Positions 1 to 42,871 of a DNA stretch of 42,871 bases are shown piece after piece (position 1 is the first letter of the stretch; each line of letters opens with the position of its first letter). A program made the translations under genes and the position numbers. The DNA lies in the IMG/VR virus record IMGVR_UViG_3300005264_000129, positions 1-42,871 of that record; one strand, written 5' to 3'. A model generated the notes under the pieces. It was not told the DNA's origin, did not search any database, and saw only the letters and a list, made by a program, of their open reading frames with translations. The stretch is from a virus.

Positions 1-18
1 AAAAAAATTTCAAGAAAA

Positions 19-77
19 ATGAGACACTTGGGACACTTTCCGTGGGTCATCCCACAAAAACGGGGTAAAAACGGGGT
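19..77. repeat. Iteron-like short repeat cluster with hairpin
   Basis: GACACTT occurs at 23-29 and again at 32-38. GTGGG/CCCAC (42-46 with 51-55) can form a small hairpin. AAAAACGGGGT is tandemly repeated at 56-66 and 67-77. The 11-mer ATGAGACACTT at 19-29 recurs at 42797-42807 near the other edge. Such clusters can mark packaging or initiation sites, but no function is shown here. Confidence 0.5.
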
Positions 78-159
78 GTGTTTTGAATCGAATCTGGTAC
101 AGTGTTAATAAATGCAATAATATCAATACTTTATAATTGCATAAAATTTGAAAAGATTT

Positions 160-186
160 TATTTCAAATAAAATCAATATGTTACA
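160..186 (+). repeat. 27-base terminal direct repeat, left copy
   Basis: Matches 42563-42589 at 25 of 27 positions, including a 16-base identical block (AAATCAATATGTTACA, 171-186). Both copies lie in terminal non-coding DNA in the same orientation. Candidate protein-binding or terminus-associated site; function unknown. Confidence 0.6.
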
Positions 187-261
187 ATAAACAGTAAAAA
201 AAATCGCTTGGTTGGCAAAAATTAAAGTAAAAATCGCAATGAACATAATTGAAAAAACCTA

Positions 262-290
262 TTGAAAAAAGCGATAAAAACATCTAATAT
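262..290 (+). promoter_or_regulatory. Sigma70-like promoter for the first + strand genes
   Basis: TTGAAA at 262-267, a 17-base spacer and TAATAT at 285-290. It lies 55 bases before the start at 346, which has a GGAGGAG ribosome binding site. Each box is one or two bases from consensus. Confidence 0.6.
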
Positions 291-345
291 GGGCTTATTC
301 ATATAAAACGGACGATTTTTAAGGCTAAATTATGGAGGAGATACG

Positions 346-771
346 ATGAAACTATCAAAACCAATAGGATTCCCCAAGGACGATGAACCATCCCTGTCGG
401 ATATCGTGGATAAATTGGTTGCAAACACCTACCAAATCCTACAGTGGAAATTTATTTTTGCGACGAATCGAATGTTAGAGGACGAGGACGAAGCAGTGAA
501 AGCAGGATTACCCCGTGGGTATGTTAATTTTGATCATACGAAGTTGGAACAAATTGTTTCAATGGTCGAACCGTTGTTAAAAGACGCTCAAGCGACTCGG
601 AAAATTGAAGCCCAATCGTCGAAGGATATTATCAAATTAATAGCCCAGGGAAAAATCTCACTCGATGAGGCGATAAAATTAATGTCGTTGATGAAAATAA
701 AATTGGAAGTTGACGAACGGGAAATAAAAAATCAATTACAAAAGGAAGTAATAAAATTAATGAGGAGTTAG
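346..771 (+). CDS. Hypothetical protein upstream of the packaging genes
   Basis: I do not recognise this 141-residue protein. It follows a GGAGGAG ribosome binding site about 6 bases before the ATG and lies downstream of a promoter at 262-290. Residues 1-50 are mixed. Residues 60-141 look mainly helical and charged, with alternating Lys/Glu and a C-terminal stretch that could form a coiled coil. The next gene starts 5 bases after the stop and its ribosome binding site overlaps this gene's last codons, so the two are probably cotranslated. The position before a nuclease and the small terminase would suit a packaging accessory or regulatory role, but nothing in the sequence proves it. Confidence 0.75.
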   Translation: MKLSKPIGFPKDDEPSLSDIVDKLVANTYQILQWKFIFATNRMLEDEDEAVKAGLPRGYVNFDHTKLEQIVSMVEPLLKDAQATRKIEAQSSKDIIKLIAQGKISLDEAIKLMSLMKIKLEVDEREIKNQLQKEVIKLMRS

Positions 772-775
772 AATT

Positions 776-1174
776 ATGGTCAATGCTCGAGCAAAGGGGG
801 CAAGGGGTGAACGTGAATTTTGCAAATGGTTGCAGGAAAAACTTGATTTGCCGATCACCCCTGAACGGAACCTCGATCAAGTAAGGAATGGCGGAGCTGA
901 TATTGTTTTTCCTCCGTTTGTTTTTGAAATAAAACGGTGCGAATTATTAGCTCAACGTAAATGGTGGTTACAAGTGAAAAAAGCAAGTCGAAAAATGCCT
1001 GGGCTAATCCCGGTAGTATGTTATCGACGCAACAACCACCCGTGGGAATTTCTGATTCCTAAAAGTCCATATGGTTATGATGAAATGGGGGAAGGGGATT
1101 TTATTCGATGGATGAAAAACGAATATCGAAAAACGACCATAAACACGTCAAATTTTAACATTGGGGCGGTATGA
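776..1174 (+). CDS. PD-(D/E)XK phage nuclease, resolvase-like
   Basis: The 132-residue protein has the layout of small phage PD-(D/E)XK endonucleases, often annotated as Holliday junction resolvase-like or VRR-NUC-like. An N-terminal acidic site lies in KGARGEREF (residues 7-15), GGAD places Asp42, and FEIK places Glu51 and Lys53; the Gln of WWLQVKK follows at 66. Enzymes of this type resolve branched DNA or trim DNA before packaging. The gene sits 5 bases after the preceding hypothetical gene and before the promoter of the late block. The active-site residues are visible; the substrate is inference from family and place. Confidence 0.7.
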   Translation: MVNARAKGARGEREFCKWLQEKLDLPITPERNLDQVRNGGADIVFPPFVFEIKRCELLAQRKWWLQVKKASRKMPGLIPVVCYRRNNHPWEFLIPKSPYGYDEMGEGDFIRWMKNEYRKTTINTSNFNIGAV

Positions 1175-1429
1175 ATGTAATCGTATATGTTTATTGTAAA
1201 CATCGATAAAATACGTGTATACGCTCGATATATGCGATATTATGATCGTATGAAATGTCAATATGCGTTGATTGAATTATTGCGAATATTTTATTGACAT
1301 TTTATGTTAATTATCGTATGATTGTGTTTATGAATAAAAATGTATTTATTCGAGGTAGATTGGTTAGGAAGGTTTTTTCGCAGCCTGCGATTTTACGATA
1401 TGCTGGCTTTCTCCATGACTGGGGCTTAA
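1175..1429. other. Intergenic regulatory region before the late operon
   Basis: 255 bases with no gene. It is rich in CGATA/TCGTAT-type words, contains the late-block promoter at 1294-1322, and has a short hairpin (TCGCA/TGCGA, 1378-1390). The untranslated leader from promoter to 1430 is about 100 bases. Confidence 0.6.
1294..1322 (+). promoter_or_regulatory. Strong sigma70-like promoter of the structural operon
   Basis: TTGACA (1294-1299, perfect), a 17-base spacer, then TATGAT (1317-1322, five of six). It is the best + strand promoter in the left half and lies before the terminase genes. Confidence 0.75.
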
Positions 1430-1825
1430 ATGGGAATCAAATATAAAAAAAATTACGACAACCGGGCATACAAAATTTTAGCCAAACCACTGGCTTCAGA
1501 GTTGGACGTGTGCCTGGAGTTTGGTATTTCTGATGAAACGTTGGAAAAATGGAAATCGGAAAGCCCCAGTTTTCATTGGTCGATTCAAAAAGGCTTGTTA
1601 CGAGGCGAACAAAAACTACGAAAAATCCTATTTAGTTTGGCCTTTTGTTCGCCCAAGGACTCGAATACGAAACTCCTCACACTGCTAGCCAGTAACGTAT
1701 ACGGTATCAACGAGGAGCATTTAACGACGATTCGCAACCAGAACCCAGTGGAAAATCCCGAGGAAATTATGAAAGCACGGGGAATCCCTATTCCCGATAT
1801 TGAGGTTCCCGATGTTAGCATATGA
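1430..1825 (+). CDS. Probable terminase small subunit
   Basis: 131 residues immediately before, and overlapping, the large terminase. Residues 22-60 read as a helix-turn-helix typical of small terminases (LASELDVCLEFGISDETLEKW), followed by basic helical sequence and an acidic Pro-rich tail near residues 105-131. Small terminase subunits bind the packaging site and regulate the motor. The assignment rests on gene order and the DNA-binding pattern; overall sequence is divergent. The ATG has only a weak ribosome binding site, which is unusual for this genome, but no better start is visible downstream. Confidence 0.7.
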   Translation: MGIKYKKNYDNRAYKILAKPLASELDVCLEFGISDETLEKWKSESPSFHWSIQKGLLRGEQKLRKILFSLAFCSPKDSNTKLLTLLASNVYGINEEHLTTIRNQNPVENPEEIMKARGIPIPDIEVPDVSI

Positions 1826-3254
1826 GGATATTGATATACTTGAGAGTTGGTGGGTTAATAAAGCCCGAATAAATTTTTGGGCATATCGACAATTCATGAG
1901 AGCCAGCAATTTTAAAATTGGCTGGTTTATTAAGGCTTTATCGGCTGCTTTACAACAGTTTTACGTGGATTATTTATCACAAAAACGTCCTATTTTAATT
2001 ATTACTTGTCCTCCACAGCATGGGAAATCATGGAGCATCGAGGATATTATTTCATGGATCGCTGGACAAAATCCAAACTTAAAACAGGTTTATGCGTCAT
2101 TTTCGGAAAATTTGGGGATTCGCTGTAATGCCAGTATTCAAAGGACGATCATAGGCGAAAAATATCAACAGATTTTTCCCGATACGACGATTAATAGTAA
2201 AAACGTTGTAACTCTTTCTAATACTTACAAGAAAAATTCAACTCTGATTGAATTTATCAACAAAACTGGCTCTTTTCGTAATACTACGGTTAATGGGCCA
2301 ATCACGGGGGAAGGACTCGATATCGGTTATATCGACGATCCGATAAAAGGCCGCAAGGAAGCCGAATCAAAATTGATTCGTGATGGAGTTTGGAACTGGT
2401 TTTGTGATGACTTTGGTACTCGCTTCGCAGACGATGCAGGTTTTATCGTTACCGCCACTCGCTGGCATGTTGATGATTTGGTTGGTAGGTTGATTAAAAA
2501 ATACGGCATGGATCGTATTACACTTTTTAAATTTCAAGCGATCGCCGAGCAAGACGAGGAATACCGAAAACAAGGTGAACCATTATTTCCCGAATTAAAA
2601 TCGTTGGAGTTTTTATCCGAAAAGAAAAACGTTTTATTGCCCGCATCGTGGGAATCGCTATATCAACAAAGTCCAGTAAAAGCGAGTGGAAATATGATTC
2701 ATCGGGAATGGTGGCAATGGTGGGAAGCTTTACCGCTTTTCGATTTTACTTACATTGTCGCCGATACAGCGCAGAAAAAGGGAAATCAAAACGATTATAC
2801 CGACTTTCAATACTGGGGCCACGGTCACGATGGGAACATTTATTTAATTGATCACGTTCATGAAAAATTCACAGTTCCCGAGGTCGAACGAGAAGCCGAG
2901 ATTTTTTATTTGAAACACGCTGAACCCTTTAATGGCGGCGTTTTTCGCGGCATGTGTATTGAGGATAAAAGCTCGGGAATCGGGCTGGTTCAACGATTTG
3001 AGGAAAAAAATTACAAAGTAAATGGGATTCCACGAACGGCGGATAAAGTAACAAGGGCATATGATGCAGGTCCTGAAATTAAAGCGGGGAAAGTTTTTCT
3101 CAATACACGAGTTTCAGACGTGCATGTAATCACCGATGAAGCAATGACATTCCCGAATGGAACATTTGATGATGCTTTTGACTGCACGATGAGCGCTATT
3201 GAAGTAGCATATATTTACCCTGAAATTTTAAACAATGAAATTTTCGTAGGTTGA
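1812..3254 (+). CDS. Terminase large subunit (packaging ATPase-nuclease)
   Basis: 480-residue motor that translocates and cuts phage DNA at the portal. The ATPase half carries a Walker A-type CPPQHGKS (66-73), Walker B with YIDDP (173-177) and coupling motif TATRW (214-218). The nuclease half has an RNase H-like acidic set: Asp318 in IVADTAQ, Glu384 in CIEDKSSG and Asp454/Asp457 in FDDAFD. This matches the psiM2 ORF9/terminase_6 group. I chose the ATG at 1812, six bases after GAGG, over an in-frame TTG at 1800; it overlaps the small subunit gene by 14 bases, suggesting translational coupling. Confidence 0.95.
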   Translation: MLAYEDIDILESWWVNKARINFWAYRQFMRASNFKIGWFIKALSAALQQFYVDYLSQKRPILIITCPPQHGKSWSIEDIISWIAGQNPNLKQVYASFSENLGIRCNASIQRTIIGEKYQQIFPDTTINSKNVVTLSNTYKKNSTLIEFINKTGSFRNTTVNGPITGEGLDIGYIDDPIKGRKEAESKLIRDGVWNWFCDDFGTRFADDAGFIVTATRWHVDDLVGRLIKKYGMDRITLFKFQAIAEQDEEYRKQGEPLFPELKSLEFLSEKKNVLLPASWESLYQQSPVKASGNMIHREWWQWWEALPLFDFTYIVADTAQKKGNQNDYTDFQYWGHGHDGNIYLIDHVHEKFTVPEVEREAEIFYLKHAEPFNGGVFRGMCIEDKSSGIGLVQRFEEKNYKVNGIPRTADKVTRAYDAGPEIKAGKVFLNTRVSDVHVITDEAMTFPNGTFDDAFDCTMSAIEVAYIYPEILNNEIFVG

Positions 3255-3262
3255 AGGATATT

Positions 3263-3526
3263 ATGGAACTACAAGTGGGCAAGGAAATTTTTAGAAAAAC
3301 CCTCGAGGATCGAGCAGGAACTGAAATTGAGTGCCTTCGAATCGCAGGGAAAGGCGATATTATTATTTGCGATTCTAACGAAGTTCCGCCTGATGATTGC
3401 TATTTAATTTTGATGGTCGGATCGAGTAAATTAGAAAATCAGGGAATATACATTCCTGCTTTGCCCACTGGCGATACGGTACGAGTAACCCGTGTGGAAA
3501 TTTCCACAACAATCAATTTTATTTAA
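3263..3526 (+). CDS. Hypothetical protein between terminase and portal
   Basis: 87-residue protein, not recognised. It is mixed alpha/beta with a beta-rich core (ECLRIAGKGDIIICDSN and CYLILMVGSS) and no Cys-metal site, signal peptide or membrane segment. The ATG at 3263 has AAGGA a few bases upstream; an in-frame TTG at 3251 would overlap the terminase stop and is less likely. The gene is packed between terminase and portal, 10 bases before the latter, so a small head or packaging role is probable but unproven. Confidence 0.7.
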   Translation: MELQVGKEIFRKTLEDRAGTEIECLRIAGKGDIIICDSNEVPPDDCYLILMVGSSKLENQGIYIPALPTGDTVRVTRVEISTTINFI

Positions 3527-3536
3527 GGTCGGCATA

Positions 3537-5480
3537 ATGAACCCACTTACATTTCTTTATAATTTAGTTAAGGAAAAACGTAATTATGCGATTGCGGAGA
3601 GCTACCATTATAAAACTCCATCGCCCGTTTTTTCCACTTGGTCCTTAAAATCCGCAGTCAAGGATGGATACAAGAAAAATCCGTGGGTTTATCGATCAGT
3701 ATTTTTGAAGGCTAAAGCAGGGGCTTCAGTAAATTGGTATGTCGCAGACTCGGACGGAAAAAAAATTGACGGTCACCCATTGACAATACTTTTTGATCGA
3801 CCGAATCCGTTTATTTCTCGCCAAGACTTATTTGAATTGATCATCGCCTGGCTCGAGTTAACCGGCAATTCGTACATGAAAAAAGTTTTGGTAGGTGGAC
3901 AAGTAAAGGAACTTTGGCCGATATCGCCCGATCGCTTAAAACCCGTTCCTACGAAAAATGTAATAAAATGGATGGAGGGATATTCATTAGACCAAAGCAG
4001 GAAAGTTACATTCCAGCCCGAGGAAATTATCCACAATAAATATTTTAATCCCGCTAATCCACTTTTAGGAATTTCACCGTTGGAGGCCGTGGCAAAATCA
4101 GTTGATATCGACAATGCACAAAAAGACTTTAACTTGGCATCAACTCAAAATCGCGGCGTCATTGATGGGGTTTTTTCATTTGAACGGAACTTTGCGAGTC
4201 AGGATGAAGCTGATGCCGTATCCGATCGACTGAACGAGAAATACCGAGGGAAGCGAACATTCGGCGTACTGGGTTCTAATGCTAAATATATCAGAACGGC
4301 ATTAACACCCGTGGAAATGGACTTTTTAAATTCAGGTCGGAAGAGCATGGAGGAAATTTTTGTCGCCTTTGGCGTTCCTCCAGTTTATGCCGGTATTATG
4401 CAAGCCGCGACTTTAAATAATTATAAAACGAGTGAACTCGTTTTTTGGTTTGGTACGATGTTATTCCTCCTCGACGATTTGAAGGACACATTTAATTTTT
4501 CGTTAAGCGATCAACTAAAACCTGGAGAACAACTTGTTTATGATTTATCCGGAGTTCCGGCGATTCGTGAAGCGATGCTATCAAAAACGAAGGTTGCGAA
4601 AAATCTCTACGATATGGGAGTTCCATTCAAGCAGCTGAATAAAATTTTTAAACTCGGCTTTCAGGAATTTGAAGGTTGGGAACAAAGCAATCCACTAAAT
4701 CAAAAATCCACGGAGCAGGTATCGCAATCAGAACGTTCCACGATGAAAAGGCGTTATACGCTGGTTGAAAAACGAGCCAGTAATTACAATAAGTTGCTTA
4801 AGAAACAAGAAAAATTGAATCAAAAAGTCATTCACGACCTGCTTCAAACTCAACAGGAAAGCATTTTTGATTTTTTCGACGAAAAGGGAATTACAACACA
4901 GGGCATTGATGAAAAAATCGCCGAATCAACCTCATTGTGGAAGGATGCTTTAGAAAAAATATACATTGAAACGTCACTGCTTTTTGGGGCGGATATGGTG
5001 ATTGAAAAAAGGTCCATTGAAGACGATTTGACAAAGGAAATTGAAAAATATTTATACCAGGAGGACGTTGTTTTAACTGAAATCTCGTTGATGGATGAAA
5101 CCACAGCGACTAAAATTGTTAATATCGCAAAGGAAGCACTCGGTTCAGGTGCTACGATGAACGAGGTTCAGCAAGCCATAGTGGATTGTGGAATTTTTGA
5201 CGAAAAAAGGGCTTTGATGTTGTCACGAACTATTACGGGTACTGCTTCCAATTTAGGCCAAATTTACGGTGCTTCACTCGCCGGGGCAACGATGAAAACC
5301 TGGACTACTGCGGGTTTTGAAGTCAGGGAAAGTCATCAGGCTTTGGAAGGGCAAACAATAAAAATTGACGAATATTTTATCGTAGGGAGCGAAAAGGCTT
5401 TGTTCCCGCTCGATAACCGATTAAGCCCAGGGGAAAGGGTAAATTGTCGATGCACGTTATTTTACTCTGTGGGCGAATAA
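3537..5480 (+). CDS. HK97-type portal fused to a MuF-like minor head domain
   Basis: 647 residues. Residues 1 to about 400 match HK97-type portals: the N-terminal KNPWVYRSV region, HPLTILFDRPNP, the LTGNSYMKK segment, FQPEEIIHNKY and the FGVPPVYAGI motif. The portal forms the 12-subunit ring through which DNA enters and to which the neck binds. The last ~120 residues carry the MuF signature, with VRESHQALEGQ and a terminal VNCRC segment. In most phages these are separate neighbouring genes; here they are one polypeptide with a helical linker (about residues 405-540). The ATG at 3537 follows AAGG; an in-frame GTG at 3492 overlaps the previous gene and is rejected. Confidence 0.93.
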   Translation: MNPLTFLYNLVKEKRNYAIAESYHYKTPSPVFSTWSLKSAVKDGYKKNPWVYRSVFLKAKAGASVNWYVADSDGKKIDGHPLTILFDRPNPFISRQDLFELIIAWLELTGNSYMKKVLVGGQVKELWPISPDRLKPVPTKNVIKWMEGYSLDQSRKVTFQPEEIIHNKYFNPANPLLGISPLEAVAKSVDIDNAQKDFNLASTQNRGVIDGVFSFERNFASQDEADAVSDRLNEKYRGKRTFGVLGSNAKYIRTALTPVEMDFLNSGRKSMEEIFVAFGVPPVYAGIMQAATLNNYKTSELVFWFGTMLFLLDDLKDTFNFSLSDQLKPGEQLVYDLSGVPAIREAMLSKTKVAKNLYDMGVPFKQLNKIFKLGFQEFEGWEQSNPLNQKSTEQVSQSERSTMKRRYTLVEKRASNYNKLLKKQEKLNQKVIHDLLQTQQESIFDFFDEKGITTQGIDEKIAESTSLWKDALEKIYIETSLLFGADMVIEKRSIEDDLTKEIEKYLYQEDVVLTEISLMDETTATKIVNIAKEALGSGATMNEVQQAIVDCGIFDEKRALMLSRTITGTASNLGQIYGASLAGATMKTWTTAGFEVRESHQALEGQTIKIDEYFIVGSEKALFPLDNRLSPGERVNCRCTLFYSVGE

Positions 5481-5504
5481 ATTAATTTAAACAAGGAGCT
5501 GATT

Positions 5505-6539
5505 GTGAATAAAAAACTTGAAGTTCGTTCGTCGGGTGAAATACGGAGCACGGAGGGAGAAGGAATTTGTGAGGCCTATTTAACCCGATGGGATACGATT
5601 GATTCATGGAACACCACTTTTGAGGAAGGTGCTTTTAAAAAATCGTTCAAAAAAAGGGGTGCCGAAGGCATTAAATTAATTTGGAACCACGAGGAGCTCG
5701 CCGGTAAAATCCTCGAGGTTTCAGAAGACTCAACCGGGCCGAAGGTTAAAGTGCAATTTAACCTCAACACCCGGACTGGCAAGGAGGCTTTTGAACACGT
5801 AAAAGCTGGCGACGTGCAATGTTTTTCATTCGGTTTTACCACGCTTAAAGACCGATGGAAAAACGGGATTCGATCGATCCAGGAAGTGGATATCGTTGAG
5901 TGTGGACCTGTAGTTTTTCCTGCGAACGAAAAGGCGAAAATTACGGGCGTTCGTGCTGAGGACTTTGATGAAACGATCGAAGAAAATGCCCTCCGACGTA
6001 AAAGGTATGAACTTATCGATGCGTTGAGCGTTACCCTCGACGATATTTATTGGGGTCCTAATAGCGATAAATTGGATAACATTCTCCCACTGATGGACGT
6101 TGCGATTTCAAAATTTCATACGGCATATCTCGATTGGCTAAAGGACTGGTATGATCGCTATGGAAATCGCACTGGCGGATCGCCTCGTGAATTGAGAACA
6201 AGCGTTCAAAAGGTTTTAAATTCCATTGATTTTGACGACTTAAAAAGTCAAACCGGTTTTACCGATGATGAAATTAAGCGGTTAACTCGCAATCAACTGC
6301 TTTCTACCAGGAGCCGGGAAAAAATGGAAAAAGCCCCGAAGGAACTTCGGATCGCTTATAACGAATTGCGACGGGCTAAAGTTGAAGCCCTTTGCGATGA
6401 GTTCCGAAACTCGGGTTTTTCAAACGTCGAACGGGAACGATTTTTTAACCTCCTTGATTTTAGGAATAAGGAAATTATTGACGAATCCGGAGCCAGGGAG
6501 ATTATAAATTTTTTGACCGATTTTAGGAGTAGGCTTTAA
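5505..6539 (+). CDS. HK97-type prohead protease with long C-terminal extension
   Basis: 344 residues beginning at a GTG that follows AAGGAG by six bases. Residues 1-150 are an S78-type capsid maturation protease: His62 in IWNHEE, Ser108 in CFSFGF and an acidic partner in the EVDIVE segment (127-132), followed by the typical GPVVFPANEKAKI. It cleaves scaffold or delta-domain sequence during head maturation. The remaining ~190 residues are mostly helical, charged and not part of the protease family; they could be a fused scaffolding function. The gene lies just before the capsid gene, the usual order. Confidence 0.9.
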   Translation: MNKKLEVRSSGEIRSTEGEGICEAYLTRWDTIDSWNTTFEEGAFKKSFKKRGAEGIKLIWNHEELAGKILEVSEDSTGPKVKVQFNLNTRTGKEAFEHVKAGDVQCFSFGFTTLKDRWKNGIRSIQEVDIVECGPVVFPANEKAKITGVRAEDFDETIEENALRRKRYELIDALSVTLDDIYWGPNSDKLDNILPLMDVAISKFHTAYLDWLKDWYDRYGNRTGGSPRELRTSVQKVLNSIDFDDLKSQTGFTDDEIKRLTRNQLLSTRSREKMEKAPKELRIAYNELRRAKVEALCDEFRNSGFSNVERERFFNLLDFRNKEIIDESGAREIINFLTDFRSRL

Positions 6540-6566
6540 TTTTAATTAATAAAGGAGATTTAGAAA

Positions 6567-7784
6567 ATGGCTGATGAATTAACATTGAAGGATTTACACG
6601 AGGAAATGGGCAAAACTTTTGAGGCGTTCAAGGAGGCCAACGACAAAGCCCTGAAGGAAGCAGAAACCCGTGGGGGAAAAGCCACCGCCGAGACTCGGGA
6701 AAAAGTCGATGCCCTGAACGAGACGATTACGGAGCTGAAAAAGTCCATTGAGGAAATTGAAAAACGTGCTGGCCGTACCGGAAACTTGAAAACTCCCGAG
6801 GGCGAGGACGATGCCGAAAAGGAACTGCGAGCCCAGGCATATGAAAAATATATCCGGTATGGCATGGGCGAGAACGCTGCCGTTGATATGTCGCCGGAGG
6901 AAAAAAGGGCACTCGCAGGAACTGCCGACGATGACGGCCAGTTTTTGGTTCCCACTGATTTTGAAACGAATCTCATTATGAAAGCCTTTGATCTCGCCGA
7001 AGTTCGCCCACTTTGCCAGGCTGGAACTACTTCAAGGGATTCGGTCAAAATGGGCGCACTCGGAAAACCCGTTGTGGCATGGGGAACTCGGGGTCTCGCC
7101 GTTGACGAAAAAACTTTAAGTACCGGGGGAATCATCATCCCAGTCAAAAACATCCGAGCTCTCCATCTGGTTTCAAATGATACGCTCGACGATTCGGCTG
7201 CTGATATCATGAGCGAACTTGCCCAAGCGTTCGAGCTCGCAGTTGCTGAAGCCGAGGACGATGCTTTTATCGTTGGCGATTCGCCCGATTCACCCCGTGG
7301 AATCTTGGTTCATCCCCAGGTCCAGGCGAATAAAACCATGTCAGGCGTTTCTGGCGATATCGCTGACGCATCCCACAATGGTATGGATGCGTTGAAAGCC
7401 ATGGTTTACGCCCTGAAAAAAGTGTATCGTCGCAACGCAACTTGGGCGATGAACTCAACCACTGAAGGCGTTTATCGTACACTAAAGGATGGCGATGGTC
7501 GCTACCTTTGGGATACCGGGCTGGACAAAGAAGGCGTGCCAACACTGCTCGGCAAAAAAGTCATTAATCCCGAGGGTATGCCGGATATTTCTGCTGGCAA
7601 TTATCCCGTCCTTTTTGGCGATTTCAACAGTGGGTATAAAATTCGTGACCGGTCTGGAATCGTGATTAAGCGACTGGTTGAGCGATATGCCGAATACGAT
7701 CAAACCGGCTTTCTCCTCAAAAAGCGAGTTGGTGGAGGTGTCGCACTTCCTGAAGCATTTAGGTGCTTGAAAATTTCCGCATAA
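6567..7784 (+). CDS. Major capsid protein, HK97 fold
   Basis: 405 residues. Residues 1-75 form a charged coiled coil, the expected delta/scaffold domain removed by the upstream protease. The rest follows HK97-type capsids: GQFLVPTDFETNLI, the RPLCQAG segment, GDSPDSPRGIL, the WAMNSTT segment and the C-terminal GFLLKKRVGGGV. Many copies form the icosahedral shell. Strong AAAGGAG ribosome binding site and GC-richer codon choice than its neighbours suggest high expression. The open frame on the opposite strand is a by-product of this codon bias. Confidence 0.95.
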   Translation: MADELTLKDLHEEMGKTFEAFKEANDKALKEAETRGGKATAETREKVDALNETITELKKSIEEIEKRAGRTGNLKTPEGEDDAEKELRAQAYEKYIRYGMGENAAVDMSPEEKRALAGTADDDGQFLVPTDFETNLIMKAFDLAEVRPLCQAGTTSRDSVKMGALGKPVVAWGTRGLAVDEKTLSTGGIIIPVKNIRALHLVSNDTLDDSAADIMSELAQAFELAVAEAEDDAFIVGDSPDSPRGILVHPQVQANKTMSGVSGDIADASHNGMDALKAMVYALKKVYRRNATWAMNSTTEGVYRTLKDGDGRYLWDTGLDKEGVPTLLGKKVINPEGMPDISAGNYPVLFGDFNSGYKIRDRSGIVIKRLVERYAEYDQTGFLLKKRVGGGVALPEAFRCLKISA

Positions 7785-7796
7785 AAATAATGAACG

Positions 7797-7817
7797 AGCC
7801 TCGGATTTTTCGGGGCT
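7797..7817 (+). other. RNA stem-loop after the capsid gene
   Basis: AGCCTCG pairs with CGGGGCT (seven pairs, one G-U) around a T-rich loop. No U-tract follows, so it is more likely a processing or mRNA-stabilising hairpin, or a weak terminator, than a full terminator. Confidence 0.5.
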
Positions 7818-7839
7818 AAAAAACAAAATAAGGAGATAA

Positions 7840-8229
7840 ATGATGAAAAACGATCCAAGTTCAAATTATGATATCGTCGATGTTTTGGATGCCAAATCGA
7901 GAACCGTTGGGACGGTTTACACTGCTGCAGTAGACCTCGTAAACGCTGATTGTGTCGCCTTTTTGGTCTCCTGTGGGGTTTGGGATACGAGCTTTGAGGT
8001 GACGCTTCAATATTCGGATGACGGGTCCACGTGGACGGATGAACCTGATACCGAAGCAGGAAATACTGTTTCTGCTACTTTGACCGAAGCCGGAAGTGCT
8101 TTGATCAAAGTGCCGAATCCACGGGCGAGATATATTCGATTGAAAATCGCATTAGGTGGAACTTGTGTGGTGAGCGTTACCGCTATTTCAGGGCCCTTGC
8201 TTTCGGTTGATGCCCCAGATGCCGCATAA
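7840..8229 (+). CDS. Probable head decoration-like beta protein
   Basis: 129-residue protein that looks beta-rich, with alternating hydrophobic strands, many Thr/Val/Asp and a segment resembling a discoidin/jelly-roll strand set (VTLQYSDDGSTWTDEP). Similar small proteins follow the capsid gene in many environmental siphoviruses and are guessed to decorate the head; no catalytic motif is visible. AAGGAG precedes two consecutive ATG codons (7840 and 7843); the second has the better seven-base spacing. It is flanked by hairpins at 7797-7817 and 8252-8287, so its message may be separately processed. Function is inferred from position. Confidence 0.65.
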   Translation: MMKNDPSSNYDIVDVLDAKSRTVGTVYTAAVDLVNADCVAFLVSCGVWDTSFEVTLQYSDDGSTWTDEPDTEAGNTVSATLTEAGSALIKVPNPRARYIRLKIALGGTCVVSVTAISGPLLSVDAPDAA

Positions 8230-8251
8230 TTTTTAACCCTAATTTAACATA

Positions 8252-8287
8252 CTCGGACGAGGAAATTGTTTAATTTTCTCGTTCGGG
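8252..8287 (+). other. Long RNA stem-loop after the decoration-like gene
   Basis: An imperfect 16-pair stem with some G-U pairs and a GTTT loop at 8268-8271. It separates the decoration-like gene from the connector gene. No long U-tract follows, so a processing/stability element or weak terminator is more likely. Confidence 0.55.
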
Positions 8288-8308
8288 TTATTCAAAGCGA
8301 GGAATATA

Positions 8309-8863
8309 ATGAGTGTTGAACTTGTTAGTTTTTCCGAATTAAAAAACGTTTTAGGCCTTGAGGGGGATTCAATCGACGAATACCCCGCTTTAGAAATAAT
8401 TCGTGAAGGAGTAACAGCAGCGATTGAGGAATTTATCGGTCGTGAATTAACACAAAAGGAACGTGAGGAAATTGTTTATGTCGGTAAAACTTTTTCATCA
8501 ATGATTTACCTCAAGGCATTACCGATTTATTCAGTTTCATCCGTTGTAATCGAATCGTGGGGTGATGAAATTACCCTTTCAGATAACGATTTTCAAGTTG
8601 TAAAATACGGTGTTGAATTATTATCACCAATCAATCGCTCCAAGGTTAAAATAACTTATACAGGAGGGTTGGTTGATGAGGATGTTTCAGCACGGTTAAA
8701 TCGAGCCGCATTACTTCAAACCGTATACGAATTTCAAACGAAGGAACACGTCGGGGCCACATCAGTTTATACCGATGGGGGCTCCGTTTCAACGCCTGAA
8801 CTTGGTCTTTTGAAGGAAATTCAACGAATGTTAACTAGTGAAATACATCCCCTAAAATGGTGA
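8309..8863 (+). CDS. Head-tail connector, gp6/adaptor type
   Basis: 184 residues with the typical head-completion adaptor layout: an N-terminal helical segment (FSELKNVLGL, then AAIEEFIGREL), a central beta segment (LKALPIYSVSSVVIE and VKITYTGG) and C-terminal helices. Proteins of the HK97 gp6/SPP1 gp15 type form a ring beneath the portal and connect head to tail. It precedes two other neck or tail-completion genes, as expected. AGCGAGGAA lies upstream of the ATG. Sequence is divergent, so assignment rests on pattern plus order. Confidence 0.75.
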   Translation: MSVELVSFSELKNVLGLEGDSIDEYPALEIIREGVTAAIEEFIGRELTQKEREEIVYVGKTFSSMIYLKALPIYSVSSVVIESWGDEITLSDNDFQVVKYGVELLSPINRSKVKITYTGGLVDEDVSARLNRAALLQTVYEFQTKEHVGATSVYTDGGSVSTPELGLLKEIQRMLTSEIHPLKW

Positions 8864-8867
8864 TATT

Positions 8868-9446
8868 ATGACTCAATTCAACGTGGATGTGGACTCAAAT
8901 GAGGTTGAAACCTATTTATCAAAACTCCCCGATCGGATGTTTAATCGAGTTAAAAATGCCTTTTTAACAGCTTTGATCAATGCCGATAAAAAAACCAAAC
9001 AAAATGCGACAAATCGCCTAAAAGTAAGGACTGGAAATTTAAAACGATCAATTAAGTTTTCACTCGCAGGAAATGAAATAAAAACGTTAAAGGGATCACT
9101 TTACACCGTTGGCCGTCTCGGAGGTCAATCAATAATTTATGCACCGATTCACGAATACGGAGGGACGATTCGAGCGAAAAATGCTTATAAAAAAGTCCCA
9201 GGTGGACCTTATTTAAATATTCCCACGCAGGAAAATAAAACGCCTGCCGGGGTTCAACGGATGACTGCGAAAATGGTCTTTTCGCAAGGTGGATATATCG
9301 CAGGCAAAGGTGTATATTTAAACGGCAAACGGATGTTTTCACTGGTTAAAAAAGTAAAAATACCAGCACGTCTCGGGATGCACGATGCAGCAAAGGGTGA
9401 AATCAAAACCCTACTTAACGAATTACAAAATTTGGTTGAGGAATAA
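8868..9446 (+). CDS. HK97 gp10-like tail completion protein
   Basis: 192 residues containing the family signature RTGNLKRSI (48-56), then IIYAPIHEYGGTIRAK and a C-terminal PARLGM. This family is annotated as HK97 gp10 and acts at the head-tail joint or as a tail completion protein. It begins 4 bases after the connector stop and ends 2 bases before the next ATG. The stretch between the HEYGG motif and PARLGM is longer than in short members and is rich in Lys and Gly. Confidence 0.8.
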   Translation: MTQFNVDVDSNEVETYLSKLPDRMFNRVKNAFLTALINADKKTKQNATNRLKVRTGNLKRSIKFSLAGNEIKTLKGSLYTVGRLGGQSIIYAPIHEYGGTIRAKNAYKKVPGGPYLNIPTQENKTPAGVQRMTAKMVFSQGGYIAGKGVYLNGKRMFSLVKKVKIPARLGMHDAAKGEIKTLLNELQNLVEE

Positions 9447-9448
9447 AA

Positions 9449-9928
9449 ATGTCAACGCCTTTAGTTACAGTTTTCCTTGATGAAATCGAAGCCCGACTAA
9501 AAAATATCACGACTGATAATGGTTATTTTTTCACAGTGAAAAAAGTTAGCCGAGCCCGATTAAAACCGTTCAGTGGTCACGATTTGCCTGCGATAAATTT
9601 TTGGCCTGTGAACGTGGAAAGCACACAAAGTGAATACGGGATGGACAACAGAAATTTAAATATCGTAGTTGAAATACATACAAAAACACACGACGAGCCT
9701 TTCACGGATACCGTTGATAAATTAGTTTCGGATGTCGTAATTGCACTTGATCGTAACACTTCATTTCCCGCTGTTACTGACTCGGCAAATTCGGATCTCG
9801 GTGGATTAATCGAAAATTTTATATTTACTGGATATGACTATCAAATCGGCGAAGGTCAAAAGCCATATTGTGCGGGAATTATTAATTTTTCCGCACAGTT
9901 CATAACTGAAAGCAACCAAATGCTTTAA
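9449..9928 (+). CDS. Tail terminator-like protein
   Basis: 159 residues, alpha/beta, in the position of lambda gpU/SPP1 gp17: between gp10-like protein and major tail protein. A helical N terminus (VFLDEIEARLKNI) is followed by strands such as NLNIVVEIHTKT and a helix with DKLVSDVVIALD, the usual pattern of tail terminators that cap the tail tube and join it to the neck. No sequence motif is decisive; the call comes from size, predicted pattern and gene order. Confidence 0.65.
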   Translation: MSTPLVTVFLDEIEARLKNITTDNGYFFTVKKVSRARLKPFSGHDLPAINFWPVNVESTQSEYGMDNRNLNIVVEIHTKTHDEPFTDTVDKLVSDVVIALDRNTSFPAVTDSANSDLGGLIENFIFTGYDYQIGEGQKPYCAGIINFSAQFITESNQML

Positions 9929-9947
9929 TACAAAAAGGAGAATAGAA

Positions 9948-10970
9948 ATGGCTACAAGCAAAAAGGGTAAAATGTTGTTTGAAAGTGGGCAGACGTTTTC
10001 AGATTTTGCCATGATGGACGACTCGGGCGATCACAAAGTTTTCACTTTGGCCGGTGCCACTGTTTTTTCCGGGCGTTCGGGGTATGAGGTTCAGGTTCGA
10101 CCTAATGGAATCGTAACAGGTCGGAACATCCTGGCTCCACATGCTGATGACGATAAGTTGACCGTTTCAGCCTTCAGTGCTTTTTCAAAAGGCGTTTTAC
10201 GAGAAGTCGCAGCGACGACAATAACGGTTACTCGTCCAGCTACCGCAGTGGCGAAAATCAACTCAATTACGATGGATGATTCGGGTGCTATTGTCGAGGT
10301 TGAGGGAACTGATTCGTCCTCTTCCGCTTTTTCGGAGGAACGTGGCGAAGCGGGAGGTCCGCCTGAAATACCTGCTGATTCTGTTGAAATTGGGCAAGTT
10401 AGGTTTGCCTCGAATACATCAGCCCCGATTCAGAATACTGAAATTTTCCAGGTCGTGGGAACACACGCTGAACGATTCGACCATCCCACGTGGAAGACAA
10501 AAAACTTGGGTTCAGGTGACAGTGCCGATTCGTCAGCGGAGAAAAACGCTCATGTCGTTTTTGATGACGTGATCGGGAATCCCATTCACACAGGTGGAAC
10601 TTATAAACGAATTTATCTCGCTTATTATTCGCCGATTTTCGCTGAAATTTCAAAAGCCTTTGATTTTGTTCCAGCTGAAAATTCACATTCCCTATCGTCA
10701 ACCCAATATTACAACGGCACCGTGGGATCAGTTTCATCCTCGCTCGGACAGGCGGGTGTCACGGTGCTGATGAATGACAATATCACGGACACTTTGGTTG
10801 GACTCAAGGATGAGATTTTGACGTTTAAATTTTATCCCGATCGGAACAAAGCGCCGTATATTTTAACGCAAGGAATTATGGGCATGAGTCGAACTTTCCC
10901 CGTTGACAGCCAGAATCAGGCTACGTTGACGATTTCTGCTGAAGATCCAAGTGCCGACTTCGCAAGCTAA
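9948..10970 (+). CDS. Major tail tube protein
   Basis: 340 residues, beta-rich and low in Cys, immediately upstream of the tail chaperone frameshift pair and tape measure, the standard place for the tube subunit. A Ser/Glu/Gly-rich stretch around residues 120-150 could be a flexible surface insertion. The GC-richer codon choice resembles that of the capsid gene and implies high expression. AAGGAG lies upstream of the ATG, and a stable hairpin follows the stop at 10977-11000. The protein should polymerise into the inner tube around the tape measure. Confidence 0.8.
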   Translation: MATSKKGKMLFESGQTFSDFAMMDDSGDHKVFTLAGATVFSGRSGYEVQVRPNGIVTGRNILAPHADDDKLTVSAFSAFSKGVLREVAATTITVTRPATAVAKINSITMDDSGAIVEVEGTDSSSSAFSEERGEAGGPPEIPADSVEIGQVRFASNTSAPIQNTEIFQVVGTHAERFDHPTWKTKNLGSGDSADSSAEKNAHVVFDDVIGNPIHTGGTYKRIYLAYYSPIFAEISKAFDFVPAENSHSLSSTQYYNGTVGSVSSSLGQAGVTVLMNDNITDTLVGLKDEILTFKFYPDRNKAPYILTQGIMGMSRTFPVDSQNQATLTISAEDPSADFAS

Positions 10971-10976
10971 AAATTC

Positions 10977-11007
10977 GCCCCGTTTCATTTGAGGCGGGGC
11001 TTAATTT
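10977..11007 (+). terminator. Intrinsic terminator or attenuator after the tail tube gene
   Basis: A ten-pair GC-rich stem at 10977-11000 with loop ATTT, beginning seven bases after the stop and followed by TTAATTT. Probably reduces transcription of the chaperone and tape measure relative to the tube gene. Confidence 0.7.
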
Positions 11008-11020
11008 AAAGGGATATGCA

Positions 11021-11455
11021 ATGAGTTTTGATATAAATAAATTTGAAACAACCACTTTTAAGGAAAGGACTTTTGACGTTAAAGTCCCGGAATTAAAAGA
11101 CTTTTATGCCGAGGATGAAAAGGCTATTTGGCAAGTCCGGGGTCTGACAGGCGAAGAGTTAGCCATCGTCAATGAAGCGATTTCCACGAATCAAAACTTG
11201 TCTGCTTTAGTTTCGGCGATTACGTCAAAAGTAACCGAGGAAAAAATCCAGGCGATAAAAGAAGCTATGGGATTACCAAGCGATTCAGTTCCTACTGATA
11301 TCGTTCGCAGAATTTCAATGTTGGTTCAGGGTTCAACAAATCCCGAGTGTTCGCAGGAACTCGCCGTAAAAATCGCAAGGGTACATCCGACAGTATTTTT
11401 TAAAATTACCAATAAAATTATTGAGTTAACGGGAATCGGTCAGCTGGGGGAATAA
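11021..11455 (+). CDS. Tail assembly chaperone (gpG-like)
   Basis: 144 residues with the tail-chaperone pattern: N-terminal beta segment (TFDVKVPELK), then WQVRGLTGEELAIVNEA and a helical C terminus ending IIELTGIGQLGE. It lies between tube and tape measure genes, like lambda G. Such proteins coat the tape measure during tail assembly and are not in the finished virion. The last codons contain a five-G run (11446-11450), from which a -1 shift leads into a downstream frame. Confidence 0.85.
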   Translation: MSFDINKFETTTFKERTFDVKVPELKDFYAEDEKAIWQVRGLTGEELAIVNEAISTNQNLSALVSAITSKVTEEKIQAIKEAMGLPSDSVPTDIVRRISMLVQGSTNPECSQELAVKIARVHPTVFFKITNKIIELTGIGQLGE

Positions 11456-11625
11456 ATACCCTGTGGGAAGACAGGAACATTAAATTCATTATGGGGCTAG
11501 CGGATAAATGGGGAAAGCCATTATTTGAACTGCTACCCGATAAATTCCCACAGGGTCGACTAACGGACACTGAACTTGAATTATGGGCACGTTTTTATAA
11601 CGAAAAAAGAAATCGAGTTAACTAA
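11021..11625 (+). CDS. Tail assembly chaperone GT, made by -1 frameshift
   Basis: About 201 residues if ribosomes slip -1 at the G run. The zero frame reads CTG GGG GAA TAA; slipping the GGG codon back one base on 11446-11450 preserves full pairing and continues through TLWEDRNIKF, GLADKWGKPLF and a terminal EKRNRVN to a stop at 11623-11625. The -1 frame is closed by a stop 20-odd bases upstream of the G run, which confines the slip to this short interval, and the downstream frame has no good start of its own. Lambda G/GT and most long-tailed phages share this arrangement. The exact slip codon is inference. Confidence 0.75.
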
Positions 11626-11642
11626 TATAAGGTGTTGAATAA

Positions 11643-14312
11643 ATGGCGGATATTGCTAAAACTATTGAAATTATTTTTTCGGGAAAGGACGATGGTTTAT
11701 CAAAAATCCTGAAGGATACCGGGACGGGGGTTACTGATTTTAGCAATAGCATAAATGATATTACTCAACCCCTGGCCGACGTGGGAAAAAATATCCTTGC
11801 TTTAGAAGGAGCCTTTGCGGCATTAGCAGGCGGTGCAATCGGTCTCGCTGTTACGAAAACCGGCGAATTTAAAGCAGGCGTCAATGAAATTAATACATTA
11901 TTAAATTTAGCCCCCAATCAATTAAAAAATTATTCTGCCGAGATTTTAAATTATTCCAAAAACTCGACTCAATCGATCGAGCAAATCAATTTAGCATTGT
12001 ATAACGCCGCATCGTTGGGTGTGGATTATGCGAATAGCCTCGATGTTTTATCGTCCGCTGAAAAATTGGCGGTTGGTGGGAAAGCAGAATTAAATAGCGC
12101 ACTTGAAGTTTTGATCGGCACCATGAACGCCTACGGTGCACCGATTGACCAAGCCACGAGTTATTCTGATGCCTTTTTTACGATTATTAAGGATGGTAAA
12201 ACGACTTTACCCGAACTTTCCGCTTCCATTGCTGATGTTACGGGTATCGCTGCAAGTTCAGGAATCAGTTTTGAAACGCTCGGTGCTGCGATCGCTGCGA
12301 TGACAGCAGCAGGTGCCCCTACATCGCAAGCGATTACTAAAATAAAGGCTGCGATTGCTGCTTTGGTCGCACCAACTGATAGTGCACGCAAGGCCGCTAG
12401 TAAATTGGGAATTGATTTATCGCAAGCCGCACTCGACTCAAAGGGCTTCCCCGCCGTATTGCAAGAAATCTACGAAAAAACCGGCGGAAATACCCAGGAA
12501 ATGCAAAAACTCATTCCTTCGATTGAGGGCTTGCAAAGCGCATTAATTTTAGGAGCTGACAAGGCCGGGATTTTTCAAAAATCGCTTGACGATATGGCAA
12601 ATAAGGCAGGTGCTACCGAGTCTGCTTTTAACCAAATGAAGGGAAATCTTACACTGGTCTGGCAAAGCATGGCTAATTCGTTCGATGCGATGTTAATTAG
12701 CTTTGGTGAGGATTTAGAGGACGATACGAAAAAATTAATTGATGCGTTCGGAGGCCTTTGGGATTCAATATCGCAGGGTGTGGATGCAGGCACGTTTAAA
12801 CCAATCATTGATTTAGTTGACGATTTTATTGTTGATTTAACTGAAGGACTTAATGAATTATCGACTAATTTACCTGATGCGTTAGAAGGTGTTGATTTTA
12901 CTGGTTTTATTGATTCAATTACCAATTTGAAAAACAGTATACTTGATTTATTCGGTATTAATTTATCGGATTCGGCAAGCCTCACTGACACGATACAGGC
13001 GATAATTGACAGCTTAACAACACTGACTAATTTTTCCAGTACCATCATTGGCGTTTTAACCCCGGTAAAAGAAGTTTTAGTTGATGCAGGCGAATGGTTC
13101 AACGATTTAAGCGATCCCGTTCAAAATTTTATCGCTAAAATGTTAGGCTTTTCAATGATCACCGCTCCACTCTCGGCTGCGACGGCAGCCATCGGTGGAT
13201 TAATAACCGCATTAGGTGGATTAAGTCCGGTTATTGCCCTGCTTACGGGTCCTGCGGGAATCGTAGTCGCCTTGGGTGCTGCGATGTATGCCTTTAACGA
13301 GTGGTCAACTGCTCCGTTAAGGGCCGATCACGAGCAGACGATGAAAGCCCTGGACGAACAACAAAAGGCGATTAAAAAATTAACCGATCAACTCGATGGG
13401 GTCCCATTAAACAAGACTTCAGAAATTTTCGTATTAATTGAAAAAGGCGATTTGGAAGGAGCCCAGGAATTAATTGACGAATTAACCGCCGAGGAGAAAG
13501 AAATTCGCATAAAGGCTTTGGCTGACGATAAAGCCTTTGAGGATTTTAATCGCAATTTGGCAAATCTCCCGCCTGAAATCCAAACGGAAATAACTGCTTT
13601 AATTAATCAAGGGAAATTTGACGAAGTCGAACAACTTTTAAACGATATCGGGGAAGGAAAAACCTTCGATATAAAACCCCAAGTAAAAGACGCCGATTTA
13701 ACTCAAGCTACTGAAATCATTGAATATTGGGTTGAAGGGGTAAAGCATACGATTGAAGTGCCAGTCGAAACTAAAGGTGTTGACGATGCTAAGAAAAAAA
13801 TTGAGGAAATACCCACGGAGAAGCAAATTGAAATTCAGCTCCAAGGGGAAATCGATAAAGAAATTGCTGCGATCCAGGCCAGGGCTGAAGTCGTGCAATC
13901 AGCCTTTGAATGGGAAGCAAAGGTCGACATCGCAGAAGTTGAAGCCCAGGCGAAAATAATTGAGGATGCTTACAATTCGATCAATACCTCGATTACATCC
14001 ACTGCTGATTTAATGGGCCAGGCGTTAAGTGCCATTGATTCGGATGACTTTTCGGCCAAATGGGCTGCCCAGGATATTCTGCGAGATGAGGCGAAACTGC
14101 GAGAAAAAAGTTTTGAACTCCAAGAAAAATTGACGAATGAACAAATAAAATATATGGCTGCGAAAACCGAAGCACTTAAAAGTGGAGAAAGCATGATAAC
14201 AATCGACTCAAATGGACTTGAACCCGCACTTGAGATGGTCATGTGGGAAATTATTAAAAAGGTCCAAGTTCGTGCTACGGCAGAAGCCAGCGAATTTTTA
14301 TTAGGGATATAA
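11643..14312 (+). CDS. Tape measure protein
   Basis: 889 residues, the longest gene. The N-terminal ~330 residues match the TP901-type tape measure domain (TKTGEFKAGVNEINTL, then ALYNAASLGVDYA, ELSASIADVTGIAASSGI). A hydrophobic Ala/Gly-rich segment (about 500-550) may insert in the host membrane during DNA entry, and the C-terminal third is charged and helical. It sets tail length: at about 0.15 nm per residue, a general rule for siphoviruses, a tail near 130 nm is expected. It starts 17 bases after the GT stop. Confidence 0.93.
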   Translation: MADIAKTIEIIFSGKDDGLSKILKDTGTGVTDFSNSINDITQPLADVGKNILALEGAFAALAGGAIGLAVTKTGEFKAGVNEINTLLNLAPNQLKNYSAEILNYSKNSTQSIEQINLALYNAASLGVDYANSLDVLSSAEKLAVGGKAELNSALEVLIGTMNAYGAPIDQATSYSDAFFTIIKDGKTTLPELSASIADVTGIAASSGISFETLGAAIAAMTAAGAPTSQAITKIKAAIAALVAPTDSARKAASKLGIDLSQAALDSKGFPAVLQEIYEKTGGNTQEMQKLIPSIEGLQSALILGADKAGIFQKSLDDMANKAGATESAFNQMKGNLTLVWQSMANSFDAMLISFGEDLEDDTKKLIDAFGGLWDSISQGVDAGTFKPIIDLVDDFIVDLTEGLNELSTNLPDALEGVDFTGFIDSITNLKNSILDLFGINLSDSASLTDTIQAIIDSLTTLTNFSSTIIGVLTPVKEVLVDAGEWFNDLSDPVQNFIAKMLGFSMITAPLSAATAAIGGLITALGGLSPVIALLTGPAGIVVALGAAMYAFNEWSTAPLRADHEQTMKALDEQQKAIKKLTDQLDGVPLNKTSEIFVLIEKGDLEGAQELIDELTAEEKEIRIKALADDKAFEDFNRNLANLPPEIQTEITALINQGKFDEVEQLLNDIGEGKTFDIKPQVKDADLTQATEIIEYWVEGVKHTIEVPVETKGVDDAKKKIEEIPTEKQIEIQLQGEIDKEIAAIQARAEVVQSAFEWEAKVDIAEVEAQAKIIEDAYNSINTSITSTADLMGQALSAIDSDDFSAKWAAQDILRDEAKLREKSFELQEKLTNEQIKYMAAKTEALKSGESMITIDSNGLEPALEMVMWEIIKKVQVRATAEASEFLLGI

Positions 14313-14316
14313 GGCT

Positions 14317-14661
14317 ATGATATCATTATCAAAAACTGAATTGAGTACAGAGGGGAATGTTATCATTAACGAAACTGAAAAAACGGCGATTAATCGGAAC
14401 ACAGCCCGAGTTGTTTTGGTTCCCACGCTTGACGGTGGATCAGTAACAATTCATTCGGGCGTGTCGGAATCTGATAGGGACGTTACGATTTATTCTGATA
14501 TTTCTCGGGAGCAGGAAAAAACCATTTGGAATTTTTTTAATTCGGGCGCTTATTTAACGATGGTGTGCAAGGAAGGTGTGTTTTTCACTTCCATAAAATC
14601 GCTAAAAACTGATAACGGTAAATTGGAAATGAAAATATTAATTTTAGACAAGGAGAATTAA
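14317..14661 (+). CDS. Small distal-tail-region protein, unknown
   Basis: 114 residues, not recognised. It is beta-rich (TARVVLVPTLDGGSVTIHSG and KLEMKILILDKE) with one helix-like segment (REQEKTIWNFFNSGAYLTM). It starts 4 bases after the tape measure stop and ends 3 bases before the next ATG, so it belongs to the tail operon. This is where a small distal tail or tail-tip component is expected in siphoviruses. No motif gives a function. Confidence 0.65.
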   Translation: MISLSKTELSTEGNVIINETEKTAINRNTARVVLVPTLDGGSVTIHSGVSESDRDVTIYSDISREQEKTIWNFFNSGAYLTMVCKEGVFFTSIKSLKTDNGKLEMKILILDKEN

Positions 14662-14664
14662 ACA

Positions 14665-15096
14665 ATGGCTATTACTGCAACCTTATCCAATCATTTCAAG
14701 TACATGCAGGCTACTAAAAAAATCGATTTTGAAGCTGATACTTTCAAAATCATCCTGCTCGATTCGACGTTTGCGTTCGATCCGGATGCCCATGCTACGC
14801 TGGCTGATGTAACAGCTCATCAGCTCGCCACGGCCAATGGATATACGCAAAATGACAAAGCCCTCGCAGGCGTCACTGTTTTGGAGGACGATTCAAACGA
14901 TCGAGTTTCCGTAACGTGGACGAACGCCACGTGGACGGCATCAGGTGGATCGATCGGTCCTACTGGAGCTGCGATTATTTACGATGACTCAACCACAGAT
15001 GACACCGTGGTTGGATGTATTGACTTTGGCACCGATTATACCATAGCCGATGGATCGAGCCTTCAGTTTCAAAATTTGGCTTTTAACGGTAACTAA
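14665..15096 (+). CDS. Conserved phage beta protein, tail-associated
   Basis: 143 residues of a type seen often in environmental and prophage tail regions. Recognisable pieces are DTFKIILLDSTFAFDPDAH, HQLATANGYTQN, TWTASGGSIGPTGAAIIYDD and a C-terminal DGSSLQFQNLAF. It is mostly beta with no catalytic residues and probably a structural tail-tip or fibre-associated subunit. GC-rich codons, a strong AAGGAG and a long hairpin right after the stop suggest it is abundantly made. Function remains unassigned; the family resemblance is from memory, not a search. Confidence 0.65.
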   Translation: MAITATLSNHFKYMQATKKIDFEADTFKIILLDSTFAFDPDAHATLADVTAHQLATANGYTQNDKALAGVTVLEDDSNDRVSVTWTNATWTASGGSIGPTGAAIIYDDSTTDDTVVGCIDFGTDYTIADGSSLQFQNLAFNGN

Positions 15097-15100
15097 TTTT

Positions 15101-15151
15101 GATTTTTATTGATCGCTTGACCGGGAAAGGTCGAGCGATTTATTAAAAATC
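15101..15151 (+). terminator. Long stem-loop terminator-like element
   Basis: A ten-pair core (15113-15122 with 15129-15138, one G-U pair) around loop GGGAAA. AT pairs extend it so the whole stem spans 15101-15151. The core is followed by TTTATT. It divides the proximal tail genes from the distal adhesin-like genes. Confidence 0.7.
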
Positions 15152-15172
15152 AAAATAAGGAGGAGTAAATAA

Positions 15173-16195
15173 ATGGCTTATAAAAATTTGATTAACATTT
15201 CGTGTGCGAGTAAAGCAGAATTTTTTTGTCGTATGCGAGATTTTATTTGTGCCCGGAACGGAACTTATGATTACTCTGCTACTGGCATCGGGTGGACGCT
15301 GCACGATTTTTCATATGCTGTTGACGAGGACACACCTCAACTTAATGACTGGTTTGTTATAAAAAGTGAAGGTGAAAGCGGCAAGGAATCGATGTATTTT
15401 AAACTTGTTTGGGTAAACAATTATATCAGTGTATACGGGTATCTTTTTTGGGATAATTCGTCTCATTCGGGGGCTACAGCTTTTGGAAGTGGGCCAAATA
15501 CTTTAAGGATGTACGATTCATTCACTTCTTTAACTATGTGGATTTATGGAGATTTTGATTATTTCAGTATAATCAGTTTTTATAATGAAACTACTTATTA
15601 TGGTACTTCAATGGGGAAATTAGAAAAACCATATAATTACCTCGATGAAACCATTTCAACTTGTTCATCAGCTTTAACCGCAGGTTCCGACGTATCAATT
15701 ATTTTAGACGCAGTCCCATCATCGTGGGAAGTGGGTTCAGAAATTTTTATTTGGTGTGCAAACTTGAAGACAACGACTCGAATAGAAAAAACAACAATAA
15801 AAACAATAAACGGTAACACAATTACTGCGGATTTAAGTAATAGTTATGATTCGGTTGTACGAATCAGCAATCATATAGGCTATGCTCAAATGACGGGTGA
15901 TGACTTTGATTATTATCATAGCACAGTAATTGGGCGCAATGGAACTAAACCCACTGTATGTTATTCAGATCGTTTAAAAACCCTTGATTCCTGGTTCGAT
16001 CCGGATTCAATGGACGGGGTTTATGGTGCTACTCCAATGTTTGTAGGGTATTCGACCTGGGGATTAATTGGAGTTATGCCTAACATGCTTTTTATGTCCG
16101 CATCTGGATTAACAAGCGATGTTTTGTATGAAGACAAAATAACGGGGGTAAATTATAGGTATTTCCTTATGTATAACGCCTGTGGGGCTTTATGA
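15173..16195 (+). CDS. Distal tail or baseplate protein, unknown
   Basis: 340 residues, not recognised. It is rich in aromatic residues (Tyr, Trp, Phe) and Ser/Thr, looks beta-rich throughout, and lacks long helices or a signal peptide, which suits a surface-exposed tail component. The start follows AAGGAGGAG by about 7 bases. The stop overlaps the next ATG (ATGA), so both are probably translated together. The neighbourhood of small beta and LamG domain proteins suggests host surface or polysaccharide recognition; that is inference from context. Confidence 0.6.
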   Translation: MAYKNLINISCASKAEFFCRMRDFICARNGTYDYSATGIGWTLHDFSYAVDEDTPQLNDWFVIKSEGESGKESMYFKLVWVNNYISVYGYLFWDNSSHSGATAFGSGPNTLRMYDSFTSLTMWIYGDFDYFSIISFYNETTYYGTSMGKLEKPYNYLDETISTCSSALTAGSDVSIILDAVPSSWEVGSEIFIWCANLKTTTRIEKTTIKTINGNTITADLSNSYDSVVRISNHIGYAQMTGDDFDYYHSTVIGRNGTKPTVCYSDRLKTLDSWFDPDSMDGVYGATPMFVGYSTWGLIGVMPNMLFMSASGLTSDVLYEDKITGVNYRYFLMYNACGAL

Positions 16196-16422
16196 CTTTT
16201 TCTGGGACTGTTAAAAAAAGTGGCGTTGGTTGTAAAAGGGAAATTTTAATAATGAACCCGAAAAAACAAACAATACTTGCAAGCGGTTTTTCTGATAGCG
16301 TTGATGGATCGTTTTCAATTACAGCCCCAGGTGGAGGATCAGACAGGTTTTTATTAATTTGTTTGGGTGAAAACTCCGAGGAAAATTCGCAGGTTTTCGA
16401 TTTTATATTGGGGGACGAATAA
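16192..16422 (+). CDS. Small beta-sandwich protein, paralogue of a LamG protein's tail
   Basis: 76 residues coupled by an ATGA overlap to the preceding gene. It resembles the last ~75 residues of the LamG-containing protein ending at 17612: both have FSGT, then a REI strand, a S-x-x-DG turn before an aromatic-x-I strand, and a final C-x-GE-x-SE-x-SQVF motif. The shape is like carboxypeptidase-regulatory or Ig-like add-on domains. So the same small domain occurs twice within 1.4 kb, once free and once fused. Likely a structural or adhesion module of the tail tip. Confidence 0.65.
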   Translation: MTFSGTVKKSGVGCKREILIMNPKKQTILASGFSDSVDGSFSITAPGGGSDRFLLICLGENSEENSQVFDFILGDE

Positions 16423-16423
16423 A

Positions 16424-16717
16424 ATGGCTTGGTTGGGTACATGGGCAAATAGAGAAGCAATCGTAATTGACAATGCTGATATCGATAACGATTTAACTCA
16501 CTTTCCAGTTGCTTTGAATTTAGGCACGTCGGTGGGCAAGGAAAGTCAAGATTTATCCGGGATTTTCACTGCTTTAGAAAGTGATGCTAATCGAAAAAAA
16601 ATTGCTATTACAAAAAGTGACGGCATAACACAACTTTATGGTGAAATTGAAACTTGGGACCATGCCAATAAAAAAGCAGTAATATGGTTCTCTAAATACG
16701 GGGGACACAGCAGCTAA
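16424..16717 (+). CDS. DUF2341-like N-terminal half of a broken tail adhesin
   Basis: 97 residues, starting one base after the previous stop. It has the DUF2341 start pattern: AWLGTWANREAIVIDNADID followed by LTHFPVALNLG, then KIAITKSDGITQLYGEIETW. The frame ends early at GGHSS. In intact family members this domain runs on through a Pro/Ser strand and a Tyr-rich YYD strand into a LamG domain. Here the matching continuation (GDTAAKNVWDSNF...) is present 3' but in the +1 frame, and about 20-30 residues normally found between seem to be missing. The gene therefore looks frameshifted by a small deletion. Confidence 0.6.
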   Translation: MAWLGTWANREAIVIDNADIDNDLTHFPVALNLGTSVGKESQDLSGIFTALESDANRKKIAITKSDGITQLYGEIETWDHANKKAVIWFSKYGGHSS

Positions 16718-16754
16718 AAACGTTTGGGATAGCAATTTTAAAGCCGTTTACCAT

Positions 16755-17612
16755 ATGGCGCAAGACCCATCAGGCGGGGCTAATTGTATTCTCGATTCGA
16801 CGACTAATGAAAACCATGGAACTCCTACTGGCTCGATGACCACAAGTGATTTAGTTGACGGAAAAATCGGTAAAGCAATTGATTTTGACGGAAGCGATGA
16901 CTTTATTATTGTCCCTCGAGATTCATCATTGGAACCCACTGAAGTAACTTTGGAAGCTTTTGGTTTTTTCACGGGGGGAATTATCGGTGCAAGGATACTT
17001 CGGAAATATGGTTCAGCAGGATATATTCTTGCTTGGGATCAGGGGCTTGATGGGAGAGTACAAGCTTATTTTTCAGCGAATACCACGTTACATATCGAGG
17101 ATTCAGTCGCTAATACGAATTATACCTCCGACTGGCACTCCTTTGTTGCGACTTGCAATTCATCATACAGTAAATTATATATCGATTCAGTAATAAAAGA
17201 CTCGGTTACCGGGGACGGATCAGTAACTCACGATACTAGCGTTGATTTCACGATTATGGCACACCTTGGCGGGGATGAGTTTACTACGGGGAAATTACAG
17301 GAGGCTCGAGTATCGGGCACCGCGAGAACGCAGGAATGGATAAAAGCCACCAATAAAACGTTGGAAGACTCCTTACTTTTTCGCGGTTCCCTTTTTTCCG
17401 GCACCATTACTGCTGATGGGGAAGGTGTTTCACGTGAAATCAATTTCTACAAGGAGCCTGATTTATCAGCGTCCATTGGCTCGGTCACTTCAGAAGCAGA
17501 CGGGACGTGGGAAATTGTTTTAGACGTTACATCAGGTAATTATGTCACCGCAGTTTGCGAAGGCGAGGGATCAGAACAAAGTCAGGTTTTTAATAAAATT
17601 TCCGTAGGGTAA
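16755..17612 (+). CDS. LamG-like (concanavalin fold) portion of the broken tail adhesin
   Basis: 285 residues from the first in-frame ATG; coding similarity starts earlier, at GDTAAKNVWDSNFKAVYH, encoded from about 16701. LamG features include LVDGKIGKAIDFDGSDDFI, YSKLYIDS and GKLQEARVSG, matching concanavalin-like lectin domains used by phage tails to bind surface glycans. The last ~75 residues are the small beta domain also found as the free 76-residue protein at 16192. The ATG lacks a good ribosome binding site, so this part is either made by recoding from the upstream frame or not made. Confidence 0.6.
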   Translation: MAQDPSGGANCILDSTTNENHGTPTGSMTTSDLVDGKIGKAIDFDGSDDFIIVPRDSSLEPTEVTLEAFGFFTGGIIGARILRKYGSAGYILAWDQGLDGRVQAYFSANTTLHIEDSVANTNYTSDWHSFVATCNSSYSKLYIDSVIKDSVTGDGSVTHDTSVDFTIMAHLGGDEFTTGKLQEARVSGTARTQEWIKATNKTLEDSLLFRGSLFSGTITADGEGVSREINFYKEPDLSASIGSVTSEADGTWEIVLDVTSGNYVTAVCEGEGSEQSQVFNKISVG

Positions 17613-17653
17613 ATAAATATAAAGGCTAAAAAATAACAAGTAAAGGAGCATAA

Positions 17654-19483
17654 ATGGTTTACACCCCTCCAAATGGTAATGAAATATCATTTGATATTTC
17701 AGAACCTTATACCCCACCGAGTGGAGGAGAATTAGCTTTTGACTTGGCTGAAACTTCAGGATCGTCATATACTCCGCCATCCAGGGATAATATAAATTTT
17801 GTCCTCACAAGTGGATATTCAGCGCCAAGCAAGGATGATATTCCATTTGTTTTTAGTGATGCTACTCAAGTTTACATAAATTGCTCGGAAGCCCCATTTA
17901 CCATTGAAAACAGCTATTTGGCGTCACCTTTCCTACTGATCCCCGTGGAAAGTTTTGAACAAATTTTGACACTTGAAAAGCCTGATTATTGCATTGGCTT
18001 GTATACACATTTTGAAAACGGAAATTCATTACAGGAGCCCGATTTATTACTTGATCTAAAATTACAAAGCCTGGAATCAATCGGAAATATCAATGGCACG
18101 ACTCAAAGTCGGGTAAAACTTATTGATTTTAAATACGAATTGGCTTTATCCTTAACCAATGTTGTTACATATCCTGAAGGGACGACTCCAATTTCACCCT
18201 GGCCTTTTCAAATGTATTCGAGCTTTGAAAAGCCCACGGTACATCATTCATTGTTTTTGCCGTCATTTGACCAAACAATGACTTTTGAACCTCCTTCGAT
18301 TACCGCCGGTGAAACAACGCATTTATCCGCTTCAAGTTTTTCCCACGTTGGAGAAATAAAAAGCAACGTAAATATTAGCCTTTCAGTTCAGGCATTTACC
18401 GAAAATTCCTGGTTGGATTTGCTCGCTATAAAAACCATGCCCGCAGGCGATCAATACCTTGTGGCTCCAAGTTTTAATCAAAACAGCTCCTTGTCAATTC
18501 CCAATTTTAGTGAAGGCGTATTTCTCGCAGCTTTAACAAGCAATATGGAAATCACGATTGGCAATATTTATTTAGGAATCAGTGTGGAGGCGTTACCGTT
18601 TGAATATACGCAGGAGCTTTTTTCCGAACTTGCTTTCACGATTTCCATGCCGCCATTGACACAAAACAATTCAATTTTAAGCTGTTTAAATTTATTGATA
18701 TCATTGCATACGTTTGAATTAAATAACTCATTTATGCCGAATACGACCATATACGATGGCGATTTTATCATTTTTCCCGCATTGACACAACAAAGTGGAT
18801 TAAGTACGGGTATTAGTTACGTTTTATCAATGCCTCCACTTGAGCTTACGAGTTTTCTTGTAGTACCCGGCATTGATAGGTTTGTGTCGATGTCTCCGCT
18901 GATTATTAATTCCACGTTGGTTATTGACGATATTGTAATTTTTACATACGATTTAGCTGATATTTTTTATTATTTTACTCTGACTGGCGATGGCATAACT
19001 CACGACGACGTGGAAATTCCCATTAGTTCGTTTCAATGCAATATGAGAAATGACGCACCAACTTATTTACAAGTGACGATTCCAGGGCTCGATTATGTGG
19101 ATGAAATTATTGACCGACCTAATGGGAGAATGATTGTGTCCTTGGGATATAAACTCAACGGGGAAATCGTAAGAAAAAAGGAAATCGTCTCCGCCGATCT
19201 CGAGGAACCATCATTTTATCGTGGACCTGAAAGTCAATCAATCGTATTGTCCGGGCATAAAACAGAATCGTATACGCCTAAAGAAATAACCCTCGATGGT
19301 GAAATTTATCAATCAGTTACAAGTGGAAAAAATCGATACCGGATAGCAAAGCCGAATATTGATTTGAAACCAGGGGATACAGTTACAATCGATGGCACGA
19401 CTTTTACTGCGGATTTAATTTCCTACTATTTTCGGGCTACGAAAAATGGCATAAATCAGGTTATGGAAATCGCTGAGGGCTAA
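17654..19483 (+). CDS. Tail/baseplate protein with YTPP repeats and hub-like C terminus
   Basis: 609 residues. The N terminus has four degenerate repeats starting YTPPNG, YTPPSG, YTPPSR and YSAPSK (within residues 3-65), each followed by an I/L-x-F-x-L/F strand, a repeat type seen in phage tail-tip proteins. A long Ser/Leu/Pro-rich beta region (about 75-440) follows, with recurring MPPL and SFxQ elements. The last ~150 residues resemble a tail hub or gpD-like domain, with FQCNMRNDAPTYLQVTIPG, RPNGRMIVSLGY, QSIVLSGHK and KPGDTVTIDG. It should sit at the tail tip. AAGGAG precedes the start. Confidence 0.65.
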   Translation: MVYTPPNGNEISFDISEPYTPPSGGELAFDLAETSGSSYTPPSRDNINFVLTSGYSAPSKDDIPFVFSDATQVYINCSEAPFTIENSYLASPFLLIPVESFEQILTLEKPDYCIGLYTHFENGNSLQEPDLLLDLKLQSLESIGNINGTTQSRVKLIDFKYELALSLTNVVTYPEGTTPISPWPFQMYSSFEKPTVHHSLFLPSFDQTMTFEPPSITAGETTHLSASSFSHVGEIKSNVNISLSVQAFTENSWLDLLAIKTMPAGDQYLVAPSFNQNSSLSIPNFSEGVFLAALTSNMEITIGNIYLGISVEALPFEYTQELFSELAFTISMPPLTQNNSILSCLNLLISLHTFELNNSFMPNTTIYDGDFIIFPALTQQSGLSTGISYVLSMPPLELTSFLVVPGIDRFVSMSPLIINSTLVIDDIVIFTYDLADIFYYFTLTGDGITHDDVEIPISSFQCNMRNDAPTYLQVTIPGLDYVDEIIDRPNGRMIVSLGYKLNGEIVRKKEIVSADLEEPSFYRGPESQSIVLSGHKTESYTPKEITLDGEIYQSVTSGKNRYRIAKPNIDLKPGDTVTIDGTTFTADLISYYFRATKNGINQVMEIAEG

Positions 19484-19486
19484 ACG

Positions 19487-21130
19487 ATGGGGAAAGGGAT
19501 AATTAAAAGCGGAGGATTAAAAGGTGAATATCAGGTTGAAATTAAGTATAATCGTGATAGTTTTGACCGTGAAATTGAACGTCTTGATGAACAAATTTCA
19601 CGAACTCAAGCACTTATCGCCGGTTGCACAGACCCGACGAAAAAGAAAATATATCAACTTCAGTTGCTAAATTATCAAAAACAAAAGGAGGAGTTGACAA
19701 AAAAAGTCCCACAGGATCAGGTGGTTTCAGCATGGTGTGCCGACTTAACCGAGGATTTGGAAGGCGAGGTCGGTACGATTGAAGTTCCCGGAGAAGTAGG
19801 AAATATTCAAATTCAACCGGGTTTTGAGAATAATGCCGATTATGATTCAGCTCGTGATGGTCAACTCGTTCCATCGGCAACTTTACCACCATGTGGATTT
19901 TTTTATAACCTAGCCATGCTCCCTGGTTGGCAAAAATGGAAGCCCCTTTTTAGGTATGGTACGATTACGAATATAAACGGCGATATCGCAGATGTTAATC
20001 TTGAAGGGACAACATCAAGCCAGCAGGGCTTGGATATCAATCAGGAAAATTCGTTAAGCGATGTCCCAATCGAATATATGAGTTGTAATGGTTCCGCATT
20101 TTCCACGGGTGATGAAGTGCTCGTCATGTTCCCTAATAATTGGAATCAGCCTAAAATAATTGGTTTTAGGGATAACCCTAAACCCTGTGGCTTTAAAGTA
20201 AAAGCCACATTTAACGGCATTATTCCAATTACTGGAGGACAAACAATAACTTTACGTTACGAGTTTTCAAATGGCGATTTTTCCGAACAAGCAGGGACAG
20301 TTCTTCCAGGTGGCGATGTTGATTTTTTATTTAGTAAAATAACAGATCCGATAACGGGGGAAGAAATTAATCCCAAAGTTTTCGGGAGTAATTGTGGTTT
20401 TACTGATTATTATAGGCTTCCCGAATCGGGGGAAAGCCCCGATAAATACGGGAGAATTACTACACGAACTCATCCAATTGGCAGATTTCCATATCCGTGG
20501 TATGATAAGGAAATGCCAGGATTAACTTTTTTTGAATTTATCGCCTCAACAGTACCACCCACGGGCGATAACTGGGTTCCTTTAATAGGAATTACAAAAA
20601 TTAAAGCACCGCTTGATTTATTTGATTGTCCGCACACAAAGGAAGACGGTTTGGACGTATACACAGTGAATATTGAGGGGATAAAAAAGGCTAACAAGGA
20701 AATTGAATCGATACCATTTTCCTGCTGGGATAATGATCCGGTAATTCAACCATTTATCCAAACTTCATATCCAGTATTACCGAATGGCTATCCAGGCAAT
20801 AAAATTTTTAATTTTAGCCAACTTCTCGCCGATCCACCTCCGTGGGGCTCAACACAGTGGGCTAAATATTATGCTTATGGTGATCCTAATCCGCCGGATA
20901 TTAGGACTTTCCTGTTTATGTGTGATGCCGATGGAGCGATTTTATCCGAGCCCGATGGAGAAATTAAATGTGAAGCAAATGGGGCTTCGTGGAAAGTTAT
21001 CAACGAGGATGAAGAGGGAGCAAATTGGCATTATTATTGCCAAGAAGGACACCCCTTTTTGTGGGAAACTGTAACAAAAGTTACTCAAATAATCCGGGTA
21101 ATTGATACCGAACTAATAAGTGAATTTTAA
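19487..21130 (+). CDS. Baseplate protein with N-terminal coiled coil and OB-like domain
   Basis: 547 residues, beginning 3 bases after the preceding gene. It opens GKGIIKSGGLKGEYQVEI followed by a coiled coil (about 24-75). The middle has a beta-barrel/OB-like segment around residues 160-235 (ITNINGDIADVNLEG, then FSTGDEVLVMFPNN and PKIIGFRDNP), like spike or hub gp5/gpV OB domains. The rest is aromatic-rich and beta, with several Cys near the C terminus. Likely part of the tail tip or central spike; a lytic domain is not visible. Function inferred from order and domain pattern. Confidence 0.6.
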   Translation: MGKGIIKSGGLKGEYQVEIKYNRDSFDREIERLDEQISRTQALIAGCTDPTKKKIYQLQLLNYQKQKEELTKKVPQDQVVSAWCADLTEDLEGEVGTIEVPGEVGNIQIQPGFENNADYDSARDGQLVPSATLPPCGFFYNLAMLPGWQKWKPLFRYGTITNINGDIADVNLEGTTSSQQGLDINQENSLSDVPIEYMSCNGSAFSTGDEVLVMFPNNWNQPKIIGFRDNPKPCGFKVKATFNGIIPITGGQTITLRYEFSNGDFSEQAGTVLPGGDVDFLFSKITDPITGEEINPKVFGSNCGFTDYYRLPESGESPDKYGRITTRTHPIGRFPYPWYDKEMPGLTFFEFIASTVPPTGDNWVPLIGITKIKAPLDLFDCPHTKEDGLDVYTVNIEGIKKANKEIESIPFSCWDNDPVIQPFIQTSYPVLPNGYPGNKIFNFSQLLADPPPWGSTQWAKYYAYGDPNPPDIRTFLFMCDADGAILSEPDGEIKCEANGASWKVINEDEEGANWHYYCQEGHPFLWETVTKVTQIIRVIDTELISEF

Positions 21131-21180
21131 TTAGGAATTTATTTAATGTCGTTTCGTTCGATTTAATAGGAGCCTTCCAT

Positions 21181-21513
21181 ATGGTGAGTTTAGACGTGAT
21201 TAATCAAAAGCTCGAGGACCAATCAAAAAAGCTGGATAAAATTGATGAAACGCTTGTAGCTTTAGCCGTTCAAAACGCTGAATTAAAACATTTACAAATG
21301 CAGGTAAAGGCTCAATGGAAATTACTTGATAGCTTAACAAAACCCGACGGACTTTTAGCAAAAATTGAAAAAAATAATCAGGATATACAAATTTTTCAAA
21401 AGAACTGTGGTTACAAGGATTTACAAACTCAAGTAAAATGTATATGGGCCACGATTGTAAGCATGGCATTAGGCATACTTTTTAAATATTTAACTGATAC
21501 AGGAGGGAAATAA
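21181..21513 (+). CDS. XhlA/holin-like membrane-anchored coiled-coil protein
   Basis: 110 residues. Residues 1-80 form an amphipathic coiled coil (VINQKLEDQSKKLDKIDETL), and residues ~87-104 are a hydrophobic helix followed by Lys and a short polar tail. This layout matches hemolysin XhlA-like proteins that accompany phage holins. It starts the lysis/accessory segment after the baseplate genes, with AGGAG about 10 bases upstream. A lysis role is likely but rests on topology. Confidence 0.6.
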   Translation: MVSLDVINQKLEDQSKKLDKIDETLVALAVQNAELKHLQMQVKAQWKLLDSLTKPDGLLAKIEKNNQDIQIFQKNCGYKDLQTQVKCIWATIVSMALGILFKYLTDTGGK

Positions 21514-21516
21514 AAA

Positions 21517-21750
21517 ATGGAGAAAATTAAAATCGCTTTGCTCGTGTTGAGAGTTTTGGAGGAAATTATCAAAGCCAAAGAGGACGATGGAAAAATCAAC
21601 GCTGGCGAGGTCGCTGAAATCGTGTTGACACTTTTTGGCTCGATGATGGGCTTGGACTCAACAAACCTCAAAAGGTGGATTAAGGAAACTGAATCGCTCG
21701 TGGGTGACGATTTACTATCACGGGAGCTTGGTTTTTTAAAAAAGGAATAA
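21517..21750 (+). CDS. Small hypothetical protein in the lysis region
   Basis: 77 residues, not recognised. The N terminus is a moderately hydrophobic helix (MEKIKIALLVLRVLEEI), followed by acidic loop DDGKINAGEVAEI and a second hydrophobic patch VLTLFGSMMGL. It lacks a clear full-length membrane span. The DDGKINAGE segment resembles the EF-hand-like turn seen in some phage holin-associated proteins, but too little is visible to say. It is packed 3 bases from each neighbour and so belongs to the same operon. Confidence 0.55.
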   Translation: MEKIKIALLVLRVLEEIIKAKEDDGKINAGEVAEIVLTLFGSMMGLDSTNLKRWIKETESLVGDDLLSRELGFLKKE

Positions 21751-21753
21751 ATT

Positions 21754-22074
21754 ATGGGCATTTTAATTAAACGGCAAGGACGTTTTCAAAGTTGGGAATA
21801 TCAAGAAACAATGACGAGTGGGACTTATTCGGAGCCTTTACGAATACCCCCTTTTGAACCCGGACAACAAATTTCTGTCTCCCTTGTCATCGACACGGGC
21901 GAGGGTAAAATTCAATTTACAACCAGTGGGGATGATAATATCGATTCAGCAATTTGGCAGGACTGGCCTTTAGGGGCATGTATTGAAACACAATCCGATT
22001 TACTGCTTTCCCCGGTTACAGCGATTAGGCTTGTACGAATTTCTGGAACCGTTACAATGGAGGTGGTAACATGA
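21754..22074 (+). CDS. Small beta protein, likely virion-associated
   Basis: 106 residues, not recognised. Sequence is beta-rich, with GTYSEPLRIPPFEPGQQISV, a Gly/Asp-rich middle and a C-terminal strand AIRLVRISGTVTMEV. The pattern (variance-type strand plus ISGTVT ending) resembles that of the 129-residue protein after the capsid gene, whose last strands are YIRLKIALGGTCVVSV, so a related fold is possible. The stop overlaps the next ATG by 4 bases. A structural accessory role is inferred. Confidence 0.55.
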   Translation: MGILIKRQGRFQSWEYQETMTSGTYSEPLRIPPFEPGQQISVSLVIDTGEGKIQFTTSGDDNIDSAIWQDWPLGACIETQSDLLLSPVTAIRLVRISGTVTMEVVT

Positions 22075-22568
22075 GCCTATGGCTAAACCGACAAACTACC
22101 GATATTCTGGAATTACCAGCCACTGGAATTAAACCCACAGGCGGAACTAAAGCCGCCGTTCCCGACGAACTGGGGATAGCTTCAGTACTGAAATTTACAA
22201 ATAATTCAGAGAATTGTGCATCGATGGCTTTTAGTTTACCCTGTAATTGTAACTTTAGCCGTGATATGAACGTATTGATCGGTTGGGCGACAGCATCCAC
22301 AAGTGGGAATTGTCGATGGGGCTTATCGTATAAGTGGGCTACCGTTGGAACGAATATGAATTCTTCAGCCGATGACGAAGAGATTTCCCTATTTGCGACG
22401 AATGAAAGTTCATATGGGTATAATCGGTCGGTTTTCACGTTGCCTGCTCCGCCTAATCAGGAACCGGTTTGTATTATAATGCTAACCCGTTATGGTAATC
22501 ATGCTGACGATACCATTAACAATTCAGTATTTCTAGTTGGTACATTGTTAACTTATAAATTAAAGTAA
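22071..22568 (+). CDS. Hypothetical beta-rich tail or accessory protein
   Basis: 165 residues coupled by ATGA overlap to the previous gene. It is rich in Ser, Thr, Asn and aromatic residues, with four or five Cys, and has no signal peptide, membrane segment or catalytic motif I recognise. The composition suits a beta-sandwich surface protein. Being between tail genes and the lipase-like gene, it could be a receptor-binding or capsid accessory protein. No stronger statement is justified. Confidence 0.5.
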   Translation: MSLWLNRQTTDILELPATGIKPTGGTKAAVPDELGIASVLKFTNNSENCASMAFSLPCNCNFSRDMNVLIGWATASTSGNCRWGLSYKWATVGTNMNSSADDEEISLFATNESSYGYNRSVFTLPAPPNQEPVCIIMLTRYGNHADDTINNSVFLVGTLLTYKLK

Positions 22569-22573
22569 TTGAT

Positions 22574-23218
22574 ATGAACATTTTAGATTTTGTAAATTTA
22601 GCGGAAATCGCATATATTAAAAACCCGGATGAAATGGTGAAACGAGTAAATAGCCTTGTTTCTTCTAATGCAAAAACTATTCCCGTATATGTGGAAAAAA
22701 CCGATACTGAGGCTTTTGTTTGCCGATACAATAAATCTTTAGTAATCGGATTTTCGGGAACGGAGAGTATTCGTGATTTACGGCAAGATTTAAAATTTCA
22801 TCCAGTGGATTATAAAGGCGGTAAAATCCACGCAGGTTTTAAGGAAATTTTTGATCAAATTGAGGAGCCTTTAAATGACGCAATAAACGAACTATTCCCA
22901 ATAAGTTATATCGAAAAAATAGACGTAGTAGGGCACTCATTGGGGGGTGCCATTGCGATTGGCACAGTCGATTTAATAAAAATTCCTTATATCTCCGCTT
23001 CGGTTACGACGTTCGGATGTCCGAAGGGCTGGAGTAGAAATTTAGCCAATAAATTTGAAAGTCAATATTTAATTTTTAATTACAGAAATTTTTGTGATTA
23101 TGTAACGTATTTATTAAATTTCACCCACAGGCCAGGGTATACATTTAATGTTTATGGCGTGCCGGGGCATAAAATTTCAAAATATAGGAAAGCAATCGAA
23201 AAGGGAAATTACAAATGA
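22574..23218 (+). CDS. Class 3 lipase-like alpha/beta hydrolase
   Basis: 214 residues with the fungal-type (class 3) lipase core. An oxyanion-type IGFSGTES lies at 58-65, the nucleophile elbow VVGHSLGGA places Ser122, and likely triad partners are Asp175 in NFCDYVTYL and His199 in PGHKIS. These enzymes hydrolyse ester bonds in lipids. It overlaps the following peptidase gene by four bases, so both are translated together, probably for host envelope breakdown during lysis. No signal peptide is visible; it would need a holin or similar route out. Phage lipases of this class are uncommon, and acyl-esterase activity is an alternative. Confidence 0.8.
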   Translation: MNILDFVNLAEIAYIKNPDEMVKRVNSLVSSNAKTIPVYVEKTDTEAFVCRYNKSLVIGFSGTESIRDLRQDLKFHPVDYKGGKIHAGFKEIFDQIEEPLNDAINELFPISYIEKIDVVGHSLGGAIAIGTVDLIKIPYISASVTTFGCPKGWSRNLANKFESQYLIFNYRNFCDYVTYLLNFTHRPGYTFNVYGVPGHKISKYRKAIEKGNYK

Positions 23219-23568
23219 TATCAACAAAAAGTACAAATGTGTTTCGGCAAGTTATTATGGTGCCCTGGCACCCCAAATTAATTGATTTGATCGAATGGTT
23301 TGATTTAAAATGGGGCAACGTGATAATTACTTGTGCATACGAGCATAGGAATTACCCGTCGGTACATTCGTTAAACCCCCTGCGTGGGGTTGATATTAGG
23401 TCAAGGAATTTTGCTAATCCCGCTTGGATGGAAAAAGAAATTAACGAACATTGGGTTTATGATCCCGATCGGCCAAGTAAGAAATGTTGTATTTATCATG
23501 ATGTCGGGCGGGGGCGGCATTTTCATATGCAGGTGCATGAAAACACATTTCACATGACCGTAAGTTGA
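23215..23568 (+). CDS. M15/VanY-like peptidase, probable endolysin
   Basis: 117 residues. The metal site of M15-type peptidases is suggested by His51 in SVHSL, Asp60 in LRGVDIR and the HFHMQVH cluster (His102, His104, His108). Proteins of this fold cut D-Ala-containing cross-links of peptidoglycan. It is last in the + strand operon, directly after the lipase-like gene, which is where an endolysin is expected. The His-to-Asp spacing is slightly longer than in canonical members, so a related but distinct subfamily is likely. No signal sequence. Confidence 0.65.
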   Translation: MISTKSTNVFRQVIMVPWHPKLIDLIEWFDLKWGNVIITCAYEHRNYPSVHSLNPLRGVDIRSRNFANPAWMEKEINEHWVYDPDRPSKKCCIYHDVGRGRHFHMQVHENTFHMTVS

Positions 23569-23629
23569 AAGGAGGGTGATGCCTATGGTGAATTAAAATA
23601 AAATGGAAATCAATTTTTCTGGAATCAAC

Positions 23630-23660
23630 GAAGGAGGAGTCATATCAAGGCTCCTCCTTC
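23630..23660. terminator. Hairpin between convergent operons
   Basis: A perfect ten-pair stem, GAAGGAGGAG with CTCCTCCTTC, and an 11-base loop, lying between the end of the + strand late operon and the end of the - strand early operon. Neither side has a U-tract, so it may be a bidirectional transcript-end hairpin rather than a strict intrinsic terminator. One arm is a perfect ribosome-binding sequence, locked in the stem. Confidence 0.6.
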
Positions 23661-23669
23661 ATATGTCGA

Positions 23670-23807
23670 TTAATCCTCCTCGTTTATATCGCAATTTTCA
23701 AAATATACGTCTGCCCCGCATTGTGGGCACTCGTATGTTTCAAATTGCTCGAGTTCGTTATCATCAATAAAGTATTTTTGGTCGCAATATGGACAGTTAC
23801 AATTCAT
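23670..23807 (-). CDS. 45-residue zinc-ribbon microprotein
   Basis: A short gene read from ATG at 23807 with AAAGGAG nine bases upstream. The protein begins MNCNCPYCDQKYF, and a second knuckle CPQCG follows at residues 27-31: two C-x-x-C pairs separated by an acidic helix-like stretch, a classic zinc ribbon. The C terminus is acidic (INEED). It is the last gene of the - strand early block, 80 bases after the larger Cys-rich protein. Small zinc ribbons of this kind in phages may bind nucleic acid or host transcription proteins; the function here is unknown. Confidence 0.75.
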   Translation of the reverse strand: MNCNCPYCDQKYFIDDNELEQFETYECPQCGADVYFENCDINEED

Positions 23808-23886
23808 TTTAATTTCTCCTTTTAGTTGGTTATTAATCATCATCATGTGGACACAATATCAACTAAATTTAGTTTTGTAAACCTTT

Positions 23887-24336
23887 TTATTCATAAAAAG
23901 CATATTCCAAAACGTTTAAATCCTTATGCTCGTATTTATCACAATTTAAACATGCCCGTGAATTTCTCATTAGCCGCCCGTTGATTTGCATGCACTCATC
24001 GTAATGAACGCAATCATACCGACGTTTAGGCGCATCCTTCCCACTAATGGGTGTCGTTTGTTTAATCCGGGGTTTTCGATTGTGCTTCTGCACCTGATGA
24101 TAATATTTTCGGTTATATCGTTTATGAGCCTCGATTTTACATTCGGGGCAGGCCTTGAGTGATGTGGTGCGGATTGACGTTTCAACTTCCTTGCCACAAA
24201 TTTCACACCTAAAAATTTTACGAATGGCTTTCTCTCCGTGGATGGGGCAAGGCTTCAGGCATAAATTAATGTCCTGCCCGGGGTGTGATCCGATACATCC
24301 ACATGCAAATTTATATAAGGGATATGTTTTGTTCAT
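23887..24336 (-). CDS. Cys-rich zinc finger protein
   Basis: 149 residues with GGAGGAGA upstream of the ATG. It has several likely metal knuckles: an N-terminal CGC-x(10)-C-x(3)-C-x(2)-H set, FRCEICGKEV with a later CPECK (a treble-clef/zinc-ribbon pair around residues 44-68), and C-terminal CVHYDEC plus CLNCDKYEH. The middle (70-105) is basic and rich in Lys, Arg and Gln. Such a mix suggests nucleic acid binding, perhaps HNH-like without the clear catalytic His-Asn-His. Function unknown; it follows a terminator, so it may have separate expression or depend on read-through. Confidence 0.65.
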   Translation of the reverse strand: MNKTYPLYKFACGCIGSHPGQDINLCLKPCPIHGEKAIRKIFRCEICGKEVETSIRTTSLKACPECKIEAHKRYNRKYYHQVQKHNRKPRIKQTTPISGKDAPKRRYDCVHYDECMQINGRLMRNSRACLNCDKYEHKDLNVLEYAFYE

Positions 24337-24361
24337 TTAACGTCTCCTCCATTATAACTAA

Positions 24362-24392
24362 AAACGATGGGGAAATTTATTCCCCATCGTTT
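24362..24392 (-). terminator. Intrinsic terminator, active on - strand and possibly both
   Basis: A perfect 13-pair stem with five-base loop. On the - strand it is followed by TTTTTAG-type sequence; on the + strand a T-rich run also lies near. It sits between the 82-residue gene (ends 24401) and the Cys-rich gene. Confidence 0.75.
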
Positions 24393-24400
24393 AGGTTTTT

Positions 24401-24649
24401 TTAGCATGTAGCTTTTATAATTCGTTCAGCCATGTGTTGATAAGCATATGAATTAATCGGAACGATTTTCTTTTTAGTTTCAGTTTCGATTGTCGCTACT
24501 TCCTTTTTAAAATCAAAAATGATATACATGTCCTTGTCCATGCACTGAACCTTGAGCAGGCCAGCGTGAATGTGTCCACGGTAAAGATTCTCGCTAATAA
24601 TTTTGTCAATGTTTTCGTCGTTTACGGATTTGATGGCAAAAAGTTTCAT
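24401..24649 (-). CDS. Small early hypothetical protein
   Basis: 82 residues, not recognised. Preceded by AAGGAG, and about 60 bases upstream by a promoter at 24707-24735; a terminator follows, so it is probably a one-gene transcription unit. The protein looks alpha/beta with strands MKLFAIKSV, LLKVQCMDKDMYIIFDF and a C-terminal helix (YAYQHMAERIIKA). No metal site or membrane segment. Strong individual expression signals suggest an early host-takeover or regulatory protein; that is inference from its transcription unit only. Confidence 0.65.
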   Translation of the reverse strand: MKLFAIKSVNDENIDKIISENLYRGHIHAGLLKVQCMDKDMYIIFDFKKEVATIETETKKKIVPINSYAYQHMAERIIKATC

Positions 24650-24706
24650 GTTTAAACTCCTTATTAATTAGTTAGTTGTTTGTTCGTTCCCCGTCATTTG
24701 AAATAC

Positions 24707-24735
24707 AATATAGATCATTAACTTTGACTTGTAAA
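24707..24735 (-). promoter_or_regulatory. Early promoter, - strand
   Basis: Read on the - strand: TTTACA (24735-24730), a 17-base spacer, TATATT (24712-24707), followed by TGTA-like sequence as in the other early promoters. It serves the gene at 24401-24649. Confidence 0.65.
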
Positions 24736-24823
24736 CCCTTTTTTTAAGTTTTTTCTAATTATTTTTTAACAAGCTAAAATTATTAGAAAAAATAAAGCGG
24801 AGGAAGGAACGAATAAATAACAA

Positions 24824-25075
24824 TTAACATGAATTTTTTTCCGCCATCGGGCGTAAATCCTCAAAATCCTCAATATAAGCTGCTAAAGTTAATTGACACA
24901 AGCGCAGGTGAATGTCGGATTTTTTCCATACCTCGGGTTCCCGGAACATCGGGCACCAATCGCCACAAGCTATTTCTGATTCCCCATTGGAAGCAAACGG
25001 GCAAATTTGAAGTTTCCAGGTATTTCCCCGAAGGATTTTTAAAAAGCCACGTTGGGTAATTTTTATTTTCATCAT
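24824..25075 (-). CDS. Small Cys-containing early protein
   Basis: 83 residues with AAGGAG before two consecutive ATG codons (25075, 25072). The centre has CPF and CGDWCPMF (residues 26-44), which with a later Cys could bind one zinc; the C-terminal half is helical. I do not recognise the family, although similar short CGxxCP-type proteins occur widely in phage early regions. It lies 50 bases after a terminator with no clear promoter of its own, so expression probably depends on read-through. Confidence 0.6.
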   Translation of the reverse strand: MMKIKITQRGFLKILRGNTWKLQICPFASNGESEIACGDWCPMFREPEVWKKSDIHLRLCQLTLAAYIEDFEDLRPMAEKNSC

Positions 25076-25125
25076 GATTACTCCTTGGAATTAATTTATT
25101 AGCCACTGTGGGGCGGCAAATTAAA

Positions 25126-25163
25126 AAAAGGGAGCTATTTTTATGGAAAAACAGCTCCCTTTT
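25126..25163 (-). terminator. Intrinsic terminator, - strand
   Basis: Eleven-pair stem AAAAGGGAGCT/AGCTCCCTTTT; on the - strand it is followed at once by a T-run and TTTAATTTG. It begins a few bases after the stop of the gene at 25168-25773. Confidence 0.8.
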
Positions 25164-25167
25164 AAAT

Positions 25168-25773
25168 TTACAGGTAGAGATAGCCGTCGTTGCCAAGGCT
25201 AAAACTTTGTCCATTATCACAGTAAATTTCCACCGTGCCATCCGGGTTTACCTTGTAGTAGTCAATCATGGATACGGGAACGGATGGCGCCCATTCATCC
25301 GCATCCATGGCTTTTACAACCAGGCTTTTCAAATTTTCCAGGTCCAGGAGGCATGAAATACAACCTCCTATTTCATATGATTCAGTTTCGGCGTTCCATT
25401 CGTCTGCCCAATAACACCGAGCGATGGACTCGCCTTTCCGAGTAAATTCAAACGTTAATGAGCATTGGTTCATCAAAAAGTTTTCTAAATCATCCCTCGA
25501 GCAGTTGGAGGGCAATCCCACGATGTGGGCTGTTTTAGCTATTTCCGTAAACCGATTTAAGAATGCCCAGTTGTAAACGCCCATCATTTCCCGACTTGTG
25601 GGTGTCATGTTTACATATTCTTCCCATGAAAAATCACGGGAAATTCCTTGTTCCCAATCGGCCAGGAGATTCTGGCCAAATTGGATTTCATCACGTGCTG
25701 CCATGGTTAATCCGCCGCCATTACAAGTCCAGTTGTTTTCAATAGTTTTTATAATTTCCTTGATCTCGTTCAT
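25168..25773 (-). CDS. Early hypothetical protein, single-gene unit
   Basis: 201 residues, not recognised. I chose the ATG at 25773, eight bases after GGGAG, over an in-frame ATG at 25788 that precedes that ribosome binding site. The protein is acidic, mixed alpha/beta, with Trp/Tyr-rich patches (WADEWNAETESYE, DADEWAPSV) and several Cys spaced irregularly; the C terminus has a strand-rich IYCDNGQSFSLGNDGYLYL. Promoter 25825-25853 and terminator 25126-25163 bracket it alone, implying independent early expression. A regulatory or anti-host role is possible, without sequence proof. Confidence 0.65.
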   Translation of the reverse strand: MNEIKEIIKTIENNWTCNGGGLTMAARDEIQFGQNLLADWEQGISRDFSWEEYVNMTPTSREMMGVYNWAFLNRFTEIAKTAHIVGLPSNCSRDDLENFLMNQCSLTFEFTRKGESIARCYWADEWNAETESYEIGGCISCLLDLENLKSLVVKAMDADEWAPSVPVSMIDYYKVNPDGTVEIYCDNGQSFSLGNDGYLYL

Positions 25774-25824
25774 AATAGCTCCCTTCATTTAGGTTTTAGT
25801 TAACAGTCAATCAATCGTGGGTAT

Positions 25825-25853
25825 ACAATAGCACTGAAAAAAGGCTTTGTCAA
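25825..25853 (-). promoter_or_regulatory. Early promoter, - strand
   Basis: TTGACA (25853-25848, perfect), 17-base spacer and TATTGT (25830-25825) on the - strand, followed by ATACCCACGATTGATTG. The start region resembles those of the promoters near 39135 and 40094. Confidence 0.75.
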
Positions 25854-25916
25854 TAGACTTTTTAAATTTTTTCTAAATTTATTGATTTAGTGTTATTGAA
25901 GGGTTTTATTATTGAC

Positions 25917-26120
25917 CTAATAACAATATTTATCCGGGCAACCATGAATAGCTCTCGTGCCGCATATATACTCCTTGCTCGGGGTATTGCATCGAGCTTT
26001 ATATCCCTTGCCCGGCGTAAAAACTCCGGGATCAGGTCGAGCCCAATAACATTCACGCTTGGGGCACTCCTCGCTGCAAACATCCACATATACGTTTAAA
26101 TTTTTATCCTTGACTTTCAT
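25917..26120 (-). CDS. Small Cys-rich early protein
   Basis: 67 residues with GGGAGAT upstream. It has seven Cys, in the patterns CSEECPKREC (15-24), a single Cys near 44, C53 and CPDKYC at the end, so it probably binds one or two metal ions or forms a compact zinc knuckle. It is basic and short, suggesting nucleic acid or protein binding. It lies 25 bases after the DNA ligase stop and may be co-transcribed with it. No family recognised. Confidence 0.6.
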   Translation of the reverse strand: MKVKDKNLNVYVDVCSEECPKRECYWARPDPGVFTPGKGYKARCNTPSKEYICGTRAIHGCPDKYCY

Positions 26121-26145
26121 AACTTATCTCCCTGATTTAATTAAA

Positions 26146-26985
26146 TTATTTATCCCATCGCCAACCTTTAAACCGTGGTTGTCGCATTTTTCCCTGCTTC
26201 GTCTCCTCCTTAAAAATACATTCGCAATACACCCCTTGAAATTCCTGTTTATTTTTCCAAATGTAAGTTCGATTATATGAGTTATACGTGTTTTCATCCA
26301 ATTTTTCCCTTTCCTTGATTGTCAATGACGACCAAGGCTTTTCATTAAAACCGACTCCCACCTTGCAGGTTTTATTTTTATATTCCACGATTAAAGCGCC
26401 TAAACTTCCCTCGTGTTTACCCGTGCCCGGCAAAAAACCAATTACTTTACAGTCGGCGGATTCCTCGGGAAATAATTTCATCCACTTATAATTTTTTTTA
26501 TTTTCATATTTACTATCAATATTATAATAAACCAGCCCCTCATATCCACGGTCTAAAAATTGCTTGTATTTTTTCAATAGCTCTGCTTCGTTGGTGACGA
26601 TATGATGTTCCACTACCGATATTGACGGGCTTTGAATATTCCCTAAAACTTCTCGGAGTTTGTAATATCGTTTTATTTTTGAGAGGCCAATGTTGGTAAT
26701 ATCGAAAACATTATATACCGTATCAGGTGCTTCTTGATAGTTGCGAATCAAGCCTGAAGCCACGTCAAAATTTTTTCCTTTTACGATTAACTCACCATCG
26801 AATGAAAAATTAAAGCCAGTCGGAAGCGTATTTAAAATATGCGTCATTCCCTTGATCAAATTTCCACGTCGTGAAACCAAACCCCGTGGAGTTAATTTTG
26901 CCCGAACGCCATCAAGTTTTGGTGCAACTAATGCCGGAAAAATCGCTTTGTTTGAAATGTACTCCTTTGGCCTTTGTACTATCAT
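26146..26985 (-). CDS. ATP-dependent DNA ligase
   Basis: 279 residues. The nucleotidyl transferase core is clear: motif I APKLDGVRA with the AMP-accepting Lys23, SRRG (motif Ia, 38-41), FDGEL (62-66, motif III), YNVFDI (91-96, IIIa), EGLVYY (149-154, IV) and KWMK (167-170, V). An OB domain with RFKGWRWDK at the end follows. It seals nicks during phage DNA replication and repair, like T7 gp1.3. I chose the ATG at 26985 with AAAGGA seven bases upstream over the earlier in-frame TTG at 27003, which lies upstream of that ribosome binding site. Confidence 0.93.
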   Translation of the reverse strand: MIVQRPKEYISNKAIFPALVAPKLDGVRAKLTPRGLVSRRGNLIKGMTHILNTLPTGFNFSFDGELIVKGKNFDVASGLIRNYQEAPDTVYNVFDITNIGLSKIKRYYKLREVLGNIQSPSISVVEHHIVTNEAELLKKYKQFLDRGYEGLVYYNIDSKYENKKNYKWMKLFPEESADCKVIGFLPGTGKHEGSLGALIVEYKNKTCKVGVGFNEKPWSSLTIKEREKLDENTYNSYNRTYIWKNKQEFQGVYCECIFKEETKQGKMRQPRFKGWRWDK

Positions 26986-27003
26986 GTTTTGTTTTCCTTT
27001 CAA

Positions 27004-27225
27004 ATCGAATATAAATTTGCTTCGAATGTATATGTAGAGCGTTCATATTATGCCAAATACGATCGATTTAATAATTATGAATATAATCATATCAATAAAA
27101 AATATCTCTCTGTAATCGCATATAAAAGCCTTTAAAATCGATATTATAAATTGTATAATGATTTCAATAAGTTATATGTTAGGTATTATGTCAATTTTCG
27201 ATTAAATTAACATAATACCTATTTA
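27004..27225. other. AT-rich intergenic region
   Basis: About 220 bases of very AT-rich sequence with no gene. It has a large hairpin at 27180-27221 and a 21-base element at 27154-27174 that recurs with two mismatches at 42845-42865, the extreme right end. Its composition and structure would suit a transcription end point or a replication element; neither is shown. Confidence 0.5.
27180..27221 (-). terminator. Perfect 12-pair hairpin after the replication operon
   Basis: TAGGTATTATGT pairs with ACATAATACCTA, and the loop can form five more AT pairs. It lies 4 bases after the stop of the gene at 27226-27483. No T-run, so termination is only probable. Confidence 0.6.
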
Positions 27226-27483
27226 TTACTTTTTTATATCGCCCATCCGAATAAGCCTTATTAATTCCTGGTCTTCCCTTTTGTTCCGGAGAACGTTGAA
27301 TCGCCCTTTTAGCCTTTTTATTATCGCTAATCGCTTTTTAGTTCGTAGTTCAACGGAAATGGCTTTTAGCAATCCTTGTTCGGAAAAAGTGTTGATGACG
27401 TTACTCACTTTTTTCCAACTCGATAATTGGTCTAAATAAAATTCGTAGTCCTCGGGTGAAGGATTCCCAATAAAATTAATCAT
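27226..27483 (-). CDS. Hypothetical protein coupled to DNA polymerase
   Basis: 85 residues; its ATG overlaps the stop of the polymerase C-terminal frame (ATGA), indicating translational coupling to the polymerase. The N-terminal half has acidic and aromatic residues (SPEDYEFYLDQLSSWKKV), the second half is very basic (RTKKRLAIIKRLKGRF, then RNKRED). It looks fully helical and could bind DNA. Possibly a small replication accessory factor; no family recognised. If the polymerase frame is really interrupted, translation of this gene would depend on restart there. Confidence 0.65.
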   Translation of the reverse strand: MINFIGNPSPEDYEFYLDQLSSWKKVSNVINTFSEQGLLKAISVELRTKKRLAIIKRLKGRFNVLRNKREDQELIRLIRMGDIKK

Positions 27484-27875
27484 TTGCGATACCGTTCTGA
27501 TATAAAACCATCAGCATTAAGTGGAAGTCCTTCCCAAATTTCCGACCTGTTGCACAGGACTTCATTAACCTGATTGATTGATAATTCGCCTTTTCGTGTT
27601 TCAAGTACAACTTCATCGTGAACGGTTAAAATGATGTCGTTATAGCCCATACTTTCCAACTCGAGGATCGCTTCAAATAAAACCTCCCGAGCGGAGCCTT
27701 GCGAGGCGTTTTCGGTGAGTCTTCCCGGAGTGATATGATGTTTAATCCATTTTTTCGTTTTGGAATGGAGCCCCATATGACATAACACATATTCTTTCGG
27801 TGAGTCTTCCCGGAGTGATATGATGTTTAATCCATTTTTTCGTTTTGGAATGGAGCCCCATATGACATAACACAT
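27480..27875 (-). pseudogene. Displaced C-terminal part of DNA polymerase (palm motif C)
   Basis: This frame carries the missing end of the polymerase: after the duplicated stretch it reads ENASQGSAREVLFEAILELE, then motif C in LTVHDEVVLE, ending ISERYRK. It is out of frame with the 608-residue N-terminal part because of the 85-base duplication at 27710-27879. Its first ATG, at 27875 within the repeat, has no clear ribosome binding site, and the ~40 residues it would add at the front are out-of-frame translation of the first copy. So this is best read as the detached end of one gene of 667 residues. Confidence 0.85.
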
Positions 27876-27879
27876 ATTC
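27710..27879. repeat. Exact 85-base tandem duplication inside DNA polymerase
   Basis: 27710-27794 and 27795-27879 are identical at all 85 positions and directly adjacent. 85 is not a multiple of three, so the second copy shifts the reading frame. Removing one copy leaves 2004 bases from 29568 to 27480, exactly 668 codons, with no internal stop. Confidence 0.98.
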
Positions 27880-29568
27880 AGCTTTACCCCAATCGTTTAC
27901 CTCGGTTGATACCCACGCCTGCGGGTAGCAAATTGATTTCCCATTCGGTAAAATCATAAATAAATGCCCGGACGTGTGCATGAAACTTATTTTTAAATAG
28001 TTTGTGATTTTTCCGGGTGTTAAAACTGCTTCGATCGCTGCTTTTTTTAACCCATACCATAAATCAACAACTTTATTATACCTGCTCCTAAACGTGTCAA
28101 TCGTTTTTTTCGCTTCCTCGAGGGTGATATCAAATTTCTGCTTTTCAACGCAGTCTCGCCAAAACTTGCGATATCCCATTCCATACCCACCTCCGAGTAT
28201 CGTAAGTTTCCCGTGTCGTCGTCTCCGTGAATCCTTGGGAATTTCATCGTAGGCTTGATCGTATAAATGCGATGCCATATCCTTATATGTGTCCATGCCC
28301 GACCGGATTAATTCGAGCACGTCCTCTTGCTCGGCAAGCCAACAAAGCATCCTATTTTCGATTTGGCTATAATCGGATACGACTAGTTCCTTTCCTTTGC
28401 TCGCACAAATCGACGGCCTGATAAGTGCGGAGGATGTGAATAAAAGCGTATCGTAAATTCCCATTAATTCAGAAAGGTCCTTGGTTTTAAAATCGTGTAT
28501 TGTTTGATTTATCGCCTCCATATAATTTTGACCATCGGAGCAGGGCACAGTTGCACGTGGAAGGTTTTGTGGTTGCAGCAATCTCCCGCCTTCCCGTCCT
28601 GTTGTCGCCTTGTGATATTTTAAACAATCACGAATCCGACCATCGCGGCAAATCGCTTCCTGTATTTTTTGAAATTTTTTAATTGAACTTTTTCCTGCTA
28701 ATTGTCGTATTTCAAGGAGACTTTTGACGTTTTGATAGTTTTCAATTTCCGGGTCACTTAATGCCGATAAAATAGTATCAGCAGTAAAATCAGGCAATTC
28801 ATAACCTTGGGATTCGCACCACTCCATTATTTTTGCTCGTTGATTTATCGTTTTGACTTTGCCGCCGGTTATGATTGGAACTACCGTGGAAACTTCTTGT
28901 AAATATTCCCCCGTTTTTTCAACAATCATGTCCACTAACTCAAGGTCAATGGGTATACCCCGTTGATTTTTTCTCAACGTGTGATGTAAAATTTTTATTT
29001 CAGTATCAGGTAATTCCCACGGGAAATGGTTGAGGATTGCCATTTCCGACCTAACATCCTGTTTACAATATTCGTAAAATTCCTCAAATAATTCAGGGTG
29101 AGTTTCAGGAGTTAGTCGACGATATTTATTTTTTTTCGTAATTTTTTGGGGAACTGATAGCAATTTTATTAATTGCTCGCCCCGTTTATCCTTTTGGACC
29201 TTGAGGTCTAATGCGTCTCCGCATTTATCCAACGCCATGGGGAAAGCAAAATTTAGGGCGATTGCTTGAGTATCCCTCCACTGCTCGAGTTTTATCACCG
29301 GCCAATTTAATTTTTTTACGCCAATTTCATTCCAGATCGCAAACTCAAAACCGACGTTCCAGGCATAAACTAAATCGCCTCGTAATATCGCATCTCGCAG
29401 GACAAGTGGAAATTCGTCTCCAGCTATCCAAATTTCAGGAGGCGAATTATTAATCGAATATGCTAAGCATATTATATCCGTTGATCGGTCTTGGGCGTAT
29501 CGATGTTGACCAACGTTTTTTAAGTCGGCTTCGGAGTAAGTTTCAAAATCAATATTAATTTGTCCCAT
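27742..29568 (-). CDS. Family A DNA polymerase, truncated by frameshift
   Basis: 608 residues as it stands. The 3'-5' exonuclease domain has DFETYSE (Asp7, Glu9), the WNVGFEFAIWN segment (70-80) and YCKQDV (Tyr167, Asp171). The polymerase domain has motif A DYSQIENRML (Asp399) and the fingers motif B region from RRRRHGKLTILGGGYGMGY (448-466). Motif C with the second catalytic Asp lies beyond the frameshift, so this product should proofread but not polymerise. The last ~18 residues are out-of-frame. The start overlaps the dCMP deaminase stop by 14 bases. Undamaged, it would be the main replicative polymerase. Confidence 0.9.
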   Translation of the reverse strand: MGQINIDFETYSEADLKNVGQHRYAQDRSTDIICLAYSINNSPPEIWIAGDEFPLVLRDAILRGDLVYAWNVGFEFAIWNEIGVKKLNWPVIKLEQWRDTQAIALNFAFPMALDKCGDALDLKVQKDKRGEQLIKLLSVPQKITKKNKYRRLTPETHPELFEEFYEYCKQDVRSEMAILNHFPWELPDTEIKILHHTLRKNQRGIPIDLELVDMIVEKTGEYLQEVSTVVPIITGGKVKTINQRAKIMEWCESQGYELPDFTADTILSALSDPEIENYQNVKSLLEIRQLAGKSSIKKFQKIQEAICRDGRIRDCLKYHKATTGREGGRLLQPQNLPRATVPCSDGQNYMEAINQTIHDFKTKDLSELMGIYDTLLFTSSALIRPSICASKGKELVVSDYSQIENRMLCWLAEQEDVLELIRSGMDTYKDMASHLYDQAYDEIPKDSRRRRHGKLTILGGGYGMGYRKFWRDCVEKQKFDITLEEAKKTIDTFRSRYNKVVDLWYGLKKAAIEAVLTPGKITNYLKISFMHTSGHLFMILPNGKSICYPQAWVSTEVNDWGKAEYVLCHMGLHSKTKKWIKHHITPGRLTERICVMSYGAPFQNEKMD

Positions 29569-29980
29569 ACTGTTTTTTCCTTATATTGCATTGTTTTAAA
29601 AAATTATTACACAAATCGGATACAGCATACTTATTCAAAAAAACAATATTTTTTATATCATATGTGGCTATTAATTTGCAACAGTTAAAACAGGGTTCCA
29701 ATGTAACATAAATCGTTTCAGGCTTAATTCGTGAATGTGAACACAACAATAAAGCATTGACCTCGGCATGAATCGCCGGGCACGAATCGAGATCCTGGCC
29801 TGATACTTTTCGATTACATTTCCGACAATGTGGATATCCTGAAGGAGGTCCGTTATAACCCGTGGATATAATTTTATTATCGCCTACGATTATAGCCCCC
29901 ACCTGCCGGGACAGGCAGGGGCTTCGCTTTGCAACGATTTTAGCAATTTCCATGAAATATTTTTCTCGGCTTATTCGCAT
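29555..29980 (-). CDS. dCMP deaminase (zinc-dependent cytidine deaminase family)
   Basis: 141 residues with the deaminase core: zinc ligand and proton shuttle in IHAEVNAL (His71, Glu73) and EPCFNCCK (Cys97, Cys100). Additional His/Cys residues (HCRKC at 51-55) match the second zinc site of ComEB/T4 cd-type enzymes. It converts dCMP to dUMP, feeding dTTP synthesis and lowering the dCMP pool. It lies between the thymidylate synthase-like gene and the polymerase, with 9-base and overlapping junctions, so it belongs to the same operon. In T4 the equivalent enzyme accompanies hydroxymethyl-dCMP synthesis. Confidence 0.93.
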   Translation of the reverse strand: MRISREKYFMEIAKIVAKRSPCLSRQVGAIIVGDNKIISTGYNGPPSGYPHCRKCNRKVSGQDLDSCPAIHAEVNALLLCSHSRIKPETIYVTLEPCFNCCKLIATYDIKNIVFLNKYAVSDLCNNFLKQCNIRKKQYGTN

Positions 29981-29989
29981 ATATTTTTC

Positions 29990-30685
29990 CTAAAACATAT
30001 CCTTAACATGCCCTTTAAAACAATGCAAGGAACCGATATTATGATAAAAATACCCCGGTTTAACTCCCACTGAATTAGCGATAAATATCATCAAGTTAAT
30101 TGTCATAAATACGTCCGATGCGTAAAATAAGGCATAATCGCAGGATCTTTGGTTGTAAATGACGTGTAACATATTGTTCCGAATCAAAAATTGATATGAA
30201 AGCGAACACGGGACTCTGTCTTGACCTCCCCAGTTCATCATGTCCCTGGTTGATTCGTAAAATGACAATATCGCCTGTCTCGTATTAGGTCGAGTTTTCA
30301 ATTCGTGGATAATATAAGGCAACTGTGCATGATACCGTTCCGGGTAACTATATGAAAAAACTCCATTTCTTAAATAGGGCTGCCAAAACGCTTTTCGTAA
30401 TTCCCACGCCTTGCCCGGATTTTTATTCACGAGCTGTAAATTTACCCGTTCGGATAGCTCGGCATATGCCCATTCAACGTGAATATTCATTTCCTTGAGT
30501 AATTCGTTTAGGTCATTATATCCCTGTATACAATAGGAATACCCCATCAATTCCAAGGTTTCAAAATTCGGATCGTCACCGACGTACTTGTCCTGAACCG
30601 TTTCTGATTGGTAACGGATACCCATTTCCTTCAATTCGCGACCGATTTCTTTAGCTGCGTCAACAGTCGATTGATAAATTCTCAT
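29990..30685 (-). CDS. Thymidylate synthase-fold dCMP hydroxymethylase or methylase (predicted)
   Basis: 231 residues, close to T4 gp42 (246). Gapless alignment to E. coli thymidylate synthase from the catalytic Cys is possible: Cys160 (C146) in RVPCSLSYQF, Arg180/Ser181/Asp183 (R166, S167, D169) in NQRSCDY, and His221 (H207). The position of N177, which recognises dUMP, is Asp191 (FYASDVFM). Asp there is the hallmark of T4 dCMP hydroxymethylase and related dCMP-modifying enzymes. So the substrate is predicted to be dCMP, with methylene-tetrahydrofolate as carbon donor and hydroxymethyl-dCMP the likely product. It overlaps the methyltransferase gene by four bases. Confidence 0.82.
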   Translation of the reverse strand: MRIYQSTVDAAKEIGRELKEMGIRYQSETVQDKYVGDDPNFETLELMGYSYCIQGYNDLNELLKEMNIHVEWAYAELSERVNLQLVNKNPGKAWELRKAFWQPYLRNGVFSYSYPERYHAQLPYIIHELKTRPNTRQAILSFYESTRDMMNWGGQDRVPCSLSYQFLIRNNMLHVIYNQRSCDYALFYASDVFMTINLMIFIANSVGVKPGYFYHNIGSLHCFKGHVKDMF

Positions 30686-31800
30686 TTGTCCAGTGCCTCC
30701 TGGATATACCTATTTGGCTTTGCGAGCCGTTGAAAGGAACACGTATATTTTTTATCATTATTACAAAAAGCGACAAATTGGTCAATCAAAAATTTAGGAA
30801 ATTCACACGGGATACACCTTCCTGTCTGCTGAATCATATTCCTATTTCTGCTATGCACCCACGTTCCATCATCCTCAAATCGTGTGCCGTAAAAAATAAA
30901 ATCGTCCGGAAATCCCATTATTCTAGCTCGTTCCCGAATCGTTAAAGGGAGGCATCGTAAGGGATGGATTAGTGGATGGGTTCCAATTAGCGTTAATGCC
31001 GGTCGGTCATAATTCGGTTTTATAAATCCAAAGTGATATTTTTTAACTCCATCCTCCCTAAAATAATGAAGTGCTTTATTATCCGTTTTCGTCCTAAAAA
31101 CATGCTGAATTTGCCCCCAAGTCATCGTTCCATCTTGGAAAACTCGCCTCCCACTATTTGAACGTGCTGTGGTCGAATGTTCATCGTGATTGGGAAGCGA
31201 TCCGATGTTATTTTCTAAATCGGAAATCGTGGACCTTAATGTGGCTGTGTTTTTCGTCTCGCCAGGGGCGAATATGTAATTTAATTCTTTGAGAGTTGCG
31301 ATAATGAAAAGCCGGTTCCGGTTTGCTTGGCAATTTCCATAATAGTAATTGGATACATATTCAATCGATACGTCATAATCAGTCAATAGCGATTTATACA
31401 AACTCGGCGGATTCGCCTCCAATGACTTGGGGAGGTTGTCAAAAAACGCCAATTTAGGCTTAACCCGATTGACGATATTAATAAATTCTATAAAGTCCAT
31501 GGATTTTTTAGCCGCATAATCAATTCTTTTTTGGCCCTTCAAATTGACTAAATTCGAGTATGTTCCACATTTGGGATGACCGGCGATGATGTCAATATCC
31601 TTCAATAATTCGCTGGGAACTTCATCGATTTTTCGCACCAAAAATGCTCCGGGAAAATTCTCGAGAAACGTATTTCTCCCCTTTTCGTCATAAACATGAA
31701 CAAATGGTCGGGGTTCGATATTTCCAACTATTTCATGTCCATCCCTCGCAGCTAATGCGAATGGTGATCCTATGCCGCCGTATACACCTAAAATTTTCAT
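30682..31800 (-). CDS. Divergent cytosine-C5 DNA methyltransferase family protein
   Basis: 372 residues with the C5-methyltransferase plan. Motif I is VYGGIGSPFALA (6-17), motif IV is IIAGHPKCGTYSN with the putative nucleophile Cys78, motif VI is FFDNLPKS (119-126), motif VIII is around QANRNRLFIIA (158-168), and a target-recognition segment precedes LTIRERARIMGFP (motif IX-like). Two signatures differ from the norm: GGPPC is GHPKC, and the catalytic ENV is DNL, so activity or product may be unusual. The ATG at 31800 overlaps the upstream stop (TGATG); an in-frame TTG at 31803 is less likely. It sits in the nucleotide modification operon. Confidence 0.8.
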   Translation of the reverse strand: MKILGVYGGIGSPFALAARDGHEIVGNIEPRPFVHVYDEKGRNTFLENFPGAFLVRKIDEVPSELLKDIDIIAGHPKCGTYSNLVNLKGQKRIDYAAKKSMDFIEFINIVNRVKPKLAFFDNLPKSLEANPPSLYKSLLTDYDVSIEYVSNYYYGNCQANRNRLFIIATLKELNYIFAPGETKNTATLRSTISDLENNIGSLPNHDEHSTTARSNSGRRVFQDGTMTWGQIQHVFRTKTDNKALHYFREDGVKKYHFGFIKPNYDRPALTLIGTHPLIHPLRCLPLTIRERARIMGFPDDFIFYGTRFEDDGTWVHSRNRNMIQQTGRCIPCEFPKFLIDQFVAFCNNDKKYTCSFQRLAKPNRYIQEALDK

Positions 31801-32405
31801 CAATAATTACTCCTAATCCTGAATTGATTAACCATATTTTTTTTCATGTAAATCATAAAAATTTGGTCGAGGTTTAAATTGTGATTCATGATGCAGGATA
31901 TAAGGTCATAATATCCTAACAGGAGGTGCCGTTTAAACCGATTTTGATCAGTCAGAACGTGGGTATTTTTCCACGGTTTGTTTTTCAGAAGGTTACATGC
32001 AATTCCCAAGTTATAACAAACGTTTAAAATGCTTTTACTCCAACAGTTATATTCAAATTGTATGTCTGCCGGTGTGTATTCGCAAATAATCAACAGCTCG
32101 GTATAAAAGTGTAATGTGTCGATCAATTCCTCCAAACAATGGAGGTGATTATTTTCGTTCAATGCCTCCTGGGCTTCGGTTAATTCCTCGGTAATTCGCC
32201 AGGCAAAATCCTTAATCAAGTATTGCCAGTTCCGATCGTCGAGTGAAAAGGGCCCTTGAACCAATCCCAGCCCCAGCTGATTGTGAAGTTCGATATGTTT
32301 ATATTTTTCGTGCAGTTCATTTTGCCTTTTGAAAATCGCCTCGAAAATTTCCCTTTCAGTTTCGGGAATTTTAATATCGTCATCATTAATGTCTGTAATG
32401 TTCAT
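31800..32405 (-). CDS. All-alpha NTP pyrophosphohydrolase (MazG/dUTPase-2, gp56-like)
   Basis: 201 residues, predicted fully helical. The metal-binding signature of the MazG/dimeric dUTPase superfamily is visible: ITEELTEAQEA (Glu73, Glu74, Glu77), then LEELIDTLHF (Glu93, Asp96). These enzymes hydrolyse non-canonical or unwanted dNTPs to dNMPs; T4 gp56 does so for dCTP and dUTP to keep normal cytosine out of phage DNA and supply dCMP. Flanking genes make that role attractive here. A perfect GGAGG precedes the ATG, which overlaps the kinase-like gene by 20 bases. Substrate is inference. Confidence 0.75.
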   Translation of the reverse strand: MNITDINDDDIKIPETEREIFEAIFKRQNELHEKYKHIELHNQLGLGLVQGPFSLDDRNWQYLIKDFAWRITEELTEAQEALNENNHLHCLEELIDTLHFYTELLIICEYTPADIQFEYNCWSKSILNVCYNLGIACNLLKNKPWKNTHVLTDQNRFKRHLLLGYYDLISCIMNHNLNLDQIFMIYMKKNMVNQFRIRSNY

Positions 32406-32892
32406 TTATTGCCTCCATAAGTTGATTTTTGGTTGTTGTTCTGAAATCGATATTAACGATATTTACATCCGCCTTTAAACTGTGCATATAGCCCTCATAA
32501 CGATCATATATAAATTTATAATTTTGATGCACAGCTATCACATGATTCTGGCTTTTATGGGGTTTATTTTTTAAAAAATGCAATTTAGTTTTTAAATACT
32601 CCCATCCCGGATTGCAATAAAAAATAATGGGATCGAGGGTTTTCAAATAACTGATTGCATACCCTTGAGAAATTAACGGTGTCCTCCCGGGTAACTGGCC
32701 GTAAATTATTTCTGAAATGCAAGGATGGCGATCGTAAATGACTTTCCGGGGAGCAAGGCTTATCCTTGTAATCAATTCCACGCTTGATTTGGGAGGGCCG
32801 CCAAAGTGGTGTAATTTTAAGCCTAACATATCGCTAAGCATTTTACCCACCGTGGATTTACCCCCTAAATCGGGTCCTTCTAAAATTATCAT
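32386..32892 (-). CDS. P-loop deoxynucleotide kinase-like protein
   Basis: 168 residues with Walker A GPDLGGKST (6-14) and the DRHPCISEIIYG segment (54-65) typical of thymidylate/deoxynucleoside kinase-like phage proteins. It is shorter than T4 gp1 (241). It could phosphorylate a modified dNMP so that it reaches the triphosphate pool, or act on modified bases in DNA as P-loop kinases of hypermodifying phages do. First gene of the operon that runs through modification genes into the DNA polymerase; AAGGAG lies upstream. Kinase fold is clear; the substrate is not. Confidence 0.78.
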   Translation of the reverse strand: MIILEGPDLGGKSTVGKMLSDMLGLKLHHFGGPPKSSVELITRISLAPRKVIYDRHPCISEIIYGQLPGRTPLISQGYAISYLKTLDPIIFYCNPGWEYLKTKLHFLKNKPHKSQNHVIAVHQNYKFIYDRYEGYMHSLKADVNIVNIDFRTTTKNQLMEAINEHYRH

Positions 32893-32927
32893 TTAAAAAA
32901 CTCTCCTTTTTATGTAGAAATTATTTT

Positions 32928-32956
32928 AAAAAAATAGGGAACCCCGAAGGGCTCCC
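32928..32956 (-). terminator. Strong intrinsic terminator, - strand
   Basis: On the - strand GGGAGCCC, loop TTCG, GGGTTCCC (eight pairs, one G-U) followed by TATTTTTTT. Textbook shape with the stable UUCG loop. It ends the transcript of the gene at 32964-33563. Confidence 0.9.
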
Positions 32957-32963
32957 ATTTATG

Positions 32964-33563
32964 CTATGCAAGTTTTTTGCCATTTGCGAGGGCCGAAAAC
33001 AGCTTATACATCCGGCACCATTTTTTGACTGATTTTTCCGTAGTCACGGCGGCGATCATTGTCTCGAACTCACTTGCTGTAAGTTCGGGATTTTCGGCAA
33101 AGGCATCACATATGGCGATGTTGATTTTGCCGGCTTTCTGACCCTTGGGCTTTTTAGGCTTTTTGGGCATGTCGAAGTCATGCTCGGCGAGGACGTTGCG
33201 AAAAGCGGCGATGACTTTTTTCTCGGTGGCACCCTCGACTTCGGCAACAATCCGTTTGATGTCATCCTCGAGTTCATCGTATGACAAATCGTCTTCCCGG
33301 TCTTCCAGGGACTCGACGATTTCCGTTTCTGCTACCTGTTTTTCGATGTCGGCTTTGATTTCCTTCGGTGACCGAATCAATCCCTCGCCGATTGTGATAG
33401 CTTTGTAGAGGCGTACCAAGTCCGAAAACTTGATTCCTTCTCCGAACATGGCGGATTTGATTGTGTTTTCGTCCTGATTGGCCTTGAAGCCGGATATGAT
33501 GATGTTTTTTGCAACGTCGTAAGTTTCTTGATCGATGCCTTTAGGTAAATTGGTTGTAGTCAT
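32964..33563 (-). CDS. Hypothetical protein in a strongly expressed single-gene unit
   Basis: 199 residues, not recognised. The N-terminal domain (1-75) is helical, residues 75-115 are very acidic (SLEDREDDLSYDELEDD), a basic linker MPKKPKKPKGQK lies near 130, and the C-terminal ~55 residues look like a small helical domain (INIAICDAFAENPELTASEF). Codon choice is richer in GC than its neighbours, the ribosome binding site AAGGAGG is strong, and promoter 33625-33653 and terminator 32928-32956 bracket it alone. It is probably abundant early in infection. An acidic-basic modular protein of this kind could be a nucleic-acid-binding or host-interaction factor. Confidence 0.7.
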   Translation of the reverse strand: MTTTNLPKGIDQETYDVAKNIIISGFKANQDENTIKSAMFGEGIKFSDLVRLYKAITIGEGLIRSPKEIKADIEKQVAETEIVESLEDREDDLSYDELEDDIKRIVAEVEGATEKKVIAAFRNVLAEHDFDMPKKPKKPKGQKAGKINIAICDAFAENPELTASEFETMIAAVTTEKSVKKWCRMYKLFSALANGKKLA

Positions 33564-33624
33564 GATAAAAATCCTCCTTATTGTGGGTTTAAAAAAAAAA
33601 AACGTTCAATCAAATTGTGGATAC

Positions 33625-33653
33625 AAACTATCATAGCATAATGAATGTGTCAA
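33625..33653 (-). promoter_or_regulatory. Early promoter, - strand, with conserved upstream block
   Basis: TTGACA (33653-33648, perfect), 17-base spacer, TAGTTT (33630-33625). The 13-base block TGTCAACAGAAAA (+ strand, 33648-33660) is identical at promoters 39158 and 40117. Confidence 0.7.
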
Positions 33654-33661
33654 CAGAAAAA

Positions 33662-35248
33662 TTAGGAAAAATTAACATCTAAAATTTTTTTATATTGTGA
33701 TGATACGTCGATCAATATTTCCTTTGGCTCCCGCAACAATGCGTGATTTTTAAATAACTCCTTGATATTCTTAGGAATTAATGATTTTTCGCCTTTCCAC
33801 CTAAATTTTACCCAATTTTTAGCTATGAATTGTGCATATCCCGAATGATCCAAACAAATATATTCGGAAATACTACCCTCGAGGGTGAGATATACGACTT
33901 TTAACGAATCGGGACTTCCCACTTTTTTGTGAATATAATAATAAATTTCATGTACTTGTTCCCATTTTGTTTGTTTTGTCTCCACCTGGATCACATCGAC
34001 GTCATCCGCCTGGGATTTTATTTTTTGTTTAAATTTAAATTTATGCCCGCAAATGTCGCAAACCTTCGCCATGGTCGCCATATGACATCCACAATCAGGG
34101 CAAACCTTCATCGGCGGTGGCAAATTGAGTTTCTTTTTTCCCTTGGGCGTGGGAATCGTAACATTATTAATCGGTCCTAATCTCATTATATTTCCGGCAA
34201 AATCCAGCACCAAACAATGACTTTTACCGTTGAGGATCCTCAATCCTCGGCCAATCATTTGCACGTGCAGCACGGGGCTGGCCGTGGGTCGCAGTAAAAC
34301 GATAAGATCCACGTTGGGCGCGTCAAAACCGGTTGTTACCATCCCAACTGAAACCAGCACCTGGATTTTTCCCGACTTAAAATCACGAATGATTTCTTTT
34401 CGGTTAATTTTTTTCTTGGTGTGTAAAGTTTCTGATTTGTACCCGTGTTTTTTCAATTCCTGATTGATATGCTCGGCGTGTTTAATGTCAATGGCGAAAA
34501 CCAACCAGGACTTATAATTTTTCGTGCCGATTTTTATTAGCTCCTTAATCGCAGCCTTTGTTATTTCCTCACGGTCGCATTTTTCCGATAACTGCTTGGT
34601 ATTAAAATCACCTGCGGTTATTTTTACTCCGTTGGTGTCCAGGAGCGTATCGGCTTGCTTTGATATCAATCGACATAAGTAACCTTCCTCAATTAAACGA
34701 TTAAAATTCGCGGTGGATGTTAAATCATACGATAACTTATTAAAAATTGCGTCCTTCCCCTTGTGTATAAATCCAACTCCACGTCTGAATATGGTTGCTG
34801 ACATGCCAACGTATTTAGGAATTTTCGATTTTTCAATAAATTGACGATACATGGATTTAGGCGATGGGGGGATGGTATGACATTCGTCTATCACGCATAT
34901 GTGGAAATTAGTAAATAATTCAGGCTTTTTATAAATCGAATTTATCCCGGCAACTGTTATTTTTTCAATCGATTTTGATTTTAGGCCTGCACTAAAAAGC
35001 CCTATATTAATTTTTGGGAAAAATTTACATAAGGCTTCATAGTTTTGTTCGAGGATTTCCTGGGTATTTGAAACAACGAGGATATTAGAAAATGGATATT
35101 GCTCGAGGAAATCATAAATAAACCTACCCATTATGATTGTTTTTCCCCCACCCGTGGGTATCGCAATTAGTGGATTATGATTTTTTATGTCCTTTAAAAC
35201 CATATCCTTAGCCTCTTTCTGATACCATCGATCATCATACCAAGTCAT
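33662..35248 (-). CDS. SF2 DEAD/DEAH-type DNA helicase
   Basis: 528 residues from ATG 35248. Helicase motifs: Q-like RWYQKEA, motif I IPTGGGKT (30-37), II IDECH (120-124), III MSAT (149-152), V VTTGFDAPN and VI QMIGRGLR near 330-338. A C-terminal zinc ribbon has CPDCG and CDICG, followed by a Trp-rich domain (WVKFRWKGE). It resembles phage T5/T7-independent UvsW/RadD-like recombination and replication helicases, which unwind or branch-migrate DNA. An in-frame TTG at 35263 is an alternative start; neither has a strong ribosome binding site, so coupling with the membrane protein gene, which ends right before, is likely. Confidence 0.9.
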   Translation of the reverse strand: MTWYDDRWYQKEAKDMVLKDIKNHNPLIAIPTGGGKTIIMGRFIYDFLEQYPFSNILVVSNTQEILEQNYEALCKFFPKINIGLFSAGLKSKSIEKITVAGINSIYKKPELFTNFHICVIDECHTIPPSPKSMYRQFIEKSKIPKYVGMSATIFRRGVGFIHKGKDAIFNKLSYDLTSTANFNRLIEEGYLCRLISKQADTLLDTNGVKITAGDFNTKQLSEKCDREEITKAAIKELIKIGTKNYKSWLVFAIDIKHAEHINQELKKHGYKSETLHTKKKINRKEIIRDFKSGKIQVLVSVGMVTTGFDAPNVDLIVLLRPTASPVLHVQMIGRGLRILNGKSHCLVLDFAGNIMRLGPINNVTIPTPKGKKKLNLPPPMKVCPDCGCHMATMAKVCDICGHKFKFKQKIKSQADDVDVIQVETKQTKWEQVHEIYYYIHKKVGSPDSLKVVYLTLEGSISEYICLDHSGYAQFIAKNWVKFRWKGEKSLIPKNIKELFKNHALLREPKEILIDVSSQYKKILDVNFS

Positions 35249-35250
35249 TT

Positions 35251-35430
35251 TTATTTTACCCAAATTTTAATGTATTTTTCCGGGAGCGTTCCACTTCCTT
35301 CGATTTGTACGGGCTTATTGCTTGATGCTGACCAATATACTACCGGAGTTTTAAAATATGAATCAATCGCCCATACACACAGCATACTAAAAACCAAGGC
35401 TAAAACTGAAATCGCAATTAATGTTTTCAT
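35251..35430 (-). CDS. Small single-pass membrane protein
   Basis: 59 residues from an ATG whose A overlaps the stop of the preceding nuclease gene (ATGA) and which follows GAGGA by eight bases; a longer GTG-start version is rejected. Residues 4-24 (LIAISVLALVFSMLCVWAID) form one membrane helix with a positive N-terminal side, so the C-terminal ~35 residues should face the periplasm or cell exterior. Position between nuclease and helicase suggests only co-expression. Function unknown; superinfection exclusion or host membrane interaction are possibilities without direct evidence. Confidence 0.65.
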   Translation of the reverse strand: MKTLIAISVLALVFSMLCVWAIDSYFKTPVVYWSASSNKPVQIEGSGTLPEKYIKIWVK

Positions 35431-36251
35431 ACGTTTTTCCTCAACGGTGTTAAAAGTGAATACTTTGAACACGGCATCCTCTGCTGGCTGGTTGATAATT
35501 CAATGCCATGATGGGAGCATTGCCATTTACCTTCAGGCAATAAATCGCAATGATTACACGTCCTGCAATTTTTTTCAACCTGTTTTTCGTAGTGGCAAAT
35601 CAAATTTGCCGAACAAAATTTACACTCATACCAGGTCGGTTTGAACGGTTTTTCAGGCGGGGCTTCGGCGAGAATTATGCTTTCAGCTTTTCGTTCCAAG
35701 TCGTCAGCAAAGCCCTTATCCAATTTAAGCCGTTCAATATACCACGCATCAGTATTTTTATTGACGGCAATAAACAAAGTCCGAGTAAGGCCAAATTTTC
35801 TCATATAAATTTGACATTGGGCATGGTAAATGGGTTTTGATACTTTTACCCCCTCCTTTGTAATTTTTTTAAAATATTTATCGGACATCGTTTTCATTTC
35901 AAGTAAATGTTCTGTTTTCGGAGCTTCCAAAACGCCCAAACAAACTCCATCCCGGTGTCCCTTGCAATGTCCATGAGCCATAACGACTTCGTCTTGATCG
36001 CCCCAACACCTGATTCCAATTTCCATCAATACCTTAATAATTTCAGGCTCTTCCCGATGTCCACGATTGAATAGCCTTTTCATCCGTGGCTCGAGGATAT
36101 CGCTAAAACACCACCTGAAGGAATACCATAAATACCTCGGGCATGAATGACCAAGACTACTCATGCCTAAATATGGTCGAGGCTCGACTATTTTTCTTTT
36201 TGCTTCAATAGCCCTTAACGTTTTGTCCCTGAATTGCGATATATCAACCAT
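35427..36251 (-). CDS. Cas4/RecB-like PD-(D/E)XK exonuclease with probable Fe-S cluster
   Basis: 274 residues. Nuclease core: His65 and Glu68 in RGHREEPE, Asp101 in GHRDGV, and Glu118/Lys120 in LLEMKT, followed by the Gln motif YHAQCQIYM. Cys37 in HSCPR and the late CKFC-x5-C trio (Cys210, Cys213, Cys219) match the four-cysteine Fe-S site of Cas4/AddB nucleases. A further Cys/His cluster (229-261) is unusual and may bind zinc. There is no CRISPR array, so the enzyme is expected to resect DNA ends for recombination with the annealase-like proteins upstream in the operon. Overlaps its neighbours at both ends. Confidence 0.85.
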   Translation of the reverse strand: MVDISQFRDKTLRAIEAKRKIVEPRPYLGMSSLGHSCPRYLWYSFRWCFSDILEPRMKRLFNRGHREEPEIIKVLMEIGIRCWGDQDEVVMAHGHCKGHRDGVCLGVLEAPKTEHLLEMKTMSDKYFKKITKEGVKVSKPIYHAQCQIYMRKFGLTRTLFIAVNKNTDAWYIERLKLDKGFADDLERKAESIILAEAPPEKPFKPTWYECKFCSANLICHYEKQVEKNCRTCNHCDLLPEGKWQCSHHGIELSTSQQRMPCSKYSLLTPLRKNV

Positions 36252-36825
36252 TTATATTTCCTCCGGCATTAATTCGGTTCCAAATTAGTAAACAGCATTT
36301 TCGAGTTGCATGGATATCATTGTAGGCATCGTGGGCGGCTAAAGGAATTTTAAACTCCTCGCAAATCGTGGATAGTTTATAATTTTTAAAAATTTTTCTC
36401 CTCTCCGCCATTTCATATAAAACCGCCATAATTTTTAAATCGAGGTGCCCACCTATGATATATGAAAACAAGTATTGATCGTCATTGTATTTAAAAAGTT
36501 TATTTAGCATCCTCAAATCAAAATCAATATTTTGTCCACATGGGATAAATTTATCCTCCGGGTTATAACAATCGACGTACTTATTGAATAACGTTTTAAT
36601 TTCCTTGTACCCATCGGCTGCCGATTGATACGTTCGCATCTCCTTAATTGGGATGCCGTGGGTGCGAATAGCCTGTTGTGAAATTGTATCGTATCGGGTA
36701 GGTGCTATTTTTATATTGAAGTCCTCCCTCGAGGAGTTCGTTTCAATAATTCCCGATATCTGAATAATATCATGCAATATCGGGTCCAATCCAGTTGTTT
36801 CAGTGTCGAACCAGAGAAATTTCAT
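36244..36825 (-). CDS. DnaQ-like 3'-5' exonuclease (DEDDh)
   Basis: 193 residues. ExoI is FDTETTGLDP (Asp7, Glu9); ExoII is CGQNIDFDLRML (with Asp near residue 101); ExoIII has the HDAYNDIHATR segment near the C terminus with the His-x4-Asp spacing of DEDDh enzymes. Enzymes of this type proofread or trim 3' ends. It has a GGAGAG site and overlaps the Cas4-like gene by eight bases, so the two nucleases are produced together. Since the polymerase has its own exonuclease domain, this one is more likely for recombination or RNA/DNA end processing. Confidence 0.88.
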   Translation of the reverse strand: MKFLWFDTETTGLDPILHDIIQISGIIETNSSREDFNIKIAPTRYDTISQQAIRTHGIPIKEMRTYQSAADGYKEIKTLFNKYVDCYNPEDKFIPCGQNIDFDLRMLNKLFKYNDDQYLFSYIIGGHLDLKIMAVLYEMAERRKIFKNYKLSTICEEFKIPLAAHDAYNDIHATRKCCLLIWNRINAGGNING

Positions 36826-36836
36826 AAAAACTCTCC

Positions 36837-36872
36837 ATGGCTTGTTTCAACAATGACGTTAAAACAAGCCAT
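36837..36872. other. Intergenic hairpin between DUF669 and exonuclease genes
   Basis: A perfect 11-pair stem (ATGGCTTGTTT with AAACAAGCCAT) and a 14-base loop. On the - strand it is followed immediately by the GGAGAG ribosome binding site of the exonuclease gene, so it may modulate translation or processing rather than terminate. Confidence 0.5.
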
Positions 36873-36888
36873 TTTGTTAATTAATTAA

Positions 36889-37371
36889 TTATTCCCACGG
36901 GAGTTTAGTGGGTTTGGTTTTTTCCGTGGCATCGGCTTTAGTATCAACTTTTTCTTTAGGCTGTGCCGCATCGATGGATTCATAAAATTTGATGCTATTT
37001 GAAGCCGGGTGCAATGCCGAAGCCGGATTCACCTTCACTGTAATCAGTATCGGGATTCCATGAAGCTCCTCCGAATCCTGCACGCCTGATTTATTGCATG
37101 CCTGGCAAATCGTGTTAAGCGTTTTATTTGCGATTTCCACTGCTACCGGATTGGGATTGTCGAGATTCAGATTTTCCCACAACTTCCTGCCTTTGTATTC
37201 GCCATCCACAATCGAAAATTCGAGCTTCAGGTAATGCCCGGTTTTTGCCTTGGTCGCCTTAAACTCGGATTTTTTGATTTGTGCAACGTATTTACCCGCC
37301 GGGATGGGTGTGAAATCGTCCAGTTGTTCCTTGTTTTCGCCAGTGTTTGCCGCCTGAATAAGTCTCGCCAT
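36889..37371 (-). CDS. DUF669-like single-strand DNA-binding/recombination protein
   Basis: 160 residues matching the DUF669 pattern: FTPIPAGKYVAQIKKSEF, LKLEFSIVDGEYKGRKLWENL, and AVEIANKTLNTICQA. The last ~25 residues are Lys/Thr/Asp-rich and end PTKLPWE, like the terminal interaction tails of single-strand DNA-binding proteins. The family is a common partner of Sak4-type ATPases in phage recombination cassettes, as here, where that gene lies 12 bases upstream. AAGGAGG precedes the ATG. A DNA-binding role is established for the context rather than proven for this protein. Confidence 0.8.
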   Translation of the reverse strand: MARLIQAANTGENKEQLDDFTPIPAGKYVAQIKKSEFKATKAKTGHYLKLEFSIVDGEYKGRKLWENLNLDNPNPVAVEIANKTLNTICQACNKSGVQDSEELHGIPILITVKVNPASALHPASNSIKFYESIDAAQPKEKVDTKADATEKTKPTKLPWE

Positions 37372-37383
37372 GATAAAACCTCC

Positions 37384-38073
37384 TTAATTTTTTTCCGAAT
37401 CAGCTCCGGAAATTTTGTTGTAAATATAAGCCAAATCGGGTTTTTCAATGTTATTTAATTTTCCCGATCTGTCTTTCCCCTCGTATCGTAAATCAGCATA
37501 CGTTTGGAGATATCGATATTCAGTCCCATCCTCGAGATTTCCGATTCGATACGCAAAAACCTCATCGAAAAAAAAGGGAAGGGCGTTTAAAAGTTGTTTT
37601 CCGGGCATTGACGGGAGATACATTGTCACCCCCACGTCGTTCAACACCCGAGCTTGCTTTGCCGAAAAATAAACGTTTTTCCCGTCTAAATCACGGAAAG
37701 CTCGAATGGTTTTAGTCATTTCATCCGCCAGTCGACCGTATGCCTGGCGAGCATCCTTGTCCTCCGCCTTGAACGTGGACAACAAAACCTCGGCGATTTC
37801 CGTTATTGAATCGAGGCAAATCGTTTTATATTGATTTGCCTCCTTTGAGAGTTTTATCCAATCATACACCTCGTTCACATCATCCACGGTTTTTACGTCG
37901 ATGACGGGAATGTCCACATCGGCCAGGGATAGCAATCCCGCTTCTGCGGATATGATTAATGGATCTGGAGCGGTGGCGCACAGGCGGGTTTTACCGATTC
38001 CCGCAGGGCCGTATACAAGCCCCTTCACCCCGTGGGATTTAAAATCCCGAGTTGATTTTATTTTTATCGCCAT
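37384..38073 (-). CDS. Sak4-like RecA-fold ATPase (recombinase/annealase)
   Basis: 229 residues. Walker A GPAGIGKT (22-29) follows the typical GVKGLVYGPAG start; TICLDSITEI (84-93) is Walker B; KNVYFSAKQA and YLPSMPGKQL are family landmarks of phage AAA_24/Sak4 proteins. These shortened RecA relatives stimulate single-strand annealing with an SSB-like partner, here DUF669. It is followed by DUF669, a DnaQ-like and a Cas4-like nuclease, forming a complete recombination operon. GGAGAT lies upstream of the ATG, two bases after the preceding gene's stop. Confidence 0.88.
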   Translation of the reverse strand: MAIKIKSTRDFKSHGVKGLVYGPAGIGKTRLCATAPDPLIISAEAGLLSLADVDIPVIDVKTVDDVNEVYDWIKLSKEANQYKTICLDSITEIAEVLLSTFKAEDKDARQAYGRLADEMTKTIRAFRDLDGKNVYFSAKQARVLNDVGVTMYLPSMPGKQLLNALPFFFDEVFAYRIGNLEDGTEYRYLQTYADLRYEGKDRSGKLNNIEKPDLAYIYNKISGADSEKN

Positions 38074-38074
38074 T

Positions 38075-38443
38075 TTATACCATCTCCTTGATTGTCAACG
38101 TAGGCCTGCCGGGAGTTTCGATTATAGCTAAATCGAGTACCTCCCGCTCCGGCAATTTATTATATTTCCGTTTATCCAACGTGGGTTTTAGTTTTACCAC
38201 GTTGAGTTCCTCCGGGGAGAGTTTATTGTAAATGCTATTGAATACCGCTTCGTCTATTTTTGTGTTAATTTTTGCCACGGCTTTAATTTCAAACCCCTCC
38301 AGTTCAATGACGGTGGTTTTATATTCACCGTGGGCATCGAAAATTGATGAGCAAAGTTCGACACGCAAGTTGGCTTCATCCTCCTTTAATTGTTTTAATT
38401 TCTTTGATAGCTCTCTCCATTCCAAAAATTTTTGGATGTCCAT
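38075..38443 (-). CDS. Hypothetical early protein, first gene of recombination operon
   Basis: 122 residues, not recognised. The ATG at 38443 follows AAGGAGGAAAAAA closely and is better than the in-frame ATG at 38470, which lacks such a site. The N-terminal part is a charged coiled coil (WRELSKKLKQLKEDEANLRV), followed by a beta segment with EYKTTVIELEGFEIKAVAKI and a Lys-rich region (LKPTLDKRKYNKL). Similar small proteins often precede Sak4/DUF669 genes in phage recombination cassettes. It is transcribed from 38501-38529 and translationally linked to the ATPase gene by a one-base gap. Function unknown. Confidence 0.7.
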   Translation of the reverse strand: MDIQKFLEWRELSKKLKQLKEDEANLRVELCSSIFDAHGEYKTTVIELEGFEIKAVAKINTKIDEAVFNSIYNKLSPEELNVVKLKPTLDKRKYNKLPEREVLDLAIIETPGRPTLTIKEMV

Positions 38444-38500
38444 TTTTTTCCTCCTTAAAATTTGCGGCATTTATTAGCCTTATATCTTAAAACATGATAC

Positions 38501-38529
38501 ACATTATCACGTTCCAAGGGTGGAGTCAA
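38501..38529 (-). promoter_or_regulatory. Early promoter for the recombination/helicase operon
   Basis: TTGACT (38529-38524), 17-base spacer, TAATGT (38506-38501), then GTATCATG. It lies directly after the hairpin at 38531-38556 and starts the run of genes from 38443 to 33662. Confidence 0.75.
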
Positions 38530-38530
38530 T

Positions 38531-38556
38531 AGGCGGATTAATTATTTAACCCGCCT
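38531..38556 (-). terminator. Terminator-like hairpin abutting the next promoter
   Basis: Eleven-pair stem with one G-U pair and loop ATAA, placed 11 bases after the stop of the gene at 38568. It ends two bases before the -35 box of promoter 38501-38529. No U-run on the - strand, so termination efficiency is uncertain; it could insulate the two units. Confidence 0.6.
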
Positions 38557-38567
38557 ATTTTATTATC

Positions 38568-39092
38568 TTATTTATTCAGGAGGTCGATTATCGTTGTCTT
38601 GACCTCAATTTTAAAAACCCATTTGCGATCGTTCCGGGGCGGGATTAACCCCAAATCTTCAATTTTACGAAGTTTCCTCCGCAGGGACTTGGGGTCGATT
38701 CCCAGCTCCTCGGCGAGTTGCACGGCGGTTATTGTTTTAGTATCAGTATCAGTCTCGGTTTTTTCGGATTCCTCGGCATTTTTGGCTTTGGATTTTTTGG
38801 ATTCAGCCTTTTTGGCTTTGGATTTTTTAGCCGTTTTAGCCTTTCCGGTTTTTTCGGTTTTTTCGGTTTTTTCAACCTTTTTGGCTTCGGCTTTTTCAGT
38901 TTTTTCGGCTTTGGCCTTTTCGATTTTTTCAGCCTCGACCCTTTTCAATTTTTCATCCGTCTCCTTCAGGATCCACAACCGGATTTCTTTTTTAGCAGCC
39001 CGGCAGTTCCTTAATGGTTTTTTGCCGTTTTCAGTTCTCAAAGAATTTAAATATTCGACCATTTCCTTTTGTGTATTAAGTTTTGAGGTCAT
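38568..39092 (-). CDS. Lys/Glu/Ala-rich linker protein with C-terminal helix-turn-helix
   Basis: 174 residues from ATG 39092, which has AAAGGAG nine bases upstream; an in-frame ATG at 39128 lies before that site and is less likely. Residues 1-45 are a small helical domain, residues ~45-125 are almost only Lys, Ala, Glu and Thr in imperfect repeats (EKTEKAEAKKVEKTEKTEKT), and residues 128-165 form a winged-helix-like domain with AVQLAEELGIDPKSLRRKLR, plus basic tail. It resembles histone H1-like or nucleoid-associated architecture: a DNA-binding end on a flexible charged tail. A transcription or nucleoid role is inferred. Confidence 0.7.
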   Translation of the reverse strand: MTSKLNTQKEMVEYLNSLRTENGKKPLRNCRAAKKEIRLWILKETDEKLKRVEAEKIEKAKAEKTEKAEAKKVEKTEKTEKTGKAKTAKKSKAKKAESKKSKAKNAEESEKTETDTDTKTITAVQLAEELGIDPKSLRRKLRKIEDLGLIPPRNDRKWVFKIEVKTTIIDLLNK

Positions 39093-39134
39093 CGTTTTTT
39101 CTCCTTTGTTTGTATTTGTGTTAATCATGGTTAC

Positions 39135-39163
39135 AAAATACTACAGTTTTTAGCTCGTGTCAA
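39135..39163 (-). promoter_or_regulatory. Early promoter, - strand, with conserved upstream block
   Basis: TTGACA (39163-39158), 17-base spacer, TATTTT (39140-39135), then GTAACCATGATTAAC. The block TGTCAACAGAAAA (+ strand, 39158-39170) is shared with promoters 33625-33653 and 40094-40122. Confidence 0.75.
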
Positions 39164-39240
39164 CAGAAAACTTTAGTTTTTTTTATTTTTTTTTCAGTTT
39201 TATTAAACCTCCTCAATGGTACGCCGAATATAGCTATTTC

Positions 39241-39360
39241 CCGATTTAAGGGGTCATAAATCGGCATAGCCTGCTTTACGCATATGATACCATGTTTTTA
39301 GCCTGAACTTGAATTTTTCCACATGATAGGGCCTTTTATTGTCATGCCCAGGACCTGATT
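39241..39360 (-). other. Post-DUF2786 segment with -1 frame coding-like sequence and hairpin
   Basis: Downstream of the DUF2786 stop the -1 frame stays open to a stop at 39256-39254. It would encode KRPYHVEKFKFRLKTWYHMR and a final KAGYADL, which looks like real protein sequence, but the frame has no ATG or TTG start. An eight-pair hairpin (CCGATTTA/TAAATCGG, 39241-39264) surrounds its stop codon. Could be a gene remnant or a recoded extension. Confidence 0.4.
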
Positions 39361-40050
39361 TTAATTTAGGCGTTTTATCGAACTTTGTTTTGTCACGCCT
39401 CGATGAATGGAAGTTGACTTTCCAGCCTGAAAGCCAGCGTCTGAATATGATGATCCTCGACTCCGGGAATATCGGAGCCGATTATTTTTTTGAAACTCCT
39501 TCAACGCTTGCACGTTTAAGGGAACGATGGTCAACCCACGTTCGTTAATATGGGCATTTTTCATTTCCGTGAGCTCCTGGAGTTTCTCCCGAATACCGAA
39601 AGCGAAGCCCGTTCTCCACAAACGGCGTTCCTTTCCACGTTGTGATACCGTCAACTTGGGCAAGGATTTTAAATACTCCTTCCATTTCATATCCCTTTGC
39701 CCGTAAATGACATCACTCATATATAAAGTTTGTTCGATATCAGCCGAACGCCCGACGTACAAGTACGCCCCGCCGGATACGGAGTTTTTTGTAATGAGTG
39801 CAACTCCGTTAAAATTTGCAATGGCTGAACGGAGGGACACGTCATATTTTTGGGGGGTTTTCGATTTGATACCCACTTCCTGCTCGGTGAAAAGCGGTTT
39901 TTCCTCCGCTTCAGCAATTTTGATGTCATACTGTGCCATCAATTCGGCGGCTTTGGCCTTCGCCGCCTTCGCTTCGTGGGTTTCTGAATTGTTTTTTGAC
40001 AGGGCCAACAGTTTCAAAATTTTGTCGAGTACGTTTTTTCGAGTCATCAT
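39361..40050 (-). CDS. DUF2786 protein
   Basis: 229 residues from the first of two adjacent ATGs (40050, 40047) that follow AAGGAG; the frame extends further upstream without a usable start. The N-terminal ~40 residues have the DUF2786 signature: VLDKILKLLALSKNNSETHE then AAKAKAAELMAQYDI. A beta domain follows, and RLWRTGFAFGIREKLQEL and the final GFQAGKS are seen in phage members. The family is frequent in phages and has no established biochemical function; some are proposed to bind DNA. It has its own promoter at 40094-40122. Confidence 0.85.
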   Translation of the reverse strand: MMTRKNVLDKILKLLALSKNNSETHEAKAAKAKAAELMAQYDIKIAEAEEKPLFTEQEVGIKSKTPQKYDVSLRSAIANFNGVALITKNSVSGGAYLYVGRSADIEQTLYMSDVIYGQRDMKWKEYLKSLPKLTVSQRGKERRLWRTGFAFGIREKLQELTEMKNAHINERGLTIVPLNVQALKEFQKNNRLRYSRSRGSSYSDAGFQAGKSTSIHRGVTKQSSIKRLN

Positions 40051-40093
40051 TTGTAACATCTCCTTATTTAGGATTAAGTTAATCATGGGAGGC

Positions 40094-40122
40094 AAATTAA
40101 CATAGCTTTTAGCGCCTGTCAA
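40094..40122 (-). promoter_or_regulatory. Early promoter for the DUF2786 gene
   Basis: TTGACA (40122-40117, perfect), 17-base spacer and a weak -10 TAATTT (40099-40094), followed by GCCTCCCATGATTAAC. It carries the conserved TGTCAACAGAAAA block (+ strand, 40117-40129). It diverges from the primase promoter 50 bases away. Confidence 0.65.
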
Positions 40123-40174
40123 CAGAAAAATTTTAGAAAAAAGTCATAAGCAATTATCATGCCAGTATAATAGA

Positions 40175-40203
40175 TTGACACTAATTTTTTTAAATGTTAT
40201 ATT
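40175..40203 (+). promoter_or_regulatory. Promoter of the primase gene
   Basis: TTGACA (40175-40180, perfect), 17-base spacer, TATATT (40198-40203, five of six). The start codon of the primase is 50 bases downstream, and a TTG start at 40175 can be excluded because it falls in the -35 box. Confidence 0.8.
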
Positions 40204-40252
40204 TAAAATTGTTTCACGCTGGAATTACATCATTATATATGGAGAATATCAT

Positions 40253-42517
40253 ATGAAACAAGTGTATATCGGTGAGCATAAGCATACAGCTGTGTTAAAA
40301 CCGTTTGAAATCGACTCGTTATCGAGTTTTTATGAAAAATTCGTAAAAAACCCATTAAAGGGAGGCAAAGGAGGTTTTTATTTTACTACCGCATCAGAAG
40401 TGGAGTTAACGTTCGCATCGAAAATAAACACAAAAGACGGCAGGGACAAGGATCATTACAGGAGGAATTTAAAAACTCATATGTCGAGTTGGTGCGTGTG
40501 CATCGATGGCGACCAATCAATCAGTAACTCTGGCTCCTGTGTCGATCCGATTTTAATTCATCAATCGTTGAAAGCTCAAAATATTAATCACATCATTTAC
40601 ACGACCTCCTCATATAATCCTCCACAGGTGTTTAAATGGCGATTAATCGTTCCTTGTGAATTAAAAAAGGGATCATTTTTAAAACAGCGGCATATAGCCA
40701 CGGTTGCAAAATTGTATGACCTGATTAATTGCAAGGACTTGAAGCAATCGAACGAATCATTTACACTTCCACAAATGTGGTTCCTGCCTGCCGTGCCTGA
40801 TCCGGGTGTTTCTGAATACCAATGTTTTTATCATTTTTCAGGCGATGACTTAACACCAATGGGACCTGGAAACAAACAAAATTTACCTACTGGTAGTACC
40901 AGTTATTGTCCTGAATCGGAAATAGTAAATAATATCGTTCATGGCATTTCTCCACTGCACGCCTCGATCAATAAATATATTTATGGCAATATTCAGGATG
41001 GGCGAAAACCTGAGGCGATAAAAGCCACATTGCATGGTTTGACGTCTGGCTGGAACATGAACGATGATAAATTAAAAAAATATAAGGAAGACCTGAATCG
41101 TTTGGTCGATGCTGCAGCAAGTAAATTTAAGCATCCAGAAAATGATGATCATTGGCAAGTGGAGGAGGAAAAACGAACGAATAAACGGGTATATACAAGG
41201 TATCCAGATCAAGGTGGATTATTTGAGGAGCTCGTGAAATGTTGCATGGACTGGATGATATTTCCGAATAGGCAAATAGCTGTTACTGCTGCCCGGACGG
41301 TAATTTCCACGTTGGGAGCTCGTAGTTATACACTTCCCACGGGGAAAGGAATTGCATTGACGGCATTAATTACTGGGCGTTCGACGATTGGAAAAAGTAA
41401 TATTAAGAAGTTTTTCATATGGGTACTCGATAATTTTGTTTTAGGAAGCAGGAGTCAGGAATTTCTGGGTGCACAATATTACACGTCCGTAAAAAATATG
41501 GTTGAGGATTTAACGGAAAAATATTCACTTTTATCAGTTCGTACCGAATCGGGCCAGTCCGACAAATCAAAAGCAGGGGATATGAGTCGGGTAATGGCAT
41601 ATGAATTAGAATTTTCCACGGAGTCGGGTGAATCCGGCTATATTTCCTCCGGAGCCCAGAACGATAAAATTCCCGCTTTGTATTCGCCTGGAGTAACGAC
41701 AATCCGGGAGTCGGTTGCTGAAATTCAATCAGATGCCGACGTAATGAACCAAACGACGGTTGCCGGAGTTGCAGGTCGAAGGAGCCACGTCATCATCGAT
41801 CCAATTAAAGCACCGATGAACACAAACCGAATTGATAAGGTTCCAACTAAAATAAGGAAATTAATTAATCAATTATATAAAATCGCCTCAGACCCCAATA
41901 AAAAGGATTGCACGCGACCGTTGGAACCTAAACATTGGATTTATATTCAATATGCAGACGAAAAGTTTTTTAGGAGTCGTTGGCAATATTGGCTCGATCA
42001 AGAAAATAAAGCCGCACTCAATCGGGATGACTACGAATCCACGTTCTACGGGAGACTTTACGAGCGAGTTCCTGCTTATGCTGGCATTCTCGCCGTCTGC
42101 GATAACCCCGAAAAGCCGATAATTACTAATGATCACTTGAAAATCGCTGAAAAATCGCTATTTGCCGAGTTTAATGCCCACAGGAAGCAGGAGGAGACAG
42201 GCGTCTTTGACTCCGAACTCGATAAATTAATTAAGAAAATTGAGGAGATTTTTGTCGGCGATATGACACCACTCGTAAAACATTATAAAAAATCACTGCG
42301 AGAAGTGGGTGAAAAGGAACTAAAAGACGGGGCGATGGAATGGGTCCCACTGCGGAGTAAAATCAATCGGCGATTGAGGAAGCTATCGGAACGTGAATTA
42401 AACGAATTTAACAGGAATAAATATTCATTATTGCGCGATATAAACATCCACCAATTAAGTAAAGACGAAACTTTAGAGTTATATGGGCATGCACGACTTA
42501 CGTTTAAACGCCTATAA
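40253..42517 (+). CDS. Large replication protein: AEP-like primase with DUF3987-like helicase domain
   Basis: 754 residues from ATG 40253 with GGAGA 8-12 bases upstream. The N-terminal third resembles archaeo-eukaryotic primase/prim-pol domains: WCVCIDGDQS (80-89) offers the Asp-x-Asp metal site, IIYTTSSYNPPQVFKWRLIV (114-133) the conserved Ser-Tyr and Arg130 region, and LPQMWFLPA a family landmark. From about 320 the protein has a P-loop ATPase part with GRSTIGKS (375-382), similar to DUF3987/D5-like helicases. Such proteins prime and unwind phage DNA. It is the only early + strand gene, divergent from DUF2786, and ends the coding part of the window. Confidence 0.8.
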   Translation: MKQVYIGEHKHTAVLKPFEIDSLSSFYEKFVKNPLKGGKGGFYFTTASEVELTFASKINTKDGRDKDHYRRNLKTHMSSWCVCIDGDQSISNSGSCVDPILIHQSLKAQNINHIIYTTSSYNPPQVFKWRLIVPCELKKGSFLKQRHIATVAKLYDLINCKDLKQSNESFTLPQMWFLPAVPDPGVSEYQCFYHFSGDDLTPMGPGNKQNLPTGSTSYCPESEIVNNIVHGISPLHASINKYIYGNIQDGRKPEAIKATLHGLTSGWNMNDDKLKKYKEDLNRLVDAAASKFKHPENDDHWQVEEEKRTNKRVYTRYPDQGGLFEELVKCCMDWMIFPNRQIAVTAARTVISTLGARSYTLPTGKGIALTALITGRSTIGKSNIKKFFIWVLDNFVLGSRSQEFLGAQYYTSVKNMVEDLTEKYSLLSVRTESGQSDKSKAGDMSRVMAYELEFSTESGESGYISSGAQNDKIPALYSPGVTTIRESVAEIQSDADVMNQTTVAGVAGRRSHVIIDPIKAPMNTNRIDKVPTKIRKLINQLYKIASDPNKKDCTRPLEPKHWIYIQYADEKFFRSRWQYWLDQENKAALNRDDYESTFYGRLYERVPAYAGILAVCDNPEKPIITNDHLKIAEKSLFAEFNAHRKQEETGVFDSELDKLIKKIEEIFVGDMTPLVKHYKKSLREVGEKELKDGAMEWVPLRSKINRRLRKLSERELNEFNRNKYSLLRDINIHQLSKDETLELYGHARLTFKRL

Positions 42518-42871
42518 ATCTTGTACGACGAAAACGCCTCATACAGGGGGCGTAACAGCAACTATTTCTAATGAAATCAATATGTTACAGCAATCTTATA
42601 CGCTTATACGCCTCTCGCGCATCTGTGCCTCTGACTCCTCCCTAGCAAAAAGCGTGCCAGGCCTGAGCCAGAGTTTTTTTTTTATTTCCCGTATTTCAGT
42701 ATAAGAATATATATATATATATAATAACATATTCATATCATTAGAAAAAAGTGCTGATACGCTTTTCTTGTACGGGGTAGATCTTGAACGCAAGAGATGA
42801 GACACTTCTGTATCACAAGCAAAGAACGTGCCATTAAGGTTTTTTATAATGATTTCAACGAGTTAAAAAAA
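42518..42871. other. Right terminal non-coding region
   Basis: 354 bases with no credible gene; short open frames here lack ribosome binding sites. Contents: the right copy of the 27-base repeat (42563-42589), CTTATACGC-type repeats near 42596-42613, an alternating AT run (about 42707-42722), the 11-mer ATGAGACACTT (42797-42807) also at the left edge, a 21-base element (42845-42865) like one at 27154, and seven terminal A. It could contain the packaging or initiation site when joined to the left end. Confidence 0.55.
42563..42589 (+). repeat. 27-base terminal direct repeat, right copy
   Basis: Matches 160-186 at 25 of 27 positions in the same orientation. This copy also contains the perfect small inverted repeat ATTTC-TAAT-GAAAT at its left end. 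Confidence 0.6.

Follow-up and report, generated by a model that had tools for sequence, protein, structure and literature searches.

A predicted compact cytosine-modification cassette with a divergent C5-methyltransferase homologue in a phage contig

Bacteriophage T4 replaces cytosine by hydroxymethylcytosine through cd, gp42, gp56 and gp1. The signature of its dCMP hydroxymethylase consists of Asp145, which activates water, and Ser94, and the exchange D145N is already inactive (PMC6400193); the residue at the position of E. coli Asn177 decides between dUMP and dCMP, with Asp selecting cytosine (PMC8670742, PMC6400193). Other described systems include phage XP12, the DNA of which has 100% 5-methylcytosine (PMC7653180), and CmoX of Synechococcus phage S-B43, a DNA cytosine C5-carboxymethyltransferase in which Arg350 binds the carboxylate of carboxy-SAM (PMC12783734). 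In the MetaGPA network, Asp177-type thymidylate synthases, phosphoribosyl-ATP pyrophosphohydrolase, dCMP deaminase and DNA ligase co-occur with C-modified phage DNA (PMC8670742). Judging from sequence, we consider it likely that the window (that is, the whole 42,871-nucleotide stretch analysed here) carries a compact cytosine-replacement cassette in which a thymidylate-synthase fold enzyme (TS) modifies dCMP and a C5-methyltransferase homologue (MT) acts afterwards in DNA.

The five genes of this cassette are consecutive on the minus strand (29555-32892) and are transcribed in the order kinase-like protein, dUTPase_2/gp56-type pyrophosphohydrolase (PPH), MT, TS-like enzyme and deaminase (Table 1). 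The original prediction of a consecutive, overlapping set running straight into the DNA polymerase holds at four junctions, which overlap by 4-20 nt and include that of the deaminase (ending at 29555) with the polymerase (from 29568), but the TS-like and deaminase genes are separated by a 9-nt gap. The MT start codon is TTG and the second codon is ATG. The predicted families were recovered for the deaminase, TS fold, C5-methyltransferase and pyrophosphohydrolase, the Pfam matches of which all exceed curated cut-offs, and less strongly for the P-loop kinase, for which PHROGs gives the family phrog_761 (‘thymidylate kinase’, 4.5e-12) and the sequence shows a Walker A motif, with no Pfam match above cut-off (dNK 0.061). 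This protein is 46-48% identical to its counterparts in the related loci L005 and L007, and is probably a dNMP kinase.

Table 1 Coordinates of the cassette, its diagnostic residues and neighbouring genes in the window.
Feature	Position	Strand	Evidence
P-loop nucleotide kinase (predicted), 168 aa	32386..32892	-	phrog_761; Walker A GPDLGGKS
PPH, all-alpha dCTP/dUTP pyrophosphohydrolase (PF08761; gp56-like), 201 aa	31800..32405	-	PF08761 (dUTPase_2) 2e-7
MT, DNA cytosine-C5-methyltransferase-fold enzyme, divergent, 373 aa	30682..31803	-	PF00145 (DNA_methylase) 1.2e-18
MT motif IV H76-P77-K78-C79-G80	31564..31578	-	His, Cys, Gly each 38/38 in clade
MT motif VI D122-N123-L124 (canonical E-N-V)	31432..31440	-	Asp in 40/40 clade members
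MT Arg329, motif X	30817..30819	-	K/R in 42/42 of clade
TS-like enzyme (TS fold, pyrimidine C5-modifying; active site of dCMP type), 231 aa	29990..30685	-	PF00303 (Thymidylat_synt) 6.7e-19; residue tables
TS-like Tyr112 (T4 hydroxymethylase Ser94 position)	30350..30352	-	Tyr 63/79, His 12/79
TS-like R157-V-P-C160, catalytic Cys160	30206..30217	-	Arg157 in 73/79 aligned
TS-like Asp191 (E. coli Asn177 position)	30113..30115	-	Asp in 76/79 aligned
dCMP deaminase, 141 aa	29555..29980	-	PF00383 4.2e-24; phrog_174 2.5e-47; HAE and PCxxC zinc motifs
Family A DNA polymerase, N-terminal exonuclease region, first frame	27742..29568	-	phrog_17 5.7e-68; PF00476 1.6e-18
Polymerase C-terminal remainder, other frame, downstream of duplication	27480..27875	-	52-54% to L004/L005 C-terminus
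ATP-dependent DNA ligase	26146..27003	-	PF14743 5.6e-10; PF01068 6e-10

Searches of viral contigs with single proteins returned only two loci, and alignment-based searches were needed to collect relatives. The order kinase-PPH-MT-TS-deaminase-polymerase is kept in L005 and L007 at protein identities of 46-71%, and the arrangement of PPH, one intervening gene (the slot) and TS is seen again in dozens of IMG/VR contigs, so the cassette is not a chance assembly. PPH scores 31.9 bits against PF08761 (gathering score 22.9), carries EExxE at 73-77 and EExxD at 92-96, and ends, as does T4 gp56, on a conserved Tyr; the likeness to gp56 is further upheld by the PPH family profile, for which gp56 is the top match (19.8 versus 9.9 bits, among T4 open reading frames and 1000 shuffles). 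The same profile also matches the Campylobacter dUTPase 1w2y (6e-5). As PF08761 includes plain dUTPases, PPH could serve dTTP synthesis only. Elsewhere on the contig, portal, terminase, tape measure, capsid and protease genes make the predicted siphovirus assignment plausible, short of proof. The family A polymerase is the probable user of modified dCTP. In the sequence of this contig, an exact tandem duplication of 85 bp (27710-27879) puts its gene out of frame, whereas the polymerase is intact in L004 and L005 (662 aa). The DNA ligase family is likewise associated with C-modified phage contigs (PMC8670742). The window shares with the MetaGPA network the Asp177-type TS, dCMP deaminase/MafB19-like, PRA-PH-type domain and DNA ligase, whereas it has no detected carbamoyltransferase, and the altered MT described below is absent from the main text of that study (‘methyltransferase’, 0 occurrences; PMC8670742).

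The TS-like enzyme has the dCMP-selecting Asp that was originally predicted: Asp191 and Cys160 align to Asp179 (cytosine recognition) and the catalytic Cys148 of T4 gp42. The chain has no C-terminal lid, ending 10 residues past His221, and falls below every NCBIfam TS cut-off; Asp191 and the missing tail mark it as not of the ThyA (dUMP) type. Within its clade, a separate thymidylate synthase is present as ThyX in L013 and L014 and as a second Asn177-type TS in L005 (ThyX is additionally found in L002, L034, L057, L117, L121 and L085), and because these three close relatives have such a gene, the TS-like enzyme is probably not the thymidylate synthase of the phage. Asp191, the gp56-type PPH, the dCMP deaminase, the conserved order and the published family association together support a cytosine-specific cassette, the TS product of which could be methyl-, hydroxymethyl- or hydroxy-dCMP.

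The narrower T4-type form of this reading, in which the TS-like enzyme uses methylene-tetrahydrofolate to make 5-hydroxymethyl-dCMP and the DNA contains hydroxymethylcytosine or a derivative, is a serious candidate, although we would not quite expect it. Asp191, the absence of a lid, as in T4 gp42 (PMC6400193), the folate-site Trp101 (kept in 75 of the 79 aligned sequences) and the presence of a gp56-type PPH and a deaminase all fit, as does, weakly, given that the host has one, the failure to find a dihydrofolate reductase (DHFR) on the contig. However, the published hydroxymethylation signature is replaced, with Arg157 standing for Asp145 three residues upstream of the catalytic Cys, and Tyr112, two positions before the catalytic Tyr, standing for the Ser/Thr (Ser94) of gp42. 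In addition, with profiles built without T4 gp42, gp42 scores below all other reference subfamilies (58.7 bits, compared with 87.9 for the Mosigvirus 5-hydroxy-dCMP synthase type, 75.0 for XP12-type TS and 71.7 for E. coli ThyA). The locus resembles T4 in its deaminase, lid-less Asp-type TS-fold enzyme, gp56-type PPH and nucleotide kinase, and differs in the gp42 signature, the MT inside the operon, the family A polymerase and the lack of a detected glucosyltransferase; as predicted, scans with Pfam or PHROGs, which covered some but not all of the small open reading frames of the window, detected no glycosyltransferase, on a contig that may be incomplete. Of the original proposal that the phage makes hydroxymethyl-dCTP or another C5-modified dCTP in T4-like fashion, the cytosine-modification cassette stands, whereas the specifically T4-type hydroxymethyl product is not borne out by these residues and scores.

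Two other chemistries were considered. If the TS-like enzyme were a flavin-dependent 5-hydroxy-dCMP synthase, as in HY126 and Mosigvirus, the DNA would contain 5-hydroxycytosine capped by MT, for example by O-alkylation, in the way that CmoB treats 5-hydroxyuridine in tRNA; we regard this as unlikely. The HY126 dCMP hydroxylase (9iqu, 9iqc), which has the TS fold and Asp at 177, is the sole solved structure below 1e-10 for the window-family profile A1 (4e-17), and our literature search found no primary paper on this enzyme or on 9IQU/9IQC. The Mosigvirus enzyme is the top typed reference and has Arg117 and Phe223 in common with the TS-like enzyme, but the two Mosigvirus sequences compared have Glu at -3 from the Cys, Asn169 and no folate-site Trp where the TS-like enzyme has Arg157, Asp183 and Trp101, and the window family forms a separate branch of the TS tree (which has long branches). 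Methylation of dCMP by the TS-like enzyme, giving 5-methylcytosine throughout the DNA as in XP12, likewise has a low probability in our judgement: the XP12-like phage AXL1, which stands in for XP12 in our comparisons, has the identical PPH-TS-deaminase order and Asp at 177, yet its adjoining DHFR and TS C-terminal extension, which fit reductive methylation, are both missing from the window, and its slot contains no MT. Siphoviruses such as Serratia phage Serbin (L083) also have the order kinase-dUTPase-slot-TS-deaminase-PolA, with Asp and with Arg at -3 in TS, although their slot protein is unannotated and is not an MT.

What is new in the window is MT, which belongs to an altered-motif clade tied to Asp-type TS. 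As predicted, it is a divergent C5-methyltransferase: it scores 68.1 bits against PF00145 (cut-off 22), its AlphaFold2 model (pLDDT 93.0, run without database-derived rows) matches M.HaeIII best (1e-18) and CmoX sixth (4.8e-16), and motifs IV, VI and X are all non-canonical. Motif IV retains the catalytic Cys of the canonical G/S-P-P-C-Q/E, whereas the preceding Pro and following Gln are gone, and the motif VI acid, Glu in 21/21 comparison MTs, is Asp throughout the clade. In motif X, where the canonical residue is Asn, Arg329 aligns with CmoX Arg350 and with Asn304 of M.HhaI, the steric-engineering position. MT is like CmoX in its fold and in the Arg/Lys at the carboxy-SAM position. It is unlike it in adjoining an Asp-type TS and in having neither the SPPC motif nor the catalytic Glu, the features used to collect CmoX; no CmoA or CmoY was detected in the window or in the neighbourhood of the MT clade. 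About 41 phage proteins share the altered motifs, and an Asp-type TS lies within 6 kb of 37 of the 41; for the remaining viral relatives of MT the figure is 4 of 33 (Fisher 3.8e-12, kinship among phages ignored). Lys or Arg occupies motif X in all 43 MTs that belong to the clade or lie beside an Asp-type TS and in all 7 beside CmoA, but in 1 of 96 others, the remainder of which have N, E or Q where aligned. By these sequence features, MT is a distinct re-tooled branch of cytosine methyltransferases, found almost only beside Asp-type TS gene sets; this clade-wide link supports the original guess that the homologue elaborates the base and, as the branch is both altered and nearly confined to such cassettes, the finished base may be new. 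An ordinary thymidylate-supply operon (deaminase, TS, dUTPase and dTMP kinase) beside an unrelated protective DNA methyltransferase would fit all of the family names, including PF08761 with its dUTPases, but is very unlikely and was rejected as the main reading given Asp191, a residue that nearly all relatives share at position 177, the separate ThyX or Asn-type TS of close relatives, and MT motifs that are non-canonical and tied to Asp-type TS.

The slot between PPH and TS is filled by either an MT-clade protein or a TS-fold paralogue, with both together in 0 of 94 loci, and their exchange requires four switches on the TS tree; of the 94 distinct loci, many of which are clipped, 66 have PPH no more than 7 kb from TS. 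For the cytosine-replacement cassette we envision that PPH would hydrolyse dCTP and dUTP, keeping normal dCTP from the DNA and letting dCMP build up. In the TS-like enzyme, Cys160 would then attack C6 of dCMP while Asp191 recognizes the cytosine, and C5 would gain a one-carbon or oxygen substituent (that is, hydroxymethyl, methyl or hydroxy). The kinase and the host nucleoside diphosphate kinase could convert the product to modified dCTP for incorporation by the phage polymerase, and the deaminase may turn surplus dCMP into dUMP to feed the dTMP supply. After replication, as the clade-wide association and altered motifs suggest, MT may act through Cys79 on C5-modified cytosine in DNA, adding or exchanging a moiety from SAM, possibly carboxy-SAM. 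A more specific proposal, tentative and somewhat doubtful, is that the MT clade alkylates cytosine already hydroxymethylated or hydroxylated by the TS-like enzyme, with host carboxy-SAM held by the motif-X Lys/Arg, to give an undescribed base (for example, carboxymethyl or carboxymethoxy), and that the TS-fold paralogue perhaps performs an equivalent second step.

Base modification in phages determines which bacterial defences are effective and is a source of enzymes for DNA sequencing and labelling. Because MT and a TS-fold paralogue replace each other, the second step can be put to the test in two contrasting sets of phages. If a C5-methyltransferase scaffold has indeed been re-tooled for C5-substituted cytosine, it would be a natural counterpart of chemistry otherwise obtained from engineered enzymes, and H-P-x-C-G, D-N/D-L-P and a motif-X Lys/Arg beside an Asp-type TS would provide a sequence marker for further phages of this kind.

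The left half of the window, an IMG/VR contig of 42,871 bp, carries structural genes on the plus strand, closing with a class 3 lipase-like protein, and the right half a replication block that lies mostly on the minus strand. In this block a kinase, a gp56-type pyrophosphohydrolase (PPH), a divergent DNA cytosine-C5-methyltransferase-fold enzyme (MT), a thymidylate-synthase-fold enzyme (TS-like) and a dCMP deaminase follow one another; a family A DNA polymerase stands directly after the deaminase, as the original prediction had it, and close downstream an ATP-dependent DNA ligase is encoded. The five genes are consecutive, as proposed, and four junctions overlap, but one is a 9-nt gap. Four of the five exceed curated Pfam cut-offs, and the kinase is named by PHROGs. 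The polymerase frame is shifted by an exact 85-bp tandem duplication, either an assembly artefact or a real mutation; the gene is intact (662 amino acids) in the related loci L004 and L005.

Features of the window and of related loci (L-numbers)
Locus	Feature	Coordinates	Strand
Window	Class 3 lipase-like protein (PF01764, 4.6e-15), end of structural block	22574-23218	+
Window	Tandem duplication in polymerase	27710-27879	-
Window	TS-like	29990-30685	-
Window	MT	30682-31803	-
Window	PPH	31800-32405	-
L002	ThyX beside Asp-type TS	6174-6815	
L005	Extra dNMP-kinase-like gene, upstream of operon	259-786	
L005	Second TS-like protein (Asn at 177), upstream of operon	1238-2008	
L009	N6/N4-type DNA methylase (PF01555), within or beside slot	8504-9391	
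L013	ThyX beside Asp-type TS, between MT and TS	565-1209	
L014	ThyX beside Asp-type TS	5842-6513	
L022	phrog_34294 family protein	5918-6700	
L024	N6/N4-type DNA methylase (PF01555), within or beside slot	5947-6774	

The operon order of the window recurs in L005 and L007 at 46-71% protein identity, and a wider search gave 69 loci with a related TS; in nearly all of those with long enough flank, PPH lies upstream of TS with one slot between them. The isolate Serratia phage Serbin has the order thymidylate kinase, dUTPase (pfam08761), hypothetical protein, thymidylate synthase, cytidine deaminase and DNA polymerase I.

The TS-like enzyme keeps the catalytic Cys160 together with Arg136, Arg180, Ser181, Asp183, Tyr114 and His221. 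The predicted dCMP-selecting Asp is present: Asp191 replaces Asn177 of Escherichia coli ThyA, and Asp occupies this position in 76 of 79 alignment rows. Asn177 to Asp shifts TS preference from dUMP to dCMP, and in MetaGPA position 177 is one of the two TS residues that best separate C-modified from unmodified phage contigs, the second being His147 (PMC8670742), a position that is also altered here (Ser161). Independent support that the enzyme does not make dTMP comes from relatives within the window's own TS clade, in that L013 (inside the operon) and L014 encode ThyX, and another TS, with Asn at position 177, is present in L005. On these residues and neighbours, dCMP is a well-supported substrate.

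The product cannot be read from T4. The T4 hydroxymethylation signature is Asp/Glu three residues before Cys and Ser/Thr two residues before Tyr (PMC6400193); the TS-like enzyme has Arg157 (73 of 79 rows) and Tyr112 (63 Tyr and 12 His of 79) at these positions. With TS family profiles built without reference sequences, the Mosigvirus-type 5-hydroxy-dCMP synthase scored 87.9 bits, XP12-type AXL1 gp63 75.0, ThyA 71.7 and T4 gp42, the lowest of those typed, 58.7 (shuffled controls, at most 8.9). A narrow TS profile matched only 9iqu and 9iqc below 1e-10 in the PDB, with descriptions naming phage HY126 dCMP hydroxylase and a riboflavin-dependent monooxygenase with dCMP and FAD. Mosigvirus cytosines have as their source 5-hydroxy-dCMP from a TS-superfamily enzyme (PMC13390438); however, unlike the window enzyme, those of Mosigvirus have Glu at -3 and Asn at 169 and lack the folate Trp, present in the window protein as Trp101. 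In the TS tree the window family is a separate branch, and neighbouring branches are long. The T4 model is thus well supported for the substrate, dCMP, whose product may carry a hydroxymethyl, a methyl or a hydroxy group.

Among T4 open reading frames, the PPH family profile scores gp56 highest (19.8 bits, against at most 9.9 for 1000 shuffled sequences), and it also matches Campylobacter dUTPase (6e-5). The PPH chain ends at a conserved Tyr, as in T4 gp56, whereas the Campylobacter chain runs approximately 40 residues past it; dCTPase activity is plausible.

An AlphaFold2 model of MT (pLDDT 93.0) has the C5-methyltransferase fold, with M.HaeIII as best match (1e-18) and CmoX sixth (4.8e-16). 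A search for relatives gave a clade of approximately 41 distinct viral proteins (at least 31% identity to the window MT), in which motif IV reads H-(P/T)-x-C-G rather than G/S-P-P-C-Q/E, motif VI has Asp for Glu (40/40; comparison proteins have Glu in 21/21) and Lys/Arg takes the place of the usual Asn/Glu in motif X (42/42). Clade members do retain the catalytic Cys (38/38) and the arginines of motif VIII (40/40), which argues for the clade being catalytically active. In M.HhaI the counterparts of the altered residues, the one following Cys and the one in motif X, are Gln82 and Asn304, the two conserved positions enlarged so that C5-methyltransferases accept bulky cofactors (PMC10666283). The motif X residue also aligns with CmoX Arg350, which binds the carboxylate of carboxy-SAM (a cofactor that can come from host CmoA) and mirrors engineered M.MpeI N374K (PMC12783734). 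As the 5,615 reported CmoX candidates were selected for SPPC plus Arg350 (PMC12783734), the clade would fall outside them. CmoA was not found in the window or beside clade members.

An Asp-type TS (that is, with Asp at 177) lies within 6 kb of 37 of the 41 distinct clade members and of 4 of 33 viral MT relatives outside the clade (Fisher test, 3.8e-12, counting related phages that are not independent). Among the four exceptions, two have less than 7.2 kb of sequence with neither TS nor deaminase, and two have the deaminase. In a wider cross-table, motif X Lys/Arg occurs in 35/35 clade MTs beside an Asp-type TS, 4/4 clade members whose sequence shows no TS, 4/4 non-clade MTs beside an Asp-type TS (which also lack Pro before Cys), 7/7 MTs beside CmoA and 1/96 others. 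More distant homologues beside an Asp-type TS (L131, L132, L134 and L143) have intermediate motifs (PSC, or PDC with Glu in motif VI, and Lys in motif X) and are possibly transition forms. Five IMG/VR contigs (L139, L141, L146, L149 and L150) carry CmoX-like methyltransferases with CmoA and CmoY as neighbours. Of the genome hits kept, L168 alone (contig RPRB01000006.1, binned in a Myxococcaceae MAG) belongs to the clade; it is probably phage, given that its length, coordinates and proteins are identical to those of IMG/VR L130.

In related phages the slot between PPH and TS can instead hold an unannotated family, phrog_34294 (the L022 protein and approximately 50 other gap proteins, sometimes as two tandem copies). 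Four residues are invariant in this family (Tyr, Cys, Arg and Asp) and match the TS catalytic set, and profile comparison with TS aligns exactly the catalytic-residue region (E 9e-5, probability 59.5). The best fold matches of its AlphaFold2 model (pLDDT 94.8) are TS-fold enzymes, namely HY126 dCMP hydroxylase (1.5e-5), MilA and T4 hydroxymethylase, at modest TM-scores (approximately 0.44-0.57), and a homologue in MW202455 is annotated 'pyrimidine hmase synthase'; the family resembles a further enzyme of the TS fold in degenerate form. Across 94 distinct TS loci, phrog_34294 lies within 4.5 kb in 43, the MT clade in 35 and both in none, and parsimony on the TS tree needs four switches between them. 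We infer that the slot holds a second C5-acting enzyme, supplied by either the MT or the TS fold.

In summary, the operon is real and conserved, and as a cassette for cytosine modification it belongs to a broadly known kind. It combines a TS-like enzyme whose product T4 does not reveal with a C5-methyltransferase-fold partner that has an altered active site, of which the papers searched gave no description.
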